Positions 1 through 64,000 of a DNA stretch of 64,000 nt are shown here, one piece after another. The stretch lies in NCBI GenBank assembly GCA_019454145.1, contig CP075366.1:1-64000 (forward strand), read 5' to 3'. Source of the DNA: Fimbriimonadaceae bacterium. GTDB taxonomy: Bacteria; Armatimonadota; Fimbriimonadia; Fimbriimonadales; Fimbriimonadaceae. A program made the translations under genes and the position numbers. Position 1 is the stretch's first letter; each line of letters begins with the position of its first letter. The notes beneath the pieces were generated by a model, which did not search any database, was not told the origin of the DNA, and saw only the letters and a program-made list of their open reading frames with translations.

Positions 1-1
1 G

Positions 2-718
2 CTTGACCGCCGAACCGTGCTGACTCGCCGCGACCCGCACTTCAAGAACCGAGAACGAGCAATTGTTGCCAATGTAGATGTGGTGGCGGTTGTTGTTTCG
101 GTAGTCGCCCCGCCGCTTCATGTGCGGATTATCGACCGGTACCTTGCCGCCATCCACAAAGGCGGTGCGAGAGGCATTATTGTCGTCAACAAAACGGATT
201 TGCATGAATCCAATGCCGCTTTGCAAGAAGATTTAGCCCAACTCGCACCTTATTCAGAAATGGGGGTGGGCGTTTTTCCAGTTTCCAACAAAACAGATAA
301 AGGAATCGAAGCGGTTAGGGCAGAGCTCGCGGGGAAAACCGCCGTATTTGTCGGTCACAGTGGAGTCGGTAAGTCATCTCTATTGAACTCCCTTGTGCCT
401 GGCTCGGCCCTTGCGGGCGATATTTCGGAAGGTTACGGGCGGGGAAAACACACAACTACTCGGGCGAATCTTGTCGAAGCTGGTGATTTGCGGATTGTTG
501 ATACGCCGGGCATCCGTGAATTCGCGGTGGAGTTCGATTCAGTTGAAGAAATCGCCGAGTGCTTTACGGATTTCAACCAAGTGGGCAGATGTAAATTTAG
601 CGACTGTTTGCACCTGGAAGAACCCGGCTGTGCCGTTCAAGAAGCGGTTGAAACGGGAGAAATTGCCCGGGTGCGTTACGAGAGTTACCTCCGATTGGTG
701 GACGAACTTGTGAGTTAG
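2..718 (+). CDS. rsgA: Ribosome small subunit-dependent GTPase A (5'-truncated by window edge)
   Basis: RsgA is a circularly permuted GTPase that acts in late 30S subunit maturation. The G4 motif NKTD comes before the P-loop GHSGVGKS, followed by a KHTTTR switch and DTPGIREF (G3). This permuted order is diagnostic of the family. The C-terminal zinc knuckle is visible as C-x4-C-x-H-x5-C in CKFSDCLHLEEPGC. The reading frame is open to the first base and the residues before the first in-frame GTG (17) resemble the OB-fold region of the family, so the gene starts upstream of the window. Its stop overlaps the stop of the convergent dprA-like gene by 4 nt. Confidence 0.93.
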   Translation, partial: LDRRTVLTRRDPHFKNRERAIVANVDVVAVVVSVVAPPLHVRIIDRYLAAIHKGGARGIIVVNKTDLHESNAALQEDLAQLAPYSEMGVGVFPVSNKTDKGIEAVRAELAGKTAVFVGHSGVGKSSLLNSLVPGSALAGDISEGYGRGKHTTTRANLVEAGDLRIVDTPGIREFAVEFDSVEEIAECFTDFNQVGRCKFSDCLHLEEPGCAVQEAVETGEIARVRYESYLRLVDELVS

Positions 719-1599
719 CGAGCTTGGAGCGGCAAGAATTCTGCTCCGAGGTCAATGAGTGATTCGTACCCTGGAGAAATTTCGCTGATCGAAACTTGCC
801 GACCTGCTTTGAGCCCGAGTTTAAGTAATCGCTCCATGTTGCCGCCTGGTTTGATATTGATTCCTTCAAAGATCATGCTAAGTCCACCGATCAGGCGGTC
901 GCGCACTCGATTGCTATTGCGATGGTATCCACCAAATGGACTAACTGCGGAGACCGCAAGGTCGGTTTTGGGATCAAATTTGTACCGCCAAAGCCGTGCT
1001 GCGGCGAACGGTTCTTGGCGCAGATCGTCGCCCAATGCATTGTAAAAGCCCGTATCAAGAACCATAATTCTTGGTGCTCCCCAACGAAGGGCAGTGACTG
1101 CACTCCGCTGATATTCCGTAGTGTCGTGTCCGGTTACCAACGTATTGCCCCGCAGAATTCGATTTTCCGTAGATTTTTCGATTTCAATGAGTGCTTGCTC
1201 CGAGGAATTTCTGCTGGCCAGCACACAAAACGTTTTCGCGGTAAGTAGCCGTGAGTTTCCGTAGAGATAAAGCAGTTCGGGTGGATGAGGTTCATAAAGT
1301 TCAATCTGCCGCGGGTAGTGAGCATCGGCTGCAGTTACGGCGGTAACTCCCATCTGCGCAAGATTTGCTTCTAATTGGGTTGCTTCTGCTACAAGCCGAG
1401 TTTTATGAACGTTGAACTGTTCGGCTTTTGACTGGGCAAGCCGATATTCTTCCCTTAACGCCTCCGAACCAAGAGCTAAGAAGTCGTCTGGCGACCGCCC
1501 CAAAAGGTCGTTTCTTGTAAGAATTCTGGTGATGGTTTTTGCTCCAATTCCCGGGCAGGTTGCGAGTGCCAGAGTCAGAATTCTGCGAGAAACCGGCAT
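715..1599 (-). CDS. Degenerate DprA/Smf-like Rossmann-fold protein
   Basis: The 294-residue protein has the DprA layout: an N-terminal helix-hairpin-helix-like segment (CPGIGAKTITRIL, about residues 14-26), then a Rossmann-type domain. ASRNSS aligns with the family's GSR..S motif, and NRVRDRLIGGLS with the conserved RNR.IagLS segment. The central SGlA.GID..AH signature is replaced by TGHDTTEYQRSAV, so the single-stranded DNA/RecA-loading surface may be altered. Canonical DprA loads RecA on incoming DNA during transformation. Whether this copy does so is unclear. It starts 3 nt after the stop of the upstream phosphorylase gene on the same strand and is probably co-transcribed with it. It could be a paralogue with a true dprA elsewhere. 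Confidence 0.6.
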   Translation of the reverse strand: MPVSRRILTLALATCPGIGAKTITRILTRNDLLGRSPDDFLALGSEALREEYRLAQSKAEQFNVHKTRLVAEATQLEANLAQMGVTAVTAADAHYPRQIELYEPHPPELLYLYGNSRLLTAKTFCVLASRNSSEQALIEIEKSTENRILRGNTLVTGHDTTEYQRSAVTALRWGAPRIMVLDTGFYNALGDDLRQEPFAAARLWRYKFDPKTDLAVSAVSPFGGYHRNSNRVRDRLIGGLSMIFEGINIKPGGNMERLLKLGLKAGRQVSISEISPGYESLIDLGAEFLPLQAR

Positions 1600-1602
1600 A
1601 GA

Positions 1603-2364
1603 TTACTTCACCAATTGGTGGGCATCAAGCATCAGATCAACGACTTGTTGTCCAGCGCGGTTCATTACGTCAACCACATCTGTGTGGTCAAGAATCTCAT
1701 CCGACATTCCAGCCGCTTGGTTCGTAATAATAGCCAAACAACCGTACGGAATTTCCGCCTCCCGCATCAAAATAGCCTCGGTTGAAGCTGTCATGCCAAC
1801 TACATCGCCACCCAGTTTGCGCACAACTTGGATTTCTGTCGGCGTTTCATAACGAGGGCCGTTGGCTGTGACATACACGGCTGGATGATGCGCCGCAACG
1901 CCTTTCTTTTGGGCGAGTTCCAGCAGGGAGTCAGACAAAGGAAACGGTTTTGAAAAATCTCGGTGCTCAACCGAATGGTCAAACAAGGTGAGATTCCTGG
2001 CGGATAAATCAAGGAAATCTGAACACACGGCTAGCGATCCAACCGGCCACTCAGCTCGCAAGCAACCGACCGCCGCTGACGAAATGCAGAACTGCGCGCC
2101 GAGTTGTTTGATTCCGGTAACAATCGCCCGGTAGTTCACCAAGTGCGGCGGGCTTTTATGTCCGGCGGAATGCCGTTGAACGAGCAGAACACGCTTGCCG
2201 TGATTGTCAATCAGCTTGCCTCGAAGCATTCCGTAAGGTGTTGGAACAGCAACCGCAGAACCAGGAATTTCCGCCAATCGAGAGCCGATTCCCGTTCCCC
2301 CAATCAAAGCGTAATCAATCCGTAGAGCCGCAGTTTTGTGCACGGAGTGAGAATACCGCGCCAT
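1603..2364 (-). CDS. mtnP: S-methyl-5'-thioadenosine/purine nucleoside phosphorylase
   Basis: The enzyme phosphorolyses MTA or a purine nucleoside in methionine or purine salvage. Family features are the N-terminal IGGTGIG loop, the phosphate-site segment around QRHSAGHKSPPH, the signature NGPRYETPTEI, and the VVGMTASTEAILMREAEI block. The purine-site Asn-Asp pair of PNPs is not obvious, and HTDVVDVMNRA near the C-terminus fits the MTAP side of the family, so the substrate call is inference. I prefer the ATG at 2364. Upstream in-frame ATGs at 2376 and 2388 would overlap the divergent gene that starts at 2375. It is probably cotranscribed with the dprA-like gene downstream. Confidence 0.8.
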   Translation of the reverse strand: MARYSHSVHKTAALRIDYALIGGTGIGSRLAEIPGSAVAVPTPYGMLRGKLIDNHGKRVLLVQRHSAGHKSPPHLVNYRAIVTGIKQLGAQFCISSAAVGCLRAEWPVGSLAVCSDFLDLSARNLTLFDHSVEHRDFSKPFPLSDSLLELAQKKGVAAHHPAVYVTANGPRYETPTEIQVVRKLGGDVVGMTASTEAILMREAEIPYGCLAIITNQAAGMSDEILDHTDVVDVMNRAGQQVVDLMLDAHQLVK

Positions 2365-2374
2365 ACTAACAGCC

Positions 2375-3757
2375 ATGCCTTCAATCACGTTTCATGGTGC
2401 CGCCGGCACGGTTACTGGCTCTCGACACCTCCTCGAATACGATGGTCATAAAGTTTTAGTCGATTGCGGTTTGTTTCAAGGCGGGCGTGAACTCAAGGCA
2501 AAAAACTGGGAACCCTTCCCGGTTGACCCCGATGAAGTTGATGCAGTTTTGTTGACCCACGCTCACACGGATCACATCGGATTTCTGCCGCGATTCGTGC
2601 GGAACGGCTACAAAGGTCCAGTCTATGCCACCTCGGGCACGGTTGGCCTCTGCCGAGTGAGTTTGCCAGACGGAGGGCGCTTGCAGGAAGAAGAAGCCCG
2701 CTACCACAACCGCCATCAAACCAGCCGGCATCAACCAGCGGAACCCCTATTTACGGAAGGAGATGCGTACGATGCACTCAAGCTGATGAAGCCCCTTCAT
2801 TACCACCAATGGCAAGAGCTTCCGGGCGGAGCACAGTTCCGCATGGTGCCAGCGGGGCACATTTTAGGATCAGCTTTTATCGAGTTCTATTTCGCTAACG
2901 GAGAGCGAATACTGATGGGCGGCGACCTGGGCCGCTACGATACACCCATCATCAAAGACCCGACGCCGATGGATTTCGCCGAGTATTTGGTGATTGAAAG
3001 CACCTATGGTAACCGCTTGCACAACGATGGAGACGCCAAAGAAAAGATTGCGGAAATAGTTTCGGAAGCCGAACGAAATCGCAGAGTTATACTTATACCG
3101 AGCTTCGCAATCGGGCGAACTCAAGAGATACTTTGGTATTTCCACCTTTTGGAGAAGGAAGGACGCTGGCCCAATTTGCGTGTTTATGTAGATTCTCCGA
3201 TGGCTAATAAAGCTACTTTACTCTACACAGAATCGGAGGAAGACCACGACGCGGACATGAAAATTGATATGCGCGAAGGTCATTCCCCATTCCGCGACGA
3301 CATGGTTCACCTGGTTCGGGACAGAAATATGAGTAAAGAACTCAACCACGCAAACGGGCCATTTATTGTCATTGCCGGAAGCGGAATGTGCAATGGCGGA
3401 CGGATCGTACATCACCTCAAGGCCCGAGCAAGCGACCCGAGCACATTGATTTTGTTTACCGGCTACCAAGCAGATGGAACATTGGGCCGACGAATACTGG
3501 ATGGACAAGCGGAAGTGCGAATTCTCGGAGCAGAGATTCCTGTGCGAGCGGAGGTTCAAAGGCTTGATATGCTCTCGGCTCATGCGGACTATGGAGAAAT
3601 GCTCCGATGGTTGGGGAATTTCAAAGAGGCTCCTAAGAAGACATTTATCGTCCACGGCGAACCTGATGCCGCGCTTGCACAGCAAAAGCATATTCAAGAA
3701 ATGCTTGGCTGGGACACAATTATTCCCGCCCAAGGCGATAAATTTGAACTGAGCTAA
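2375..3757 (+). CDS. Metallo-beta-lactamase/beta-CASP ribonuclease
   Basis: The 460-residue protein belongs to the CPSF73/YSH1-like beta-CASP group of MBL-fold nucleases. The zinc motif HAHTDH is at residues 62-67, followed by GHILGSA, the GGDLG motif and the ESTYGNR segment. The beta-CASP insert (about residues 200-320) is followed by the C-terminal RNA-metabolising motif with SAHADYGEML and FIVHGEPDA. Such proteins process or degrade RNA with endo- and/or 5'-3' exonuclease activity in the cytoplasm. Its TAA overlaps the ATG of the GH15 gene by one base (TAATG), so the two are likely translationally coupled, although no functional link is evident. Confidence 0.9.
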   Translation: MPSITFHGAAGTVTGSRHLLEYDGHKVLVDCGLFQGGRELKAKNWEPFPVDPDEVDAVLLTHAHTDHIGFLPRFVRNGYKGPVYATSGTVGLCRVSLPDGGRLQEEEARYHNRHQTSRHQPAEPLFTEGDAYDALKLMKPLHYHQWQELPGGAQFRMVPAGHILGSAFIEFYFANGERILMGGDLGRYDTPIIKDPTPMDFAEYLVIESTYGNRLHNDGDAKEKIAEIVSEAERNRRVILIPSFAIGRTQEILWYFHLLEKEGRWPNLRVYVDSPMANKATLLYTESEEDHDADMKIDMREGHSPFRDDMVHLVRDRNMSKELNHANGPFIVIAGSGMCNGGRIVHHLKARASDPSTLILFTGYQADGTLGRRILDGQAEVRILGAEIPVRAEVQRLDMLSAHADYGEMLRWLGNFKEAPKKTFIVHGEPDAALAQQKHIQEMLGWDTIIPAQGDKFELS

Positions 3758-5508
3758 TGCCACGCGATCTTGTGTTCGGAAACGGTTCAATGTATGTGGC
3801 GATGGATCGCCGAGGGCTGATTCGTGAACTGTGCTGGCCCACGGTTGGCGCGCCCAACCACTTAGCCGGGCGAAAAATTCGACTCGGAATTTGGCGCGAT
3901 GGATGGTTTAGTTGGCTTGAGGGAGATGGCTGGGCGGTGAACCAGTGGTACGAATCCAGCTATGGCATCACCCAATGGGCGGGGTTCGGCTACGTCATCC
4001 GTAGAAAGGCTTGCCTAGATTACGAAACCCCTTACTTTGAGCAGAAATTTGAGATCACTGGCCCCGATGGGGAAGTGATGATTTACCAAGCGCACGATTT
4101 AAGAATTGGTGAAACCGATATCGGCGACGCTTGTTATTGTCATTCGGAACCCGAATGTATATTCCACTATAAATTAGGCGTGACGGTTGGCTTCTTTGGT
4201 GAAGGGTTAACCGGTTGGTTAGACCAGTACACATGTGGAATGGAAGGCACTTGGCTTGATGCAGAAGATGGCCACCTTGCCAGAAAACCCGTTGAACAGG
4301 GGAGCGTGGATTCCATCTTTGGCATAAAAGTGGAAATAGAAGGCGGGCGAGGTGATTTTAGTCTTCCGATTATCTGTGGTGAAACTGCCGAAGATGTGTT
4401 GGAAACTCACAAGCATGGTGGAGCAGTACCCACGGTTTTGGAACACGGCACCGATACCCCGTTGGCTCGAATCAGCGAACTTGTATTGCGTGCCAACACT
4501 GGAAATGGCGGAGCAGTTATCGCCGCGATTGATAGCGACATTATGGGATCGAATAGATCCAATTACGCCTACGTGTGGATGCGCGATGCCGTACTGACCG
4601 CCAGAACCATGGGCGGCAAAGACGATTTGTTGGCATTTATCCCAAGGCGTGATGATGGGAAGTTTCTGTGGCAGAAATACCACCCCGAAGGCTATCGCGG
4701 AAGCAGTTGGCACCCATGGACGGGGGATAACGCATTCCCTTACCAAATGGATGAAACAGCCTTGCTCGTGACTTATGGAATCAAGAATCTCGATAAAAGC
4801 CCAAGCCACGAAAAAGATGAAGCTCGCCTCACTCAGTGGCTAAAGCTCTTATTGAAATCAGTTGGCCCTAATGGATTGCCTTGCCAAAGCTGGGATTTAT
4901 GGGAAGAGCGGTTTGGTATCCATTTTTGGACGGTAGCAACTGTAATCGAAGCTTTTAAGACCGGTGCGGAACTCCTTGGAGGGCAATGCCAATCAGCCGC
5001 CGACCAAATGGTCGAGGTTGTCCAGTCTCAGTTCTTAATTGAAAACGGTAAGATTCCTCGACGGATTTATAAAGAAAACGGCGAATGGATTCCCGATTAC
5101 ACGGCGGACTCCGCCACTCTTGCCGGAATCTTAGAATGCCCGGAATTGCAAAATCATTTTCTTGCCCCTGCAGTTGAAATGGTTGAGAAATACCTTGCAA
5201 ACCAAACTGCATCTGGCGGGGTCGCCCGATACGAAGGAGACTATTACTGCCGAGTTCGAGAGGGATATCCCGGTAACCCTTGGGTGATTTGCACCATGTG
5301 GTTAGCCCGGGCTTATTTGTTGCAAGGGAAGATTGCGGAATACCAGAACCTGATCCAGTGGCCAGAGCAACATTGTTCGCAAAGCTTCATGCTCGCTGAA
5401 CAGTACCATCCGGATACGGGTGAGCCACTAAGTGTCAGTCCACTCACTTGGAGTCATGCAGAGTATTTAGAAACCATTCGGTTTGCGAACGAAATCAGAA
5501 GAGCTTAG
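3757..5508 (+). CDS. Glycoside hydrolase family 15 glucoamylase-like protein
   Basis: The 583-residue protein has the two-part architecture of bacterial GH15 enzymes: an N-terminal beta-sandwich (about 1-240) and an (alpha/alpha)6 barrel (about 250-580). Visible landmarks are YVWMRDAVLTA, the general-acid region DLWEERFGIHFWT, and the general-base region MLAEQYHPDTGEPLSVSPLTWSHAEY. No signal peptide is present, so a cytoplasmic role on glycogen or trehalose-type alpha-glucosides is likely. The exact substrate cannot be read from sequence. It is coupled to the upstream beta-CASP nuclease by a one-base overlap. Confidence 0.88.
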   Translation: MPRDLVFGNGSMYVAMDRRGLIRELCWPTVGAPNHLAGRKIRLGIWRDGWFSWLEGDGWAVNQWYESSYGITQWAGFGYVIRRKACLDYETPYFEQKFEITGPDGEVMIYQAHDLRIGETDIGDACYCHSEPECIFHYKLGVTVGFFGEGLTGWLDQYTCGMEGTWLDAEDGHLARKPVEQGSVDSIFGIKVEIEGGRGDFSLPIICGETAEDVLETHKHGGAVPTVLEHGTDTPLARISELVLRANTGNGGAVIAAIDSDIMGSNRSNYAYVWMRDAVLTARTMGGKDDLLAFIPRRDDGKFLWQKYHPEGYRGSSWHPWTGDNAFPYQMDETALLVTYGIKNLDKSPSHEKDEARLTQWLKLLLKSVGPNGLPCQSWDLWEERFGIHFWTVATVIEAFKTGAELLGGQCQSAADQMVEVVQSQFLIENGKIPRRIYKENGEWIPDYTADSATLAGILECPELQNHFLAPAVEMVEKYLANQTASGGVARYEGDYYCRVREGYPGNPWVICTMWLARAYLLQGKIAEYQNLIQWPEQHCSQSFMLAEQYHPDTGEPLSVSPLTWSHAEYLETIRFANEIRRA

Positions 5509-6226
5509 GGGTCTCTTTGCATGCTTTTTTTGCAATGGCATGCCGACCTTCAGGGCTACCACCTTTGAGAACGTAGGTCATTCCACCTTGGCAGTACCAG
5601 CCAATAGCATCCTTCATCCAATAAAGAGTTTTATCGCCATAAGCTTCGGGTTTGCCAGCATCTAGTCCGCCCGATTCTTTACGTCCGTAAAGAGTGTAAA
5701 TTGCGCCTTGATATTCAACGTCAAAAGCCATCCAGCAACTTCCGCATTCCGCTGATTTTAGACTGGCTCCCATGCCTTCTAATGAAATGACTGGAGTAGG
5801 GCAGTGCATCGAATTCCTGACTAACTCAGCCGCTTTCTGGGGATCAGATTCATGCCAGTGGTTTTGCAACGGAGATTTCACCAAGTCAATGGTTGCCGCT
5901 GAGGCATATTGAACTTCGACCGACGGGTTTACTACCGGCGATCTAGCCACAGAAAAGACGATGGCAAAACACGCAACTCCCGCGAGAGACCATCCCAGAG
6001 TTTTTGACCGCCAAAATGGCTGTTTAGCTCGGCAAATGTCTGCCAGCATGGGCTGTAAATTAGGAACTGATGCGCTTAAGCCTGCTTTTCTGATAGCTTC
6101 CTTAAGCTCTAGGCAGGCATCAACTTCCGCCTTTAACTGTGGATTTTCCGCTAATTGAGCCTCAAACTCCGCTCGTTCTGCCGCGTCCATACGACCATCA
6201 ACATAGGATTGAATCTTTCTGTCCAT
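5495..6226 (-). CDS. Membrane anti-sigma factor-like protein without zinc motif
   Basis: The N-terminal helices (YVDGRMDAAERAEFEAQL, about residues 8-25) look like the anti-sigma domain of ZAS-type anti-sigma factors, but the usual HxxxCxxC zinc motif is absent. One membrane helix follows (about 77-95, TLGWSLAGVACFAIVFSVA). The roughly 145-residue C-terminal part would lie outside the cytoplasm and contains several cysteines (CPTP, CGSC, WYCQGG, KKAC) that could form disulphides or sense redox state. The start codon overlaps the stop of the ECF sigma gene (TAATG on the minus strand), the classic sigma/anti-sigma arrangement. The signal it senses is unknown. Its 3' end overlaps the GH15 gene by 14 nt. 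Confidence 0.72.
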   Translation of the reverse strand: MDRKIQSYVDGRMDAAERAEFEAQLAENPQLKAEVDACLELKEAIRKAGLSASVPNLQPMLADICRAKQPFWRSKTLGWSLAGVACFAIVFSVARSPVVNPSVEVQYASAATIDLVKSPLQNHWHESDPQKAAELVRNSMHCPTPVISLEGMGASLKSAECGSCWMAFDVEYQGAIYTLYGRKESGGLDAGKPEAYGDKTLYWMKDAIGWYCQGGMTYVLKGGSPEGRHAIAKKACKETPKLF

Positions 6227-6750
6227 TAAAGTGTTGCCTCCATCGAGGTTTGTTCGGCGATCAGAGTATCTCGAACGATTTGCCGAGCACGGGAAAGCCG
6301 AGATCGAACCGTACCGACCGGAATATCCATAATCTGCGCCGCTTCTTCGTAGCTCATTTCTTCAACATCGCATAGGTGAATCGTCATTCGGTAGTTGGGC
6401 GAAAGCTGTTCAATAGCCGCCAAAATTCGTTCTGCATCCAATTTCCCGCTCAAAGCAGTCCAGAATCCTTCCACCGGAATGTCTAAATCTTCGTGCTCGT
6501 CAAGTGAAATAACGTCTTTTTGTGAACGAATCACCATAAGTCGCTCGTTTCTCAAAATGCGGATCAGCCACGATCGCAAATGTTGCCCGTCAAATCTATC
6601 CCAAGCCTTGTACGCCTTAATCAGGCAGGTTTGAACCAAATCTTCGGCTTCTTCGTGTTTGCATCCCAACCGTTTGGCAACGCGGTAGAGCACCGGAAGT
6701 TCAGGGGAAACTTCTCGCTCGAAATTCAGTGAATTCTTCTTAGCGAACAT
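6226..6750 (-). CDS. ECF RNA polymerase sigma-70 factor
   Basis: This is an ECF (group 4) sigma factor. Region 2 spans about residues 12-80 (EDLVQTCLIKAYKAWDRF, LRSWLIRILRNERL). Region 4 spans about 110-165 with the helix-turn-helix SYEEAAQIMDIPVGTVRSRL. I place the start at the ATG at 6750, because AGAGG lies six bases upstream and the N-terminus then matches family length (174 aa). A longer in-frame reading to 6915 adds a region with no family similarity. The gene sits immediately 5' of its presumed anti-sigma factor. The target regulon is unknown. The divergent PEP-CTERM gene 230 bp away is a possible target. Confidence 0.9.
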   Translation of the reverse strand: MFAKKNSLNFEREVSPELPVLYRVAKRLGCKHEEAEDLVQTCLIKAYKAWDRFDGQHLRSWLIRILRNERLMVIRSQKDVISLDEHEDLDIPVEGFWTALSGKLDAERILAAIEQLSPNYRMTIHLCDVEEMSYEEAAQIMDIPVGTVRSRLSRARQIVRDTLIAEQTSMEATL

Positions 6751-6982
6751 TCCCAACCTCTGGTTTTGGCTCTTGGTGATACTGGTGGTTGCCGATGTGA
6801 GGGCGAGCATCAGGCATGTAAATGATTGTAACTTCCTTTTGGTTCCCACCCATGCCTTTAAGCTGGGTCTTAGTAAACCAGCAATTGTCATCCACAAAAC
6901 CTGAGGTTGTTCCACTCTTTTTCGGCGAGCGTGCGATGTACTAGAGAGGGCAACCCTGTTGCCGCAAAAGGGAATTGTTGTG

Positions 6983-7957
6983 ATGATGAATTTGAAATGG
7001 AATGGAATTAAACCAGCATTGGTTATTCTTGGATTGCTGAGCGTGAACTTGGCTTTTTCGGCGAGCCGCGACTTATACGTAAGTTCTTCGGGAACTAATT
7101 CAGTTAAGAGATTTGATGGTGTGACCGGAGCTTACTTAGGCGATTTTGTGGCTTCTGGATCAGGTGGATTAGTCGATCCTCAAGGAATTGCCTTTGGCCC
7201 CGACGGAAACTTGTATGTTGCGAGCGTTGCGGTGCAAGGATCGGTTTCTTCCATAAAAAAATACAGCGGTTTGAATGGTGCTTACATGGGTGAATTCAAT
7301 ACTGGATATAGCTTCAAATATGCAGCTGATATCTCATGGCACAACGGAATTTTGTATGCCGCGGAATTCAGTGGATTTGTCAGCCCCACAAACGGTATTC
7401 ACCGATTCGATGCGACTGGAAACCATTTGGGATTATTTGCCGATACAGCTGGTGGTGGTAGTGATGGGCACATGTTTGCCAGCGATGGGTTCTTCTACGC
7501 GGTAGCAAATTTTCCAACTACCGCAGTTGTGAAGAAATATAACGCAACAACGGGGGCTTTTATTTCCGACTCCGCGAACCTAGGTGGACTGCTGCTTGAT
7601 TTAAGAGAGGGGAGTAACGTCAATTTTTTTGTAAATAGTTATTCACCCGGTGCAATTTATCAATTGAATCGAACAACAGGAGCAAGCCTAGGTGTTTTTG
7701 CTACTGTTGCACCCGATACGCAAGGTCAGATAATTGGTCTTGATGGTTCTTTGCTAATAGGAAGTTACAGCGGCAATGCGATACTAAGATACAACGAAGT
7801 GACTGGCGCATTTTTAGGCACCTTTGCAAATAGTGGCGGTTTGCTTCGACCCAATAACTTTACTCTTGGTCCCGAAGCGGTACCTGAACCAGCAACTCTT
7901 ACTATTGCTGGACTTAGCCTGCTCTCACTGCTAAGAAAAAAACGAAGTAACAAATAG
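6983..7957 (+). CDS. PEP-CTERM-anchored NHL/beta-propeller-like secreted protein
   Basis: A signal peptide (about residues 1-28, ending LAFSAS) is followed by about five degenerate propeller blades, each carrying a FDGVTGAYLGDF-like strand (for example KKYSGLNGAYMGEF and YNEVTGAFLGTF). The C-terminus has VPEPATLTIAGLSLLSLL followed by RKKRSNK. That is a PEP-CTERM sorting signal (PEP motif, hydrophobic helix, basic tail) recognised by an exosortase. I chose the ATG at 6983 or 6986, with AAGGG about ten bases upstream, over a TTG at 6959. The protein is presumably exported and cell-surface or EPS associated. No exosortase gene is in the window. The next gene follows after 23 nt on the same strand. 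Confidence 0.85.
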   Translation: MMNLKWNGIKPALVILGLLSVNLAFSASRDLYVSSSGTNSVKRFDGVTGAYLGDFVASGSGGLVDPQGIAFGPDGNLYVASVAVQGSVSSIKKYSGLNGAYMGEFNTGYSFKYAADISWHNGILYAAEFSGFVSPTNGIHRFDATGNHLGLFADTAGGGSDGHMFASDGFFYAVANFPTTAVVKKYNATTGAFISDSANLGGLLLDLREGSNVNFFVNSYSPGAIYQLNRTTGASLGVFATVAPDTQGQIIGLDGSLLIGSYSGNAILRYNEVTGAFLGTFANSGGLLRPNNFTLGPEAVPEPATLTIAGLSLLSLLRKKRSNK

Positions 7958-7980
7958 TTCACTACTTTAAGTAGGGATGA

Positions 7981-9387
7981 GTGGTGACTCCCGAACCACT
8001 CATCCCTACAACTGATCCTCTTTACGAGCAGGCTGCAACTCACATACGTAATGAAATCGTATCTGGGAGGCTAAAAAGTGGCGACCAATTACCCCCGATC
8101 CGCAAGTATGCAGAGTCTCTTGGTGTTTCTCGGTTGACGGTTCACCGCGCTTATTCAATCTTATGCGACGAAGGGATCGTGGTGAGCCATCCTGGTTCCG
8201 GAACCTTTGTTGCCCAACTCAACAACCGTGATGTAGCGCGCCAATATCTCGGAAAGTTTGCCGAGCGAGGCCCGATTATCGGGTTTGAACAGATTTGCCG
8301 TCAAGCTCAGATCAGATCGTTCGCTACCCCTATGCCCGATGGTTCGCTTCTAGAACTGCAAGATTACTTTGCGTATCAAATGATGCTTGCACAAGAAAGC
8401 AACTGGAATTTATATATGGCCGAGTGGGGTGGAGAGCTTGAACTTCGTAAGGCATTCGTTCCTTGGTTTAAGGAACTTGGGGCTGACCTTGACCCAGATG
8501 AAATAGTTATCAATACTGGCAGCAGATCGCTTGATACTTTTTTGCATTACGCAGTAGATCCAGGAGAGACGATTCTTGTAGACGAACCCTGGGGGATATT
8601 GCTCAAGCAAGTCCTCAAACAGGAAGGAATCAGAGCTATTGGTATTGATCCGAGTCGGATGAAGCCAGAGGAATTATCAGAATTAGTCGAACGTGAAAAT
8701 GTGCACGGGGTGTTGGCTTGTCCGCACTATGGGTTCATGACTGGTATGGGTTGGCCAGATGATCTATTAATTCGACTCTACGAGGTGTCGAAAGTAAAGA
8801 ACCTTGCGTTACTTTTGTCAATTGGTATTGGGCTCTTACCTCACACAGCAAAGAGAAATTTGCCTCCGGTGCCAAGGGGTGTTAATGCTTGGTTCAGTAT
8901 TTCACTGCCTGTTTTAACTACCGATATAATGCAGTGCACCGCGCTTTCCGTCCCGCCAGAAATCAACGACTTGCTACGTCGTCCGCAGATTGGGCAAGAA
9001 GGAATGACAAGAATCAGCCAATTAGCTCTGGCCAGATATCTCAACAAGAATTTTCAGCGACACCTGGATAAATGCAGGGCTGAGTTTAGTCAACGCTCAC
9101 AGCGCTTGTATCACGCACTCAGAACTTATGTCAGTAGTGACGTAAATGTGTTTCGTGCCGAGGGAGGCCACGGCATGACAATTCGTTTCCCGCACAAACC
9201 GGATGCACTCGAGCTGTTTAATAATGCCTTGGCGGAAAATGTTGCCGTAGTTCCAAACGAATACATCTGCTTTAATCCCGAAAATTTCGTGAATCTACGA
9301 CTGCTGTTCAATAACATCAAGCTAGGCGAAATTGATGATGCGGCTGAACGGCTTGCACGGGCAATTAACAAGTCAGTTATTCGTTAA
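7981..9387 (+). CDS. MocR/PdxR-like GntR regulator with degenerate aminotransferase domain
   Basis: Residues 10-80 form a GntR winged helix (PLYEQAATHIRNEIVSG, GVSRLTVHRAYSILCDEGIV, GSGTFVA). Residues 110-468 follow the fold-type I aminotransferase pattern of MocR regulators, e.g. INTGSRSLDTFLHYAVDPGE, QLALARYLNKNFQRHLDK. The region that normally carries the PLP Schiff-base lysine reads FSISLPVLTTDIMQ, with no lysine, and the usual DDYD-type aspartate segment reads LLLSIGIGLL. The domain therefore probably does not bind PLP covalently and may sense another ligand or only dimerise. Tandem GTGs at 7981 and 7984 follow AGGG, and either could be the start. It may be co-transcribed with the PEP-CTERM gene. 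Confidence 0.82.
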   Translation: MVTPEPLIPTTDPLYEQAATHIRNEIVSGRLKSGDQLPPIRKYAESLGVSRLTVHRAYSILCDEGIVVSHPGSGTFVAQLNNRDVARQYLGKFAERGPIIGFEQICRQAQIRSFATPMPDGSLLELQDYFAYQMMLAQESNWNLYMAEWGGELELRKAFVPWFKELGADLDPDEIVINTGSRSLDTFLHYAVDPGETILVDEPWGILLKQVLKQEGIRAIGIDPSRMKPEELSELVERENVHGVLACPHYGFMTGMGWPDDLLIRLYEVSKVKNLALLLSIGIGLLPHTAKRNLPPVPRGVNAWFSISLPVLTTDIMQCTALSVPPEINDLLRRPQIGQEGMTRISQLALARYLNKNFQRHLDKCRAEFSQRSQRLYHALRTYVSSDVNVFRAEGGHGMTIRFPHKPDALELFNNALAENVAVVPNEYICFNPENFVNLRLLFNNIKLGEIDDAAERLARAINKSVIR

Positions 9388-9439
9388 CCTAGCCTACTTA
9401 TTTACTAGGCCATTACATTCATGATAAAATCGCGGCAAG

Positions 9440-10474
9440 GTGGGCACAAAAACGAGAAACAGTATTCCTGAAGCGCTCCAATCAATGGGTGTAACTGGCA
9501 ACAAGTTTGCGATTCTTGCAATTCATTGCCCTCACTATTACGGCGATTCCATAAAGTTTCATGATAATGTCATCGTTGGGCCAATAGATTTGAATGAGAC
9601 GATGTCATCTGGATTTGAAGAGTTTATTGGTATTTCGGAATCCGAGGAAATTAAATCTTGTAATTTGGGCTTTATATCATATATGAGTTCCGACCATCCT
9701 GATATGATAGACAAAGAAAGCTCAGAATTATATGATAAGATATCCATTTTAATATGGATTTTATTGGTTTTCAGAATACACATCATTGGCAGACCCTATA
9801 TTATCAAAGGATTTTTGGAAGAAGGCAAATTTATTGCGAGGATGGTTCACCCATTTGGCCACGTTATTTACTGGGAACAGTTTCCGTTTCGTCTCGCAAA
9901 AGTCCATGCCTTAAAACAAATCGGTGATGTAAGGCAAATGTACATGGAGAAATCCAACGACCGCAAGCACTGGCGGTTCAGAAGAGGTCTAGAGATGATG
10001 CTAAAAGGGTTTACTGAACCTCGCGCAGACGAAAGAATTGTCTACTTCGTTAGATCTCTAGAGGCACTATTTTTTCTTCAGAAAAAGGAAGGTGAAAAAC
10101 AATTCGCAGACAGGATGAGTCTGATTGTTGATTTATCGCATATGCCGCTATTCGCAAATAGACTTTACACAGCAAGAAATGCTGTCCTTCATATGAATGG
10201 CTTATGGCGTAACAGAAAACGATATCAAAAACGCACTAAATTCAAGACGGAAATCGATCAATATTTGCACGTGACTGCTTTAGTAGCTTGTGAAGTATAT
10301 TTCCGAATTTTATCACGAAAATCAACTTATGCTAGCTTCAGTAGAGATGACTCGATAACACAATATTGGTTGAATATGCCTAAGCGAAGTTGGGTTTTTA
10401 GCGAGAAAATAGATGTAAAACTTTTAGAAGAGACTGCACGCCGGGAACAATATGATCACTTTGGATACTATTAG
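9440..10474 (+). CDS. ApeA-like HEPN-domain protein, AT-rich
   Basis: The 344-residue protein has no recognisable N-terminal family. Its C-terminal half matches the pattern of Apea-like HEPN domains: RADERIVYFVRSLEALFF (about 195-212), then an R-rich helix and YTARNAVLHMNG. R246-x4-H251 is the HEPN RNase motif. HEPN proteins cleave RNA in toxin-antitoxin, Abi and other defence or stress systems. Codon use is noticeably more AT-rich than in the neighbours, which suggests recent acquisition. No antitoxin or nucleotidyltransferase partner is adjacent, and the preceding gene is the degenerate MocR regulator. The start is uncertain: GTG 9440 without a spaced SD, or ATG 9485. Function is inferred from the motif only. 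Confidence 0.65.
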   Translation: MGTKTRNSIPEALQSMGVTGNKFAILAIHCPHYYGDSIKFHDNVIVGPIDLNETMSSGFEEFIGISESEEIKSCNLGFISYMSSDHPDMIDKESSELYDKISILIWILLVFRIHIIGRPYIIKGFLEEGKFIARMVHPFGHVIYWEQFPFRLAKVHALKQIGDVRQMYMEKSNDRKHWRFRRGLEMMLKGFTEPRADERIVYFVRSLEALFFLQKKEGEKQFADRMSLIVDLSHMPLFANRLYTARNAVLHMNGLWRNRKRYQKRTKFKTEIDQYLHVTALVACEVYFRILSRKSTYASFSRDDSITQYWLNMPKRSWVFSEKIDVKLLEETARREQYDHFGYY

Positions 10475-10476
10475 GA

Positions 10477-11979
10477 CTATTCATTCGCCCACTTATTCAC
10501 CAGCCACCAGCACGCCTGATCGTGCGGAGTGAATCGGTGGTTAGTCAGAACCTCGAAAGCGGGCAGATAGCCGAGTTCGCCGTTTTCGTAATCGCGAATG
10601 CGCTGAATGCAGATTTCAATGTGCCGCTTGGCGATTTTGCACCGCTCAATATCGGCGAGCGATCCGCCAATCCGCTCATGGTTTTGTTTCCCCAGTTTGG
10701 CGAGCGATTCAAATAAGTAGCGCATTGGGGCAAGTTTGCTGATGGCGGCATCTGGCTGGCGAGCCGCGTAGTGTTTGTGCGCTTCGTCCATAATCATCAG
10801 TGCTTCAACCATTGCCCGTAGAGCAAGTGAAACATTTTTGCACTCCTCGTTTGGTGCGTAATGAATAGATTTTTCGATAATCAGAAGCAGTTCTTTATCT
10901 CGCCCGTTTTGAACTTCATCACGATGGTGCAGCCAAGCCAAAAACGGGTTTCCTGCAAGGAGCAATCGGCATTTGAGCTTATGACGATGTCCACTTGCCG
11001 CCCAGACTCCACCCATCTTTTCGAGTTCAATCCCCAAAGCCGTCGCCCACTCTTTGGCTTCTCCGAACGAATCAACTAGCGAAGTCTCCCAAGCCGGATT
11101 ATCTGCAACTGCGCTTGCCCACTCTACGGCGGGGAAGATCGAATCGTAAGGATTCAGCAAAGTCTGCTCCCAAGTGGTCAAGCAGAATCCGGCGAGATCC
11201 AAGTCGTGGGCATCTTGGGCGCACTGACGGACATTATTTTCAGTGCGTTCAATGTGCATCCAAGCTGCATTGTAAACGGCGGTAGTGGGGCAGGCGATCA
11301 CGTCATATCCCGCGAACTTCGGTGCTGTTTCTTTGACCCCGTTTTCGTACTGCCAATCAAAAATCAAAGTGTTGGTCGGAATGTTTTTGAGCGCATCCGG
11401 GCGTTCCAAAAACATATCTCCCCAGATCGCTGGTCGCCGACCGGAGTCAATCACACGCTGGAGTAACGGCGAAAAATGTTCTCGGTAAAGCCAGGCTTTT
11501 TCATCCTCGGCTTGGCCCTTCATACGCTCTTGGCATCGCGTGCATTTTCCGAGTTGAGCGGTTTCGTCTCCGCCGATATGAATAATATTTGATTTAAAAA
11601 TTGCAATCGTCTCATCAATAATCTGTTCGCAGAGTGAGACGAACTTTGGATTGCTTGGGCAAGCCTGCAACCCGGAAAAGTTTTCTTCTCGATACTCGCG
11701 CCCTTCTTCTGTGTAAAGGAAACCTTCGAAGTGCCCGAGCAGATTGATGAACGGGATGATCTGTAGAGAAGGAAATTCGGCTTGGAGATGTTCGATCTGA
11801 GAGGGAGTAATTGCGCCCTTACCATGGCTCCATGGAGTTGCCGCGAATGCGAATCGATGCTCCAAATAGAGCCCAAGCGCATCGTATCCCGAGCGTTGGG
11901 CGATGGTTGCGTAATGGTACAGGTGATCGAGAGTTGGGGACTGCTCTCGCGCAAAGTCAACCATCCATATTTTGAGCAT
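10477..11979 (-). CDS. Glycoside hydrolase family 20-type beta-hexosaminidase
   Basis: The 500-residue protein opens directly with the GH20 catalytic TIM barrel. LGLYLEHRF, LGHFEGFL and HIGGDE are typical, with the catalytic Asp-Glu pair at about residues 138-139. GH20 enzymes remove terminal beta-linked GlcNAc or GalNAc by substrate-assisted catalysis. The N-terminal GH20b domain and a signal peptide are both absent, so a cytoplasmic enzyme is predicted, perhaps acting on imported chito-oligosaccharides or cell-wall fragments. The roughly 180-residue helical C-terminal part is not recognised. The gene is divergent from ubiX, with 42 bp between the starts. Confidence 0.82.
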   Translation of the reverse strand: MLKIWMVDFAREQSPTLDHLYHYATIAQRSGYDALGLYLEHRFAFAATPWSHGKGAITPSQIEHLQAEFPSLQIIPFINLLGHFEGFLYTEEGREYREENFSGLQACPSNPKFVSLCEQIIDETIAIFKSNIIHIGGDETAQLGKCTRCQERMKGQAEDEKAWLYREHFSPLLQRVIDSGRRPAIWGDMFLERPDALKNIPTNTLIFDWQYENGVKETAPKFAGYDVIACPTTAVYNAAWMHIERTENNVRQCAQDAHDLDLAGFCLTTWEQTLLNPYDSIFPAVEWASAVADNPAWETSLVDSFGEAKEWATALGIELEKMGGVWAASGHRHKLKCRLLLAGNPFLAWLHHRDEVQNGRDKELLLIIEKSIHYAPNEECKNVSLALRAMVEALMIMDEAHKHYAARQPDAAISKLAPMRYLFESLAKLGKQNHERIGGSLADIERCKIAKRHIEICIQRIRDYENGELGYLPAFEVLTNHRFTPHDQACWWLVNKWANE

Positions 11980-12021
11980 GGTCGAAGGATACTTCCAATG
12001 CTCGCGTAGAATAGATCAGCG

Positions 12022-12624
12022 ATGAGCACAGGGCGGATAGTAGTGGGCGTGACGGGAGCGAGCGGGGCAATCTACGCTCAGCGGTTCTTGGTTCACGCGG
12101 CAAAGCATTGGGACGAAGTGTTCCTTATGCTCAGCAATCAAGCCATTGACGTTGCCATCACGGAACTTGGCACCACAATCAATCGAGCCAACTTCGACAC
12201 CAAACCTTGGCTCGGTGAATCGTTTGGAAATATTAAACTTTTAGACGAAAAAAACTACTTTACACCTCCAGCCAGCGGAAGTTTCCGCCACGACGGCATG
12301 GTGATCGTGCCTTGCAGTATGGGCACGGTTGGGCGGATTGCTAACGGAATCAGCAACGACCTCCTCACCCGGAGTGCGGATGTCTGCCTCAAAGAAAAGC
12401 GGCCCCTGATAGTTGTCCCGCGTGAAATGCCGTGGAACCTCATCCACCTCCGCAACATGACTCAACTCGCCGAAGCGGGAGCAACTATTCTCCCCGCTAG
12501 CCCCGCCTGGTATCAAAATCCGAAAAGCCTGGAAGACTTGGCTGACACAGTTGTCGCAAGAATTCTGCAGCAACTTGGCGTAGAACAAAAAATAGTAGGG
12601 CAGTGGATGCAAGAAGATGAATAA
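12022..12624 (+). CDS. ubiX: Flavin prenyltransferase UbiX
   Basis: UbiX prenylates FMN to make the cofactor of UbiD-type decarboxylases, used in quinone synthesis. The 200-residue length fits. Family signatures are VGVTGASGAIYAQRFL at the N-terminus, the IVPCSMGTVGRIANGISNDL block, and RPLIVVPREMPWNLIHLRNM near residue 135. No ubiD gene is in the window. The next gene starts 8 nt before this stop, so the two are translationally coupled. Confidence 0.94.
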   Translation: MSTGRIVVGVTGASGAIYAQRFLVHAAKHWDEVFLMLSNQAIDVAITELGTTINRANFDTKPWLGESFGNIKLLDEKNYFTPPASGSFRHDGMVIVPCSMGTVGRIANGISNDLLTRSADVCLKEKRPLIVVPREMPWNLIHLRNMTQLAEAGATILPASPAWYQNPKSLEDLADTVVARILQQLGVEQKIVGQWMQEDE

Positions 12625-13528
12625 GAAAGCGGTCATTGGGGGCGGCTCTGGGTTTATTGGAAATCATTTAGCAAACGAACTTGAAAAGTCTGGATACGAA
12701 GTAGCGGTTCTGACTCGGTCGCCAGATGCGGGTGCCAGATATCGTGAGGTCAAGTGGGATGCCAAATCACTCGGCGACTGGGTGAAAGAGTTTGACGGTG
12801 CCGACGCCGTATTCAACTTGACCGGAGCACCAATTGAAAAAAAATGGACGGATGATTATAAAAAGGTCATTGTGCAATCGCGGGTTGATTCGACCTGCAT
12901 TTTCGCTGAGGCAATTAAGGCGAGCAAAACTCCCCCCCGCGTGTGGGTGAACTCAAGTGCCATCGGAATTTATGGAGACAGAGGTGACGAGATGCTTTCC
13001 GAAAGTTCTGCCGCCGGCACCGGTTTTCTGCCCGAAACTTGCCTGAAATGGGAGTCTTCTATATTTGAACACTCCTTGCCTAAAACCCGAAAGGTTGCAA
13101 TCCGTACTGGCATCGTGCTCGGCAAAGAAAGCGGGATGTACCCCGTACTCGAATCGTTGACTAAAAGATTTCTTGGCGGCGCGGCGGGCGATGGGAAGCA
13201 ATGGGTCAGCTGGATTCATGTAGATGATCTGGTTCGTATGATGGTCTGGTCGCTGAACTCTGGATTAGAAGGCCCAATCAACGCTACCGCACCGAACCCT
13301 GTGACAAATTCAGAGCTGATGGAAACAATGCGCGAAGATTTGGAAAGGCCTCCGGTTCCGCCTGCTCCCGCGTTCCTGATCAATTTGGCGAGCAGTGCCA
13401 TGGGCAAAGAAGGGGCTTTGATTCTGCAAGGGCAAAGAGTGAATCCCGTCATCGCTCAGGCAAACGGATTCAATTTCCTCTATCCTAAGCTTCATTTGGC
13501 GCTGAGTGAATTAAAAGCCGATGGCTGA
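12617..13528 (+). CDS. YfcH/SDR39U1-type NAD(P)-dependent epimerase
   Basis: The 303-residue extended SDR has the nucleotide-binding GGGSGFIGNHLA motif at residues 8-19 and the TIGR01777-type central block FNLTGAPIEKKWTD. A VNSSAIGIYGD segment stands in for the canonical YxxxK region, and WVSWIHVDDL follows. Substrates of this family are unknown. It overlaps ubiX by 8 nt, so co-expression is very likely. Confidence 0.88.
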   Translation: MNKKAVIGGGSGFIGNHLANELEKSGYEVAVLTRSPDAGARYREVKWDAKSLGDWVKEFDGADAVFNLTGAPIEKKWTDDYKKVIVQSRVDSTCIFAEAIKASKTPPRVWVNSSAIGIYGDRGDEMLSESSAAGTGFLPETCLKWESSIFEHSLPKTRKVAIRTGIVLGKESGMYPVLESLTKRFLGGAAGDGKQWVSWIHVDDLVRMMVWSLNSGLEGPINATAPNPVTNSELMETMREDLERPPVPPAPAFLINLASSAMGKEGALILQGQRVNPVIAQANGFNFLYPKLHLALSELKADG

Positions 13529-13613
13529 TTATTAGTGCCACTGGTAGCAGTTTCTCTGCCTAATTATTCTTGAGAGCAGTGCGAACCCATCCTGGTTTCG
13601 GTAAAGTCAGCGA

Positions 13614-14768
13614 ATGACTTGGGGCAAAGAAACCCACCTCCAACATTTGGGCGAAGAAAAACACTACGCGGGAGCCGTGACTCCGCCAATTTTCCAGACC
13701 TCGCTATTCGTTCATGATACGCTCGCAAGTCTCAAAGGGATGATCGCCGACCCCAACGTGGAGGAACGGTACGTTTACTCCCGCGTTGGCAACCCCAACA
13801 TGACCATCGTTGAAAAAAAGCTGGCGATGCTAGAGGGAACGGAATCCGCGATGGTTTTTGCCAGTGGAATGGCCGCTATCACCGCGGCCGTTATGCACTG
13901 CGTCCGCGCTGGAGACCACATTGTATGTGTGGATACTTCGTATGGGCCAACTCGCTCGTTCATGACCGACTATCTGCCGGGCTACGGGGTGGAAACTACC
14001 TATGTTGTAGGCCACACTGATGAAATAGAAGCCGCAATCCAACCCAATACGAAGCTCATTTATCTCGAATCACCCAGCAGTGTTCTGTTTAGAATCCAAG
14101 ATTTCCGAGCGATCACCGCGATTGCAAAAGCTAAGGGAATCAAAACGATCACGGATAACAGCAACTGCTCCCCGCTATTTCAGAATCCTGCTGCTATGGG
14201 AGTTGATATCGTCGTTCATAGCGCTACGAAATACCTTTGCGGGCACAGCGATGTGGTTGCCGGGGCATTGTGCGCGAGCAAGGCGATCTGCGAAGAAATT
14301 GCTATGCGCGAAGGCCAGTGGTTTGGCGGAAGGCTTGCTCCGTTTGATAGCTGGCTGATGCTCCGGGGGATGCGAACCTTGCGACTGCGGATGGATGAAG
14401 CCAAACGGATGGGGGCGCTGATGTTCGATTATTTGAAAAACCGCCCAGAAGTTGAGGAAGTCTATTATTCAGGCGATCCGAATCATCCGCAACGAGAACT
14501 CATCGAGTCTCAGCAAACCGGGCATAACAGCTTGATTACGTTCAAACCCAAAGTGCAAGCCGATGAAGCACTCGCCAAGTTTGCGGAGTCGCTAGATATT
14601 TTCCAAATGGGCGTGAGTTGGGGTGGATTCGAGAGCCTTGCCGTGCCGATCTACGGCAAGCCCATGGATTGGCCTGAGGAGCAGTGGGTCGTGCGCTTGT
14701 ATTTGGGGTTAGAAGACATAGAAGACCTGAAAGCTGATTTGGATCAAGGGTTCGCGCACCTGCGTTAG
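13614..14768 (+). CDS. PLP-dependent Cys/Met metabolism (transsulfuration) enzyme
   Basis: The 384-residue protein belongs to the cystathionine gamma-synthase/beta-lyase/methionine gamma-lyase family. It shows YSRVGNPNMTIVEKKLAMLEG, the FASGMAAI turn, and the Schiff-base lysine in HSATKYLCGHSD (K206). The active-site tyrosines fall in the expected YSR and SYGP segments. Family members cannot be told apart reliably by eye, so the reaction (gamma-lyase, beta-lyase or gamma-synthase) is left open. It acts in the cytoplasm. It stands alone, 85 bp after the SDR gene, and converges on the small membrane-protein gene with a 4-nt stop overlap. Confidence 0.88.
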   Translation: MTWGKETHLQHLGEEKHYAGAVTPPIFQTSLFVHDTLASLKGMIADPNVEERYVYSRVGNPNMTIVEKKLAMLEGTESAMVFASGMAAITAAVMHCVRAGDHIVCVDTSYGPTRSFMTDYLPGYGVETTYVVGHTDEIEAAIQPNTKLIYLESPSSVLFRIQDFRAITAIAKAKGIKTITDNSNCSPLFQNPAAMGVDIVVHSATKYLCGHSDVVAGALCASKAICEEIAMREGQWFGGRLAPFDSWLMLRGMRTLRLRMDEAKRMGALMFDYLKNRPEVEEVYYSGDPNHPQRELIESQQTGHNSLITFKPKVQADEALAKFAESLDIFQMGVSWGGFESLAVPIYGKPMDWPEEQWVVRLYLGLEDIEDLKADLDQGFAHLR

Positions 14769-14902
14769 TGCGCGTTCCAGAACCACAGACTGAGCATCAC
14801 AATCACCGCGAGGATGAACACCTTTTCAACCGCAAACCGCTTAGTACGCTCAATCATTTCCTGAACGTTGGTTGGTCGTGGTTCAGGCTTGAGATTTGGC
14901 AT
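14765..14902 (-). CDS. 45-residue single-pass membrane protein
   Basis: A short gene encodes 45 residues: a charged N-terminus (PNLKPEPRP, then EMIERTKRF) and one hydrophobic segment VFILAVIVMLSLWFW at about 28-42, ending in NAH. A strong Shine-Dalgarno GGAGGAG lies about ten bases before the ATG at 14902. The ATG sits 20 nt inside the end of the upstream helix-hairpin-helix gene, a typical translational-coupling arrangement. Its stop overlaps the convergent transsulfuration gene. No family is recognised. A role as a membrane partner or regulator of the upstream protein is inference. Confidence 0.6.
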   Translation of the reverse strand: MPNLKPEPRPTNVQEMIERTKRFAVEKVFILAVIVMLSLWFWNAH

Positions 14903-15575
14903 AGCTGATCCACTCCTCCGCGTTCACGATGTCCCACGGCATCGCCTCCACCGCTTCTAGCAACTGTGATTCGGTTGCTAGGCTGATAGCGGCGAATGTC
15001 GCTAAACTTGAATTCTGTAACGCAGTTGCTTGCTGCTTGGTGATGCCGGGAAGAGCGTGAAGATCATCTTGCCCTGTGCTTGAAGAAGCTACGGGAACAG
15101 TTCCCGTTGACAGCGATTGCGCTTCCGTAATCCAGTCCCCAGGATTCACTAGATCCCAAGGCTGGGCTTGAACGATGTCTAAAAGCTCGGCTTCTGATTT
15201 GGCCGAGAGTTGGTCGGGAGAAGTCACTCCCGATTCAATGAGCAAGGCTCGAAATTGTGGCGAAAGAGATGTGATTTGATCGAGAGTTGCTGTCTCTACC
15301 GGAGTTTGAATTTCAACACTTGTCTCAGCGACCGCAGGTTTTGATTTCAGATCAGCTTCTAATTTGGCGATTGTTTTGAGGTGGGCCTCGACATCCGCCT
15401 TGAGGCTTGGCACGAGTGATTCAAGGGAAGATGCCTTCTTTTGTGCTTCTTCGGCTTCTGCTTGAAAGTCGGGAAGTTTGAGTAACTCCTTGAGAGAAGC
15501 TATGTGGCGGGCGTATTCGACTGCGACCCCAATTCCGAGGCCAACCAGAATCCACTTGATCGCATCCACCATCAT
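14883..15575 (-). CDS. Membrane-anchored coiled-coil protein with tandem helix-hairpin-helix repeats
   Basis: From the ATG at 15575 (or 15572) the protein has an N-terminal membrane helix (IKWILVGLGIGVAVEYA), then a heptad-like region rich in Ala, Glu and Lys (about 30-90), then two homologous modules of about 55 residues. Each ends with nearly the same motif, QPWDLVNPGDWITEAQSL and MPWDIVNAEEWISYAKSQ, and contains LSPQFRALLIESGV or LPGITKQQATALQNS, which fit helix-hairpin-helix or SAM-like DNA-binding turns. A longer frame to 15761 would overlap the divergent sdaA gene and is rejected. The role is unknown. Tethering DNA to the membrane would fit the architecture. It overlaps the small membrane-protein gene downstream. 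Confidence 0.72.
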   Translation of the reverse strand: MMVDAIKWILVGLGIGVAVEYARHIASLKELLKLPDFQAEAEEAQKKASSLESLVPSLKADVEAHLKTIAKLEADLKSKPAVAETSVEIQTPVETATLDQITSLSPQFRALLIESGVTSPDQLSAKSEAELLDIVQAQPWDLVNPGDWITEAQSLSTGTVPVASSSTGQDDLHALPGITKQQATALQNSSLATFAAISLATESQLLEAVEAMPWDIVNAEEWISYAKSQA

Positions 15576-15623
15576 GCTGAGGATACTCAAATTCACTTGA
15601 CCAAGTGGTCGTATACTCAAATC

Positions 15624-17036
15624 ATGTCTCGAGAGTCGATCAGCACGTTTGATATTTTCAAAATCGGGGTTGGCCCATCGAGTTCGCACACGCTCGGCCC
15701 TTGGCGTGCTGGTCGACTCTTTCTGCGTGATTTCTATTCGCCCGATGTAGAGCGAGTGCAAGTGGATTTATACGGAAGCTTGGCAAAAACGGGAAGGGGA
15801 CACGGTACAGACATTGCCGTTCAGCTTGGCTTAATGGACTGGGATCCCAAAACGTGCCCGGTTGATGAGATCAATCCAACGATCGCTTCACTGAAGTCAG
15901 ATCGTGTGATGTTGCTAGCGGGCAAACATCATATATCTTTTAATCCAGAAACCGACATCGTGTTCCACATGGATGAAACACTTCCATTCCACCCTAACGG
16001 AATCAAATACACCTTTTGGTTAAAGAACTCAGAAGTTCGGTCACGTACATATTATTCAGTTGGTGGCGGGTTTGTTGTGACTGAAGATGAGGAACTTGGT
16101 GAAAACCGATGTGTTCTTCTCCCTTATCCCATTCAGCATGCGGCGGATATTGTGCGGTATGCCGAACTGAAGGAATTAACCATTCCAGATATGGTGCGTG
16201 CCAACGAACGGTGCTGGAGACCAAAAGAAGAAACCGACGCAGGTCTGGATGAGATTTGGGCCACTATGCGCGAGTGCATCTACCGTGGCTGTCATTCGGA
16301 AGGTGTTCTGCCCGGTGGCTTAAATGTCACTCGTCGCGCCAAGAAACTCAACGCTGACCTCATGAGCGGGCGAAGCTATAAGGGCTTCGACCAATGGGTG
16401 GAAAATATGCGTTATTCTAGCCCAAATTTTCAGCAAACGCTCCGCTGGATCAGTATTTTCGCCCTCGCGGTGAACGAAGAAAATGCAGCATTTGGCCGGG
16501 TTGTTACCGCCCCAACAAACGGGGCAGCGGGTGTGATCCCCGCAGTGATGATGTACGGGCATACTTTCTTAGGATTCACGCACGAGCAACTCAGAGAATT
16601 CATTCTTGTGGCATCTGAAATCGGATGCTTGTTCAAAAAAGGAGCAACCATCAGCGCGGCGATGGGCGGATGTATGGCAGAAATCGGCGTGAGTTCGGCA
16701 ATGGCGGCGGCGGGGCATGCTTACATGCTGGGATGCGACACGGCCCGAATTCTGATGGCGGCGGAAATCGCAATGGAGCACCATCTCGGCCTCACCTGCG
16801 ATCCGGTTGGCGGATTGGTTCAGGTGCCGTGTATCGAACGAAACACCATGGGCGCAATGAAGGCGATCACTGCGGCGAATATCGCTCTTGCTAGCGATCC
16901 GACTCTTGCAAAGATCAGCTTGGACGACGTGATCGTGACAATGTGGGAAACCGCGCTGGATATGAACAGCCGCTACAAAGAAACCAGCGAAGGCGGACTA
17001 GCTCTCCGAATACCCGTGATCGTCCCCGAATGCTGA
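15624..17036 (+). CDS. sdaA: L-serine ammonia-lyase (iron-sulfur type)
   Basis: The enzyme deaminates L-serine to pyruvate and ammonia with a 4Fe-4S cluster. The 470-residue single-chain form joins the beta domain ([19 protein letters not shown] near the N-terminus) to the alpha domain. Candidate cluster cysteines occur in [20 protein letters not shown] and a [10 protein letters not shown] stretch. The ATG at 15624 aligns with family N-termini. An upstream in-frame start at 15504 would run through the divergent gene. The 3' end overlaps the convergent trhO gene by 39 nt. Confidence 0.93.
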
Positions 17037-17762
17037 TTCACGGGTTGCTCCAGGAACTGGTTGCAAGTTGTGATCAAGGGCGATGCGGTGGTCGAATACA
17101 AAACACGATCCTTCAAACAAACTTTCCTCTTCCGGCACTTCCTCAAGATATTTAAGAATCCCGCCTTGAAGGTGGTAGATGTTCTCGTAGCCGATTTGCT
17201 TCATATAAGCCGTTGCTTTTTCGCACCGGATGCCTCCCGTGCAGAACATCGCAATTTTCGCGTCCTTCTGCGGGAGTTTCTTTTCAACGTATGCAGGAAA
17301 TTCATGGAATTCAATTGTTCGCGGATTGATCGCATTTTTGAAGGTTCCAAAGTCAATTTCGTATTCGTTGCGGCAGTCAACAACTGTTACTTCTGGATCA
17401 GAAATGAGGTCGTTCCAGTCGTGCGCCGAAACGTATTCTCCAACCGTTTGGTTAGGGTCTATGTTCGGGATTTTCATCCGTACAATTTCTTTTTTGAGCC
17501 GCACCAGCCATCGCTTGAACGGATGATCTTCATGTTGCGAATACTTGCGTTCGATTTCGGCAAATCGGGCGTCTTCCGCGAGCCCGGCAAAAAAGGCCTC
17601 GACTTCTTCTGGTTCGCCAGAGAGTCCACCGTTAATGCCTTCCGGAGCTAAGAGAATAGTTCCACGGAGGTTATTGCGTAGTCCGTGGTCTTTCACCCAT
17701 TGCCGCATTTCTGCATAATCCGCCAATTCAACGAATTTGTAAAATGCGACAACGGTTTTCAC
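16998..17762 (-). CDS. trhO: tRNA uridine(34) hydroxylase TrhO (rhodanese family)
   Basis: TrhO (YceA) adds the oxygen for 5-hydroxyuridine at tRNA position 34. The 254-residue protein has the N-terminal acylphosphatase-like domain (FYKFVEL, GTILLAPEGINGGLSG), then a rhodanese domain with the active-site cysteine in CTGGIRCEKA (about residue 176). The C-terminal FEGSCFVFDHR motif also fits. It is cytoplasmic. The stop lies within the last 39 nt of sdaA on the other strand. The alkylation-repair gene lies 9 nt upstream on the same strand and is likely co-transcribed. Confidence 0.93.
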   Translation of the reverse strand: MKTVVAFYKFVELADYAEMRQWVKDHGLRNNLRGTILLAPEGINGGLSGEPEEVEAFFAGLAEDARFAEIERKYSQHEDHPFKRWLVRLKKEIVRMKIPNIDPNQTVGEYVSAHDWNDLISDPEVTVVDCRNEYEIDFGTFKNAINPRTIEFHEFPAYVEKKLPQKDAKIAMFCTGGIRCEKATAYMKQIGYENIYHLQGGILKYLEEVPEEESLFEGSCFVFDHRIALDHNLQPVPGATRESAFGDDHGYSES

Positions 17763-17771
17763 GGTTAGAAC

Positions 17772-18443
17772 CTACTCAGCGGCGACGGCAACCGCTTCTT
17801 TAATCGCATTTGGTGCAAACGGAGTGTTGTTGCCGCTCTCACCGTGGTTTACGCTGATTTCGCCAATCACTTCACCCGCTTTTATAGCAACTGGAGTCAG
17901 TGATTTGCGGCTTCGGCCAATGGCAATTAACGCGGAATTCATTGCGTATTTCGTACGGTTCGGAGCCTTATGGATGTTCTTGACGATGAAATCAATCAGC
18001 GGACGGAAATCCGAATCTGGTCGCTTCATCTGTTTTGCCGCAAGAATCGAAATAGTGTTCCAGCCAATGGTTGACATCCATTCGGAGGGATGCTCGATCC
18101 AGCCCTGAGCAATCATCCAATGGTTCGGATACCGAACGGTCAGCATTGCTACATTGCCACACAGAACGTAATTATCGGCTTCTTCGGCCCACAGGCAAAG
18201 TTCATCTTGACCAAGCACCGCTGGGTCGGCGATCATCGTTGCGAGCATGCGTGCGTCGTGGTTTTCGGTGTTCCACAAAAGCATAGCTTGCCGAGAACAG
18301 TTTCTGTACTCCCGCGCGATTCGTTTGAGATTGGCAAAACTCACACCAAACATCGGCATCCGAATGCCATGCTTAGCGTAGACAACGCGATTCTGTTCAG
18401 TACCAGATCGCTCTAATTCCTCCATCATTTCCTCAAACTTCAT
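17772..18443 (-). CDS. AlkD-type DNA alkylation repair protein
   Basis: The 223-residue all-helical HEAT-repeat-like protein matches the DNA alkylation repair (AlkD/AlkC) superfamily: YAKHGIRMPMFGVSFANLKRIARE near the N-terminus, then HDARMLATMIADP, and a C-terminal helix set with VKNIHKAPNRTKYAMNSALIAIG. AlkD is a monofunctional glycosylase for N3- and N7-alkylpurines. Some family members lack activity, so the catalytic role here is inference. It lies 9 nt upstream of trhO on the same strand. Confidence 0.82.
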   Translation of the reverse strand: MKFEEMMEELERSGTEQNRVVYAKHGIRMPMFGVSFANLKRIAREYRNCSRQAMLLWNTENHDARMLATMIADPAVLGQDELCLWAEEADNYVLCGNVAMLTVRYPNHWMIAQGWIEHPSEWMSTIGWNTISILAAKQMKRPDSDFRPLIDFIVKNIHKAPNRTKYAMNSALIAIGRSRKSLTPVAIKAGEVIGEISVNHGESGNNTPFAPNAIKEAVAVAAE

Positions 18444-18553
18444 GCTTGAATTTTACAGGATTCACGAGTCAGTGCCTAAGGTTCTCTTAATCTGTATGAG
18501 GCTAAATGGTCTGTAACTCAGTTAAAAGCCACGGGTAACCTCACTTTGTCATT

Positions 18554-19852
18554 ATGGGAACCCCAATTACCAAGTCGCCAACTGGCCTCAACGTGCCTAA
18601 CGATCCGATCATTCCGTTTATCGAAGGAGACGGCACTGGCCCTGATATCTGGCGTGCGAGTAAAAGAGTTTTGGATGCCGCAGTTGAAAAGGCATACGGC
18701 GGAGAACGAAAAATCGAATGGACAGAAGTTCTCGCTGGTCAAAAAGCGTTCGATACCACTGGCGATTGGCTCCCACAAGAAACCCTTGATCAGTTCAACA
18801 AATATCTCATCGGAATCAAAGGCCCGCTCACCACTCCGGTTGGCGGCGGAATCCGATCCATCAACGTAGCTCTCCGCCAGATGCTCGACCTTTTTGTGTG
18901 CCTTCGTCCGGTTCGATGGTTCACTGGCGTTCCGAGCCCGGTCAAAGAACCAAACTTGGTTGATATGATCATCTTCCGCGAAAACACGGAAGACATCTAT
19001 GCCGGCATTGAATTCATCGGTGGCAGTGAAGACTCCAACAAACTGCTAGGCTTCCTCGAAAAAGAGTTTCCTGCAATGCACAAAAAAATTCGATTTGGCA
19101 CGAAAGCCAAGATCGATGAGTGGAGCAGCGAACTAGAAAAAATCGGTGCTCCTGCTCGCGATCTCCCGGTTCAAGTCGGAATCGGAATCAAGCCAGTCAG
19201 CTACGTTGGAACCGAACGGCTCGTCCATAGCGCGATCGAAGCGGCGATTTCACAGGGTCGAAAGAGCGTAACTCTTGTGCATAAGGGCAACATCATGAAG
19301 TTCACCGAAGGCGCATTTGCCGACTGGGGATATCAAGTGGCTCGAGATTTCTTTGGTGCAGTGCCACTAGATGGCGGTCCTTGGCACGTGATTCCCGAAG
19401 GCAATCGCGGAGCTGGCCTGATCATCAAAGATGTCATCGCCGATGCGTTCCTCCAGCAAATTCTTCTGCGTCCTGCCGAATACGATGTTGTTGCTACGCT
19501 GAACCTAAACGGCGACTACGTAAGCGACGCACTCGCCGCTCAAGTTGGGGGAATCGGAATCGCTCCTGGTGCAAACATCAACTACATCAGCGGCCATGCG
19601 ATCTTTGAAGCTACTCACGGAACCGCTCCGAAATACGCCGATCAAGACAAAGTCAACCCTAGCTCGGTCATCCTGAGCGGCGAAATGATGTTCCGCTATA
19701 TGGGCTGGACAGAAGCGGCTGACATGATCATCAAAGGTGTTGAAGGTGCGATTTCCGCAAAAACCGTTACCTACGACTTCGAGCGGCTGATGGACGGCGC
19801 AACTCTGGTGAGCTGTTCTGGATTCGGCGAAGAAATCATCAAGAACATGTAA
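18554..19852 (+). CDS. icd: Isocitrate dehydrogenase (NADP-dependent)
   Basis: The enzyme makes 2-oxoglutarate in the TCA cycle. The 432-residue protein aligns closely by eye with the E. coli type: [25 protein letters not shown] (the serine corresponding to the regulatory phosphoserine is Ser102), [30 protein letters not shown], and the cofactor loop [10 protein letters not shown]. It stands as a single gene with a 110-bp upstream gap and a GC-rich hairpin just after its stop. Confidence 0.96.
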
Positions 19853-19859
19853 GCACTAT

Positions 19860-19891
19860 TTCCCCGCTCTGATCCAAAGCAGGGCGGGGAA
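19860..19891 (+). terminator. Hairpin after icd
   Basis: TTCCCCGC and GCGGGGAA form an inverted repeat (with CTG/CAG extending it after a one-base bulge) just after the icd stop. No T-run follows, so it may be a weak or Rho-assisted terminator or an mRNA-stabilising hairpin. Confidence 0.45.
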
Positions 19892-19903
19892 TCTCACTCT
19901 GAA

Positions 19904-20482
19904 ATGAACTTAGCTATTTCCCAAAAACCCGATCCTCAGATCCCTGATGACGTTTGGTATGCCGCTTATGGCTCAAACCTGTTTAAGTCTCGTTTCCTGT
20001 GTTATATCAAAGGTACGGCTCCAACCAAGAACCACGCTCCGCATCCAGGTTGTCGCGACGATAGTGATCCTACCGATGACATGATCGTAACCTGCGGCTA
20101 TCCGGTGGTTTATGCCGGATCAACGAGCAGTTGGGGGGAAGGTGGGGTGGCTTTCCTTGAAATCGCTGGCTCTCATCCACAGACTCCACTCCGTCTCTGG
20201 CGCGTGACACGAGAGCAGTTTGAAGACATCTGCGCAATGGAAAATGGTTTACAGCCGGGAGATATCCAATTCGATTGGCTTACCCTTCAAAAGCAGGGAA
20301 CGATGTTCGTCGCTGACCGAGGGTGGTACAGACAGGCAGTTAATTTGGGTGATGTCCAAGGAATTCCTGTGGTGACCTTTACTTGGGCCGAATCCAGAGC
20401 AGACCTCAATCCACCGAGCAAATCGTACGCCCAAGTGATCGCAGATGGACTTGCCGAAGCAGGCTGGCTAACGCCCGGCTAA
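19904..20482 (+). CDS. Gamma-glutamylcyclotransferase-like (BtrG/AIG2 fold) protein
   Basis: The 192-residue protein carries the fold's nucleotide-free glycine loop as VWYAAYGSNLFKSRF near residues 17-31, the hallmark of gamma-glutamyl cyclotransferase-like proteins. The remaining core (GYPVVYAGSTSSWGEGGVAF, LWRVTREQFEDICAMENG) fits the same beta-barrel. The catalytic glutamate cannot be placed with certainty. A role in gamma-glutamyl peptide or amine turnover is inference. Its stop overlaps the convergent winged-helix gene by 4 nt. Confidence 0.72.
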   Translation: MNLAISQKPDPQIPDDVWYAAYGSNLFKSRFLCYIKGTAPTKNHAPHPGCRDDSDPTDDMIVTCGYPVVYAGSTSSWGEGGVAFLEIAGSHPQTPLRLWRVTREQFEDICAMENGLQPGDIQFDWLTLQKQGTMFVADRGWYRQAVNLGDVQGIPVVTFTWAESRADLNPPSKSYAQVIADGLAEAGWLTPG

Positions 20483-21171
20483 GCCGCGGCATCGTTGGAA
20501 TTCTTATTCCAAGCGGGATGAAAGTGCTCGATGAGAGCAGGGAAGATTCCTGTGCACAAACTCAGCTTATGTCCGGCATACTGCAATCCACCAGGATCAG
20601 AAAGCGCGTAAATCTCAATCTTGCTATCTCGTTGGAGCAATCCCTTAATATAGCCTTGATATCTGCCAAGATTGCCCGTCGCTGACCCAGAAGTCAAGGA
20701 TGCCAAGCAGTGACCCAGCGAGCGGAGAGAGTGCATAAAACACACGACCGCGCCATCAACCACAAACGCAACAAGAATATCATTCATGTCGCCGTTTTCT
20801 CCTATTGAAAACGAAACATGATTCTCATTTTTGTAGAAGTCACCAACCCAGCGGAATCCGATCTGTTTGAGATCGTTGATGTGCTCTTGCCCTTTGCCAA
20901 CTGGGATCGAATCGTCAACCGGTTCGGCAACTGCTTCAGGCGCGAACTCAATTGTTTCCGGCTGAACCGCTTCCTCGGTGAGATAGTTGCCGCTTGGTTT
21001 GCCGATGCGCTTGATGCGTTTGAGCAATCCTTCTGCTTCAAACTGGCGGCAGATCAATGAAACCGCGTGGGTGGAAGGCACGAATTGCCGAAGCTGATAC
21101 GCGATTTCCTCGTCCGTCAACCCGTTTTGTTGCTGAAGCAAGCCCAGCACCATTCCCCGCAGTGAGTTCAT
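20479..21171 (-). CDS. Winged-helix protein fused to a degenerate GIY-YIG-like domain
   Basis: From the ATG at 21171 (230 aa), residues 1-65 look like a winged helix (MVLGLLQQQNGLTDEEIAYQ, then FEAEGLLKRIKRIGKPSGNYL). Residues 95-225 follow the pattern of a GIY-YIG subfamily: FRWVGDFY, then VAFVVDGAVV where active members have YAFVVDGKVKYIGK, then KIEIYAL, and HPAWN at the end. The YIG tyrosine/glycine, the catalytic arginine and the metal-binding glutamate (AAGLEDS in relatives, CTGIFPA here) are all replaced. Nuclease activity is therefore unlikely, and DNA binding without cleavage is a plausible role. The domain call rests on memory of the family pattern. Confidence 0.58.
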   Translation of the reverse strand: MNSLRGMVLGLLQQQNGLTDEEIAYQLRQFVPSTHAVSLICRQFEAEGLLKRIKRIGKPSGNYLTEEAVQPETIEFAPEAVAEPVDDSIPVGKGQEHINDLKQIGFRWVGDFYKNENHVSFSIGENGDMNDILVAFVVDGAVVCFMHSLRSLGHCLASLTSGSATGNLGRYQGYIKGLLQRDSKIEIYALSDPGGLQYAGHKLSLCTGIFPALIEHFHPAWNKNSNDAAA

Positions 21172-21239
21172 TTTCAACTTCCCAAAACTATTTTCGGCAT
21201 CTCGAACCGGGAAACTTAACTCTCGGGTATTTGTGAAGC

Positions 21240-21521
21240 GTGCAAAGCCTTGAACTACCATTCACCGAAGACATTTCGCAAGTTGAAAAGTTAGTGGAAT
21301 CAATGGGTTTGCAGATGCAGGAAATGGGCACCAAGCAGTACGCCGGCGGAAGGCATTGGCATATTCGTAAGCCGAACGAAAAAGGAACGCTGGAACTCAC
21401 TTGGTGGCCCAAAGAGCGGCGTATGTGGCTGAGTTGGCGATCCAATCGGCTGGGGAACTGGGTTGAAGAAACAGCGGTGCAGATACAAAAACTCCTCTCA
21501 AATAATCTTGAGAGGAGTTAA
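21240..21521 (+). CDS. Small hypothetical protein
   Basis: The 93-residue protein starts at a GTG and is rich in Trp, Lys and Arg (GGRHWHIRKPNEKGTLELTWWPKERRMWLSW is broken by no gaps in frame but is given here only as composition). The C-terminal part is helical. The shape suggests a small beta-sheet-plus-helix nucleic-acid-binding fold, but no family is recognised. It is divergent from the winged-helix/GIY-YIG-like gene (68 bp between starts). Its last codons lie inside a 12-bp perfect hairpin that probably terminates transcription on both strands. Confidence 0.6.
   Translation: MQSLELPFTEDISQVEKLVESMGLQMQEMGTKQYAGGRHWHIRKPNEKGTLELTWWPKERRMWLSWRSNRLGNWVEETAVQIQKLLSNNLERS
21490..21519. terminator. 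Bidirectional terminator overlapping a coding end
   Basis: AACTCCTCTCAA and TTGAGAGGAGTT form a perfect 12-bp stem around a six-base loop, followed on the plus strand by AATCCCGGTTTTT and preceded by AAAA (a T-run on the minus strand). It separates the 93-aa gene from the convergent proS. Confidence 0.75.
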
Positions 21522-21530
21522 TCCCGGTTT

Positions 21531-23042
21531 TTAATAAGCTCGGGCGAAAATCACGCGCTTGTTGCTCGGTTTACCGGAATAAACACAAACGCCAGGTTCT
21601 TCATCTTTCGGGTCAAGCGCAACGAGCGGAATACAGCGAATCGTTGCCTTTGTGGCTTCCGAAATCGCATCCTCGGTTTCCTGAGTGCCATCCCAATGGG
21701 CGACCACGAATCCCGCACCACCTTCGTTTGCGAACACAGCCTTGAATTCGTCCCAAGTGTCAACCCGTTTGGTGTTGGCATTACGGAGTTCCAACGCTCG
21801 GTTGTAAAGCGTGGATTGGAATCCATCCAGCCCAGCAACGATCTGATTGACGACTTGATCGAGGCTGACTTCTTGCTTTTCATCCGCCACTCGGTTTGCG
21901 AGCAAGCATTTGTTTTCGGCAAGATCACGTGGCCCGATTTCGATCCGCAGACAAACCCCGCGCATCTCCCAGTGATTGAATTTGAACCCTGGCGATTCTT
22001 TTTCACGGTCATCAATCTTCACGCGGATCGGTGCGCCAGCCCAATTGGTTGCCCGCAGATCAGCCGCCATTTTATCGGCTGCTTCAAGCACGGCAGCGCG
22101 TTCATCACCACGACCGATTGGAACAATAACGACCTGGATTGGTGCAAGTTTTGGTGGGCAAACCAGTCCTTTATCATCTGAATGCGCCATGATCATCGTT
22201 CCGATCAACCGCGTAGAAACGCCCCAACTTGTTGCGTAAACATACTCAGGTTTTCCTTCCGCCGACTGGAAAGTCACATCAAACGCTTTGGCAAAATTTT
22301 GCCCTAAGTGGTGTGATGTGCCCGCCTGAATCGCGCGCAGATCTTGAGTCATTGCCTCAATGGTGTAGGTATGGTCAGCCCCGGCGAACTTCTCTCCGTC
22401 CGACTTGATTCCATCCACGACGGGCACGCACATCCATTCTTCGGCAAACCGCTTGTAGATTCCCAGAATCGTCAGCGTTTCTTGCTCAGCTTCGTCGTAA
22501 GTTGCGTGTGCTGTATGGCCCTCTTGCCACAAAAATTCCGCCGTCCGCAAGAACAAACGCGGACGCAACTCCCACCGCATCACGTTCGCCCACTGGTTGA
22601 TAAGCAGCGGCAAATCGCGGTAGCTTTGAATCCAGTTTTTGTAGCTGTGCCAAATGATTGTTTCGCTGGTCGGGCGAATAATCAGTTCTTCTTCAAGCCT
22701 CGCTTCTGGGTCAACGACTACGCCTTTGCCGTTCGGATCGTTCATCAAACGGTGGTGGGTCACAACCGCGCATTCTTTAGCAAAGCCGTCAACGTGTTCG
22801 GCTTCTTTGCTCAAAAAGGATTTCGGGATCAGCAGAGGGAAGTAGGCGTTGACGTGACCGGTTTCTTTGAACATCCGGTCGAGGGCTTGTTGCATGTGTT
22901 CCCAAACCGCGTATCCGTGCGGCTTGATGACCATGCACCCACGTACCACCGAGTTGTCCGCGAGGTCGGCTTTTTTGACGACGTCGTTGTACCACTCGGC
23001 ATAGTTGTCTTCTCTGCTGGTGACTCCTAAATCCTTAGCCAT
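21531..23042 (-). CDS. proS: Prolyl-tRNA synthetase (archaeal/Thermus-type class II)
   Basis: The enzyme charges tRNA-Pro. With the ATG at 23042 the protein has 503 residues, normal for the ProS form without the editing insert. Motif-like segments are [17 protein letters not shown], the motif 2 block [18 protein letters not shown], and motif 3-type [10 protein letters not shown]. An anticodon-binding domain follows (VVIVPIG, INQIV-like helices), with a C-terminal zinc-type domain ending in a tyrosine (RAY). A longer frame to 23297 runs through palindromic repeats and is not credible. The 5' flank holds the REP-like cluster. Confidence 0.95.
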
Positions 23043-23119
23043 GGTTCGGAGATTTTGACAGGTTCGGTTGAATCGGGCTGGGGCATGGAGTGAGTCGTGA
23101 GATTTTGGGTAGATATTGG

Positions 23120-23136
23120 CACTGGTTTCACCAGTG
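23120..23136. repeat. Short hairpin upstream of proS
   Basis: CACTGGT and ACCAGTG form a 7-bp inverted repeat with a TTC loop, about 80 bp upstream of the proS start. It may belong to the proS leader. No T-box motif is visible. Confidence 0.35.
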
Positions 23137-23154
23137 GCACCTAACTCTCTATTT

Positions 23155-23190
23155 CCCTCCCCAAGTCTGGGGAGGGTAGGGCGGGGTTGA
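23155..23190 (+). repeat. REP-like palindrome, copy 1
   Basis: CCCTCCCC-AAGTC-TGGGGAGGG palindrome (23155-23176) followed by the arm TAGGGCGGGGTTGAAT. The other copies in this window share the stem and the arm. Confidence 0.8.
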
Positions 23191-23216
23191 ATGGATGACT
23201 CGTGCTCGTGCCCCTT

Positions 23217-23233
23217 CCTTTGCAACGCAAAGG
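23217..23233. repeat. Small perfect hairpin
   Basis: CCTTTGC-AAC-GCAAAGG, a perfect 7-bp stem, followed by TAGGGAT. A related AAAGGTAGGGAT string recurs near 25709, beyond the second repeat cluster. Confidence 0.6.
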
Positions 23234-23247
23234 TAGGGATTACCAGC

Positions 23248-23284
23248 AACCCTCCTCTTAATCTCCTCCCAAACTTGGGAGGAG
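23248..23284 (-). repeat. REP-like palindrome, copy 2 (inverse orientation)
   Basis: Arm AACCCTCCTCTTAAT followed by the palindrome CTCCTCCC-AAACTT-GGGAGGAG (23263-23284). Read on the minus strand it has the same stem-then-arm order as copy 1. Confidence 0.8.
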
Positions 23285-23332
23285 AGTTCATTCCCAAAAT
23301 AGCTGACTTAACCGCAAACTTGGCTTAAATTT

Positions 23333-23365
23333 CCCTCCCCAAGCTTGGGGAGGGTTAGGGCGGGG
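23333..23365 (+). repeat. REP-like palindrome, copy 3
   Basis: CCCTCCCCAAG-CTTGGGGAGGG perfect palindrome (23333-23354) with arm TTAGGGCGGGG. Together with copy 2 it makes a head-to-head composite of about 118 bp. Confidence 0.8.
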
Positions 23366-23379
23366 ATGTTCCCGAATTC

Positions 23380-23417
23380 TCCTCCCCAATTCTGGGGAGG
23401 AATTAAAGGAGGGGTTA
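23380..23417 (+). repeat. REP-like palindrome, copy 4
   Basis: TCCTCCCCAATTCTGGGGAGGA (23380-23401) with arm ATTAAAGGAGGGGTT, a variant of the same family. Confidence 0.75.
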
Positions 23418-23466
23418 AACCGCCGTCTCTTGGCTATTTTGATCAGGACAACCAGGTCAACAGATT

Positions 23467-23500
23467 CCCTCCCCAAGCCTGGGGAGGGCAGGGCGGGGTT
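23467..23500 (+). repeat. REP-like palindrome, copy 5
   Basis: CCCTCCCCAAGCCTGGGGAGGG (23467-23488) with arm CAGGGCGGGGTT, lying just after the lipoprotein gene end. The gap 23043-23553 contains these repeats and no credible gene. Confidence 0.8.
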
Positions 23501-23553
23501 GGCAACTTGAAAAATCCGCCGCAAGATTTGGTTCTCGCGGCGGATGAGAGTTT

Positions 23554-23703
23554 CTAATTGTTGACGTCCGGGTTTTCGGGGGTTCCGTCGCCCTGAATAA
23601 CCGTTGGTTCCTGGGGAGTGGATGGTTTTGTTTGCTCTGTGCAACCAACCAAAAGGAAGGCCGCGCAGAGAATGGTAAGGATCAGTTTCCGTCCGGATGC
23701 CAT
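23554..23703 (-). CDS. Small secreted lipoprotein
   Basis: A 49-residue product starts at the ATG at 23703 with a basic-hydrophobic leader (ASGRKLILTILCAAFLLVGC). LVGC is a good lipobox, giving a mature peptide of about 30 residues rich in Thr, Pro and Glu (TEQTKPSTPQEPTVIQGDG). Its start lies 22 nt inside the end of the upstream pseudopilin-like gene, so the two are probably coupled. It may be an outer-membrane-linked tail or a companion of the pseudopilin. No family is recognised. Confidence 0.65.
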   Translation of the reverse strand: MASGRKLILTILCAAFLLVGCTEQTKPSTPQEPTVIQGDGTPENPDVNN

Positions 23704-24665
23704 AGGTATTTGCCATTGAGTTGATTGACGATAGTGCTGGGTGCCATATCTTTTGTTTCTATCGACCAATTGGTCCCTGCCGCCAATTGGGCAGGTGTAA
23801 GTCGTTTCACATGGCTATCTGCAAATCCGACAGAGGTTAGACCATTCGCTCTGAATGCATTCCCACCAGTGAATTTCCCCTCCTCGAAAGATGGAAGAGA
23901 TCCGATAGGAGCAGGAATTCCAAGGTCTTTGCCCCAAGACATTCCCCAGTTGGCTTGTCTCGGTGTACCGTAAGACGCTAATAAAACCGCTTCTGTAGCT
24001 TTCTTATCAGGCGGTGTAGCTTCTGCAAAAGTCACATATGCATTAGTTCCTGAACCGAATACGAGGCCTGGACCAATAGCCGTTTGCCTTGACCAGATTT
24101 CAGTGAAAAGCACTTGTTCTGCAGGCTTTGCCACATTGGTCAATATTCTTGGGGTTGGTAGATATGCACCTGTTGATGAGTCGCGGAAAAGAGGTGCCAT
24201 ATGAAAATAGTTATATCCAAAGCTCGGATACCGCAGAAAGCATTCAGCTTCATTATTACAATAATTAAGGCCAGTGTAGTAAACAGGTTCTGTTTTGCTA
24301 GCTAAAGGAGAGCCGAATAGAGTGTAAGATTTCATGTACCGAAGCAGAATTCCGGTCCAAGGAAGATAGCCTGCTTGTGGACCTGTTAAAGTTGCATAAG
24401 GATTGCCAGGTTCATAAGTACCTGCAATAAGCGCGGTATCATCGTAATCCGCTATGTAAATTTGATAAGCCGTACCAATTTGTTTGTTATTGCTAAGCGA
24501 TGCGCTCGCTTTAGCGGCTACCTTGGCTCTAGCGAAAACCGGAAAGAGGATCGCCGCCAAAATCGCGATTATCGCGATGACGACAAGAAGCTCAATGAGG
24601 GTGAAAGCGGCGGCATCTCGACAGCGGCTCCGGCATAGTTGATTTTTGCAGTTCAAAGATTTCAT
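23682..24665 (-). CDS. Type II secretion/pilin-like protein with prepilin leader
   Basis: After a short cytoplasmic leader, the sequence FTLIELLVVIAIIAILAAIL (about residues 21-40) is a textbook prepilin peptidase site and pilin helix, followed by FPVFARAK. The 270-residue periplasmic part resembles the DUF1559/H-X9-DG type of pseudopilins seen in Planctomycetes and Armatimonadota. A conserved ending VGFADSHVKRLTPAQL takes the place of the H-X9-DG motif. Such proteins are numerous in these genomes and of unknown individual role. The leader peptidase is not in the window. It overlaps the lipoprotein gene by 22 nt. Confidence 0.85.
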   Translation of the reverse strand: MKSLNCKNQLCRSRCRDAAAFTLIELLVVIAIIAILAAILFPVFARAKVAAKASASLSNNKQIGTAYQIYIADYDDTALIAGTYEPGNPYATLTGPQAGYLPWTGILLRYMKSYTLFGSPLASKTEPVYYTGLNYCNNEAECFLRYPSFGYNYFHMAPLFRDSSTGAYLPTPRILTNVAKPAEQVLFTEIWSRQTAIGPGLVFGSGTNAYVTFAEATPPDKKATEAVLLASYGTPRQANWGMSWGKDLGIPAPIGSLPSFEEGKFTGGNAFRANGLTSVGFADSHVKRLTPAQLAAGTNWSIETKDMAPSTIVNQLNGKYLWHPDGN

Positions 24666-24774
24666 TTATTGCACCTTTTGGGGAGTTGCCCCGAAACTTC
24701 CCAAACTGGGATAACGAATTCTTACATCACCTTTTTTCGCTCAGCAAGGGCAGATTTTCGATAGATATTTGATA

Positions 24775-24803
24775 TGGCGCAATAAGTGGTTAAAATTGCG
24801 CCA
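24775..24803. promoter_or_regulatory. Candidate operator (9-bp inverted repeat)
   Basis: TGGCGCAAT and ATTGCGCCA form a perfect inverted repeat with an 11-base AT-rich spacer, placing half-site centres 20 bp (about two turns) apart. It lies between the divergent pseudopilin gene and the XRE-cupin regulator gene, 43 bp before the latter's start, so autoregulation is plausible. Confidence 0.5.
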
Positions 24804-24845
24804 GTTTGTCAGCACTGTTTTTGGAAATCCCTTTATTATTAAGTT

Positions 24846-25559
24846 GTGGAGAAGGATTATGCGCTTTTCGGAAGCAACGTGCGGCAACACCGCATCTGGA
24901 GAGGATGGTCAGTGCGGGAACTGGCAGAACGTGCCGGGATAAGTCCACGAACGGTTAACCGTATTGAGAAAGGACACCCCTTTCATGAATCGGCTGAACT
25001 CAAAATCTGTTATGCGTACAGCATTACGTTGGGCACCTTATGGCAAGTTGATCTTAATCAGAGAGGGAATCGAAATGTCGTTCGATCCAACCAGTACCGC
25101 TGGAAATTTTTGAACCAGGAAGACGCCATTTCTTATCGAAAGCGGCAAGAGCGAATGGGCCACGAATATTCAGATATTGAAGGCTACGGTGATCCCGACA
25201 CAATTCAAGAAGATGCAGAACGGAGTCGTTTAGGCTTGAATGGGAAGTCTGTAGGCTTTCAGAAGCTTCTTAGTGCAAGCCTTTCAAAAGAAAGGTATGT
25301 AGCAGTATTTATTGAACTATACGGGAGCGATTGGACGGAACCGCCAAGCAACATCGCGTTTGTAAATTACGTAGTTGAAGGCAGTGCAAAATTTATTATC
25401 CAGGAAGACGAATATTTTCTCAATGTCGGCGATTCGCTCTACTTTGAATCGGATGGCAAATGGACGATGGAGCCGTGGGCTGAGGATGGAAATCCAGTGT
25501 TGCCCACCAAAGTCCTCCATCATTGCCTCACGCCATTACCTTTGAAAAAACGCGGCTAA
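24846..25559 (+). CDS. XRE-family regulator with C-terminal cupin-like domain
   Basis: The 237-residue protein has an XRE helix-turn-helix at about residues 8-62 (VRQHRIWRGWSVRELAERAG, ISPRTVNRIEKG). A linker of about 80 residues leads to a cupin-like small beta-barrel (about 150-235: VVEGSAKFIIQEDEYFLNVGDSLYF). Regulators of this layout usually sense a small polar ligand. The ligand here is unknown. It starts at a GTG with no clear SD, so translation may be leaderless. The divergent neighbour is the pseudopilin gene, with a palindromic operator candidate between them. Confidence 0.82.
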   Translation: MEKDYALFGSNVRQHRIWRGWSVRELAERAGISPRTVNRIEKGHPFHESAELKICYAYSITLGTLWQVDLNQRGNRNVVRSNQYRWKFLNQEDAISYRKRQERMGHEYSDIEGYGDPDTIQEDAERSRLGLNGKSVGFQKLLSASLSKERYVAVFIELYGSDWTEPPSNIAFVNYVVEGSAKFIIQEDEYFLNVGDSLYFESDGKWTMEPWAEDGNPVLPTKVLHHCLTPLPLKKRG

Positions 25560-25571
25560 TCTCGACTGATC

Positions 25572-25608
25572 AACCCTCCTCTTAATCTCCTCCCAAACTT
25601 GGGAGGAG
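25572..25608 (-). repeat. REP-like palindrome, copy 6 (inverse orientation)
   Basis: AACCCTCCTCTTAAT arm plus CTCCTCCCAAACTTGGGAGG (25587 on), identical in these parts to copy 2. Confidence 0.8.
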
Positions 25609-25658
25609 AACTCAATCCCGAAATCGCCGGATTAACCGCAAAGCTGTCTTATAAGATT

Positions 25659-25692
25659 CCCTCCCCAAGCCTGGGGAGGGTTAGGGTGGGGT
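25659..25692 (+). repeat. REP-like palindrome, copy 7
   Basis: CCCTCCCCAAGCCTGGGGAGGG (25659-25680) with arm TTAGGGTGGGGTT. Copies 6 and 7 and the roughly 50 bp between them mirror copies 2 and 3. The shared ATTAACCGCAAA-like stretch in the spacer shows that the whole composite is one duplicated unit. Confidence 0.8.
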
Positions 25693-25728
25693 TGAATAAA
25701 TCACCTTCAAAGGTAGGGATAACGAATC

Positions 25729-26217
25729 CTAACCCTTCCGCTTGAACTTAAAAATCAACTCTTCTCTCGGCTTCTTTCCATCGCGATGAAGCCACGCTTG
25801 ACTGGAATCCCCGTTCCGTTCGTAGCTTAGCCAGAACCCGCCGCGATCATCTTTTTGGTAGAAGCTCGCTGAATTCTCACCGACCGAAACCAGAACAAAA
25901 GTCGCCGAGCCACTTTCTCCGGGGAACGGCTTGAACTCGGCATCAAAGTGCCGAACGTGCAAGAACACATTGTCGCCCTCTTGAACTAGCCTTTCTGATT
26001 CACTGCGGACGAGCTTTCCGTTTTCATGTAACCGGAACGAGCCGTGCATTACACCGTCTCGCGGAGCCGTCCATACTTCTTCGATCCAGGTCGCGCCTCG
26101 AGTGCCTTCCCAAGTCCCCGCCATGAATGCAAGTGAATCCAGCTTGGCATTGAGGGGTTCTTTCGGAGGCGTGGTTTGCCTTAGCAAGGCGGCGAGAATA
26201 AGTGAGGAAGTGATCAC
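25729..26217 (-). CDS. Secreted DUF6265-like protein
   Basis: A short signal peptide (MITSSLILAALLRQ) precedes a lipocalin-like beta-barrel with the family landmarks FMAGTWEGTR, IEEVWTAPRDGVMHGSFRLH and FWLSYERNGD. Family members are about 150-170 residues and of unknown function, and this one has 162. It is the last gene of a minus-strand run with the GH26 gene 39 nt upstream. Confidence 0.75.
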   Translation of the reverse strand: MITSSLILAALLRQTTPPKEPLNAKLDSLAFMAGTWEGTRGATWIEEVWTAPRDGVMHGSFRLHENGKLVRSESERLVQEGDNVFLHVRHFDAEFKPFPGESGSATFVLVSVGENSASFYQKDDRGGFWLSYERNGDSSQAWLHRDGKKPREELIFKFKRKG

Positions 26218-26256
26218 AAAATGATTGTGTTCTGAACTTCACTCCAAAAGTTGAAT

Positions 26257-27642
26257 TCAGTTAGCAATAGTAACCGTGATGGGATATTTTTTGAGAACCT
26301 TGCCCGATTTCTCAGCCCGGAGTTCTAGCTTGAGTTGCCCGTTTTGGTACTCAACCGTATCAAGCGGATAACTCCAATCATCTTTGCTTTCGCCGATGTG
26401 AACAGTTTTTCCGTTGACCATGAACCGCATCTTGACTGAGCCGGAAAGGTCTTCAATCCAACCTGAAAGCTTCACAACCCCTGAGAGCTTTTGCTTTTGC
26501 ATAACGGGCAATGGCTGGACGGGGAATAGGGTCGTCACCTGGTCGCCGCTCACCGGAGTTATCACGGCAGATTGATCAATGTAGCCGTTGGAATCAGTCG
26601 CTGCGCTCAAGAAATAAGGTTGCGAGATCAGACTTCGATAAAGATTAAGAACTTCGGCATTTTGTGTAACCGCGTAGTTGTTGTTTTTGCGGTGAGCCAG
26701 TTCCAAATTGTTGGCATTGAAGTAGTTAATGCATTTCACCCGTGGGTAAGCCCGGGGGAGAGATTCGTACATCGCGATGATCGAACGCTTGGCAAAATCG
26801 GTGGTCGGCTTGTTCTCTAGTGCCGAGAAATGAGTAGCTCCATATTCACCGACCATGATCGGCTTTTTCTTTGCGTAGCGGCTGTAAATGTAATCCAAAA
26901 GCTGAACCGGATGCACCCGCGAGGCTGGTTTCTTGGGGTCTTGATCGTAATACGTGACGCTGTAAATGTTCACACCCACCCAATCCACGTATTCGTCGCC
27001 GGGATAGTAGTTAGGAATCGGGCTTGTCGGCGTCGCGTAAGGGCACCAAACCATAGCGACGTTCGGGGCAAACCGCTTCATCACATTCGCTACAAGTCGG
27101 AATTTTTCGATGTATTTGCTCGGGCTTCCGTGATAATTCACCCACGGGCCGTTCATTTCGCTAGCAAACCGAAGGAAAATCTTGGTTTTGGTTTCGCCTA
27201 GCCCTTTCGCAAAGTCGAGAAGGTATTGGTCTTCTTTAATCGGGTCTAAGCCGTTGTTAGGTTCTAGTGCAATGTGAACAATCTTATTGCTGTCGCCGAG
27301 CTTAGAAACCCAATCAAACGCAGGACGAGAACCGTAGCCCATGTAATAAAAGTAAGTGGCGTGTTCTTTGCCAACTACCGATTCAAACGCCCATGGCATT
27401 CGGCGTACTTTGCCCGTTTTATCCTGAAACGTTTCTAGAATCGTGCTGTCGAGATCAATAAAGGCCCCTGCATAGCAACCGATGCGTGGTTCAAATTTTG
27501 CGTTTGTGTAGTTTTTGGCGGCTTCTGCGGCGGTCGGAACACGGTCGGCGTACAAGGCGAATCCGTCACCGGATGCTTGCGAAATCAAAGGCACGGCGGT
27601 CGCAAAAAAGAGAGGGGTTAACTTGAGCAATCGACCGACCAT
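26257..27642 (-). CDS. Secreted GH26-like beta-mannanase-type glycoside hydrolase
   Basis: From the ATG at 27642 the protein (461 aa) has a signal peptide (about 1-24) and a TIM barrel of GH26 type. IGCYAGAFID at the start of the barrel, the acid/base segment IFLRFASEMNGPWVNYHGSP, VWCPYATP, and a candidate nucleophile glutamate in KPIMVGEYGATHF are all in order. A C-terminal Ig-like beta domain of about 110 residues follows (SGWIEDLSGSVKMRFMVNG). It would cut mannan or a related beta-glycan outside the cytoplasm. An upstream in-frame start at 27741 would overlap the transporter gene and lacks leader character. Confidence 0.78.
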   Translation of the reverse strand: MVGRLLKLTPLFFATAVPLISQASGDGFALYADRVPTAAEAAKNYTNAKFEPRIGCYAGAFIDLDSTILETFQDKTGKVRRMPWAFESVVGKEHATYFYYMGYGSRPAFDWVSKLGDSNKIVHIALEPNNGLDPIKEDQYLLDFAKGLGETKTKIFLRFASEMNGPWVNYHGSPSKYIEKFRLVANVMKRFAPNVAMVWCPYATPTSPIPNYYPGDEYVDWVGVNIYSVTYYDQDPKKPASRVHPVQLLDYIYSRYAKKKPIMVGEYGATHFSALENKPTTDFAKRSIIAMYESLPRAYPRVKCINYFNANNLELAHRKNNNYAVTQNAEVLNLYRSLISQPYFLSAATDSNGYIDQSAVITPVSGDQVTTLFPVQPLPVMQKQKLSGVVKLSGWIEDLSGSVKMRFMVNGKTVHIGESKDDWSYPLDTVEYQNGQLKLELRAEKSGKVLKKYPITVTIAN

Positions 27643-27695
27643 CGTCCGCGATGTATACCCCGATTTCTGGTTCAAATGAACCAAGTCCGGGGCCT

Positions 27696-29045
27696 CTAGG
27701 CGAGGGGAGCGGGATTGCGCTTTCGCCAAAAGTTCCAGCAAGTGGCGAGGGTGCTGAGTTCCAAAACGTGGGCGACGATCAAAGCGATTCCTGCGACCAC
27801 GATTCCGCCGAGTTTCAACGAAATGGTGATCGGCAGGCTAACCAGAATCCCAGCGATGGCAATCGCTAAGGCGATCATACGAGCGCTGGTCACATGGTGC
27901 GATGTCAGCAGGCCTCGGTAATAACCCATCACGGCATTGAGCAGCGGTAAAGGAGCCATGATGAGCAAGGCAAATGCCGCCCGCTCAGGAATCCCAGGAT
28001 CGGCTTTGAAGAATTCTCGGAAGGCGATCACATCGAATCCGGTGAGGTGCATCGCTACCATGGCTACCGTGAGGGCCAAACCGATGTTGGTGCAAAAAAC
28101 AAGAATCACTTTTTCCCGCCCGGCTTGGTAAAGCGAAATCACGGCTTCCGGTAGAGCAAACGTAACCGTACGGAACAGCCATCCCAAAGTTCCGGCGGTT
28201 GTCCACGCGGCAAGCGAAAGAACCGGATCGGCTGACTGGTTGATCGCTTTGGTCAAAAAGATTGGCGTGGTCAACATGAGAACGGTTGAACCAGTGAGCG
28301 GCAGATGGAACTTGAACAGGCGGGAAAGTGAGAGCGGCTCGGCTTCTGGTTCGTCAGGAAGCGCCGCCACGACTTGGCGCGAAACGATGTGAATGTAGAG
28401 AGCTTCAGCAAATACCGCCGCGAGCATCGCCGCGCCGATCAAAGCAAGACCCGAAAGAAGGTGGGTGAGATACAGCCCAAGTCCAACCCCGGACATCGCC
28501 AAGATGCGAACCAGGGTTCCCCAACTGATCGGTTTCGTTTTCCCGGCTCGGATCATCAATCCTTGCAGATACCGCCGCCAGCCGACGCAGGCACTCCAGA
28601 TAGGCATCCATGCTAAACCTGTCCACGCGGCGTAAGCAACGTTGGCAGGAGCTTCTAATACTTGACCAGCAAATATAGGATATAGCGGCGTGTAAACGAT
28701 GAGGCAGTGAGCAAATGTCACCCAAGCCATCAAGATCAACGTGAACCTGGTCAAAGCGGCAAACCTTTGCCTGTTCGTTCCTAAAGTTGTTCCGGTACTG
28801 AGTAGATCAATCACCGGGCTTTCGATAAAAATGGCAATCGGCATGATCAGCCCAAGCCCAGCGGCATTGAGTTTGCTGTTCGGCATTTGACCAATCATCC
28901 ACAGCGCGATTTGGCCTTCAAACGCCATGAAAATCCAACTCAGCGCAAGCGGCCAATACACTTGCCATATAGATTTATTAGTAGATTTTCTAAAAGTTCT
29001 GCGATCTTCGCGCACTTGGTCGAACGGTGCACGGGGGAAATTCAT
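27696..29045 (-). CDS. ANKH/MATE-like MOP-superfamily membrane transporter
   Basis: The 449-residue protein has about twelve predicted membrane helices and no soluble domain. The opening WPLALSWIFMAFEGQIALWMI and the later SPVIDLLSTGTTL resemble the progressive-ankylosis (ANKH)-type branch of the MOP flippase superfamily rather than classic drug-efflux MATE proteins. The substrate is unknown. It lies 54 nt upstream of the GH26 gene on the same strand and is divergent from the SDR gene (60 bp). Co-transcription with the glycan hydrolase is plausible. Confidence 0.65.
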   Translation of the reverse strand: MNFPRAPFDQVREDRRTFRKSTNKSIWQVYWPLALSWIFMAFEGQIALWMIGQMPNSKLNAAGLGLIMPIAIFIESPVIDLLSTGTTLGTNRQRFAALTRFTLILMAWVTFAHCLIVYTPLYPIFAGQVLEAPANVAYAAWTGLAWMPIWSACVGWRRYLQGLMIRAGKTKPISWGTLVRILAMSGVGLGLYLTHLLSGLALIGAAMLAAVFAEALYIHIVSRQVVAALPDEPEAEPLSLSRLFKFHLPLTGSTVLMLTTPIFLTKAINQSADPVLSLAAWTTAGTLGWLFRTVTFALPEAVISLYQAGREKVILVFCTNIGLALTVAMVAMHLTGFDVIAFREFFKADPGIPERAAFALLIMAPLPLLNAVMGYYRGLLTSHHVTSARMIALAIAIAGILVSLPITISLKLGGIVVAGIALIVAHVLELSTLATCWNFWRKRNPAPLA

Positions 29046-29104
29046 CGCTACCAGAAGAGTACCGGTTGGAACTCAGAATCCCCTAGGTCAAGTAAAGTCA
29101 CTGC

Positions 29105-30082
29105 ATGCGTGTTTTGATGATGGGAGGAACCCAGTTTGTGGGTAGGACATTCACGGAGGAATTCTTAAAAGCGGGATGGGAAGTCACCCATTTTAACCGT
29201 GGCAAGACGAATCCCGACCTGTTCCCTGGGGTCAATACAATCGTCGGAGACCGCAACGAAGATTTATCGGCAATCGCCAGCCAGGAATGGGATGTGGTGG
29301 TGGATGTCAACGCTTATTTGCCGCACCAAACCAAACGGCTGAACGAGGCTCTAAAAGATTCCGTCCGAAGGTTTGTATTTGTTTCCACGATCTCTGTTTA
29401 TGCGGACGGCGAACAATCGAGACTTCCAGAATCAGCCGCGCTCCAAGAGTTAAAAGAAGACACAGGGGTAGTCGATAACGAAACCTACGGAGCTTACAAA
29501 GTGATCTGTGAGAACCTCGTCAATGAACGATGGGGAGATAAAGCCACAATCCTCCGTCCAGGGGTTATCATTGGCCCGTGGGATCACACTGAGCGGTTTC
29601 CTTACTGGCCGATTCGGTTTGCTGATGGTGGGAAGATATTGTTACCTCAGGCTTCAGGAATGACGATCACCGCACTTGATGTCCGCGATTTTGCCGAGTT
29701 CACGCGGCTGGTGATTGACCGAAACGTTCCCGGTGTTTTCAACTGCGATAGAGCGACCGCAGTTTGGGACGATTTGCTTGCTGGACTTCGAGCATTTGCC
29801 ACTCAAAAGAGTATTGATTTTGAAGAAGTCACTGCTCCGCTCGATTGGCTTGGAGAACACGACCTCATCCCCTGGCGGAACTTTCCAAGCCTATTGCCAG
29901 TGGGTGCATCAACTGGCGATTGCACGGCGGCGATTGCGGTTGGATTAAAAGAAAGAACCATGCTCGAAACCATTCGAGACACCTACGATTGGACGCAATC
30001 TGTGGGTCTCAAACGACCCTTAAAGAGTGGGATAGGCGTCGAACAAGAAGAAGAGGCAATTAAAGAGTGGTTAGCAAGATGA
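29105..30082 (+). CDS. NAD-dependent epimerase/dehydratase (extended SDR)
   Basis: The 325-residue protein has the Rossmann motif MGGTQFVGRTF at residues 6-16, FVFVSTISVYAD in the middle, the active-site NETYGAYKVICE (Y and K spaced as YxxxK), and RPGVIIGPWDHTERF. The substrate is probably a nucleotide sugar or similar, not decidable by sequence alone. The stop overlaps the start of the M61 peptidase gene (ATGA). Confidence 0.87.
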   Translation: MRVLMMGGTQFVGRTFTEEFLKAGWEVTHFNRGKTNPDLFPGVNTIVGDRNEDLSAIASQEWDVVVDVNAYLPHQTKRLNEALKDSVRRFVFVSTISVYADGEQSRLPESAALQELKEDTGVVDNETYGAYKVICENLVNERWGDKATILRPGVIIGPWDHTERFPYWPIRFADGGKILLPQASGMTITALDVRDFAEFTRLVIDRNVPGVFNCDRATAVWDDLLAGLRAFATQKSIDFEEVTAPLDWLGEHDLIPWRNFPSLLPVGASTGDCTAAIAVGLKERTMLETIRDTYDWTQSVGLKRPLKSGIGVEQEEEAIKEWLAR

Positions 30083-31563
30083 ATTTAAGGTTAGTCGGAT
30101 TAGGAGTGTTTGCTTTTGCGGCAGTGTTTGCCAATGCGGCGGATAAGACCGTTAAGTACACGATGAAATTCCAAAAAGACCCGCCGCTTGCGATCATCAC
30201 CATTAAGTTGCCGGACGGTGAAAAGGGAACTCGCTTTACCATGCCTGCATGGATTCCGGGCGACTACTTTGCTTGGAATTTTGGGAATACGGTGAAGTCG
30301 GTTAAGTTCACGCGATACGACGAAGATGTGACGATGAATCGAGGTAGATCGGTCAATGAGTTTTATGCGAACGAATCGTTTGATACTGTGGAATACACTG
30401 TTACTCCCAGCCGGGGCAATTTTAGCGACAACCTACTTATTCAGCCGAACCTCATTTTTGTAAACGGAGCTGGACTGCTCGGGTGGATTGACGACACTTA
30501 CTCACAACCCTCGGAGCTAGAAGCCATTGCTCCCGACCCAGAAGAGTTCAGCATCTCGAATGCAGGAAAACCCGTCTCAAATCAGGTGTTGAAATCAGAT
30601 ACTTTGGAGTTGATCGGAGACACTCCATTTTTCTTTTCAAGTTCAATGCTCAAACACGAATCTACTTTGCACAAAGTTGATCATCAGTTTCTTGGCTTTG
30701 GCAACATCGCGGGAGTAAACATTGATGAATTCGGTGCGATTGGCAACAAAGCCGCCGAAGAAGGTTTTAAGATGTTTGGAACTTATCCTTATAAAAACTA
30801 TACTTTTTGGGGACACTTCGGAGGATTCCCCGCTGGCCTTGAGCACGCGCAAGGGTGTCGGCTTGGCTTGTGGGGCAAGAACGCAAACGATGCGGCTAGC
30901 CTAATTTTCCATGAGTACGTTCATGCCTATAACGTCAAGCACATCCGACCTAAACAGCTGCGACCGATCAACGCATTGAATATCCCAACGGTGTCAACGC
31001 TTTGGTGGCTTGAAGGTGGAACTGACTACTTAGCAGACGTTTTTCGTTACCGCGCAGGCCTGTTGAGCAAGAAGGAACTCCTGCGCGAAATGTCTAGCAC
31101 TTATAACTCTATGATTCGACGGGGAGGTCAGGCTTATAACACGATCAGCCTGAGAGATAGCTCGGAAAAGGTTTGGCAAACGCGAGGAAGCCAAGGTTTC
31201 GGAGGCGTGAGCTACTACACCAAGGGCAAAGTCGTCTCGTTCCTTTTAGATTTGGCAATTCGCCGAGGTTCGGACAATGCGCACAAACTTGACGACGTGT
31301 TCATTTCGCTTTACAAAGAGACTGGTCTCAAAAATCCAGGCTACGACGAAGGGCGAATTCGCGAACTTTGTGTAGAATTTGGCGGGGAAGAACTTGGCCC
31401 TCTTTACGATTTGATGGTAGAAACCGCCCAACCGCTTCCTTGGACAGAACTCCTATTGAAAGCTGGTTTCCGCGAACAACTCACTGAGATCATAGACGCT
31501 GAAAATTCAGATGCAATAGGTAGGATTATTAGAAGTTCTTACCCAGATCAAAAGAAAGATTAG
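30079..31563 (+). CDS. Secreted M61-family (glycyl aminopeptidase-type) metallopeptidase
   Basis: A signal peptide (about residues 1-21, ending VFANA) is followed by an N-terminal beta-domain with the PAWIPGDYFAWNFGNTV pattern of M61 proteins. The catalytic domain carries the zinc motif HEYVHAYNVKHIRP (HExxH from residue 278), then WWLEGGTDYLADVFRYRAGL holding the third zinc ligand. The usual C-terminal PDZ domain is not obvious, making it about 100 residues shorter than many homologues. The ATG at 30079 gives an ATGA coupling with the SDR gene and is preferred to a GTG at 30067. Confidence 0.85.
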   Translation: MNLRLVGLGVFAFAAVFANAADKTVKYTMKFQKDPPLAIITIKLPDGEKGTRFTMPAWIPGDYFAWNFGNTVKSVKFTRYDEDVTMNRGRSVNEFYANESFDTVEYTVTPSRGNFSDNLLIQPNLIFVNGAGLLGWIDDTYSQPSELEAIAPDPEEFSISNAGKPVSNQVLKSDTLELIGDTPFFFSSSMLKHESTLHKVDHQFLGFGNIAGVNIDEFGAIGNKAAEEGFKMFGTYPYKNYTFWGHFGGFPAGLEHAQGCRLGLWGKNANDAASLIFHEYVHAYNVKHIRPKQLRPINALNIPTVSTLWWLEGGTDYLADVFRYRAGLLSKKELLREMSSTYNSMIRRGGQAYNTISLRDSSEKVWQTRGSQGFGGVSYYTKGKVVSFLLDLAIRRGSDNAHKLDDVFISLYKETGLKNPGYDEGRIRELCVEFGGEELGPLYDLMVETAQPLPWTELLLKAGFREQLTEIIDAENSDAIGRIIRSSYPDQKKD

Positions 31564-32627
31564 TAGGTTCGCCCTTTCCACTCGACCGATTTACCGCCGC
31601 GTACCGCCGCCATAAACTGGGTGGTTGCCGCCGCTAAAATGCTAAGCGGAATCGTGAAAATCGTATAAATCGGTGCCCTTACAACGAGTTGGGTCGCTAG
31701 GGCAGAAGCAAGCATCATAAAGCCAATAGCGGCGGCTAAAGATGTTCCCATACTCAGCACAGGGGCTATTGTCAAGCACACCAAAATCACACCAGTCAAC
31801 AGTGCGCCGATCCGCGATCCTGTTACCCAGAAGGCGTTCTTATTCATTCCCCGCCACGCTTCGCTGAGGTTCTGATACATCGCAACGTGCAGAACCGAAG
31901 ATAAATTGGCGACAAGAACCGGGATTTTTTCTCGTGCGAGAAGCCTTCCTATCTGAATGTCCTCTAAAACTTCGCCTTTACAAGATTCATGTGGATTGAT
32001 TTCAAAATATCGATTGGCTTTCCAAACAACGAATTGCCCGTTGGTGAACTTCGCGTGGCCCTTGCCCGTGGATTGAGCGATTCCCATCGGCAGTACCGAT
32101 AACAATGCCCAGGGAACCCAGAATAAGTAGATCGGCTCCGGAAACTTTCCCGGGAGCAACTTGGGAAATCCGGTGATCACCGGAAACCGACCGCCGTTGC
32201 TATCAATCAATCCTTGAATCGCCGAACCAAATCCCGGTTGAGGAATTGTATCTGCATCCAGGAAAACCCACCATTCCGATGGGCTGACCTCTGCTGCAGT
32301 CTTTGCAAGGGAATAACAAGCGAAGTTTTTACCAGTCCAACCATCGGGCAGTTCGGAGCCCCGAATCACGGTCGCCCCCAAGCTTTGCGCGACTTCGGCA
32401 GTACCATCGGTCGATTGGTCATCGAAGACGATGATTTGCTCAGCCTCTTCAGCTAGAGCAGGGAGGAGTGTCTTGAGGTTTTCTGCCTCATTGCGAGCGG
32501 GAATCAAAACCGTGCCAACTTTTCCAGCTGCTCCAGGTTTAGCACGCGGCAGAATGAGCGCATTTGTGAGCGAAACAAAAAACAGATAAAACCAAATTAC
32601 TGCCCCTATGAGCAAAAGAATCATCAT
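31560..32627 (-). CDS. Membrane glycosyltransferase family 2 (HpnB/CrtQ-like)
   Basis: One N-terminal membrane helix is followed by a GT-A domain: VLIPARNEAENLKTLLP, IVFDDQSTDGT, LPDGWTGKNFA, FLDADT (a DxD motif), and a C-terminal QIGRLL-type catalytic region. Three or more membrane helices follow. The LPDGWTGK element is typical of the carotenoid/hopanoid-associated transferases (CrtQ, HpnB). No carotenoid or hopanoid genes are nearby, so the acceptor is unknown. It overlaps the convergent M61 gene by 4 nt. Confidence 0.83.
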   Translation of the reverse strand: MMILLLIGAVIWFYLFFVSLTNALILPRAKPGAAGKVGTVLIPARNEAENLKTLLPALAEEAEQIIVFDDQSTDGTAEVAQSLGATVIRGSELPDGWTGKNFACYSLAKTAAEVSPSEWWVFLDADTIPQPGFGSAIQGLIDSNGGRFPVITGFPKLLPGKFPEPIYLFWVPWALLSVLPMGIAQSTGKGHAKFTNGQFVVWKANRYFEINPHESCKGEVLEDIQIGRLLAREKIPVLVANLSSVLHVAMYQNLSEAWRGMNKNAFWVTGSRIGALLTGVILVCLTIAPVLSMGTSLAAAIGFMMLASALATQLVVRAPIYTIFTIPLSILAAATTQFMAAVRGGKSVEWKGRTY

Positions 32628-32707
32628 CGCGTTAATCCTACTTTATCATCGCTTCCACAAGCCTGAACCAAGTAACGAGTTTCAACGAAGGCAGGATGCA
32701 AAAAGTT

Positions 32708-33748
32708 CTAACAAACCGTATTGAATCGCGGCCAATCTCTTGGATGAGCTTTGCCTTCGGCAAAATCCGCTAAACGTTCCCCGATCCAAGGCCCGAACTT
32801 AAATCCATGACCGCTACAGGGAGAGGCGAAGAACAGACCAGTCTCTGGTTCGCCCCAAATAAAGTCCGTGTTCGCCGTGTTTGTGTAAAGACAAGCCTGA
32901 ATACTTACTAAATTCGGATTGGCAATTTCAAATCTGCGTCTCGCAAAATCGCGGAGGAGCTCGGCCTTTTCTTCATCAATTGGTCGCCAATCATCTTTTG
33001 GGTCAATCTCTGGCCCGGGCGAATGAACCCCGAATTTGATCAAATTTGAAGTGGAAGATTCAGGAGGGAAGCCGTAAATTCCATGCGGGCCAGATTCAAT
33101 AAACACAGGCCCATGTGCGTCGGGATTTGGAACTTCTAGATAAGCAAAGGTTTGGCAGTTTACGGTGACAGGCAGGGTAAACATCTCTTTCGCCCAAGCC
33201 CCCGCCGTCACAATTACCCGGTCAACTTTGTTTCTCAAAGCCGCTGGGTTATTGACTGCTTCTTGAACAAAAGTTGCCCCATTCTCTAAAACGTAACTCA
33301 GTGCTTTAGCTCTGAATCGGTCTGCGTGCGCCCATCCTGCACCTGGGTTGAAAATCCCCCATTCACCAGCATTAAGTTTTAATGCAGGGAATACCGATTG
33401 ATCTTCTCCAATGATTTGGTGGTCAATTCCATTCTCTCGCAAGCCAGCTTGTAGTGAGATCAGATCGGGGTCAGATTCTGCGCCAAAGTACAGTAAGCCG
33501 GATTCAAAAAAGATGTCTCCGCCCAGGAGTTCGTTGATCTCCGACCAAAGCGGATAGCCTTCAAGCATGATGCGCGTGTAGAACGGATCAGGGTAGTCGC
33601 GCCTGACTATGCGTGAATTCCCATGCGATGAACCCATCGTATGGCCGGGCGGGAACTGGTCAAAAAGAGTGACGGCATGACCTCGGCGGACAAGAGCGAG
33701 GGCACTTGATAGCCCCATGACACCAGCACCGACAACTGCAACTCTCAC
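32708..33748 (-). CDS. FAD-dependent sarcosine oxidase-like amine oxidase
   Basis: The 346-residue protein of the MSOX/DAO family starts with VAVVGAGVMGLSSALALVRRGHAVTLFDQ and has the family's HTMGSSHGNSRIVRRDY. The covalent-flavin cysteine segment is replaced or shifted: ASPCSGHGFKFGPWIGE near the C-terminus carries the expected Cys. Likely reactions are oxidation of N-methyl amino acids with H2O2 formation. It is 10 nt upstream of the lepB stop on the same strand, so it could share that transcript. Confidence 0.85.
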   Translation of the reverse strand: MRVAVVGAGVMGLSSALALVRRGHAVTLFDQFPPGHTMGSSHGNSRIVRRDYPDPFYTRIMLEGYPLWSEINELLGGDIFFESGLLYFGAESDPDLISLQAGLRENGIDHQIIGEDQSVFPALKLNAGEWGIFNPGAGWAHADRFRAKALSYVLENGATFVQEAVNNPAALRNKVDRVIVTAGAWAKEMFTLPVTVNCQTFAYLEVPNPDAHGPVFIESGPHGIYGFPPESSTSNLIKFGVHSPGPEIDPKDDWRPIDEEKAELLRDFARRRFEIANPNLVSIQACLYTNTANTDFIWGEPETGLFFASPCSGHGFKFGPWIGERLADFAEGKAHPRDWPRFNTVC

Positions 33749-33758
33749 GGAGCCAAGT

Positions 33759-34730
33759 TTACTTGCCTGCGTGCGGATTCACGAGTTTCTTGGCGTGTTT
33801 GATCGGCATCCAAACGAATTCTGCTTTTCCGATAATTGCCGAGCGAGGAACAAGTCCCCAAAATCGGCTGTCGCTTGAACCGTTGCGGTTGTCACCGATC
33901 ATCAAATAGTAGCCGTCAGGAATTTTCACCGCCGGGGCATCTTTAGCTTGTTGCCAATCAGTGATTTCAATCGGGAATTTAGGATCCCAAGCATTCACGC
34001 TCAGCCCGGAATTTTCGTCGGACCGATACATAAGGGGGATAACGCCAGCCGGGTTTCCAGGATTATTAGGATTGCTGTTTTGGTATTGAGGCCAATCAAT
34101 CAGCTTGAAATCGGGCATGGCTTCAATGTAGCTGCCCCACAAATCTTTTTCGAGCGGAACCAAGTTGCCCTTGGTCGGATCGCTGATCACCTTATAGGCT
34201 TCATCAATTGGCTTTCCATTGCGGTAAACCTGCCAATCCTTCATTTCAATGATGTCGCCCGGAACGCCAAGGCATCGCTTAATGAAGTCTGTGTCCTCGA
34301 CTGACTGATCGGCATGCAAAGCGTACTTAGGTGGCTTGAAAACAACGATGTCGCCAAACTGAGGGTTAGTCGTTCGGTATATAAATTTGTTGGCGACAAT
34401 AAAGTCTCCCACGCGCAGGGTATCAACCATGGATGGCGTTGGAATAAAAAATGTTTGAATGCCGAACGGTCGGACGAGCATAAAAACCACGACCGCCGCA
34501 TAAATCAACGCATCGGAAATATCGTTTACGACTCTCGCAAAACTGTATCCACCAGTGCGTAAATGAATCGGCGTCTTTTTAAGGAAGGCAAAAAGTGCAA
34601 ATCGCAAAATAGTAAGCACCACCGAGAAGATCACGATGGTGCTGATGGGAACCCGCGCAATGCGGTCAATCATAAAGAAGATCCCGTTTGGTTGGGCAGT
34701 GGCCCACAGATTCCCGGCCAAAGGCAACAT
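33759..34730 (-). CDS. lepB: Signal peptidase I
   Basis: The enzyme removes leader peptides of Sec-exported proteins at the inner membrane. It has two N-terminal membrane segments (about 28-48 and 73-90), then the catalytic serine in PTPSMVDTL (Ser100) and general-base lysine in DFIKRCLGVPGD (Lys151). GDNRNGSSDSRFWG (box E) lies near the C-terminus. An alternative start at 34673 (ATG) would remove 19 residues. It follows rplS after 2 nt, the usual order trmD-rplS-lepB. Confidence 0.94.
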   Translation of the reverse strand: MLPLAGNLWATAQPNGIFFMIDRIARVPISTIVIFSVVLTILRFALFAFLKKTPIHLRTGGYSFARVVNDISDALIYAAVVVFMLVRPFGIQTFFIPTPSMVDTLRVGDFIVANKFIYRTTNPQFGDIVVFKPPKYALHADQSVEDTDFIKRCLGVPGDIIEMKDWQVYRNGKPIDEAYKVISDPTKGNLVPLEKDLWGSYIEAMPDFKLIDWPQYQNSNPNNPGNPAGVIPLMYRSDENSGLSVNAWDPKFPIEITDWQQAKDAPAVKIPDGYYLMIGDNRNGSSDSRFWGLVPRSAIIGKAEFVWMPIKHAKKLVNPHAGK

Positions 34731-34732
34731 GA

Positions 34733-35083
34733 TTAGCGCTTCTCGGCGATGCGAGCAGCCTTACCCACTTTGTCTCGGATGTAGTAGAGCTTTGCTCGTC
34801 GAACCTTACCATGTCGAAGAACTTCAAACTTCGCTACGTTTGGGCTGTGCAGTGGAAGGGTTCTTTCAACTCCCACACCATTGCTGATTTTTCGGAGAGT
34901 AACGTTCTTGGCGACTCCACCGTTTTTGATGGCGATAACAAGGCCTTCAAAAATCTGAATTCGTTCTTTGCCGGCTTCACGAACCTTTACGTGAGCACGG
35001 ACGGTATCTCCAGGTCGAATATCGGGAACATCGGTTTTGATATTCGGCTGGGCAACGCTTGCAAGAATGGCTTGCTTTGACAT
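34733..35083 (-). CDS. rplS: 50S ribosomal protein L19
   Basis: The 116-residue protein matches bL19: [45 protein letters not shown], and [19 protein letters not shown]. It sits at the subunit interface. The SD AGGAG is eight bases before the ATG. It lies between trmD and lepB in the conserved ribosome/tRNA-modification cluster. Confidence 0.97.
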
Positions 35084-35131
35084 AATTCTGGTCTCCTGAA
35101 TACTGGCCGGGAAGCCGTTTCGGACTCACGA

Positions 35132-35842
35132 TTATAGCAAATCTAAATCGTCTGGACTCAGGTCTGCGGTGCAGAATAGGTCCGGTCGGTCTTTTTTTGT
35201 GCGAATCAGCTGTTGTTGGCGGCGCCACTGGGCAATTTTCTGGTGATTTCCTGAGGTCAGCACCTCTGGCACAGATTCACCAAGGAATGTCGCTGGTTTG
35301 GTATAGAGAGGAAATCCGAGCAAGCCAGAATTGGAGTGCGAATCATCTTCATGGGATTCTTGCGATCCAAGAACTCCGGGCAAGAGTCGAACAATGCCAT
35401 CTGTCATGAGCAGAGCCGGGAGTTCGCCGCCGGTTAGGACAAAATCACCGATGGAGAACGCGTGCGTGCACAGTTTAGTACGGACTCGCTCGTCAATCCC
35501 TTCGTAATGCCCGCAAACGAAAACAACGTGTTCAAATTTGCCGAGACTTTCTGCATCGTGCTGGGTAAACAACGGTGCGGCCGGATCGGTTAATACTACA
35601 GCAGTTGCCGAAGTGCGCTCGCAGGCAGTGAGAGCGGATTCCACTAATGGAGCCATCATCACCATGCCCGGGCCGCCACCGTAAGGCGAATCGTCAACAG
35701 TTTTGTGCTTGTCAGTGGCAAAGTCGCGTGGATTTTGCGCTGAAAACTTCACAATCCCCGCCCGAGCTGCGCGGCTCATCATTGAATGCTCAAGCGCAGG
35801 CAATACTAACTCAGGAAATAGTGTGACGAAATCAATGCGCAT
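35132..35842 (-). CDS. trmD: tRNA (guanine37-N1)-methyltransferase TrmD
   Basis: TrmD methylates G37 using SAM. From the ATG at 35842 the protein has 236 residues, normal for the family. Landmarks are MRIDFVTLFPELV, DSPYGGGPGMVMMAP, the trefoil-knot region FVCGHYEGIDERV and IGDFVLTGGELPALL, and LYTKPATFLG. An upstream extension would cross the divergent gcvH start and is rejected. rpsP and rimM, often upstream, are absent here. Confidence 0.96.
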   Translation of the reverse strand: MRIDFVTLFPELVLPALEHSMMSRAARAGIVKFSAQNPRDFATDKHKTVDDSPYGGGPGMVMMAPLVESALTACERTSATAVVLTDPAAPLFTQHDAESLGKFEHVVFVCGHYEGIDERVRTKLCTHAFSIGDFVLTGGELPALLMTDGIVRLLPGVLGSQESHEDDSHSNSGLLGFPLYTKPATFLGESVPEVLTSGNHQKIAQWRRQQQLIRTKKDRPDLFCTADLSPDDLDLL

Positions 35843-35924
35843 ATTAAGCCGAGATTTAAGGTTACCGCGACCTAAAGCTCTCCATTGGTTTTTGCGGGAT
35901 TTTGGCGGGTAAAGTGGATTTGCT

Positions 35925-36305
35925 GTGAACGTACCAAACGATCTGAAATACACCAAGTCCCATGAATGGGTGCGAGTAGATGGCGATGTCGCCACCGTTG
36001 GAATTACCGACCACGCCCAAAGCGAACTCGGGGACATCGTATTTGTTGACCTTCCCAACGTGGGTCGAGCAATCGGAGCCGAAGAAACGTTTGGCTCGGT
36101 CGAAAGCGTAAAAACCGTCAGCGATATTTATTCACCAGTGAGTGGGGAAGTCGTCGAAGTAAACGAAAGCCTTGGATCTCAAAGCGAACTCGTCAATTCC
36201 GATCCCTACGGTGGCGGCTGGCTTGTAAAGATCAAACTCAATGATCCAAGCGCGGCAGATTCACTTCTGAGCCCAGAAGGATATTCCGCTAGCTTGAACG
36301 ACTAA
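35925..36305 (+). CDS. gcvH: Glycine cleavage system H protein
   Basis: This is the lipoyl carrier of the glycine cleavage complex. It has 126 residues with SHEWVRVDGDVATVGITDHAQ (12-32) and the lipoylation site FGSVESVKTVSDIYSP (Lys63). The other subunits (gcvT, gcvP) are not in the window, so it stands alone. A good intrinsic terminator follows it. Confidence 0.97.
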   Translation: MNVPNDLKYTKSHEWVRVDGDVATVGITDHAQSELGDIVFVDLPNVGRAIGAEETFGSVESVKTVSDIYSPVSGEVVEVNESLGSQSELVNSDPYGGGWLVKIKLNDPSAADSLLSPEGYSASLND

Positions 36306-36327
36306 TCGCTTTTTCAAGTTTAAAAGG

Positions 36328-36359
36328 AATCCGCCAAACGTCTCGTTCGGCGGATTTTT
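36328..36359 (+). terminator. Rho-independent terminator of gcvH
   Basis: AATCCGCCAAACG and CGTTCGGCGGATT form a near-perfect stem with a TCT loop and a following TTTTT. It lies 23 nt after the gcvH stop. Confidence 0.8.
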
Positions 36360-36440
36360 CCATTTCTGAAGGTGGGTGGTTCGCCCTTGAAACAGGAACT
36401 CGGATAGTAAAATTTTACGTATCTGGAGGGGGCAATTCTC

Positions 36441-37805
36441 ATGCTCGGTCGTAACTCCGTACTCTCATTCCGCGATTTCCGCAATCTCTGGCTTGGCCAA
36501 ACCATTTCGCAATTCGGCGATGCCGTTTATGCGCTGGTCTTATTGTTTATGGCCGGACATGTCAGCGGCGATCCGCTGATGGTGGGATTGGTTGGAGTTT
36601 TGCAGGCGATTCCTTTTGTTGTGCTTGGCCCGGTTGCGGGAATCCTTGCCGACCGTATTGATCGCCGCACTCAATTAATTGTTGCGGATATGTGCAGCGT
36701 GACTTTTACGCTGGCACTCTCGATTTATGCATTTTTTCATCCAAATCCTGAAGTTTGGGTGCTTTGTTTAGCTGCGTTTTTGTTGGCAACCGCCCACACG
36801 TTTTTCTTACCCGCGAGGTCAGCCGCAATCCCTCGACTGGTGCCAAAAGATCAAGTCTATGCGGCAAACGGACTGGCAATGGCAACTCAGCAAGTAGTCG
36901 CGATGGCGGGAATTGGGCTATCTGCTGGCGCGCTCGGTTTGGTCTACAAACTTGCTCCCAATTACTTCTTCTTCATCGCGGCTACTGTGAACTGCTTGAC
37001 CTTCGCGTTTTCGGTGATCTTCCTACTCAGGCTCCCAAGCATAAAAGCAGATCGAGAGATGATCGAAAAAATGTCGAACCAATCGTTTGGGAAAACGATC
37101 TCAAACGCTTTAGATCAAATGAAGACTGAAGTTAAAGAAGGTCTTCGCGTTATGCGGGGCGATGCGCTGGTACGGGTTGCGCTTCCGCTAAACGTCATCG
37201 GAACAATTTTCATCAGCGGCTTTATGGTGGTTTACATCGCCGTGAACAAAGCGTGGTACGGCGGTGAATTTGGCACATTAGCTTGGATCGAGTTTTCGTT
37301 TGCCGCCACTATGATGGTGTTCAGTATTGTTGTCAGTAAGCTTAAAGTGAGCCGCCCAGGGTTAAGTTTTGCGATTGCCCAAACGGCAATCGGAGTTCTG
37401 GTTGTTGCTATGGCGTGGAGCAAACCATATTGGGTTTTCATTGTCGTGAATGCACTTTGCGGCATAGTATTGCCGTTTATTATCTTGCCACTCAGCACTT
37501 ATATGCAGACGGCAATCCACGATTCGGTGCGTGGGCGTGTGAACTCATCTTGGGCAATGGTGACTCAAGGCATGGTTCCAGTCGGGATGGCTCTCACCGG
37601 CCCAATGCTCAAGTTTTTTGGTGCCGAGAACTCATTTATCATCATGGGTGCTGGGCTGGCGGCATCTGGTGTTGGCGGATTCTTCTTCCCGCGGTTTATC
37701 GCCGCGCGAATACCGGATACAACTCCAGAATCAGGCGACCTGGAGCCCGCTCTTGTAACCAACTTGATTGAGGATGAAGGCGAAATCCTCGAACCCTTGA
37801 CTTAA
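36441..37805 (+). CDS. MFS transporter (DHA3-like)
   Basis: The 454-residue protein has about twelve membrane helices. The opening NSVLSFRDFRNLWLGQTISQFGDAVYA and the loop GILADRIDRRTQL are typical of the DHA3/antibiotic-efflux-type MFS group. SVRGRVNSSWAMVTQGMVPVG matches the motif found in the second half of this group. The substrate is unknown. Its last 75 nt overlap the convergent gene. Confidence 0.88.
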   Translation: MLGRNSVLSFRDFRNLWLGQTISQFGDAVYALVLLFMAGHVSGDPLMVGLVGVLQAIPFVVLGPVAGILADRIDRRTQLIVADMCSVTFTLALSIYAFFHPNPEVWVLCLAAFLLATAHTFFLPARSAAIPRLVPKDQVYAANGLAMATQQVVAMAGIGLSAGALGLVYKLAPNYFFFIAATVNCLTFAFSVIFLLRLPSIKADREMIEKMSNQSFGKTISNALDQMKTEVKEGLRVMRGDALVRVALPLNVIGTIFISGFMVVYIAVNKAWYGGEFGTLAWIEFSFAATMMVFSIVVSKLKVSRPGLSFAIAQTAIGVLVVAMAWSKPYWVFIVVNALCGIVLPFIILPLSTYMQTAIHDSVRGRVNSSWAMVTQGMVPVGMALTGPMLKFFGAENSFIIMGAGLAASGVGGFFFPRFIAARIPDTTPESGDLEPALVTNLIEDEGEILEPLT

Positions 37806-38243
37806 TTGGTCAAAAATCGGGGCTTCCGCATCGTATGGTTTGTGGCTGAACGTGCTCACTAGATGGTAACTCTGCTTTCCTTGTTGAATGTAATGCAGAG
37901 TCAAATCTGAGAGGGAAGCTTTTTTGAAATGCTCAGGGTAAATCCCCGTCCAAAACAAAATGAAATCGCCGATATGTTTATGGACTTCACGCTCTCGGTC
38001 AAACGAATCAGCTTTTGTTCGCACATCGCCTTCGGCAAGCATTTCGATAATTGATTGCACAGGCTTACCATCGGCGGAACGAATTTGATAGAGGCGATCC
38101 GTGCGCATGAAGTCGAGGAGTAAGGTGCCCAGATAACTCTTGGTAGAAGGAGCGACGGTCGAGCCAATATGCCGCTCGACCTCTTGATTGATGAGGTCAA
38201 TCAGCAGCATCGACAACGGATGACTTGAACTGATTTCTTTCAT
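37731..38243 (-). CDS. Conserved hypothetical helical protein
   Basis: The 170-residue mostly helical protein carries a segment HKHIGDFILFWTGIYPEHF (about 91-109), followed by YIQQGKQSYHLVS. It resembles a widespread uncharacterised family I cannot name. No signal peptide or cofactor motif is seen. It is convergent with the MFS gene and shares 75 nt with it, an unusually deep overlap that suggests either antisense coupling or a true C-terminal overrun. Confidence 0.72.
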   Translation of the reverse strand: MKEISSSHPLSMLLIDLINQEVERHIGSTVAPSTKSYLGTLLLDFMRTDRLYQIRSADGKPVQSIIEMLAEGDVRTKADSFDREREVHKHIGDFILFWTGIYPEHFKKASLSDLTLHYIQQGKQSYHLVSTFSHKPYDAEAPIFDQLSQGFEDFAFILNQVGYKSGLQVA

Positions 38244-38413
38244 TTAAACCTTAGACGATTAAGCCAATATCCAGGTTCTCAACCGCCTAACTGTATTATC
38301 GGTCTGTGAACGTAAATGGTTAAGAAAACTCTGGCTATATTGCTGGGTGGGGAACACCCGATAATAAAAGGCAACCTTGAGTTATAAAAGACGTCTAAAA
38401 GGTTACAGCAGCA

Positions 38414-39217
38414 ATGAAGCCACAGGCCCCAATCGATCCTTACGCTTTGGAAACACGGCGCAACACACTCGCCCTTGGAATAGGCATCGGGGTTTTAGTT
38501 GCGCTATTGCTGATCGGCGGTGGCTTAGTTGCTCTAGGATTGTTTGGCCCCAAAGGGCAAAACGTGACTTCACAGGCTCCGTTGAAGACCCCAATTGCGT
38601 TGCCTCAAGCTGGTCAGCCAGTGGCTCCGGCTTTGCCCATTGAAAAACCGAAAGATGTAGCCATGCCGGATGACATCTACAACTGGCTAGAACATCTGAG
38701 GATTACCGAAGAAAAGAAGCATCAACTTGCTTTAGCTCAAATCGCTGACTTTTCGATTCTTAAAACTCAATTGGGTGGCCCAACCGCTGGAGTAAGTGTC
38801 GAGGGTCTTTCAAATCCCGACAGCGGAGAACCAGATTCGCCCGATAAAGTTGCTAAAAACGCAATGTCAGACAGGCGTCCAGAGTGGCAAGAATTACAGA
38901 AGTTCTTTTTAAGCGTTCCACCACCTTCTGAGTGTGCTCCAATTCAAGCAAGCTATTCACAACATTTGGGCGAATGTAGCGCTATGTTCGGCGAAGTGAT
39001 GGACATTTTTTCCGGTATTGCCGAAGATCCTCAGTCAGCTCTAACCAAGGCATATTCCATGCTGGGCAAAAGTACGGGCAGAGTTGACGAATTCGGTATT
39101 CAGACAGATTCACAGGTTAAGGAGATTTGCGATAAATATCATACGCGCAAGTGGTTTGAGATCAAAGGTGACGTTGGTGGTGGAATTGGGCCCGTACTGG
39201 GATTACCAGGGTTCTAA
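38414..39217 (+). CDS. Membrane-anchored hypothetical protein
   Basis: The 267-residue protein has one N-terminal membrane helix (about 20-44, NTLALGIGIGVLVALLLIGG) followed by a proline-rich linker (about 45-80) and a soluble domain of about 185 residues with two cysteine pairs (ECAPIQ and GECSAM; EICDKYHTRKWFEI). The C-terminus is glycine-rich (GDVGGGIGPVLGLPGF). No family is recognised. It is 26 bp upstream of panB on the same strand. Confidence 0.78.
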   Translation: MKPQAPIDPYALETRRNTLALGIGIGVLVALLLIGGGLVALGLFGPKGQNVTSQAPLKTPIALPQAGQPVAPALPIEKPKDVAMPDDIYNWLEHLRITEEKKHQLALAQIADFSILKTQLGGPTAGVSVEGLSNPDSGEPDSPDKVAKNAMSDRRPEWQELQKFFLSVPPPSECAPIQASYSQHLGECSAMFGEVMDIFSGIAEDPQSALTKAYSMLGKSTGRVDEFGIQTDSQVKEICDKYHTRKWFEIKGDVGGGIGPVLGLPGF

Positions 39218-39243
39218 TATTTGAACCGGTAATATCGGTTTTC

Positions 39244-40023
39244 ATGGGTAAAAAGCGATCTGCCCCCGGCCTCCTCGCGCAAAAGGGACAATCCCGTGTG
39301 GTCTGTTTGACCGCCTACGATGTGATGTCCGCGCAGATTGCTGACCTCGCCGAAGTAGACCTTGTATTAGTCGGCGATTCACTTGGGAACGTAATCCTTG
39401 GTCAGCAAACCACGGTTCAGGTGACTCTAACAGAGGTAGAGCACCACGTTCGGGCGGTTCGGAATGGGTTGCATAACGCTTTACTCATTGCTGACCTTCC
39501 ATTTGGAAGTTACCAATCCAGCGTAGCCCAAGCGGTTGATAGTGCAGTGACTTTAATGAAAGCCGGAGCCGAAGGAGTCAAGCTGGAAGGTGATTATCCA
39601 GAAGCCGTATCCGCATTAGTTAAGGCAGGAATTCCTACGATGGGGCACGTTGGTTTCACTCCTCAAAGTGTGAACGGGTTTGGCGGATTCAAAGTTCAGG
39701 GTCGCGATAACGGCGATGAGGTACTTGCTATGGCGAAACGGCTCAGCGACGCCGGAGCTTTTGGGGTCGTTTTAGAACTGATCCCTGCTGAACTTTCAAA
39801 AAGGATCACTGTCGCGATTGATGCAATCACAATCGGAATTGGGGCTGGCATTGAATGCGACGGAGAGATTCAAGTTTGGCACGATGTTCTTGGATTGAGC
39901 GCGCACAAGTTTAAGCATGCAACTTCATTTGTGGATGGACGGGAATTATTCACACACGCTTTAAAGAACTACTCAGAGGCTGTGCGAAACCGCTCGTTTC
40001 CTTCGGAGGAAAATAGTTTTTGA
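39244..40023 (+). CDS. panB: Ketopantoate hydroxymethyltransferase
   Basis: The enzyme adds a hydroxymethyl group to 2-oxoisovalerate in pantothenate/CoA synthesis. Its 259 residues include VCLTAYDVMSAQIAD, DLVLVGDSLGNVILG, and the C-terminal IGIGAGIECDGEIQVWHDVLG. The active-site and Mg-binding aspartates fall in these segments. Its stop overlaps the start of panC. Confidence 0.95.
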   Translation: MGKKRSAPGLLAQKGQSRVVCLTAYDVMSAQIADLAEVDLVLVGDSLGNVILGQQTTVQVTLTEVEHHVRAVRNGLHNALLIADLPFGSYQSSVAQAVDSAVTLMKAGAEGVKLEGDYPEAVSALVKAGIPTMGHVGFTPQSVNGFGGFKVQGRDNGDEVLAMAKRLSDAGAFGVVLELIPAELSKRITVAIDAITIGIGAGIECDGEIQVWHDVLGLSAHKFKHATSFVDGRELFTHALKNYSEAVRNRSFPSEENSF

Positions 40024-40907
40024 AGGTCATTCGTACAATAGCTGAGTTTAGAAGTCAGCGAGAAAGTTTTGGCAAATTGGGATTTGTGCCAACAATGGGG
40101 GCTCTCCATCAGGGTCATCTGAGCCTCATGGAGCAATCAGCAAAAGAAAACGATACTTCTGCTATTAGCATTTTTGTGAATCCTCTTCAATTTGGACCAA
40201 ACGAAGATTTAAGCAAATACCCCCGACAAGAATCAGAAGACTTGGAGATGGCAAGCTCAGTTGGAGTTCAAGTGGCGTTTTGCCCAAGCGTGGAAGAAAT
40301 GCTGGGTCGCAATGCTACTTCGGTAACTGTTACCGGAGTTTCCGACTTATTTGAAGGCGAGAAAAGACCAGGGCATTTTACAGGCGTAGCAACTATTGTC
40401 GCCCAATTATTTGGAATCGTCCAGCCCAATGTAGCTTATTTCGGATTAAAGGATTTGCAGCAATGCGCCGTTATTCGGCAAATGGTTGATGACCTCTGCA
40501 TTCCCGTAGGCTTAAAGTTTTGCGAGACCGTGCGGGAGCCATCTGGCCTGGCTATGAGTAGCCGCAACAAATACTTTTCTGCTGGTGAGTTTGAGAGAGC
40601 CTCGAACTTAAATAGAGTCATTGTTGCTTGTGCAAATGAGATCGCGAAAGATTTTAAGAATAAAAAATCTGCCCTGAACCGCGCATTAAACGAACTTTCA
40701 AATCTTGAATTTGAAGTGCAGTATCTGGAATTAGTAAACTCATTGACCATGCAACCAGTGACTGAACAAGAGCTTGGTCAAATATTGAGTCAAAGGTTGA
40801 GTCAAGTAGGAGGAACATCAAATCCTTATAGAATTATAGTTGCCGCTCAGTTCTGTGGAGTTCGACTCATTGATAACGTTTCTCTACCTATTCAATCACA
40901 AAATTAA
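40020..40907 (+). CDS. panC: Pantothenate synthetase
   Basis: The enzyme condenses pantoate and beta-alanine at the expense of ATP. Family signatures are FVPTMGALHQGHLSLM, IFVNPLQFGPNEDLSKYPR, KRPGHFTGVATIV, FGLKDLQQCAVIRQM, and a REPSGLAMSSRN KMSKS-like element. The start is TTG overlapping the panB stop (TTGA). panD is not in the window. Confidence 0.95.
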   Translation: MKVIRTIAEFRSQRESFGKLGFVPTMGALHQGHLSLMEQSAKENDTSAISIFVNPLQFGPNEDLSKYPRQESEDLEMASSVGVQVAFCPSVEEMLGRNATSVTVTGVSDLFEGEKRPGHFTGVATIVAQLFGIVQPNVAYFGLKDLQQCAVIRQMVDDLCIPVGLKFCETVREPSGLAMSSRNKYFSAGEFERASNLNRVIVACANEIAKDFKNKKSALNRALNELSNLEFEVQYLELVNSLTMQPVTEQELGQILSQRLSQVGGTSNPYRIIVAAQFCGVRLIDNVSLPIQSQN

Positions 40908-40932
40908 AGGCCAAGCGAAAATTAAATTGTTG

Positions 40933-40941
40933 TGATATAAT
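40933..40941 (+). promoter_or_regulatory. Extended -10 promoter
   Basis: TGATATAAT is a consensus extended -10 (TGn plus TATAAT) 43 bp before the small basic protein gene. No clear -35 is present, as allowed for extended -10 promoters. Confidence 0.5.
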
Positions 40942-40983
40942 TATCAAATTGCACGTAAATGGATTTGTGCGAGAGAGAATGGC

Positions 40984-41391
40984 ATGGCAAAATCAATGAA
41001 CAAAATAAAGGCGGGTCTCAAGCTCAAGACCGCTTCGCGAGAAGGCGCACTGAGCCTTAAATTAGGAGTTAAAAAGCACACGCTTCCTTACGAAGTTCGA
41101 TTGCTTCAAAGCGACAACTATGTTTTCGTCCACGTTCCTCCTGCGGCCGAGGTAATGAAGATCACAAAAGACGGCTTAGTCGTCGTTACCGATCCTGCAG
41201 AAGCAGAAACTGCGGTGAACGAATTTAAAAAATCTCGCCGACGCAAGCGCGGTGCTAATAAAACCAGCGCAGAAGTTCCTGATGAGTTAAAAGCCGCTCT
41301 GGCAAAAATTCCTGCGGGTCACAAACTGGTCATCGGCCCAGATGGTCAGCCTCGCTTGGCAAAAACCCGAAAGCGCACAAAGAAGTCGTAA
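40984..41391 (+). CDS. Small basic protein, possible nucleic-acid binder
   Basis: The 135-residue protein is strongly basic at both ends: KSMNKIKAGLKLKTASREG at the start, KKSRRRKRGANKTS in the middle and AKTRKRTKKS at the end. A beta-rich core of about 45 residues sits between (YEVRLLQSDNYVFVHVPPAA). It is not HU or any histone I recognise, though a nucleoid or ribosome-associated role fits the charge. It has its own extended -10 promoter and a strong terminator, so it is monocistronic. Confidence 0.75.
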   Translation: MAKSMNKIKAGLKLKTASREGALSLKLGVKKHTLPYEVRLLQSDNYVFVHVPPAAEVMKITKDGLVVVTDPAEAETAVNEFKKSRRRKRGANKTSAEVPDELKAALAKIPAGHKLVIGPDGQPRLAKTRKRTKKS

Positions 41392-41406
41392 TCAGTTCAT
41401 AAGATT

Positions 41407-41454
41407 GTTACCCGACTGGTCACAGTACGAACTGTTCTCAGTCGGGTAACTTTT
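41407..41454 (+). terminator. Strong Rho-independent terminator
   Basis: GTTACCCGACTG and CAGTCGGGTAAC form a perfect 12-bp stem (20-base loop) followed by TTTT, just before the tRNA gene. Confidence 0.85.
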
Positions 41455-41462
41455 CGCCTCAG

Positions 41463-41537
41463 GCCCGATTAGCTCAGTGGTAGAGCAACCGCCTTGTAAG
41501 CGGTAGGTCATCAGTTCAAATCTGTTATCGGGCTCCA
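41463..41537 (+). tRNA. tRNA-Thr (anticodon TGT), CCA encoded
   Basis: The cloverleaf is complete. The acceptor stem is GCCCGAT/ATCGGGC, the D-arm is GCTCAGTGGTAGAGC, and the anticodon stem ACCGC/GCGGT carries loop CTTGTAA (anticodon TGT). The T-arm ends in TTCAAAT (one T-T mismatch in the T-stem). TCCA at the end includes an encoded CCA. Confidence 0.93.
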
Positions 41538-41788
41538 TTACTATCTTCTTAGCCATCATTCAATACCCTTGTTGGAGGTAATCAAAAACACTAATCCTAC
41601 AAACAATGATTGCGGAAGAAATAATAAAGTTTTCTGACTAAAACTATACAAAAATGTACATATTTTCTGAGCAATTGGTTTCTTGCGGTTTTTCTGATTT
41701 AGGCAATTTTTCTAGCATTTGAGCAGTATAAATTTCTCAGTGCACTACTGAATGCACTAAATTTGGGGTTTCAAGCCCTGGGAGCAAA
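41538..41788. other. AT-rich intergenic gap
   Basis: About 250 bp of AT-rich DNA between tRNA-Thr and the DUF4382 gene. The only structure I see is a small inverted repeat AGTGCA...TGCACT (41739-41758) and a GGGAG Shine-Dalgarno just before the next ATG. Confidence 0.6.
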
Positions 41789-43492
41789 ATGATTTCAAAA
41801 CACAAGATTAAATGGCTATTTGGCCTGCTTGCTGCTTTACTCATCGGACTGATCGCTGGTTGTGGCGGTGGCGGTGGATCTACTGGAGGTTCGTCCGGTG
41901 TCTCGATGTTTATAACCGACAATCTAGACGCTGGTTATGACCATGTTTGGATACGGATTCACGAAATCGAGCTAGAGCATTCTGGCGGAAGCACAAAAGT
42001 CTTCGATTCGAGTGCTGGCCAAGTTGTTGATCTCCGCGCGCTCAATAACGGCAGCTCTAACTTATTCCAATTTCTCGGCGTGTCAAGTTTTCCATCACAA
42101 CCTGTGACAAGCATCAAGTTTACGGTTGGTAGAAATCTAGAACTATTCACTACCGGGGCTACTACAAGCACGACGGCAGCATTTGCTTCGACTTTTGATC
42201 TTCCAAATGGAAAGTCTCGGTTTACGGTAACACCAGGAACACCGATTTCTGCTGCGTCTGGATCATCTGTGACATTTGACTTCGATCTTTCCCAGTGGAA
42301 CTTATCAGGTGGTTTTGTTACCCCTGTGGTCACCATTTTCAGTGGTTCAGGGCTAGATAATCCGGCGAATCATATCAATGAAGATTTTAAGGGGACAGTG
42401 AGTAACCTGGGCGGAACTGCTCCGAACTTCACAATGACGGTAACTACTGCATATGGCAATGCTGTTCCAGTTAGAACGGATGTCAATACCGTCATCCTCA
42501 ATAGCAATGGAGCACCATCGCCTACTATTGCTAACGGAAAGGTAGTGGAAGTGAGAGGCTCGTTCTCAACGACATCAAGAGCCTTTCTTGCAACTGTTGT
42601 GAAGATTGAAGATGGGCCAGCAAATTCCGATGAAGACAAAGTCAAGGGTCTCGTACGAAATCCAAATTTCGGTAGCTTGCAATTTGAGGTCAAAGCGGAG
42701 CTTGCCAGAGGATTCTTACCAAGCGATCTTTGGGTTCTGATTCAAACCAACGGATCAACAAGGTTCTTCAACCGTGGTGGTGTAGTAATCACGGCCCAAG
42801 AGTTCTTTGCCGCATTGAGCTCTGGTTCAGCAGAAGTTGAAGGGACCTACGACTCCAACACTAACACTATGACGGCTCTCAAAGCCAAGCTAGAAGATGG
42901 CGCAGGCGATGACGGTTACCAAGAAGCAAGAGGAGGAGCCACTGTATGGAATGAATCCGCCGGAACAATTTCGATCTCAATGTCGGAATGGGAAGGTTTT
43001 GCCGGTAGCTTCGGTGGAAATCTGAACATCACTACTAACGGCAGTACGCTCTACCGAGATGAGAACGGAGCAACTGTTTCCAAGGCGGCCTTCTTTGGTG
43101 CGATTACGGCTGGTCGTGTTGTTAAAGTGGAAGGCACTTACAGTGGGGGAACGATTCTCGCAAAACGCGTTGAATTCAGAAACTCCGGTGGTGGTGGCGG
43201 CGGCGGAGGTGGAAATGATCCTCATGAAGTCCACGGCTATCTTTCCAACATCAATCCTGGCAATCGCTCATTTACCGTGACTCTCGTAAGCTGGAGTGGG
43301 TTTGCAGGAAGCCACGGAACTACTATCAACGTGACCATGAACTCAAATGCCACATACCGCAACGACAATGGTGATTCTATCAATGAGGCTACATTCTTTG
43401 CGGCCTTGCTGGCAGGTGGACTTGTAGAAGTAGATGGCACAGTTTCAGGTTCAAACATGACCGGAGTCAAAGCCAAACTCGACGACGATTAG
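41789..43492 (+). CDS. DUF4382/DUF5666 multi-repeat lipoprotein
   Basis: The 567-residue protein has a lipoprotein leader (LLIGLIAGC, lipobox IAGC at about 29) and a Gly/Ser linker. A DUF4382 domain (about 37-190: SMFITDNLDAGYDHVWIRIH) is followed by four DUF5666-like beta modules of about 85 residues. Each ends with a sentence like VEGTYDSNTNTMTALKAKLE. The last two contain nearly repeated FAGSFGG...TLYRDENG and FAGSHGT...TYRNDNG. A glycine-run linker SGGGGGGGGGND separates modules 3 and 4. It is probably a secreted, cell-surface protein of unknown ligand. Confidence 0.85.
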   Translation: MISKHKIKWLFGLLAALLIGLIAGCGGGGGSTGGSSGVSMFITDNLDAGYDHVWIRIHEIELEHSGGSTKVFDSSAGQVVDLRALNNGSSNLFQFLGVSSFPSQPVTSIKFTVGRNLELFTTGATTSTTAAFASTFDLPNGKSRFTVTPGTPISAASGSSVTFDFDLSQWNLSGGFVTPVVTIFSGSGLDNPANHINEDFKGTVSNLGGTAPNFTMTVTTAYGNAVPVRTDVNTVILNSNGAPSPTIANGKVVEVRGSFSTTSRAFLATVVKIEDGPANSDEDKVKGLVRNPNFGSLQFEVKAELARGFLPSDLWVLIQTNGSTRFFNRGGVVITAQEFFAALSSGSAEVEGTYDSNTNTMTALKAKLEDGAGDDGYQEARGGATVWNESAGTISISMSEWEGFAGSFGGNLNITTNGSTLYRDENGATVSKAAFFGAITAGRVVKVEGTYSGGTILAKRVEFRNSGGGGGGGGGNDPHEVHGYLSNINPGNRSFTVTLVSWSGFAGSHGTTINVTMNSNATYRNDNGDSINEATFFAALLAGGLVEVDGTVSGSNMTGVKAKLDDD

Positions 43493-43497
43493 TTACT

Positions 43498-43536
43498 AAC
43501 GGGCGGGGCCAGACGATATGTCTATCCCCGCCCGTT
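43498..43536 (+). terminator. Terminator after the DUF4382 gene
   Basis: AACGGGCGGGG and CCCCGCCCGTT form a perfect 11-bp GC-rich stem with a 17-base loop, six nt after the stop. The following T content is weak (ACTTATGTTTTA). Confidence 0.7.
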
Positions 43537-43669
43537 ACTTATGTTTTACCATCCCTTTGTGTTAAGCGTATTAGGAAGTAAGCCCGTAAATTAGGTTAGT
43601 AGCGGGATAAGCATTCAGCACCCATAAATTCACGATTTATTTTTCTATTAGCTACTATTTTTGTTTAGA

Positions 43670-44617
43670 ATGAATACTGTGATAACTGCCTTTCTTGCCA
43701 GCCTTTTGACAACCCTCCAATCTCCGGATGGCTCACTTACACAATCAAATAAGCCTCCAACAGGAACTCTCCCTCTTCCAGCAATTGGTGCCCAACTTGG
43801 CATTTTTGGTTCTTGGGAGCGTGGATCTCTTGCGCCTGGCAAATAACCAACAGTACAGGCCAAGGCAGGCGATGTTCAAGTTACGCAATTCAACGTAACA
43901 AAAGTAAGCGATCCTTATGTTAGTCAGGGAATGCTGCAAGTAGATGTTGTCTTAAGCAAGCCAGCCCGTGACCATTACGTCGATATTTACGTCAGCGGTT
44001 ACTACGTCGGCATAAATGGTGAGGTCGAAGGGGTTAAAAACGTGGGCCGACGGCCTGCCTACGAATTCAAACGGGTTGATTATGTTGACCACAATAAGCA
44101 CCCAAGTAAAGAGCCGAATCGAAGATATACATTTAGGATTCCTGATGTTCTCCCGGCCAAAGTAAGAGCTGAGCTCTACCAGATTCAGGTGGGGAAGCCA
44201 GCCAGGTTGATCGCTGTTAAAGAGTCTGGTTTCGATACAGACTGGAAGAATTACGGCATCGTAACTGGTTCTCTATTTGGCGATCTAACCAAACAAATCA
44301 CGAAAGCATCGTTTATGGTTGAGCCAGGAACAGAATCTGTAACTGTTCGCGTTCCCGCTCTGAATCGTATCAAACCAGACGATGCTAGTAATGACCTGAG
44401 CATAACTCTTCGTACGCAGGGGAAAACAGAGATTAATGAAATGATCAACAAAAATTTGGAAGGTCGTACATTCAACTGGAAAGCCACGTTTATTTCTTCA
44501 ACTCCCTGGAAAGAAGACCGTGATATTCGGAATAGCCAATATTGGCCCTATCTAAAAGGAGCAGGATATCTAAACATTCCGCCGATCAGATCAGGTGATT
44601 CTCCGACATACCCTTGA
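43670..44617 (+). pseudogene. Secreted hypothetical protein interrupted by an in-frame TAA
   Basis: An ATG at 43670 opens a signal peptide (MNTVITAFLASLLTTLQS) and runs in frame to a TAA at 43844-43846. The same frame continues without any other stop to 44617, encoding PTVQAKAGDVQVTQFNVTKV, then a body of about 230 residues with DHYVDIYVSGYYVGINGEVE. The part beyond the stop lacks its own leader and the upstream part lacks a body, so they are one gene (about 315 codons) split by a nonsense codon. The cause may be true inactivation, readthrough (TAA-C context) or a consensus error. The protein family is not recognised. Confidence 0.7.
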
Positions 44618-44640
44618 AGCATGGGCCTGATTTATTCGAC

Positions 44641-45891
44641 TTAATGATCAGGTTCTCGCAAATTCTTGCGCAGGATAAAGGCGACGATTCCGCCGATCCC
44701 CACAATTGTGCCACCGAACAAAAGAGTTCGCGAAAGGCCGATTCCATCAGCAAGCGAACCCATTGCTAGGTTACCAAGCGGGGCCAAGCCGGCAATCGCC
44801 CACATGTGCATCGAAAGAACACGTCCTCGTAGTGCTGGCGGCGATAGCAACTGAAAGAGAGTATTCGTGGTGTTGAATTGTGAAATTGCACCTGCCCCCA
44901 AACACGCCAATGCCGGGGCAGCAAAAATAATGGAATGGGTAAATGAAAGGGCGACCATGCCTACGCCAAAGCCGCACATTGCGATCAATACGATCTTTGT
45001 TTTCAGAGGTTTGCTGGAAACTGTTGCGGTTGTGATCAATCCGATCAGTGCACCTATTCCAACGGAACTATAACATAAACCTAGGCCTGCCTCGTTGAGG
45101 TGGAGCAAATCCTTGGCAATAGCGGGCATCTGGAAGATATAGGGAACCCCAAAGGTTGAAAGAACTCCTTCCATGATAAACAGCATGCGAAGAGAGCGGT
45201 CTCTCATGGTGAAGAGCATGCCTTCAAAGATTAAGTCCTTGATCGGTTGAGCGCGGGTGGTACGCGGTTGAATTCTCGTTCTCAGAGCGACTGCCGCGTA
45301 AAGAATGGCAATATAGCTTATGGCATTCACCCAAAAGCAGATCGCAATGCCGAATGCGGCCGTCAGGATTCCACCCAGCGCAGGGCCAACTGCCCGAGCC
45401 AAGTTGAAGGTCATTGCTTGCAAGGGAACAGCCTGAGCGAGTTGTTCTTCGCCAACAACTTCGCGGACAATAGTTTGTCTCGAAGTTGGTTCGACACACT
45501 GCACCAAGCCGCCAATCAAAGCAACACAGAGAATTTGAACAAAGGTTAAGACTCCGAGCGAAGCCGCGGTTGCATTAAAGACTGCGGCTAATCCAAGAAT
45601 AGTACTGGTCGCAATAAGAATCTTCCGACGATCCAGTAAGTCAACTAAAACGCCCACGATCGGGCTCAAAAAAGTCACCGGAATCATGCTGAAAAAGGCG
45701 ACCATCCCCAACGAAGTTTTGCTTCCAGTAATGTGATAAACATAAGCCCCTTGAGCGACCATTTGGACTTGGGTGCCAGTAAATGAAATGAGGGCACCGA
45801 ACCACAGTAATCGAAAGTCTTTATGTTGAAAGACTTTAAAAGCAGGCCAGTTTCGGAGCAAGTCAATTCCACTCCGAATAAGGTTAGCCAT
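44641..45891 (-). CDS. MFS transporter
   Basis: The 416-residue protein has about twelve membrane helices. The opening FQHKDFRLLWFGALISFTGTQVQM and loop LLDRRKILI, plus AGAISQFNTTNTLFQLLSPP and LRGRVLSMHMWAIAGLAPLG, place it in the enterobactin-exporter/DHA3-like MFS group. The substrate is unknown. It is convergent with the interrupted gene (23 bp) and divergent from the glycosyltransferase gene. Confidence 0.9.
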   Translation of the reverse strand: MANLIRSGIDLLRNWPAFKVFQHKDFRLLWFGALISFTGTQVQMVAQGAYVYHITGSKTSLGMVAFFSMIPVTFLSPIVGVLVDLLDRRKILIATSTILGLAAVFNATAASLGVLTFVQILCVALIGGLVQCVEPTSRQTIVREVVGEEQLAQAVPLQAMTFNLARAVGPALGGILTAAFGIAICFWVNAISYIAILYAAVALRTRIQPRTTRAQPIKDLIFEGMLFTMRDRSLRMLFIMEGVLSTFGVPYIFQMPAIAKDLLHLNEAGLGLCYSSVGIGALIGLITTATVSSKPLKTKIVLIAMCGFGVGMVALSFTHSIIFAAPALACLGAGAISQFNTTNTLFQLLSPPALRGRVLSMHMWAIAGLAPLGNLAMGSLADGIGLSRTLLFGGTIVGIGGIVAFILRKNLREPDH

Positions 45892-45938
45892 AGGAATCAG
45901 GATACGCTACTTATGGCACTTTCTATGGGGCTTGAGAT

Positions 45939-45947
45939 TGGTATAAT
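45939..45947 (+). promoter_or_regulatory. Extended -10 promoter of the glycosyltransferase gene
   Basis: TGGTATAAT, a consensus extended -10, lies 27 bp before the GTG start, with GGGAG just before that start. Confidence 0.5.
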
Positions 45948-45973
45948 TGCAAAGGGTATGAGCGGGAGCGAGC

Positions 45974-47062
45974 GTGCGATCTTTACGATTTCTCCAAGTG
46001 GTTTCTAGTTCTGCCACGTCGGGGGCCGAGCGACATACGGTTGCGCTTGCCCGTCGCCTTCATTCCGAAGGCCACCACGTGGAGGTCGTCAGCCCTCCCA
46101 TCGACTGGATTCGTGATGAACTCAGTAACGATAATATTCCGGTTCACCAGCTTGATATGCGTAAAGCCAGCGGATTTGCCGCCATGCGTTACATGGTGTC
46201 CTTAGCCCGCCGCCAAAAGTTTGATTTAGTCCACGCCCACCTCAGTCGGGCCGCTTATCTGAGCCTTGTCGCCACCGCATTTGCTGGCACTCCCTTAGTC
46301 TGCAGTGTGCATGTAAAAACAAACTACTTTGTTTACCGGATGGCGGCACGGGGTTCAAACCGCATGGTCGCAGTCAGCAATTACATCGAAGGTTTGCTGA
46401 CTCATGCTGGTGTCCCCGCAAATTACATTGATGTGGTTCACAACGGAACAGATTTTCACGATGTGAGCTATCCGTCATCAACTGACGTTTTCGATGAATT
46501 CAGAATCCCTAAAGACCGCAAGCTAGTTGGTCTAGTTGGGCGCGTTGCTGAAGAAAAGGGCCACCTCATTGCCGTCAACGCATTGCCGCAGGTTCTCACT
46601 GAATCGCCTGATGCCCACATTATGTTCGTAGGGCGAGATCAAGGCGAATTTTCGGACTTTCTTAAAAAGGAAGTTTCTCGTCGAGATTTAGATAAGCGAG
46701 TGACATTTACAGGCAACCGGGATGATGTTGCCCGATTGCTTGACGCAATGGATTTTTCAATCCTGCCGAGTTCTGCCGAGGCCTGTCCGCTTGCGGTTAT
46801 CGAAAGCATGGCCCGCGAGCGCCCCGTAGTCGGGGCAAACATCGGCGGAGTGGATGAACTCGTCATCCACGAAAAAACTGGCTTACTTGTTGATCAGACC
46901 GCAGAAGCGTTCAGCAGTGGCATGAATTATCTGCTCAACCACGAAGCTGAGCGAAAGGAAATGGGCACCAACGCTCTCCAACTCATTCACGAACGGTTTA
47001 CGTTCGAGCAGATGATGGAGCGCATGGAAGCAGTTTACGACCGAGCGATTCGCAAGGCTTAA
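45974..47062 (+). CDS. Glycosyltransferase family 4-type (GT-B) enzyme
   Basis: The 362-residue GT-B protein has LRFLQVVSSSATSGAERHTVAL at the start, the central KLVGLVGRVAEEKGHLIAV, and the C-terminal donor site SSAEACPLAVIESMARERPVVG with the two glutamates of the EX7E motif. It likely builds surface polysaccharide or a glycolipid. The start is GTG with a good SD. The antiporter gene follows 6 nt after the stop. Confidence 0.92.
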   Translation: MRSLRFLQVVSSSATSGAERHTVALARRLHSEGHHVEVVSPPIDWIRDELSNDNIPVHQLDMRKASGFAAMRYMVSLARRQKFDLVHAHLSRAAYLSLVATAFAGTPLVCSVHVKTNYFVYRMAARGSNRMVAVSNYIEGLLTHAGVPANYIDVVHNGTDFHDVSYPSSTDVFDEFRIPKDRKLVGLVGRVAEEKGHLIAVNALPQVLTESPDAHIMFVGRDQGEFSDFLKKEVSRRDLDKRVTFTGNRDDVARLLDAMDFSILPSSAEACPLAVIESMARERPVVGANIGGVDELVIHEKTGLLVDQTAEAFSSGMNYLLNHEAERKEMGTNALQLIHERFTFEQMMERMEAVYDRAIRKA

Positions 47063-47068
47063 CCAACC

Positions 47069-48763
47069 ATGAACACAGGTTGGGGAATGATTCTAGATTT
47101 ATTGATTGCTTTATCGGCGGCACTCTTATTAGGCCTCATCTTTGAGCGGCTGAAAATCAGTTCGATCATTGGCTATCTGCTTGCTGGAGCGGCGGTCGGG
47201 CAGGGCGGATTTGGCCTCGTTCAAGAAAACGAGCAGGTCAAAGTCATTGCCGAAATCGGTGTTGCTCTCCTCCTGTTTACTATCGGTTTAGAATTCAGTT
47301 GGCGAAGTTTGAAGCGGCTAGGCTCGGGAATATTGTTTGGCGGTGCCGCGATGGTACTTGCATGTGTGATCGTGTTCACAGGAGTAGGCGCGGCGTTTGG
47401 TCTGAGCTTGCAAGCTGCATTTGTTTTGGGGGCAGCTGGTTCATTGAGCTCAACAGCGGTCGTTATGCGGGTTCTAAGAAACCGCAATGACCTGGATTCC
47501 GTTCATGGCAAAACCGCGTTGGGAGTTCTTCTCATTCAAGATATTGCGGTTGTCCCGCTCGTGCTAGCGGTCACATTTGTTGCCTCTGGCTCAAACCGAA
47601 TCGCGCAAGAAGTCACCCAGGCGATCATGGGAGCGATCTTCTTAGTCGTTGTCTTGATCATTTTTGTAAGCCAAGTTGTGCCCCGGCTTCTGCACGAAAA
47701 AGTCGTGGCTCAGAATCGAGAACTGCCGATTATTCTCGCCGTTGTTACTTGTGTGGGAGCCACTTGGGCGGCCCACGAACTCAAACTTTCACCCGCGCTG
47801 GGAGCATTCTTCGCCGGGATGCTATTGGCGGATTCTAAGTTCTCCGACCAAATGCGGTCTGATATGTTGCCACTCCGAACGCTGTTTGTCACGATCTTTT
47901 TCGTGAGCGTTGGATTGCTTGCCGATCTTACTTGGATGGCAATGCACTTGCACTGGGTTCTTGGTGCGACAATTGTTGTTTTGCTAGTCAAAGCGGTTGC
48001 TACCTACTTCGCCCTGCGACCATTTGTGCGCGGGATTATTGAAGTAATGGCCACTGCGATCACGCTGAGTCAGATCGGGGAGTTTTCTTTTGTATTGCTC
48101 AGCATTGGGGAGCAAGGCGGCCTACTGACAAAGGACGTATTCCAACTTGTGATCTCCACAACCTTGGTGACCCTGGTCGTAACTCCATTTACCGTGGCTC
48201 ATGCTCTTCCATTTGCCCGGAGCATTGCCAAGCGCATTTTCCCCGCCCGTAAACTAGCCCGTAGCGAGCGGGAAGCCAGGCCAAATGTGATGTCTGGTCA
48301 CTTGGTGATTATTGGTTACGGTGAGGCTGGACAAGCCGCATGTTCTGTGATTGCTTCCGTGGATTGGCCAAAGCTAGTCATTGATCTTGACCCGAAGCTG
48401 GTTCGACTGGCCGAATCTTGCGGGCACCGTGCGATTATCGGCGATGCTTCCAGTATCGAGCTTTTAGAAATCGCTGGTGTACCAACTGCGAAAGCGGTAA
48501 TTGTCACGATCAGCGACCACACGGCTTGCCGGATGGCGGTTTCTATGTGCAAGCAGCTCGCGCCACAAGTGCCTGTGATTAGCCGTAGCCGGTATCACAT
48601 TTACGCCGAAGAACTCGATATGGTTGGGGCCGATCAGGTGGTTGACGAAGAAATGCTTGTCGGTCGCCGAGTCGGCAAAAAGGCGGTTGACCTTCTGCAC
48701 TTAGAAGAAAGGGCAACCCCAACCGAACAGCTCAAGTGGGATTCCGATCAACCGTATGCCTAG
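47069..48763 (+). CDS. CPA2-family cation/proton antiporter (Kef/YbaL-like)
   Basis: The 564-residue protein has about twelve membrane helices (1-385) followed by a TrkA-N (RCK) domain. Signatures are GYLLAGAAVGQGGFG, GAAGSLSSTAVVMRVL, and the Rossmann motif HLVIIGYGEAGQAACSVI at about 411-428 with IIGDASSIELLEIAGV. It exchanges K+ or Na+ for H+, regulated by NAD(H) at the RCK domain. It is coupled to the glycosyltransferase gene. Confidence 0.92.
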   Translation: MNTGWGMILDLLIALSAALLLGLIFERLKISSIIGYLLAGAAVGQGGFGLVQENEQVKVIAEIGVALLLFTIGLEFSWRSLKRLGSGILFGGAAMVLACVIVFTGVGAAFGLSLQAAFVLGAAGSLSSTAVVMRVLRNRNDLDSVHGKTALGVLLIQDIAVVPLVLAVTFVASGSNRIAQEVTQAIMGAIFLVVVLIIFVSQVVPRLLHEKVVAQNRELPIILAVVTCVGATWAAHELKLSPALGAFFAGMLLADSKFSDQMRSDMLPLRTLFVTIFFVSVGLLADLTWMAMHLHWVLGATIVVLLVKAVATYFALRPFVRGIIEVMATAITLSQIGEFSFVLLSIGEQGGLLTKDVFQLVISTTLVTLVVTPFTVAHALPFARSIAKRIFPARKLARSEREARPNVMSGHLVIIGYGEAGQAACSVIASVDWPKLVIDLDPKLVRLAESCGHRAIIGDASSIELLEIAGVPTAKAVIVTISDHTACRMAVSMCKQLAPQVPVISRSRYHIYAEELDMVGADQVVDEEMLVGRRVGKKAVDLLHLEERATPTEQLKWDSDQPYA

Positions 48764-48779
48764 GCGTATGAGGACCGAG

Positions 48780-48808
48780 TTGGGTTCAAGCTGTGCGTGA
48801 TGTAGAAT
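48780..48808 (+). promoter_or_regulatory. Candidate sigma-70 promoter of greA
   Basis: TTGGGT and TAGAAT are separated by exactly 17 bp, 11 bp before the greA ATG. The box match is moderate, and the very short leader leaves little room for an SD. Confidence 0.38.
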
Positions 48809-48819
48809 GATAAGTTCAT

Positions 48820-49287
48820 ATGTCGAACGATACAATGCTTTCTCAAGAAGGATTTGACAAGCTTAAAAAGGAGCTTGAATTCCTGAAAGGTCACGAAAGA
48901 CAACGCATCGCGGATAACATTCGCGAGGCGAAGTCGCATGGTGATTTGCGTGAAAACGCTATGTATCACGAAGCAAAGTTAAACCAAACACGCCTCGAAT
49001 CGCGCATCGCCGAGCTTGAGCGGATTGTTCTGCATGCACAAATCGTTGAAGCAAAAGCAACGGATGGAACCGCGAGCCTTGGCTCAAAGATTTCCTTAGA
49101 AGATTTGGAATGGGGCGACAAGATGAACATCACTTTAGTCGGAGCGTTTGAAGCCGACCCAGCAAACGATTTGATCTCCGTTGCGTCACCTATGGGAACG
49201 GCATTACTCGAAAGATCAGAAGGCGACACAATTGAAGTCGAAACGCCTGGTGGTTTGCAAAAGTATAAGATTTTGTCAATAAAATAA
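48820..49287 (+). CDS. greA: Transcription elongation factor GreA
   Basis: GreA stimulates RNA cleavage by backtracked RNA polymerase. The 155-residue protein has the N-terminal coiled coil (LSQEGFDKLKKELEFLKG, HGDLRENAMYHEAK with the acidic tip) and the C-terminal FKBP-like SVASPMGTALLERSEGD. A small lipoprotein gene follows after 3 nt. Confidence 0.96.
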   Translation: MSNDTMLSQEGFDKLKKELEFLKGHERQRIADNIREAKSHGDLRENAMYHEAKLNQTRLESRIAELERIVLHAQIVEAKATDGTASLGSKISLEDLEWGDKMNITLVGAFEADPANDLISVASPMGTALLERSEGDTIEVETPGGLQKYKILSIK

Positions 49288-49290
49288 ACA

Positions 49291-49953
49291 ATGAAGCCGC
49301 GCGTTGCTCGCTTAATTCTCCTTGTTCCGATGGTGTTCATCGTCGGTTGTGATGCGTCGCAATTCACGGTCAACGGAGTCCAAACCGAAACCGTCACCGC
49401 TGACGACATCACCATTGATAGCGATGCGCTGACGAGCAATTTGGCCCTGATGACCCCGCAATCTTCGGTTCGACTTGGTCAAAAATTGGGAGCCTCGTTG
49501 ATTGGCGGATTCCGAAAGCCAGATCGAGCCGTGCTTCTCAAAGAACTCCCCCCGGGATTTGGCAGTGGGTTCAATTCTGTGGGTTGGGAATCACCAGAAA
49601 GAACGGTTTCGATGGTTGGTCGAGAAGATGACCTCGTCCTCGCGCTGGATGCCTGGAATTCGATTTCGCAGGAAAAGCATGACGATATCCTCACCCGTTA
49701 CACCTTTGTGTACGGTGAACCGATGAATAAAATCGAAGGTCGAACCGCGAAGTACGCTTTCTGGAACAGTGGATCTGTGAGGTTGATGATCTGCACTGTT
49801 CCTGAAACCAAGGACACTTATACTGTGACTACGGTTCTTGGACTTGCTACCCTGATGGATCGTCTGAGAATGAACGTCGATTCTGCTCAACGCGACGTTG
49901 CCGCCGCAGACGAAATGGTTAAAACTGCCACTGCCGAAGCTCCGGCGAAATAG
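49291..49953 (+). CDS. Putative lipoprotein of unknown function
   Basis: A leader VARLILLVPMVFIVGC (lipobox IVGC, Cys at about 20) is followed by a mixed alpha/beta domain of about 175 residues (LGASLIGGFRKPDRAVLLKE, YTFVYGEPMNKIEG) and a helical Ala-rich tail (DEMVKTATAEAPAK). No family is recognised. It lies 3 nt after greA and is probably co-transcribed. Confidence 0.78.
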   Translation: MKPRVARLILLVPMVFIVGCDASQFTVNGVQTETVTADDITIDSDALTSNLALMTPQSSVRLGQKLGASLIGGFRKPDRAVLLKELPPGFGSGFNSVGWESPERTVSMVGREDDLVLALDAWNSISQEKHDDILTRYTFVYGEPMNKIEGRTAKYAFWNSGSVRLMICTVPETKDTYTVTTVLGLATLMDRLRMNVDSAQRDVAAADEMVKTATAEAPAK

Positions 49954-50055
49954 TTAAATTTCACTGCAACTGACTTTCGCCGAAGGACGTCTGATTAATT
50001 GTCGGTTGGCTTGCCAAGCGATAAATCTAAAAACCAAAGGAGGTGGTGCCACACG

Positions 50056-50100
50056 ATGGATAACCATAAACGGAACCACCTGGGAGAGTACGGGTTTTAG
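50056..50100 (+). CDS. 14-codon ORF with a near-perfect Shine-Dalgarno
   Basis: An ATG follows AAAGGAGGTGG by nine bases and opens MDNHKRNHLGEYGF, then TAG. The SD is stronger than at almost every annotated gene here. The SD's own stem can be sequestered by ACCACCT, which lies within the ORF. It may be a leader peptide or a small regulatory peptide. It may also be a chance ORF within a structured RNA. Confidence 0.35.
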   Translation: MDNHKRNHLGEYGF

Positions 50101-50157
50101 CGAACCCAACGACTCGTTGATCGGGCTTCGTCATGAACTTGATCTCCTGGGTGCATA

Positions 50158-50192
50158 AAAAATCCCCGACCATCTCAGGTCGGGGTTCTTAA
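50158..50192. terminator. Bidirectional terminator
   Basis: CCCCGACC-ATCTCA-GGTCGGGG with TTCTT on the right and AAAAAA on the left, suited to stop transcription from both strands between the RNA candidate and the minus-strand gene. Confidence 0.85.
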
Positions 50193-50205
50193 TTTTAGAT
50201 GTGCC

Positions 50206-50778
50206 TTAATCTATGTAGTCCCAGAAATTAACTCGTCGCACCCAGCTATTACTCTGTAGAGTGCAATTCTTAGGGGAGCATTTGTATTGCGTAGCGATTG
50301 ATACATTTGATTGGGTGAGAGGCGATCCGTGCAGGGCAATTTGAATGCCAGTATTGGAAGCTCGCTCCAGTCTGAGCCTGATGAGTTGGTAAGGTTTTTC
50401 TGCTCCGTCGTACGTTTCAAACAGAATTATCTTCTTTTGAGAATTACCAAGAATTCTGTTGGCCAGTTCATAGTCAAGAATCCTACCAGCGGAGCAATCT
50501 CCCAAGAGAGATTTGATTTCAGCTGACCATTCAAAGGTGAAAGGCCCCGGCGACGTAACCGGACAGAATTCGAGAGTCATATCTTTAAACGGTGCGTTCA
50601 AATCTGCCGGTACAACTACTCCACCAGTTCTGGTCAGCATTATTAGCGATACCTCCTCTGGACGCGAAAACTTTAGGATTGGCAAAAGAGTCAACCCAAA
50701 CAGTCCGGTCAGAAAGAGCAGAACAAGAGTGATCCTAAAAATAGTTCGAAGCCAATGATTTTGTTTTCGAACAATCAT
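50206..50778 (-). CDS. Single-pass membrane hypothetical protein
   Basis: The 190-residue protein has one membrane helix near the start (about 11-33, IFRITLVLLFLTGLFGLTLL) and a soluble domain of about 155 residues outside or inside the membrane (EFCPVTSPGPFTFEWSAEIK, ILFETYDGAEKPYQLIRLRL). Its cysteines (CPV, DCSAG, YKCSPKNC) hint at an exported disulphide-bonded domain. No family is recognised. It is 23 nt downstream of the heme/copper protein gene on the same strand. Confidence 0.72.
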   Translation of the reverse strand: MIVRKQNHWLRTIFRITLVLLFLTGLFGLTLLPILKFSRPEEVSLIMLTRTGGVVVPADLNAPFKDMTLEFCPVTSPGPFTFEWSAEIKSLLGDCSAGRILDYELANRILGNSQKKIILFETYDGAEKPYQLIRLRLERASNTGIQIALHGSPLTQSNVSIATQYKCSPKNCTLQSNSWVRRVNFWDYID

Positions 50779-50801
50779 TGGCTCCTCCTATATAGCTTTC
50801 G

Positions 50802-52103
50802 TTAGTCTCGTAGAACCGTTATTCCAGCGACTAACAGCATCATTTCGTCCGTGGTTTCTTCGCCCCAACGCACCAATTTTGGAGGATCGTGGGGTTGGAA
50901 CGGATTATCAACCGAATTATCGTATTCGGCCTCAAGCCGCAACTTGCTACCTGCTGGCAGAATCTCTGGCGTTTTCAAGTTGTAGATGAGTTGCCAGTTG
51001 AAATCCCAATCTTTGACTTCGATGAGCACCTTTTCTTTGCCGTCCGGATAGATAGCCGTGGCTTTCATTTCTCGACCGAGCAAGTGCATGTGTGGCATCA
51101 GCGAATAGATTTTTATTTTTGCGGGAATCGGAATTTCTGACCTGAACTTCTGTCCTGCTTTGCCTGGAACAATTCGAATGAACGGATTAGGAATGAACTT
51201 GACGTCAACCTGCTCCTTGGGCACGCCTTGGTTCAAATAGACCGCAACCTTTGTTTGATCCTTCTCAGGCTTTCCGCTTTTGTTGTAGTGGACTTGCAGA
51301 ATAATATCGGTGCCTGGTTCGATCAACATTCCCGCGTGGTCGGGAAGCCGAGATTGCTTCGCACCTGGCGCCCACCCACCTAGAGAACCATCTGGATTGA
51401 AGCCAACTCCGCCGCCAGTTGTTTTGTATCCTGCCCGTTTGTCGCCGCGTGATTGAACTAATTTTTTGCCTTGTCCAGATTTATCCAAGAAAGCAATCAC
51501 GTGATGCACGATTCGCTTGTTGCCTGGCTCTACGTCAATCGCGGAAATATATGTCGGTTTGGTGATGTTTGGGGTGATGACGAAGTTCCAGTATTCATCG
51601 CTTCCATCTGCCCCGAGCTCGAATTCATAAGGCATTTCCAGGAGCATGTCTGGTTTACCGAGGGCCCAGCCCTCAGGGAAAGTCGGAGTTACAGGCTCTT
51701 TTGACTTGTCACCTCTAGGTGCGCCTGCATCTGCCCATGCACTCAAAAGTGTGATTTGCTCGTCGCTGAGGTGGGTGTCATCCAAAAACTTGACTTCACC
51801 TGGGACTGCCTTCCAGGGCGGCATTCGTTTTTTGGAAGTCGCAAGAGCGATCATATCCGAGTATCGTTTGGCGTTCTCATAACCTATGAGAGAGAACGGA
51901 GCCGATTGCCCGGGCCGGTGGCATTTCACACAACTGTTATTGAGAATCGGCGCAACGTGCTCAGCGTAAGTCACAGCTTTGATGCCAGCCGGAGGCGTTT
52001 GCGGTGCTGGTTTTACTGAAGGATTAGGGTGAAAAAATACACCGAGTGCCAAGATTCCGATAGCTGGTGTAAATAGGATGGGCCACTTTTGGTTAAATTT
52101 CAT
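50802..52103 (-). CDS. Cytochrome c-containing copper type II ascorbate-dependent monooxygenase-like protein
   Basis: A signal anchor precedes a heme c motif (CVKCH, residues 58-62) in a short cytochrome domain (about 45-130). A copper type II monooxygenase-like pair of domains follows. Copper-ligand candidates are visible: RIVHHVIAF, ILQVHYNKSG, and PHMHLLGREMKATAIY with EETTDEMML at the C-terminus. These match the peptidylglycine-monooxygenase-like fold. The substrate is unknown. A heme fused to this fold recurs in Planctomycetes/Acidobacteria-type genomes and may supply electrons directly. Confidence 0.82.
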   Translation of the reverse strand: MKFNQKWPILFTPAIGILALGVFFHPNPSVKPAPQTPPAGIKAVTYAEHVAPILNNSCVKCHRPGQSAPFSLIGYENAKRYSDMIALATSKKRMPPWKAVPGEVKFLDDTHLSDEQITLLSAWADAGAPRGDKSKEPVTPTFPEGWALGKPDMLLEMPYEFELGADGSDEYWNFVITPNITKPTYISAIDVEPGNKRIVHHVIAFLDKSGQGKKLVQSRGDKRAGYKTTGGGVGFNPDGSLGGWAPGAKQSRLPDHAGMLIEPGTDIILQVHYNKSGKPEKDQTKVAVYLNQGVPKEQVDVKFIPNPFIRIVPGKAGQKFRSEIPIPAKIKIYSLMPHMHLLGREMKATAIYPDGKEKVLIEVKDWDFNWQLIYNLKTPEILPAGSKLRLEAEYDNSVDNPFQPHDPPKLVRWGEETTDEMMLLVAGITVLRD

Positions 52104-52161
52104 TGATTCTCTCGGCTGAGTCTAAGGAATATACGCGTCAATCTGTGTCACAGTTTAGTAC

Positions 52162-52905
52162 ATGGCATCAAAAAGAGTCCTTGTGACGGGGTCTTCTCGC
52201 GGAATTGGAAAAGCTATTGCTCTTAGGCTCGCAACCGACGGGTGGGATGTGGCCACGCACTTCAATGAAAAACGCAAAGATGCCGATCAGGTTGTCCAGC
52301 TATTAGGCGACCGGGCGAGCGGAGTTTACGAGGCAAATTTGGGCGATGTGCGCCTTGCCAGAAAACTCATGGAACGAGTTTTGAAGGATGGACCAATCCA
52401 CGCGCTTGTGAACAACGCAGGCGTCTATCTCACAATGGATTTCGCGGAATCGAACGATGCGGTTTTTGAAACTGCTTTTAACCGGTGCATGACTGTGAAC
52501 TTTGAATCCCCGGCATGGCTCGTTCGTGATGCTTCCAAGCACTTTATTGCCAGCGGCGGAGGAAAGGTTGTCAACGTGTGCAGCCGGGTCGGACATCGAG
52601 GTGAACCAGGGGCCGCTTTTTATTCTGCTAGCAAGGCCGCACTTTTGAACTTAACCAAGGCTCTAGCCGTCGAGCATGCAGGGAAGAACGTGCAGCACTT
52701 TGCAATTGCGCCGGGTTGGGTTGAAACCGCAATGGCCCGAGAAGGGATGGGAGACCGACTTCCTGAAATCTTGGCGGGAATTCCGCTTGGCAGAATGGCT
52801 CGACCAGAAGACTGCGCGGCGGCGGTATCGTTCCTTTTGCGTGATGAAGCCGCATACCTTAGCGGAAACGTTATAGATATCAATGGAGCCAGTTACTTAC
52901 GCTAA
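52162..52905 (+). CDS. FabG-like short-chain dehydrogenase/reductase
   Basis: The 247-residue classical SDR has GSSRGIGKAIALRLA at residues 10-24, NNAGVYL, the catalytic YSASKAALLNLTKAL (YxxxK), and a C-terminal LSGNVIDINGASYLR. It is likely NADPH-dependent, but the substrate (acyl-ACP or other) is not decidable. It is coupled to the first M16 gene by a TAATG overlap. Confidence 0.9.
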   Translation: MASKRVLVTGSSRGIGKAIALRLATDGWDVATHFNEKRKDADQVVQLLGDRASGVYEANLGDVRLARKLMERVLKDGPIHALVNNAGVYLTMDFAESNDAVFETAFNRCMTVNFESPAWLVRDASKHFIASGGGKVVNVCSRVGHRGEPGAAFYSASKAALLNLTKALAVEHAGKNVQHFAIAPGWVETAMAREGMGDRLPEILAGIPLGRMARPEDCAAAVSFLLRDEAAYLSGNVIDINGASYLR

Positions 52906-54050
52906 TGTTTGCCTCACTCGCTTGCGCTCTACTCATCGGACAATCCGATGATATCTTGCAAAAAGAACTTCCGAACGGAGCCAAATATCGCATTGAACGA
53001 ACCGCCGACAAAGGTGAGGTTATCGTTAGCTTGTTCGTTTCACAGGCTTCTATGCCAGGAGATGGAGGCGTACCGGGAACTCGTCACCTGCTAGAGCATT
53101 TGATCGCAAAAGGGCCAGACGGAATGTTGGATCGCCGGTTGGAATCGGTGGGATTAGCTCTCGTGGCTCGTACTGAACGAGACGGAGCGAGTTTCGTTAT
53201 CATGGGGCCGAGCGACAAAGCCGCGATAGCGGTCGAAGCGATTCGTGAACTTTTTGCGCCGCTCAAAACTAGCCAAGAAGAAATCGATAAAGAAATTAAA
53301 ATCATTGATGAAGAGGGCGTATTCCGAGCTAAGTTTGCTCCGTTTTTAGATGCCGCATGGGCGGGATTATTTGAACCAGCTGTCCCCTCGGTTCACGGTG
53401 ACATCAAAGCAATGGCTACGCTGACACCTGAGAAGTTAGCGAACTCGGCATCAACCTTTTTGGCAAGCGGCGGATTATCGCTGTTCATTGCTGGCGATAT
53501 TGACCCTGCGGTGATTGCCTTGCGCGCAACCGAAGTGCTTTCGGATGCTCCCCAAAGTAAGGTGATGTTTGCACCAAGGGACGTACTAGAGTCAATCGGT
53601 AAAAAAACGACAGTTGATGGTGCCGGCAATGCAAGGGCCGTGATTTCTGCGGGAATAGACCGCCCCATGACTCTCGCCCGGTTAGGAACCGCCCTGGCAA
53701 TGCAACGAATGCTCCCAGGAATTATAGTCACCTACGAAGCGAGTTGCGACCGTGGTCCGATTTTGCTCTACGCCGATTCTGCCGCAACTCTGGAAAAGCT
53801 CCGTAGCTACGGGGAAGATGATCTGCGGCGGATCGCGCCTCTCAGCCGGGGTATGGCGGTGATGTGGTGTAACGGAATGCTGTTGCGTGGGCCAGATTAC
53901 GCGGTTATGAAAGCAAAACTCCTGAGGCAGCAACCTACTTTTAACTTAGAGGGAATGCGAGATACCGCTTACGGATTAACTGATGACGAGATTTGGGATG
54001 CGCTCCGCGACTGGCAAGGCTCAGCTATGCACATAGAGGGAACACGATGA
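52905..54050 (+). CDS. M16-family zinc peptidase (active subunit)
   Basis: The 381-residue protein has the inverted zinc motif HLLEH (residues 61-65) and the third ligand glutamate region IIDEEGVFRAKF about 72 residues later, both as expected for M16 peptidases. The N-terminus (ASLACALLIGQS) looks like a signal peptide. It overlaps the SDR gene upstream (TAATG) and the second M16-like gene downstream (ATGA), so the pair probably forms a heterodimer like the M16B subunits. Confidence 0.85.
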   Translation: MFASLACALLIGQSDDILQKELPNGAKYRIERTADKGEVIVSLFVSQASMPGDGGVPGTRHLLEHLIAKGPDGMLDRRLESVGLALVARTERDGASFVIMGPSDKAAIAVEAIRELFAPLKTSQEEIDKEIKIIDEEGVFRAKFAPFLDAAWAGLFEPAVPSVHGDIKAMATLTPEKLANSASTFLASGGLSLFIAGDIDPAVIALRATEVLSDAPQSKVMFAPRDVLESIGKKTTVDGAGNARAVISAGIDRPMTLARLGTALAMQRMLPGIIVTYEASCDRGPILLYADSAATLEKLRSYGEDDLRRIAPLSRGMAVMWCNGMLLRGPDYAVMKAKLLRQQPTFNLEGMRDTAYGLTDDEIWDALRDWQGSAMHIEGTR

Positions 54051-55261
54051 TTACGACGCTTGTTGCTTTGGCGACTCTACAAGTTGGAGTCAAAGCCTCG
54101 GTTTTGGAATTACCAGATCCGACTGCCGACGTGGTGACCATTCACGCATACCTTTGGCGAGATCGAAACTTTGAGCGAGAAGACGCAGCTTGGGAGGTAA
54201 TCAGCCACAGTATGGGTGAAATATCCGTAACCTATGGCCCTAGAGAAGTGAGCTTTTTTGGCTCTACGGCGGGAATTGCGCCGAGAGTCGTGCAGGCTCC
54301 GGGATTTGTGAGAGTCGAGATTGTTGCCACACCCGCCAAGTGGCAAAACGCAGTTGCTCTCGCTACATCGTTGGTCTCGCAACCCAGTTGGACAGCGAAC
54401 TTTTGGCAAGATGAATTAGCGGTTGCCAAAGGCAGGGTGCTTGATCCTTGGCAAAACTCTCTCTGGCCCAAACCCACCTTTCCAAAGGAAATGATTGAGC
54501 AAGATTTCTCCAGCACTCACGCCAGAATCTTAGATAAATCAGGAATTTCTATTGTTGTCAGCGGTCCATTTGAACGCGGTGCAGCAAAGGCAGTTGTGGA
54601 TCAGTACTCGAAAATGTGGGAGGTCAAGCCATACGCTCGTTTGCCGCGTTACGCCGAAGAAGGTCCTTGGCCCACAGAGCAGATGCTTGGCGTTTCGACG
54701 TTTGAGTTGACTGGAAAGCCCATCCGAGTTGGAGAATCTGATTCTGCGGCGAAGTTCCTGGCACTGATCGCTTTAGGAGCTGGCAAAGACTGCAGTACAT
54801 GGCGAACTCTACGGGAAGAAGCTGGACTTTGCTATCGAACGGAAGGCATTTTTTGGCCAACTCAAAAAGGGTTCGTTCCTCGCATATTCATGCTACGCAG
54901 AGCTGAAGAATCTGAACTCAAATACTCCGGAATGATGATTGATTTATTACGGAAAGATATTGAGCATTACGATCAGATCACGCTTGACCGAGCAAAGGCC
55001 ATGGCCACTCAGGTGATGACCAAACCAAGCCCCTTTGCCTGCGTTTACGTTGATGGAAACTACACGCTCTATGGTCAACCAGGCGATGACCTGAGATGGC
55101 GCGGCTTGCTTTACTCAATGGGATTATCATCAATTTCCATTACCAAATGGGTGGAGACTTTGAACCAAGTTACAGAAGCTCAACTACGAACCGCGGCAAA
55201 AGATTTGATGGACGGGTGTCAGTTCAGGCTGATGCGCGGTCAGCCTTCGTTGGCGCGATGA
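54047..55261 (+). CDS. M16-like protein without zinc motif (inactive partner)
   Basis: From the ATG at 54047 (404 aa) the protein has a leader (ITTLVALATLQVGVKA) and a fold resembling M16 peptidases (FSSTHARILDKSGISIVVSG, then the C-terminal half with GKDCSTWRTLREEAGLCYRTEG, the R/Y substrate-binding region of inactive subunits). There is no HxxEH. In M16B pairs the second subunit supplies the R-Y pair, which is present here, so it most likely partners the upstream gene. Its 3' end overlaps kdsB by 22 nt on the opposite strand. Confidence 0.78.
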   Translation: MITTLVALATLQVGVKASVLELPDPTADVVTIHAYLWRDRNFEREDAAWEVISHSMGEISVTYGPREVSFFGSTAGIAPRVVQAPGFVRVEIVATPAKWQNAVALATSLVSQPSWTANFWQDELAVAKGRVLDPWQNSLWPKPTFPKEMIEQDFSSTHARILDKSGISIVVSGPFERGAAKAVVDQYSKMWEVKPYARLPRYAEEGPWPTEQMLGVSTFELTGKPIRVGESDSAAKFLALIALGAGKDCSTWRTLREEAGLCYRTEGIFWPTQKGFVPRIFMLRRAEESELKYSGMMIDLLRKDIEHYDQITLDRAKAMATQVMTKPSPFACVYVDGNYTLYGQPGDDLRWRGLLYSMGLSSISITKWVETLNQVTEAQLRTAAKDLMDGCQFRLMRGQPSLAR

Positions 55262-55974
55262 GCTAGGAGTTTACGCACTGCATCCGCTTGCTCAGGAGTA
55301 TCAACCGCCAGCGCACTGCCCGATCCGTGCGCCATTTTGATACGGATGCCGTGCTCCATGAATCTGAGTTGCTCTAAGGATTCCGCTTTTTCAAGCGGAG
55401 TCTGGCTCCATCCGGCAAATGCTTGAACAACCTCATACCGGTAAGCATAGATCCCAATATGTTTGCGAACCGGCGTCTCACGCGGATTACGTGGATAGGG
55501 AAGGGCGTGGCGTGAGAAATATAACGCAAATTCGTTAAGGTCGGTGACGACTTTGACAACCGCCGGATTTTCGATCTCGTTTTCCGGACATTCCGCCATC
55601 ACCGAAGACATTTGAACCGTTGCATCTTCGAACAACGGGGCGGCGCAGGCTTTGATATCCTCAACCTGGATAAGCGGTTCATCCCCTTGAACATTAACGT
55701 AGAAATCGACTTTCAAATGCTGAGAAACTTCAGCAATTCGATCTGTTCCGCTTGGATGGTCAGCCGAAGTCAAAATTGCTTTTGCCCCAAAGCTTGCACA
55801 GGCGTCAATGATCTCCTGATCAGGAGTGGCAACTACGATCTGGTCAGTAATTTCTGCGCGCTGAGTTGCTTCGTAAACCCATTGCACCATCGGCTTGCCG
55901 AGCAGATCACACAGAGGCTTGCCAGGGAATCGGGTGCTACCCATTCTGGAGGGGATGACGATTGCGCACTTCAT
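55240..55974 (-). CDS. kdsB: 3-deoxy-manno-octulosonate cytidylyltransferase
   Basis: The enzyme makes CMP-Kdo for LPS. The 244-residue protein has VIPSRMGSTRFPGKPLCDLLGKPM at the N-terminus, the VNVQGDEPLI magnesium-binding block, and KHIGIYAYR. It implies an LPS-type outer membrane. Its end overlaps the M16-like gene by 22 nt. Confidence 0.95.
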   Translation of the reverse strand: MKCAIVIPSRMGSTRFPGKPLCDLLGKPMVQWVYEATQRAEITDQIVVATPDQEIIDACASFGAKAILTSADHPSGTDRIAEVSQHLKVDFYVNVQGDEPLIQVEDIKACAAPLFEDATVQMSSVMAECPENEIENPAVVKVVTDLNEFALYFSRHALPYPRNPRETPVRKHIGIYAYRYEVVQAFAGWSQTPLEKAESLEQLRFMEHGIRIKMAHGSGSALAVDTPEQADAVRKLLAHRANEG

Positions 55975-56004
55975 GCCGAATTAAGATTACCTGGGGCATA
56001 AAAA

Positions 56005-56030
56005 ATCCCCTCACCAGAGGTGAGGGGATT
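56005..56030 (-). terminator. Rho-independent terminator of secDF
   Basis: ATCCCCTCACC-AGA-GGTGAGGGGAT is a perfect 11-bp stem. On the minus strand it ends in ATTTTTTATG, just after the secDF stop at 56044. Confidence 0.85.
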
Positions 56031-56043
56031 TGGTTTTGATGAC

Positions 56044-58557
56044 TTAGTCTTCGTCATCCAGCACGTGGCTGGCTTGTTCTTTCACAGATTGCTTTCGCCG
56101 GATTGTTCCGTAGTCGCTAGCGCTGACGGTGCCTTCTTGCGAAGGAGCAGCAACCACCTGAGCGGCCCGCAGCTTGGATTCGTGCTGAGCTTCTACAACC
56201 AAGTCTTCATCTGGCCCTTTGCGCTTCACCGATGCTCGGTTCCATAGCCACAGGATTGGGCTCGCATTGAAGATAGATGAGTAAGTTCCAATAATGATGC
56301 CAAGGAACATGACTAAGATCATGAATTTTAGTTCTGGAGTTGGACTGAAGAAAAACACCACAACTAAGGTTAGAGCTGCTGTAAAAGATGTGTTGATTGA
56401 ACGAGCTATAGTCTGGGTTACCGATTTGTCACACAGATCTTCGAATGTTTCCGCCCCGCGTGATTTCCGGAGGTTTTCTCGGATTCGGTCAAAGATGACA
56501 ATAGTATCGTGCACTGAGAAGCCGATGACTGTTAGCATAGCCGTTATGAACAGCGAGCTAATTTCCCAGCCCAGCAATTTGCCGACGATTGCCGCAGTGC
56601 CAAGGATAAAGACAACGTCGTGGAGCATGGCCGCAACCCCAGATAGCCCAAACTTGAGTCCATTTTTCATGCCCCCGAGAGCAAATCCAAAACGAACTGC
56701 AATATAAAGCACAATGAACGCTGTAGCTAAAGCAACGCCTAGGATTGCGTTGTTCGTAGTTTCAGCGCGCACGCTCGGGCCAATTTCTTGAAGTCCGCCG
56801 TCGGCGGTATCTAACCCTGCTGCCGCACCAATTGTTTTGAGGGCTTCAGGATCCTTGGGCTTGATTTTCGTTTCGTTCTTAGGAATCGTGATGTAGATAG
56901 ATTTGAGGTTGTTGACCTTTGCTTCCTTAAGGTTGAATCCTTCGTACCCGGCTTTTTCTAAGTTCGCCCGCACGGTGGCAAGCGGTACATCTTGCTTAAG
57001 GATAAAGTTGGCTTCGTACCCACCTTGGAATTCAACGTTAGGTTTGATTCCACCTAATGCAATAAAGACCAGGCCAGGCAAGATGAAAAGCGCGGAGAGA
57101 GTGAACCATCGTTTTGACTTGCCAATGATTTGAATACGCTTTGTATCCGCATTAGCCTCTAGCTTTTCACCGAACAAGGAACGATTCAACCCGTACCATT
57201 TCGGATCTGTCCCTATACCAATAGATGTCAAACCGATTAGTAGCGAACGCGTGACTGTAATAGCTGTGAAGAAGCTGATGAGCACACCGATGACCAATGC
57301 CGTGGCAAATCCTTTTACCGCAGATGTACCGAGTGCGTAAAGAACGATGCTTGTAATGATCGTACAGGCGTTCGAATCAAGGATTGCGCTGAGTGCCCGT
57401 TTGAATCCAAGCTCAACCGCAGTGGAAAGTTTGCGCCCAGCCCTAACTTCTTCTTTAAGCCGTTCAAACACCAAGATGTTTGCGTCAACTGCCATGCCGG
57501 CACTAAGAATCAAACCGGCAACAGAAGCAAGGCTAAAGGTTGCTCCCATCCACTTCAACACGGTTATCGTGAACAAGGTGTAAAGGATCATTGCAACCGC
57601 AGCAATCACGCCTGGGAATGAATAATAGCCAATGAGGTATACGATAATAATCCCCAAACTGATCCCCCCAGCAATGATCATTTGACCGAAAGCCTTCTCA
57701 CCAATAGTCGGCGAAACGGTTTCGCTGGCTTCTTCGATCAGGTCGACTGGAAGAGAGCCAGCTTTGATCAAGCTAGTCAGTTGGCGAACATAAGCAGGGT
57801 CGAATTTGCCATCTATATAAGCACCGCCATCTAGAATCGCACCATCTTGTTTTGGTGAAATCTGTAGGACTGAGCCGTCTAAAACAAATGCTAGCTGCTC
57901 TCCTTCGTTCAGATATTTGCGTGACCATTCAACAAGCCTTCTCGCTCCTTCTCCACCAAATGTAAAACTGGGTCGGGCGGAATTAGTGCCGACAATCTCA
58001 GACTTTGCATCTATGACGTCTTGGCCTTCAAGGATAAGCTCCCAACCTTCGATCATCTTTGCGTATTCGGGATCACCAGGTTTAAGTTCACTGCTTGTGC
58101 TGCCGACTCTTGAGAAAGTGACGTAAGGCGAACCATCTTCATTTTTGAGTTGGGTACCAGCGATGTATCGTTTGGATCGTTTGCCCGTGCTCACATTCTT
58201 AGCGTGATAGACCTGGACTTTTGCCGTTGAAGAAAGAACAGTTCGTGCATCCTCTACTTTAGTCGCACCTGGAAGTTCGACAACGAACTGGTCTTCGCCT
58301 TTAGTAGTAACTGAAGCTTCAACAACGCCGAGGGCAGAACTGGCGCGCCGCTCCAGATTTCCTTGAACTTGAGACTGTATCCTAGAGATGTTCTTCCTTT
58401 GCTCCGCCGTCAGCTTGTTGATGTCCATCCGATAAGTGAGCCGGATACCACCCGCAACATCAAGTCCTTTTTTAAGGTCTTTTTTGACGTAGCCAAATAT
58501 GGAAAGTGCCGTTAAAACGACAACTAGAACGAGAAACCAAACGTTTCGTGACTGCAA
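56044..58557 (-). CDS. secDF: SecD-SecF fusion, protein translocase subunit
   Basis: The 837-residue protein fuses SecD (about 1-455) and SecF (about 470-790), each with six membrane helices and a periplasmic domain. SecD landmarks are GLDVAGGIRLTYRMD, the P1-type VELPGATKVEDAR, and IAAVAMILYTLFTITVLKWM with GMAVDANILVFERLKEE. SecF shows GGYEANFILK and FSVHDTIVIFDRIRENLR. The proton-coupled motor aids release of exported proteins. The start ATG has a perfect SD at 58566-58571 that is locked in a hairpin with its upstream copy. A strong terminator lies downstream. Confidence 0.96.
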   Translation of the reverse strand: MQSRNVWFLVLVVVLTALSIFGYVKKDLKKGLDVAGGIRLTYRMDINKLTAEQRKNISRIQSQVQGNLERRASSALGVVEASVTTKGEDQFVVELPGATKVEDARTVLSSTAKVQVYHAKNVSTGKRSKRYIAGTQLKNEDGSPYVTFSRVGSTSSELKPGDPEYAKMIEGWELILEGQDVIDAKSEIVGTNSARPSFTFGGEGARRLVEWSRKYLNEGEQLAFVLDGSVLQISPKQDGAILDGGAYIDGKFDPAYVRQLTSLIKAGSLPVDLIEEASETVSPTIGEKAFGQMIIAGGISLGIIIVYLIGYYSFPGVIAAVAMILYTLFTITVLKWMGATFSLASVAGLILSAGMAVDANILVFERLKEEVRAGRKLSTAVELGFKRALSAILDSNACTIITSIVLYALGTSAVKGFATALVIGVLISFFTAITVTRSLLIGLTSIGIGTDPKWYGLNRSLFGEKLEANADTKRIQIIGKSKRWFTLSALFILPGLVFIALGGIKPNVEFQGGYEANFILKQDVPLATVRANLEKAGYEGFNLKEAKVNNLKSIYITIPKNETKIKPKDPEALKTIGAAAGLDTADGGLQEIGPSVRAETTNNAILGVALATAFIVLYIAVRFGFALGGMKNGLKFGLSGVAAMLHDVVFILGTAAIVGKLLGWEISSLFITAMLTVIGFSVHDTIVIFDRIRENLRKSRGAETFEDLCDKSVTQTIARSINTSFTAALTLVVVFFFSPTPELKFMILVMFLGIIIGTYSSIFNASPILWLWNRASVKRKGPDEDLVVEAQHESKLRAAQVVAAPSQEGTVSASDYGTIRRKQSVKEQASHVLDDED

Positions 58558-58565
58558 AAGGATTT

Positions 58566-58588
58566 CCTCCTGACACTAGGCCAGGAGG
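58566..58588 (-). promoter_or_regulatory. SD-sequestering hairpin in the secDF leader
   Basis: On the minus strand CCTCCTG (58588-58582) pairs perfectly with CAGGAGG (58572-58566), nine-base loop. The AGGAGG of the secDF ribosome binding site, eight bases from the ATG, is entirely inside the stem. Confidence 0.55.
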
Positions 58589-58639
58589 CGAATTATACCA
58601 GCGGTTTGAATCTGTTCCCAGTTGGGGTATGGGCCGAAA

Positions 58640-59332
58640 TTACCCGTCTACCCGCTTGTAAGTCCTGGCGATGTCCGCTGGTAGATCGAATTCGGAAACG
58701 TTGATTTTAGCATTGATCGTATCGTTGACCAAAAAGCCTTTGACGGTGCTGACTTTGCCATCAGTCGTTTTAATGATTTCAAACTTGCGAACTATAAAAC
58801 TGTTCGGGTCGAACCACTGGATTACTTGCACTTGTGATTTGGTTGATTCGATGACCGTTTTGGCATCGTAACGAGTGAGTTTTTTGCCGTCTAAGGTTTC
58901 TTCACGTGGGCCAGTAAGGGTTGGTTCGGGATTAGTCGCAAATCTTGGCCCCAAGTCGTCAAGAGTTAAGTTGAGTTGACCTTCGGGCGCTTTGAGCGGA
59001 TCTACATCGGGCGGAAGTTTGAATCCTGCTGGCGGTTCGAATAATTGGTAGCTCTTATTTTGGTGAATAGCGGTCCACTTAGTCTTTTTGTTGTATGCGG
59101 ATTCTCCCACTACCGTACCGTTGACTTGCAATTTGGTACGTCGTCCATCTGGCGAGATAGTGAGAGTTACTTCTTGTCGGATTCCCACCCCTTCGTACGG
59201 AATACTCACCATCACGTAGGTTCCTCGGAACCCGGTGAGCGAATTCAGTGCCGCGACTTTTTTTTCTTCGAGCTGAGCGAAGTTGAGGGTTTGCGTCGGC
59301 GCAATAATGAGGGCAGCCAAGAGTGGAGACAT
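58640..59332 (-). CDS. Secreted LolA/DUF2092-like protein
   Basis: The 230-residue protein has a short leader (SPLLAALIIAPTQTLNFAQ) and a LolA-like beta fold: FRGTYVMVSIPYEGVGIRQEV, DGKKLTRYDAKTVIEST, VIQWFDPNSFIVRKFEIIKT, ending NVSEFDLPADI. It belongs to the outer-membrane-lipoprotein-sorting-like or DUF2092 families, which bind lipid-like ligands. The ligand is unknown. It lies 82 bp downstream of the secDF start on the same strand. Confidence 0.72.
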   Translation of the reverse strand: MSPLLAALIIAPTQTLNFAQLEEKKVAALNSLTGFRGTYVMVSIPYEGVGIRQEVTLTISPDGRRTKLQVNGTVVGESAYNKKTKWTAIHQNKSYQLFEPPAGFKLPPDVDPLKAPEGQLNLTLDDLGPRFATNPEPTLTGPREETLDGKKLTRYDAKTVIESTKSQVQVIQWFDPNSFIVRKFEIIKTTDGKVSTVKGFLVNDTINAKINVSEFDLPADIARTYKRVDG

Positions 59333-59391
59333 GGTGTGTAGTGCTTAGACGGTTATAGGGGACTGGTCGTTTTGCTCATCGGACTCTTGAA

Positions 59392-60012
59392 TCACCGTTT
59401 TTCCCAATCGGTGCGCCACATAAAGTTTTTTTCGGAAATCCCCCCGCCCGTGACATTGATCAATCGGTACTTGGTCGAATAAGGTTGGAAGCCTTTTGAG
59501 GTGAGCCTATGGGTTTTGACTTGCTCCCATCGATCAAGTATCTCGCCGTTCTGTTTAACGCTTTTGGGTTTGCCCGTAATGTATTTATCGTATGTTGTTA
59601 CGGCCGTGACCATTCCAAACGAATCGCGAGTGAATTCCATCACATTCGCCCGGGAATTACGATAGGAGAATCCGAAATCGTAGCCTGCTGATTGCGTGCA
59701 TAGCACCACGTAACTATCGAACCAACTTTTACGGTTGATATCAATAATCAGCACCCGGTCGCCCGATGCCGTAGCGCTTCTTAACACGACTGATTGCGAA
59801 GGATCGGATAGTGGTTCGATAACCGTTTTGATGCGTCTCCACATCTCCTCGCCGTTTTTGCGAAGCTCCACCTGAATCTCGCCCTTATCTTTCCCTTGAA
59901 TGACCACACAATTCAACTCAAATTGATCAAGTTGGTCAGCCCACTCATACGAAAACGACTCAAGCAAATCGCTAGTTGGGGAAATCAGCAGGGCAGTGAT
60001 GAGAGAAACCAC
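59392..60012 (-). CDS. Secreted protein, possibly a LolA-fold relative
   Basis: The 206-residue protein (GTG start) has a leader-like start (MVSLITALLISPTS) and beta-rich body with LDQFELNCVVIQGKDKGEIQ and SWFDSYVVLCTQSAGYDFGF. Length and beta pattern resemble the LolA-like gene immediately downstream, but no clear sequence match is visible. Two cysteines could pair. A 16-bp perfect hairpin lies just upstream of it. Confidence 0.65.
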   Translation of the reverse strand: MVSLITALLISPTSDLLESFSYEWADQLDQFELNCVVIQGKDKGEIQVELRKNGEEMWRRIKTVIEPLSDPSQSVVLRSATASGDRVLIIDINRKSWFDSYVVLCTQSAGYDFGFSYRNSRANVMEFTRDSFGMVTAVTTYDKYITGKPKSVKQNGEILDRWEQVKTHRLTSKGFQPYSTKYRLINVTGGGISEKNFMWRTDWEKR

Positions 60013-60051
60013 AGAATTGAACTAATGATAGCTAAAAATGAGGCTGATATG

Positions 60052-60086
60052 CTTGTGGTTTGACGCTAAAAGCGTCAAACCACAAG
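60052..60086. repeat. Perfect 16-bp inverted repeat
   Basis: CTTGTGGTTTGACGCT and AGCGTCAAACCACAAG with an AAA loop, in the 78-bp gap between the GTG-started gene and the isomerase gene. No T-run follows on either strand. Confidence 0.75.
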
Positions 60087-60090
60087 GCAA

Positions 60091-61074
60091 CTATTCCGCC
60101 GCCCAGAACATCGGCCCGGCAGATTCAACGATCACCGCTTCCTGTAAAGTTGCAATCGCTTTAGTCAAGCCTTCCATGCTCGACATCAATCCGTCTTCAT
60201 GCTCAATGCTCAGAACATGGTCGTAACCGACAATTCGCAGTGTCGAAACGAAGTCACGCCACCACTTCACGTCGTGACCATAGCCTACAGATCGGAACAC
60301 CCACGAACGGTTCATGATATCGCCGTACGACTTGGTATCCAAGTTGCCATTGAGTTTGCTCGTTTCCGGTTCAATTAGTGTGTCTTTGGCGTGGACGTGG
60401 AACAGAGCACCCGCCTTGCCGAGTTCTCGAACCGCAGCAATCGGGTCAATACCTTGCCACCAAAGGTGAGAAGGATCGAAATTTGCGCCGATCTGCTTAC
60501 CGTTTGAGCCCGTTGAGTTGCGGAGCCGCAATAGAGATTCATTGTTGTAAACAACAAATCCTGGGTGCATTTCAATCGCGAACTTCACGTTGTGGTCGGC
60601 TAAGAAATTGGCTTGTTCAGTCCAATAAGGAATCACTCGCTCGTTCCATTGCCATTCCAAAACCGCGCGAAACTCATCTGGCCAAGCGCAAGTCACCCAG
60701 TTTGGATTTACCGCATTGGGGCCATCGCCCGGGCAACCGCTGAATCCGTTGACCACTTCAATCCCCAACAAACTCGCCAGCTTTACCCCGCGAATAAACG
60801 CGTTGTGGTGATCCTGCGCGATCTCAGCAATCGGGTGCAGAGGGTTACCATGAACCGAGATTGCGCTCAGCACCAGATTACGCCGAGCAAGCTCATCTTT
60901 GAAGCGGTTTCGGGCATCTTCGCTGTTCAGAAGCTCATCCACGTTTAAATGGGGAGAACCAGGATAAGCACCGGCCCCTATCTCAACTGCGCCCAGTCCG
61001 ATGGACTGGGCGATGTCTAATACTTCGGTGAGTGATTTGTCCCCGAAGAGCGCGGTGAAGAGGCCGATCTTCAC
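60091..61074 (-). CDS. Sugar phosphate isomerase/epimerase (AP2Ec TIM barrel)
   Basis: The 327-residue protein has the xylose-isomerase-like TIM barrel: GLGAVEIGAGAYPGSPHLNV, SVHGNPLHP, FAIEMHPGFVVY, NFDPSHLWWQGIDP, HVHAKDT, and LSIEHEDG. The conserved E/D/H metal ligands lie in these segments. The substrate is unknown. Its ATG overlaps the stop of the thioredoxin-like gene upstream (ATGA), so the two share a transcript. Confidence 0.88.
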   Translation of the reverse strand: MKIGLFTALFGDKSLTEVLDIAQSIGLGAVEIGAGAYPGSPHLNVDELLNSEDARNRFKDELARRNLVLSAISVHGNPLHPIAEIAQDHHNAFIRGVKLASLLGIEVVNGFSGCPGDGPNAVNPNWVTCAWPDEFRAVLEWQWNERVIPYWTEQANFLADHNVKFAIEMHPGFVVYNNESLLRLRNSTGSNGKQIGANFDPSHLWWQGIDPIAAVRELGKAGALFHVHAKDTLIEPETSKLNGNLDTKSYGDIMNRSWVFRSVGYGHDVKWWRDFVSTLRIVGYDHVLSIEHEDGLMSSMEGLTKAIATLQEAVIVESAGPMFWAAE

Positions 61075-62165
61075 GACTTATCGATTGCTGCCTTTTCTTT
61101 TTCGAGGGCCTTTACAATTTCCTCGCGGAAATCCTTCATGTCGGAATCTGCCGCATAAGGGCCGCTGTCAAAGCCTTTCAATGCTCGCTCCAGAACTTCA
61201 ATTGCCTTCTTGTGATCTTTGCTCGTACTAAACGCCGGGGCGCAGTAATAAAGCAGGAACGGGTCGTCGTTCTTCACGTTTTCGACAACTGCTTTTGCTG
61301 CTACCAACGCTAGCTCGCGGTTGCCGCCTTCCTCAGTCGCATTTTCTATGCTGAAAATTGCCAAAGCGAACTGATCGTTGAACTCACCTTTGCTAAGAGC
61401 ATGAATAAACTCGGTTGCCGCTACCTTATTATCAGAAGCCAGCAATTTCAGCTTCATCATTTTCGCATCGACTGCGATCTGCGTTTCCTTAGCGGCAAGT
61501 TCGTTGAGAATCGCTAGCGCTTCGGTCACTTTGCCCTCTTTGTACAGCTTTTCCGCCTCTTCAATTTTTGCGTAATCTTTACGGCCTTCTTGCTCGCTCT
61601 CGACTAGCTTTTTGTATTCTTCGCGAGAAGCAGCGATATCGAACTTCTTGTCAATAATCTGCGCGAGCGGCTCGTCCATTTCCATTGGATGTCCGATCCA
61701 TGCGACTTTGCCTTCTTGGTTGATGATAAAAGCGGTCGGGATTCCGTTGCTGTAACTGGCTTCCATCCAGTTGGTCGCCATAAAGTCGTCGGCTGCATCC
61801 ATGGCAACACGGTAAGTCATATCCTTACCCATGTCCTTCATGAACTTAGCCGTGCGATTTTCTAAATCTTCTTTTTCTTCCCAAATGCTCACGCCTACGA
61901 ATTCAGCTTTGCCTTTGTATTTAATGCTGAGTTGGTTGATGTGTGGGATGGATTTGATGCAAGGGCCACACCAGGTCGCCCAGAATTCGACAACGTAAAC
62001 CGAACCCTTTTTGTACGACTTGATCGCATCGCCTTGCATCCACTTGGAAACTTTAATTTCAGGAGCTTTATCGCCAGGGAGGAGCACTTTTTCGTCGGCC
62101 CGTGCAACCGGAGCCAAAATCAGAGCCGCAGCGATTGCCAGTGCGGGGGAAATGGAGAGTTTCAT
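61071..62165 (-). CDS. TlpA-like thioredoxin domain protein with TPR-like C-terminus
   Basis: A signal peptide (LSISPALAIAAALILAPVARA) is followed by a TlpA/ResA-type thioredoxin domain with VVEFWATWCGPCIKSIPH (Cys66 and Cys69) and the GIPTAFIINQEGKVAWIG segment. The C-terminal 180 residues are helical and resemble TPR-type repeats (AEKLYKEGKVTEALAILNEL, HKKAIEVLERALKGF). It probably reduces or shuffles periplasmic disulphides. It is coupled to the TIM-barrel gene and divergent from the GDPD-like gene. Confidence 0.85.
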   Translation of the reverse strand: MKLSISPALAIAAALILAPVARADEKVLLPGDKAPEIKVSKWMQGDAIKSYKKGSVYVVEFWATWCGPCIKSIPHINQLSIKYKGKAEFVGVSIWEEKEDLENRTAKFMKDMGKDMTYRVAMDAADDFMATNWMEASYSNGIPTAFIINQEGKVAWIGHPMEMDEPLAQIIDKKFDIAASREEYKKLVESEQEGRKDYAKIEEAEKLYKEGKVTEALAILNELAAKETQIAVDAKMMKLKLLASDNKVAATEFIHALSKGEFNDQFALAIFSIENATEEGGNRELALVAAKAVVENVKNDDPFLLYYCAPAFSTSKDHKKAIEVLERALKGFDSGPYAADSDMKDFREEIVKALEKEKAAIDKS

Positions 62166-62208
62166 AAGAAGACTTCTTGCTGTTAGTTTAACGCCTACAA
62201 ACCTCGAA

Positions 62209-62982
62209 ATGACTCACAATAAATCTATGCTGGCGGGGATTTTGGTAATTTTGGCGACAATGCTTGAGGAGTTGCCAACTCCAATCGTGAACGGACATTC
62301 GCATAACGACTATCTCCAAGCCCGCCCATTGTTAGAAGCACTTGCAGCCGGAATGTGCAGCATTGAAGCCGATATTTTTCTAATTGACGGCGTGTTGCGA
62401 GTCGGTCACGACCGGGCTTCGGCCGAAAAAGGGGGAAGTCTGCAAGCCATGTACCTTGATCCGCTTGTTCGCTTGCCCAAGGTGGCGAATCGCCTCGGCA
62501 AAGGCTGGCCCGAAATCCAGTTGCTGGTGGATATCAAGGCGGATGGAGAAAAAGTGTTTCCGATTCTGCAAAGCCTAATCGCCGCCCGTGCGAGCACCTT
62601 TTCGACGGATAAAGAAATTCGCGCTGTGCGGGTGGTAGTGAGTGGAGACCGCCCGATTGATTTGATTCTGGCGAGCAAAACCGGTTGGCTCGCGCTGGAT
62701 GGTCGCCCAGGAGATGTGGGGAAGGCAATCCCGGTTCGGCGGATGCCACTGATTAGTGAAAGTTGGACGGCGGTGGGCTGGAATAAAAACGTCGAGCTTT
62801 CGGCGGAGAATCAGAAGTTATTGAACGATTTTGTTGGCGCGGCTCATCGGGAAGGCCGCAAATTCCGGTTCTGGGGAGTGCCCGATCGGGTTGATTTCTG
62901 GCGGCTGATGGTTGATACGCAGGTGGATTGGGTGAACACAGATCAACCTAGTCGTTTGCGGGAGTGGATGGAAAACAATTAA
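62209..62982 (+). CDS. Exported GDPD/PI-PLC-like phosphodiesterase
   Basis: From the ATG at 62209 (257 aa) a hydrophobic leader (MLAGILVILATMLEEL) precedes the phosphodiesterase core: NGHSHNDYLQARPLLEALAAG, SIEADIFLIDGVLRVGHD (the paired His/Glu/Asp active site), and WGVPDRVDFWRLMVDTQVDW near the end. The alignment of IEADI and HD fits glycerophosphodiester or PI-specific phospholipase-type enzymes. A longer in-frame start at 62011 overlaps the divergent TlpA gene and is rejected. The substrate is unknown. Confidence 0.8.
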   Translation: MTHNKSMLAGILVILATMLEELPTPIVNGHSHNDYLQARPLLEALAAGMCSIEADIFLIDGVLRVGHDRASAEKGGSLQAMYLDPLVRLPKVANRLGKGWPEIQLLVDIKADGEKVFPILQSLIAARASTFSTDKEIRAVRVVVSGDRPIDLILASKTGWLALDGRPGDVGKAIPVRRMPLISESWTAVGWNKNVELSAENQKLLNDFVGAAHREGRKFRFWGVPDRVDFWRLMVDTQVDWVNTDQPSRLREWMENN

Positions 62983-63114
62983 ACTATGAAAGAGAAGGGT
63001 TTTGCATGAAGCAATAAAGCCTGTATTCGGGAAATAAAACTTTTTGCACACAGGGTTAAATTCAGTGCAACCGCAATAATGAGATAACGTAATTTGCTAG
63101 GAAGACGAAATCTA

Positions 63115-64000
63115 ATGGTTCCTGATAATAAAGGTGAGATACAACTTGTCCAAGCGGTCAATAATGGAGAAGAGGCCGATATTTCTAATCTGGCAAAGGC
63201 CGACCGTACCATCCGCCCCGAATTCCTCAGGGCACTTATGCAGGATCGAGTCGTTGGGGCAACAATAGAGGCCGCGGGTATCCGCCTGAAAGGAGCCAGA
63301 TTCAACGTCGAACTTGATCTTAGCAATATTGATACGAATTTTCCTCTGAGTCTCACTCATTGTACGTTTGTGGGAACCGTAAATCTGCTGGAAACTGGTT
63401 TCCGCACACTGACCTTGGATGATTCAATTTTTGAAGAATGGGTGGACGCTGGTCACATGGAGCTTCGCGGCGATTTCTCCGCCAAACGAGCCGAGTTTAA
63501 GGATTGGCTATGTCTACATAGTGCAGAGATCCGAGGAGATTGCTGCTTATCGGGTGCATCGCTGACCTCAAAGACAGTATGTTACGGTCAAGCTGGCCTA
63601 GCGTTACGCGCCGCAAGGTGCGAGATTGATGGTGTTTTGTTTACAGATGTTCTGGGGCACAGCGATGGTGGTCAACGGTTCTCCGCCAGAGGCACCGTCA
63701 ATTTGATTGGGGCCAAAATAAGCGGCGGTTGGGTATGCAGTGGTGGTTCGTTTGAAGGCACTGAGTTCCAAAATGTGGGAAAGGTGGCAATAGCTTTCGA
63801 TTTTCTCGAGAGTGGTGGACCAATCCAGATGCGAGTATATGATGGTCACCGTTTCAGGGCAGAGGGCACCGTCCACTTACTAGGGGCGAAAATTGGCGGC
63901 GATTGGGATTGTACTGGCGGTTCGTTTGATGGCAACGGAGAGGCTGCTATTGTGGCTACAAACATTGATGTTAGGGGGGATGTCCTCATGCGGCAATACA
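63115..64000 (+). CDS. Beta-helix-type repeat protein, open at the window edge
   Basis: An ATG at 63115 opens a frame that stays open for 295 codons to the end of the window. After an N-terminal stretch (MVPDNKGEIQLVQAVNNGEE), the sequence cycles through related units of about 65 residues such as GTVNLIGAKISGGWVCSGGSFEG and GTVHLLGAKIGGDWDCTGGS. Shorter strands like MELRGDFSAKRAEFKDWLCLHSAEIRGD occur in between. This pattern matches right-handed beta-helix-like proteins that are often misnamed membrane-associated oxidoreductase. I see no enzyme motif, signal peptide or membrane helix in the visible part. GGAAG-type SD (GGAAGACG) lies upstream. Confidence 0.72.
   Translation, partial: MVPDNKGEIQLVQAVNNGEEADISNLAKADRTIRPEFLRALMQDRVVGATIEAAGIRLKGARFNVELDLSNIDTNFPLSLTHCTFVGTVNLLETGFRTLTLDDSIFEEWVDAGHMELRGDFSAKRAEFKDWLCLHSAEIRGDCCLSGASLTSKTVCYGQAGLALRAARCEIDGVLFTDVLGHSDGGQRFSARGTVNLIGAKISGGWVCSGGSFEGTEFQNVGKVAIAFDFLESGGPIQMRVYDGHRFRAEGTVHLLGAKIGGDWDCTGGSFDGNGEAAIVATNIDVRGDVLMRQY

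Follow-up and report, generated by a model that had tools for sequence, protein, structure and literature searches.

A real RNA family spans the phylum Armatimonadota, usually with one copy per genome, and its best reading, to which we assign a probability of about 0.45, is a stand-alone structured RNA that would be gated by translation of a tiny open reading frame (ORF) and act in trans. The copy described here occupies positions 50028-50191 on the plus strand of the window, i.e. the whole 64,000-nucleotide stretch of Fimbriimonadaceae DNA that was analysed. The original prediction of a structured RNA with a genuine Shine-Dalgarno (SD) sequence and a tiny ORF, designed like a leader peptide or riboregulator and with no target in cis, is strongly supported by comparison of the copies, and the observation has turned out to be larger than first described. 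The earlier account had overlooked an ECF-type promoter, the main hairpin (P1), a UA/NAU internal loop, a second SD-like site and the phylum-wide distribution.

In the window, a candidate ECF-sigma-type promoter (49965-49991) consists of a -35 element TGCAAC (49965-49970), a 17-nt spacer and a -10 element CGTC (49988-49991). It is followed by the initiating Shine-Dalgarno sequence SD1, AAAGGAGGTGGTG (50036-50048), which is almost invariant phylum-wide; as predicted, its portion AAAGGAGGTGG (50036-50046) lies exactly 9 bases 5' of the ATG at 50056, which opens a 14-codon ORF, MDNHKRNHLGEYGF, ending in TAG (50056-50100). The second half of this ORF contains the 5' arm of P1, CACCTGGGAGA (50077-50087), which pairs with the 3' arm TCTCCTGGGTG located after the stop codon (50143-50153) and includes an SD-like site, GGGAG (50082-50086), here called SD2. 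Between the arms of P1, comparison of the copies delimits a core hairpin with the 5' strand CGGGTTT-TA-GCGAA (50091-50104), in which the stop UAG spans an invariant internal loop, and the 3' strand TTCGT-CAT-GAACTTG (50127-50141). The short stems and the perfect terminator noticed earlier are also present in the sequence, the latter as an 8-bp stem, CCCCGACC/GGTCGGGG (50164-50185), with a T-rich tail that takes the feature to 50198. The plus strand folds at -71.4 kcal/mol compared to -57.4 kcal/mol in shuffled sequences (z -3.2). No gene on this strand is placed under the control of the RNA, as had been remarked, since the next gene (50206-50778) runs antiparallel.

A DNA search covering 61 related genomes returned homologues from all seven genomes of the same genus and from several of the same family. 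A covariance model built on the Fimbriimonadaceae, the family of the window, found exactly one copy in each of 50 of the 85 genomes of that family, plus a single copy from each of two further families within the order; applied phylum-wide, it gave 27 weak matches in other classes, which had the same layout when examined singly. A second model, built from these weak matches plus two outlying members of the order and including no member of the window's family, recovered the window copy independently (E 2.3e-11). Its matches extend to 127 of 291 Armatimonadota genomes, each with a single copy except for one genome with two; three of the weakest matches (L227-L229 in genomes G175, G271 and G282) were rejected as ordinary gene starts or unrelated sequences. 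In the genome with two copies (L205 and L206 of G133), both start with TTG and the peptide of L206 is divergent. No credible copy was found by model search in approximately 106 genomes outside Armatimonadota, and the sole weak match there (G367) was rejected for want of a matching ORF. Scanning 84,980 genomes for an exact pattern returned 29 records, named as Armatimonadetes/Armatimonadota, Fimbriimonadaceae, Fimbriimonas or Chthonomonas apart from two labelled only "bacterium"; the pattern is specific to the Fimbriimonadales version, and remote versions may exist elsewhere.

Comparison with Rfam, proposed as a check in the original prediction, places the window RNA outside Rfam 15: a cmscan of the window and 38 homologous loci found no family above its gathering threshold other than tRNAs, and the best sub-threshold match on this strand, BSnc120, reached 18.3 bits against a cut-off of 114 bits. 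Identity with 6S RNA (RF00013) or tmRNA (RF00023) was rejected because the locus matches no Rfam family. In the complete genome to which the window belongs (G000), tmRNA is located elsewhere and 6S RNA (RF00013) was not detected. A literature search of incomplete coverage found no published description of such an Armatimonadota RNA.

All 116 copies examined possess a consensus SD, an ORF of 10-14 codons and a downstream hairpin, and SD1 is centred 14.1 ± 1.6 nt before the start codon. The start is ATG in 107 copies and TTG in nine, the automatic choice having been corrected by hand in six of the 116, and the stops are UAG (82), UAA (22) and UGA (12). Shuffling the downstream sequence yields an ORF of 9-14 codons in about 17% of trials per copy. 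The hairpin motif served as a frame-independent anchor for a test of phase: the distance from the ATG to GTTTTA in the hairpin is 32, 35 or 38 nt, i.e. one phase, in 52 of 52 Fimbriimonadales copies, whose relatedness makes the number of independent events smaller than 52, whereas the flanking spacings occur in all phases (SD to ATG 13-20 nt, stop to ATGRA 23-33 nt). Since the start-to-hairpin distance stays in frame while the flanking spacings vary freely, the ORF is, on this comparative evidence, translated and its frame kept open by selection.

Outside Fimbriimonadales the peptide has a weak consensus, M-x-x-S-[QL]-[RQ]-G-[DGE]-x-x-G, with some freedom at third positions, and the Fimbriimonadales form is ..QGGxGF. 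Among the ORFs of 11 codons, the third position is the most variable one in codons 6-8 (0.17/0.77/1.04 bits for R, 0.61/0.17/1.08 for G and 0.63/0.95/1.74 for D/G/E), and synonymous codons are used for R (CGA, CGG and AGA) and for L (TTA and CTA, or CTC in ORFs of other lengths). Constraint acts on the nucleotides themselves at codons 4-5 and at the Fimbriimonadales end GGG TTT TAG, and the constraints on peptide and RNA appear to overlap to the point of being inseparable here. A frameshift or read-through product was considered and rejected, because the lengths after +1 shift, -1 shift or read-through are scattered and no downstream frame is conserved.

The original prediction also named a search for compensatory changes as a check and loss of the stems or of the ORF in relatives as grounds for dismissal; compensatory changes are found in P1, and both stems and ORF are conserved. 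In a structure-blind alignment of 13 sequences, 96% of the pairs in P1 and the core stems are formed, and double-change cells number 22 compared to 9.1 ± 2.7 when shuffled and at most 3 when slid. Compensatory changes in P1 also occur in further alignments, one of them fitted to the model. The long hairpin within P1 carries 5'-GUUU-UA-GC / GY-NAU-GAAC-3', with GTTTTAGC and ATGAAC almost invariant, and its GUUU/GAAC stem gains independent support from other classes, in which the G-C pair is replaced by A-U. In Fimbriimonadales the stop UAG is formed by the UA of the internal loop and the following G; in other classes that keep the core motif, the stop is located 3-9 nt upstream of it. Single-sequence low-energy folds differ in detail, and the structure claimed is confined to P1, the GUUU/GAAC core stem and the neighbouring pairs.

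The core may be a separable module, as suggested by family f19 (L152, L153 and L156; also G183), in which GUUUUAGC/AUGAAC occurs twice, nested, in one hairpin. It is not universal, since some families (f20-f30) are without it. The core-motif pattern has matches in 22 genomes, almost always at this RNA, and a role of the motif as a recurrent cis-element elsewhere was rejected, the remaining two matches (G000:1286900 and G157:1175534) having the look of chance.

When the anti-SD was slid over the copies, a sharp peak of affinity appeared within the ORF for windows ending 7-12 nt before the stop; for those ending 9 nt before it, the mean energy is -9.7 kcal/mol, with values below -5 kcal/mol in 96% of copies. 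An SD2 score of at least 14 is attained by 78% of copies vs. 17% of codon shuffles, and SD2 of the window (GGGAGAG) is weaker than that of other families. The centre of SD2 lies 13.9 ± 2.0 nt from the stop, a distance similar to that of SD1 from the start; since ORF length varies mainly in the first half, this position could reflect the geometry of P1 alone. The GGAG core of P1 is nearly constant in Fimbriimonadales while adjoining pairs covary freely, a hint that it does more than pair. Ensemble folding places SD2 within a closed P1 in 101 of 116 copies.

It had been proposed that the coding sequence occludes its own ribosome binding site, by pairing of AGGTGGT (50041-50047) with ACCACCT (50075-50081). 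This pairing is possible in the window RNA, with an ensemble probability of approximately 0.48, but it is not conserved as a switch: it shows no covariation, the SD side being invariant and none of the seven pairs being compensated on the ORF side, and it breaks outside the genus, for which reasons it was rejected in that role. SD1 is neither specially hidden nor open (unpaired 0.34 vs. 0.29 in shuffled context). The conserved pairing instead joins the second half of the ORF with the 3' part as P1, which would hide SD2, not SD1. In two divergent members of family f22 (L215 and L225), without the core motif, the ORF is followed by ACACCACCT or ACACCTCCTT, which come close to the 16S anti-SD; these could pair with SD1, and occlusion of the SD may apply to that lineage.

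An ECF-type motif (GAAAC-like -35, 17-nt spacer and CGTC, CGTT or CGTA) precedes most Fimbriimonadales copies, 75% of which score at least 9 of 10 vs. 6% of shuffled upstream sequences. In other classes a sigma-70-like TTGACA-N17-TATAAT is present in 84% vs. 5% of shuffles. A terminator follows 94% of the Fimbriimonadales copies and 73% of the remainder, compared to 8-9% of shuffles. The exact ECF consensus pattern has no other strong copies in the window's own genome. The window RNA stands downstream of greA and a lipoprotein gene (48820-49953), the latter encoding a putative lipoprotein of about 220 aa that no Pfam or NCBIfam family matches above cut-off, and most Fimbriimonadaceae keep this gene pair immediately upstream of the RNA. 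Beyond the antiparallel gene, 50802-52103 encodes a protein with weak matches to Cu type II ascorbate-dependent monooxygenase domains, of which one narrowly passes the Pfam cut-off and the other narrowly misses it. In families f35 and f32 the RNA lies on the opposite side of greA, upstream of it; elsewhere it is upstream of genes that, by eye, we take to be mraZ-rsmH (f13) and a kdsB-like gene (17 Fimbriimonadaceae loci). Neighbouring genes differ between classes and no one gene consistently follows the RNA; in the window, as in about half of the Fimbriimonadales copies, the gene that does follow runs antiparallel. Its own promoter and terminator, changing neighbours and antiparallel next gene mark the RNA as a stand-alone gene; to judge from these signals it is a stand-alone transcription unit, with a terminator in most copies.

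With no constant downstream gene, the RNA most likely reports the status of ribosomes or of termination in trans. It follows from the geometry that a ribosome positioned on the stop codon must occupy the 5' arm of P1 together with some of the core, and we propose that the RNA alternates between two states. When no ribosome is present, P1 would be closed, SD2 hidden and the UA/NAU internal-loop motif displayed. A ribosome initiating at SD1 and arriving at the stop would open P1, whereupon its anti-SD could engage SD2 and, from the geometry, its departure may be slowed. The freed 3' arm of P1 and the dismantled core motif would constitute the signal, and a partner, protein or RNA, might recognise either the core motif or the freed arm. 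In Fimbriimonadales an ECF (stress) sigma factor would turn the RNA on, and in most other classes it would be transcribed from a housekeeping-type promoter.

The translated ORF could also mean that the transcript is a messenger for a functional micropeptide, its 10-14 residue product being the active part and the hairpin merely protecting or tuning the mRNA. Retention of the frame and the third-position variation at codons 6-8 of the 11-codon group agree with this, yet the peptide differs between classes, the nucleotide-level constraint falls on codons 4-5 and on the Fimbriimonadales end of the ORF, and the best-conserved parts, SD1 and GUUUUAGC/AUGAAC, lie outside or across the coding frame, so that we regard a micropeptide as rather unlikely. 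The two SD-like sites at matching distances from start and stop (14.1 and 13.9 nt), the lack of a cis target and the ECF-type promoter in Fimbriimonadales would likewise suit an RNA that recruits a ribosome at SD1 and holds it at the stop by SD2, thereby sequestering or marking ribosomes, e.g. under stress. A C after the stop is a weak termination context, and it follows the stop in 75 of 116 copies, but in many of them it belongs to a stem. Moreover, such parking or titration leaves the invariant core internal loop and the covarying P1 unexplained, SD2 is closed in P1 before translation, and a single chromosomal copy would require very high transcript levels; we consider it unlikely.

The positions upstream of greA, mraZ-rsmH and the kdsB-like gene are what would be expected of a cis-acting leader, either attenuator or riboswitch, for the downstream gene. 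This is improbable given the antiparallel orientation of that gene in the window and in about half of Fimbriimonadales, its changing identity between classes, and a terminator that overlaps neither P1 nor any alternative partner seen. The least likely rival, given the frame test, is a protein-binding structural RNA whose ORF is incidental: a protein ligand would fit the invariant UA/NAU internal loop and its duplication in f19, but selection on the frame and the presence of the ORF in 116 of 116 copies make an incidental ORF very unlikely.

In its working, such an RNA would come closest to a leader-peptide RNA lacking a downstream gene, or to a dual-function small RNA in which ORF and structure are merged. 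In dual-function small RNAs, such as Spot 42/SpfP, SgrS/SgrT and RNAIII, the ORF and the regulatory part are usually separate. The Armatimonadota RNA resembles them, as far as its sequence features indicate, in that it is short and independently transcribed, has a promoter and terminator of its own and bears a tiny ORF with an SD, translation of which is indicated by comparison; it differs in that the second half of the ORF is an arm of the main conserved hairpin, and the absence of an Rfam match indicates no sequence relation. With leader-peptide attenuators, e.g. trpL, tnaC and ermCL, it shares a short ORF, and translation of this ORF may choose between RNA structures, of which P1 is the one supported by covariation. 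Unlike them, the transcript is self-contained, without overlap of terminator and antiterminator, and no constant same-strand gene directly downstream was found. At the prfB programmed frameshift site the SD-like sequence precedes CTTT by 3 nt and the stop by six nucleotides (PMC12421855). The RNA resembles it in having an internal SD-like site shortly before the stop and, in Fimbriimonadales, a TTTT that runs into UAG and then C, but the distance of SD2 from the stop is roughly double (centre approximately 14 nt) and no open downstream frame follows a shift.

It is possible, if doubtful, that these RNAs form a new class in which a ribosome determines the shape of the RNA, and hence its trans signal, by initiating at one SD and then being detained by another at the stop codon of an ORF of 10-14 codons. 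The family would then be a sensor of ribosomes or of termination that occurs across one bacterial phylum, and its reading frame would rank among the shortest known to be deeply conserved. An RNA gene distributed across a poorly studied phylum, absent from Rfam and with a frame of 10-14 codons under selection is in itself unusual. If translation sets its structure, the family would offer a natural test of the terminating ribosome as a signal outside the context of leader attenuators, and also of the effect of an SD placed before a stop codon.
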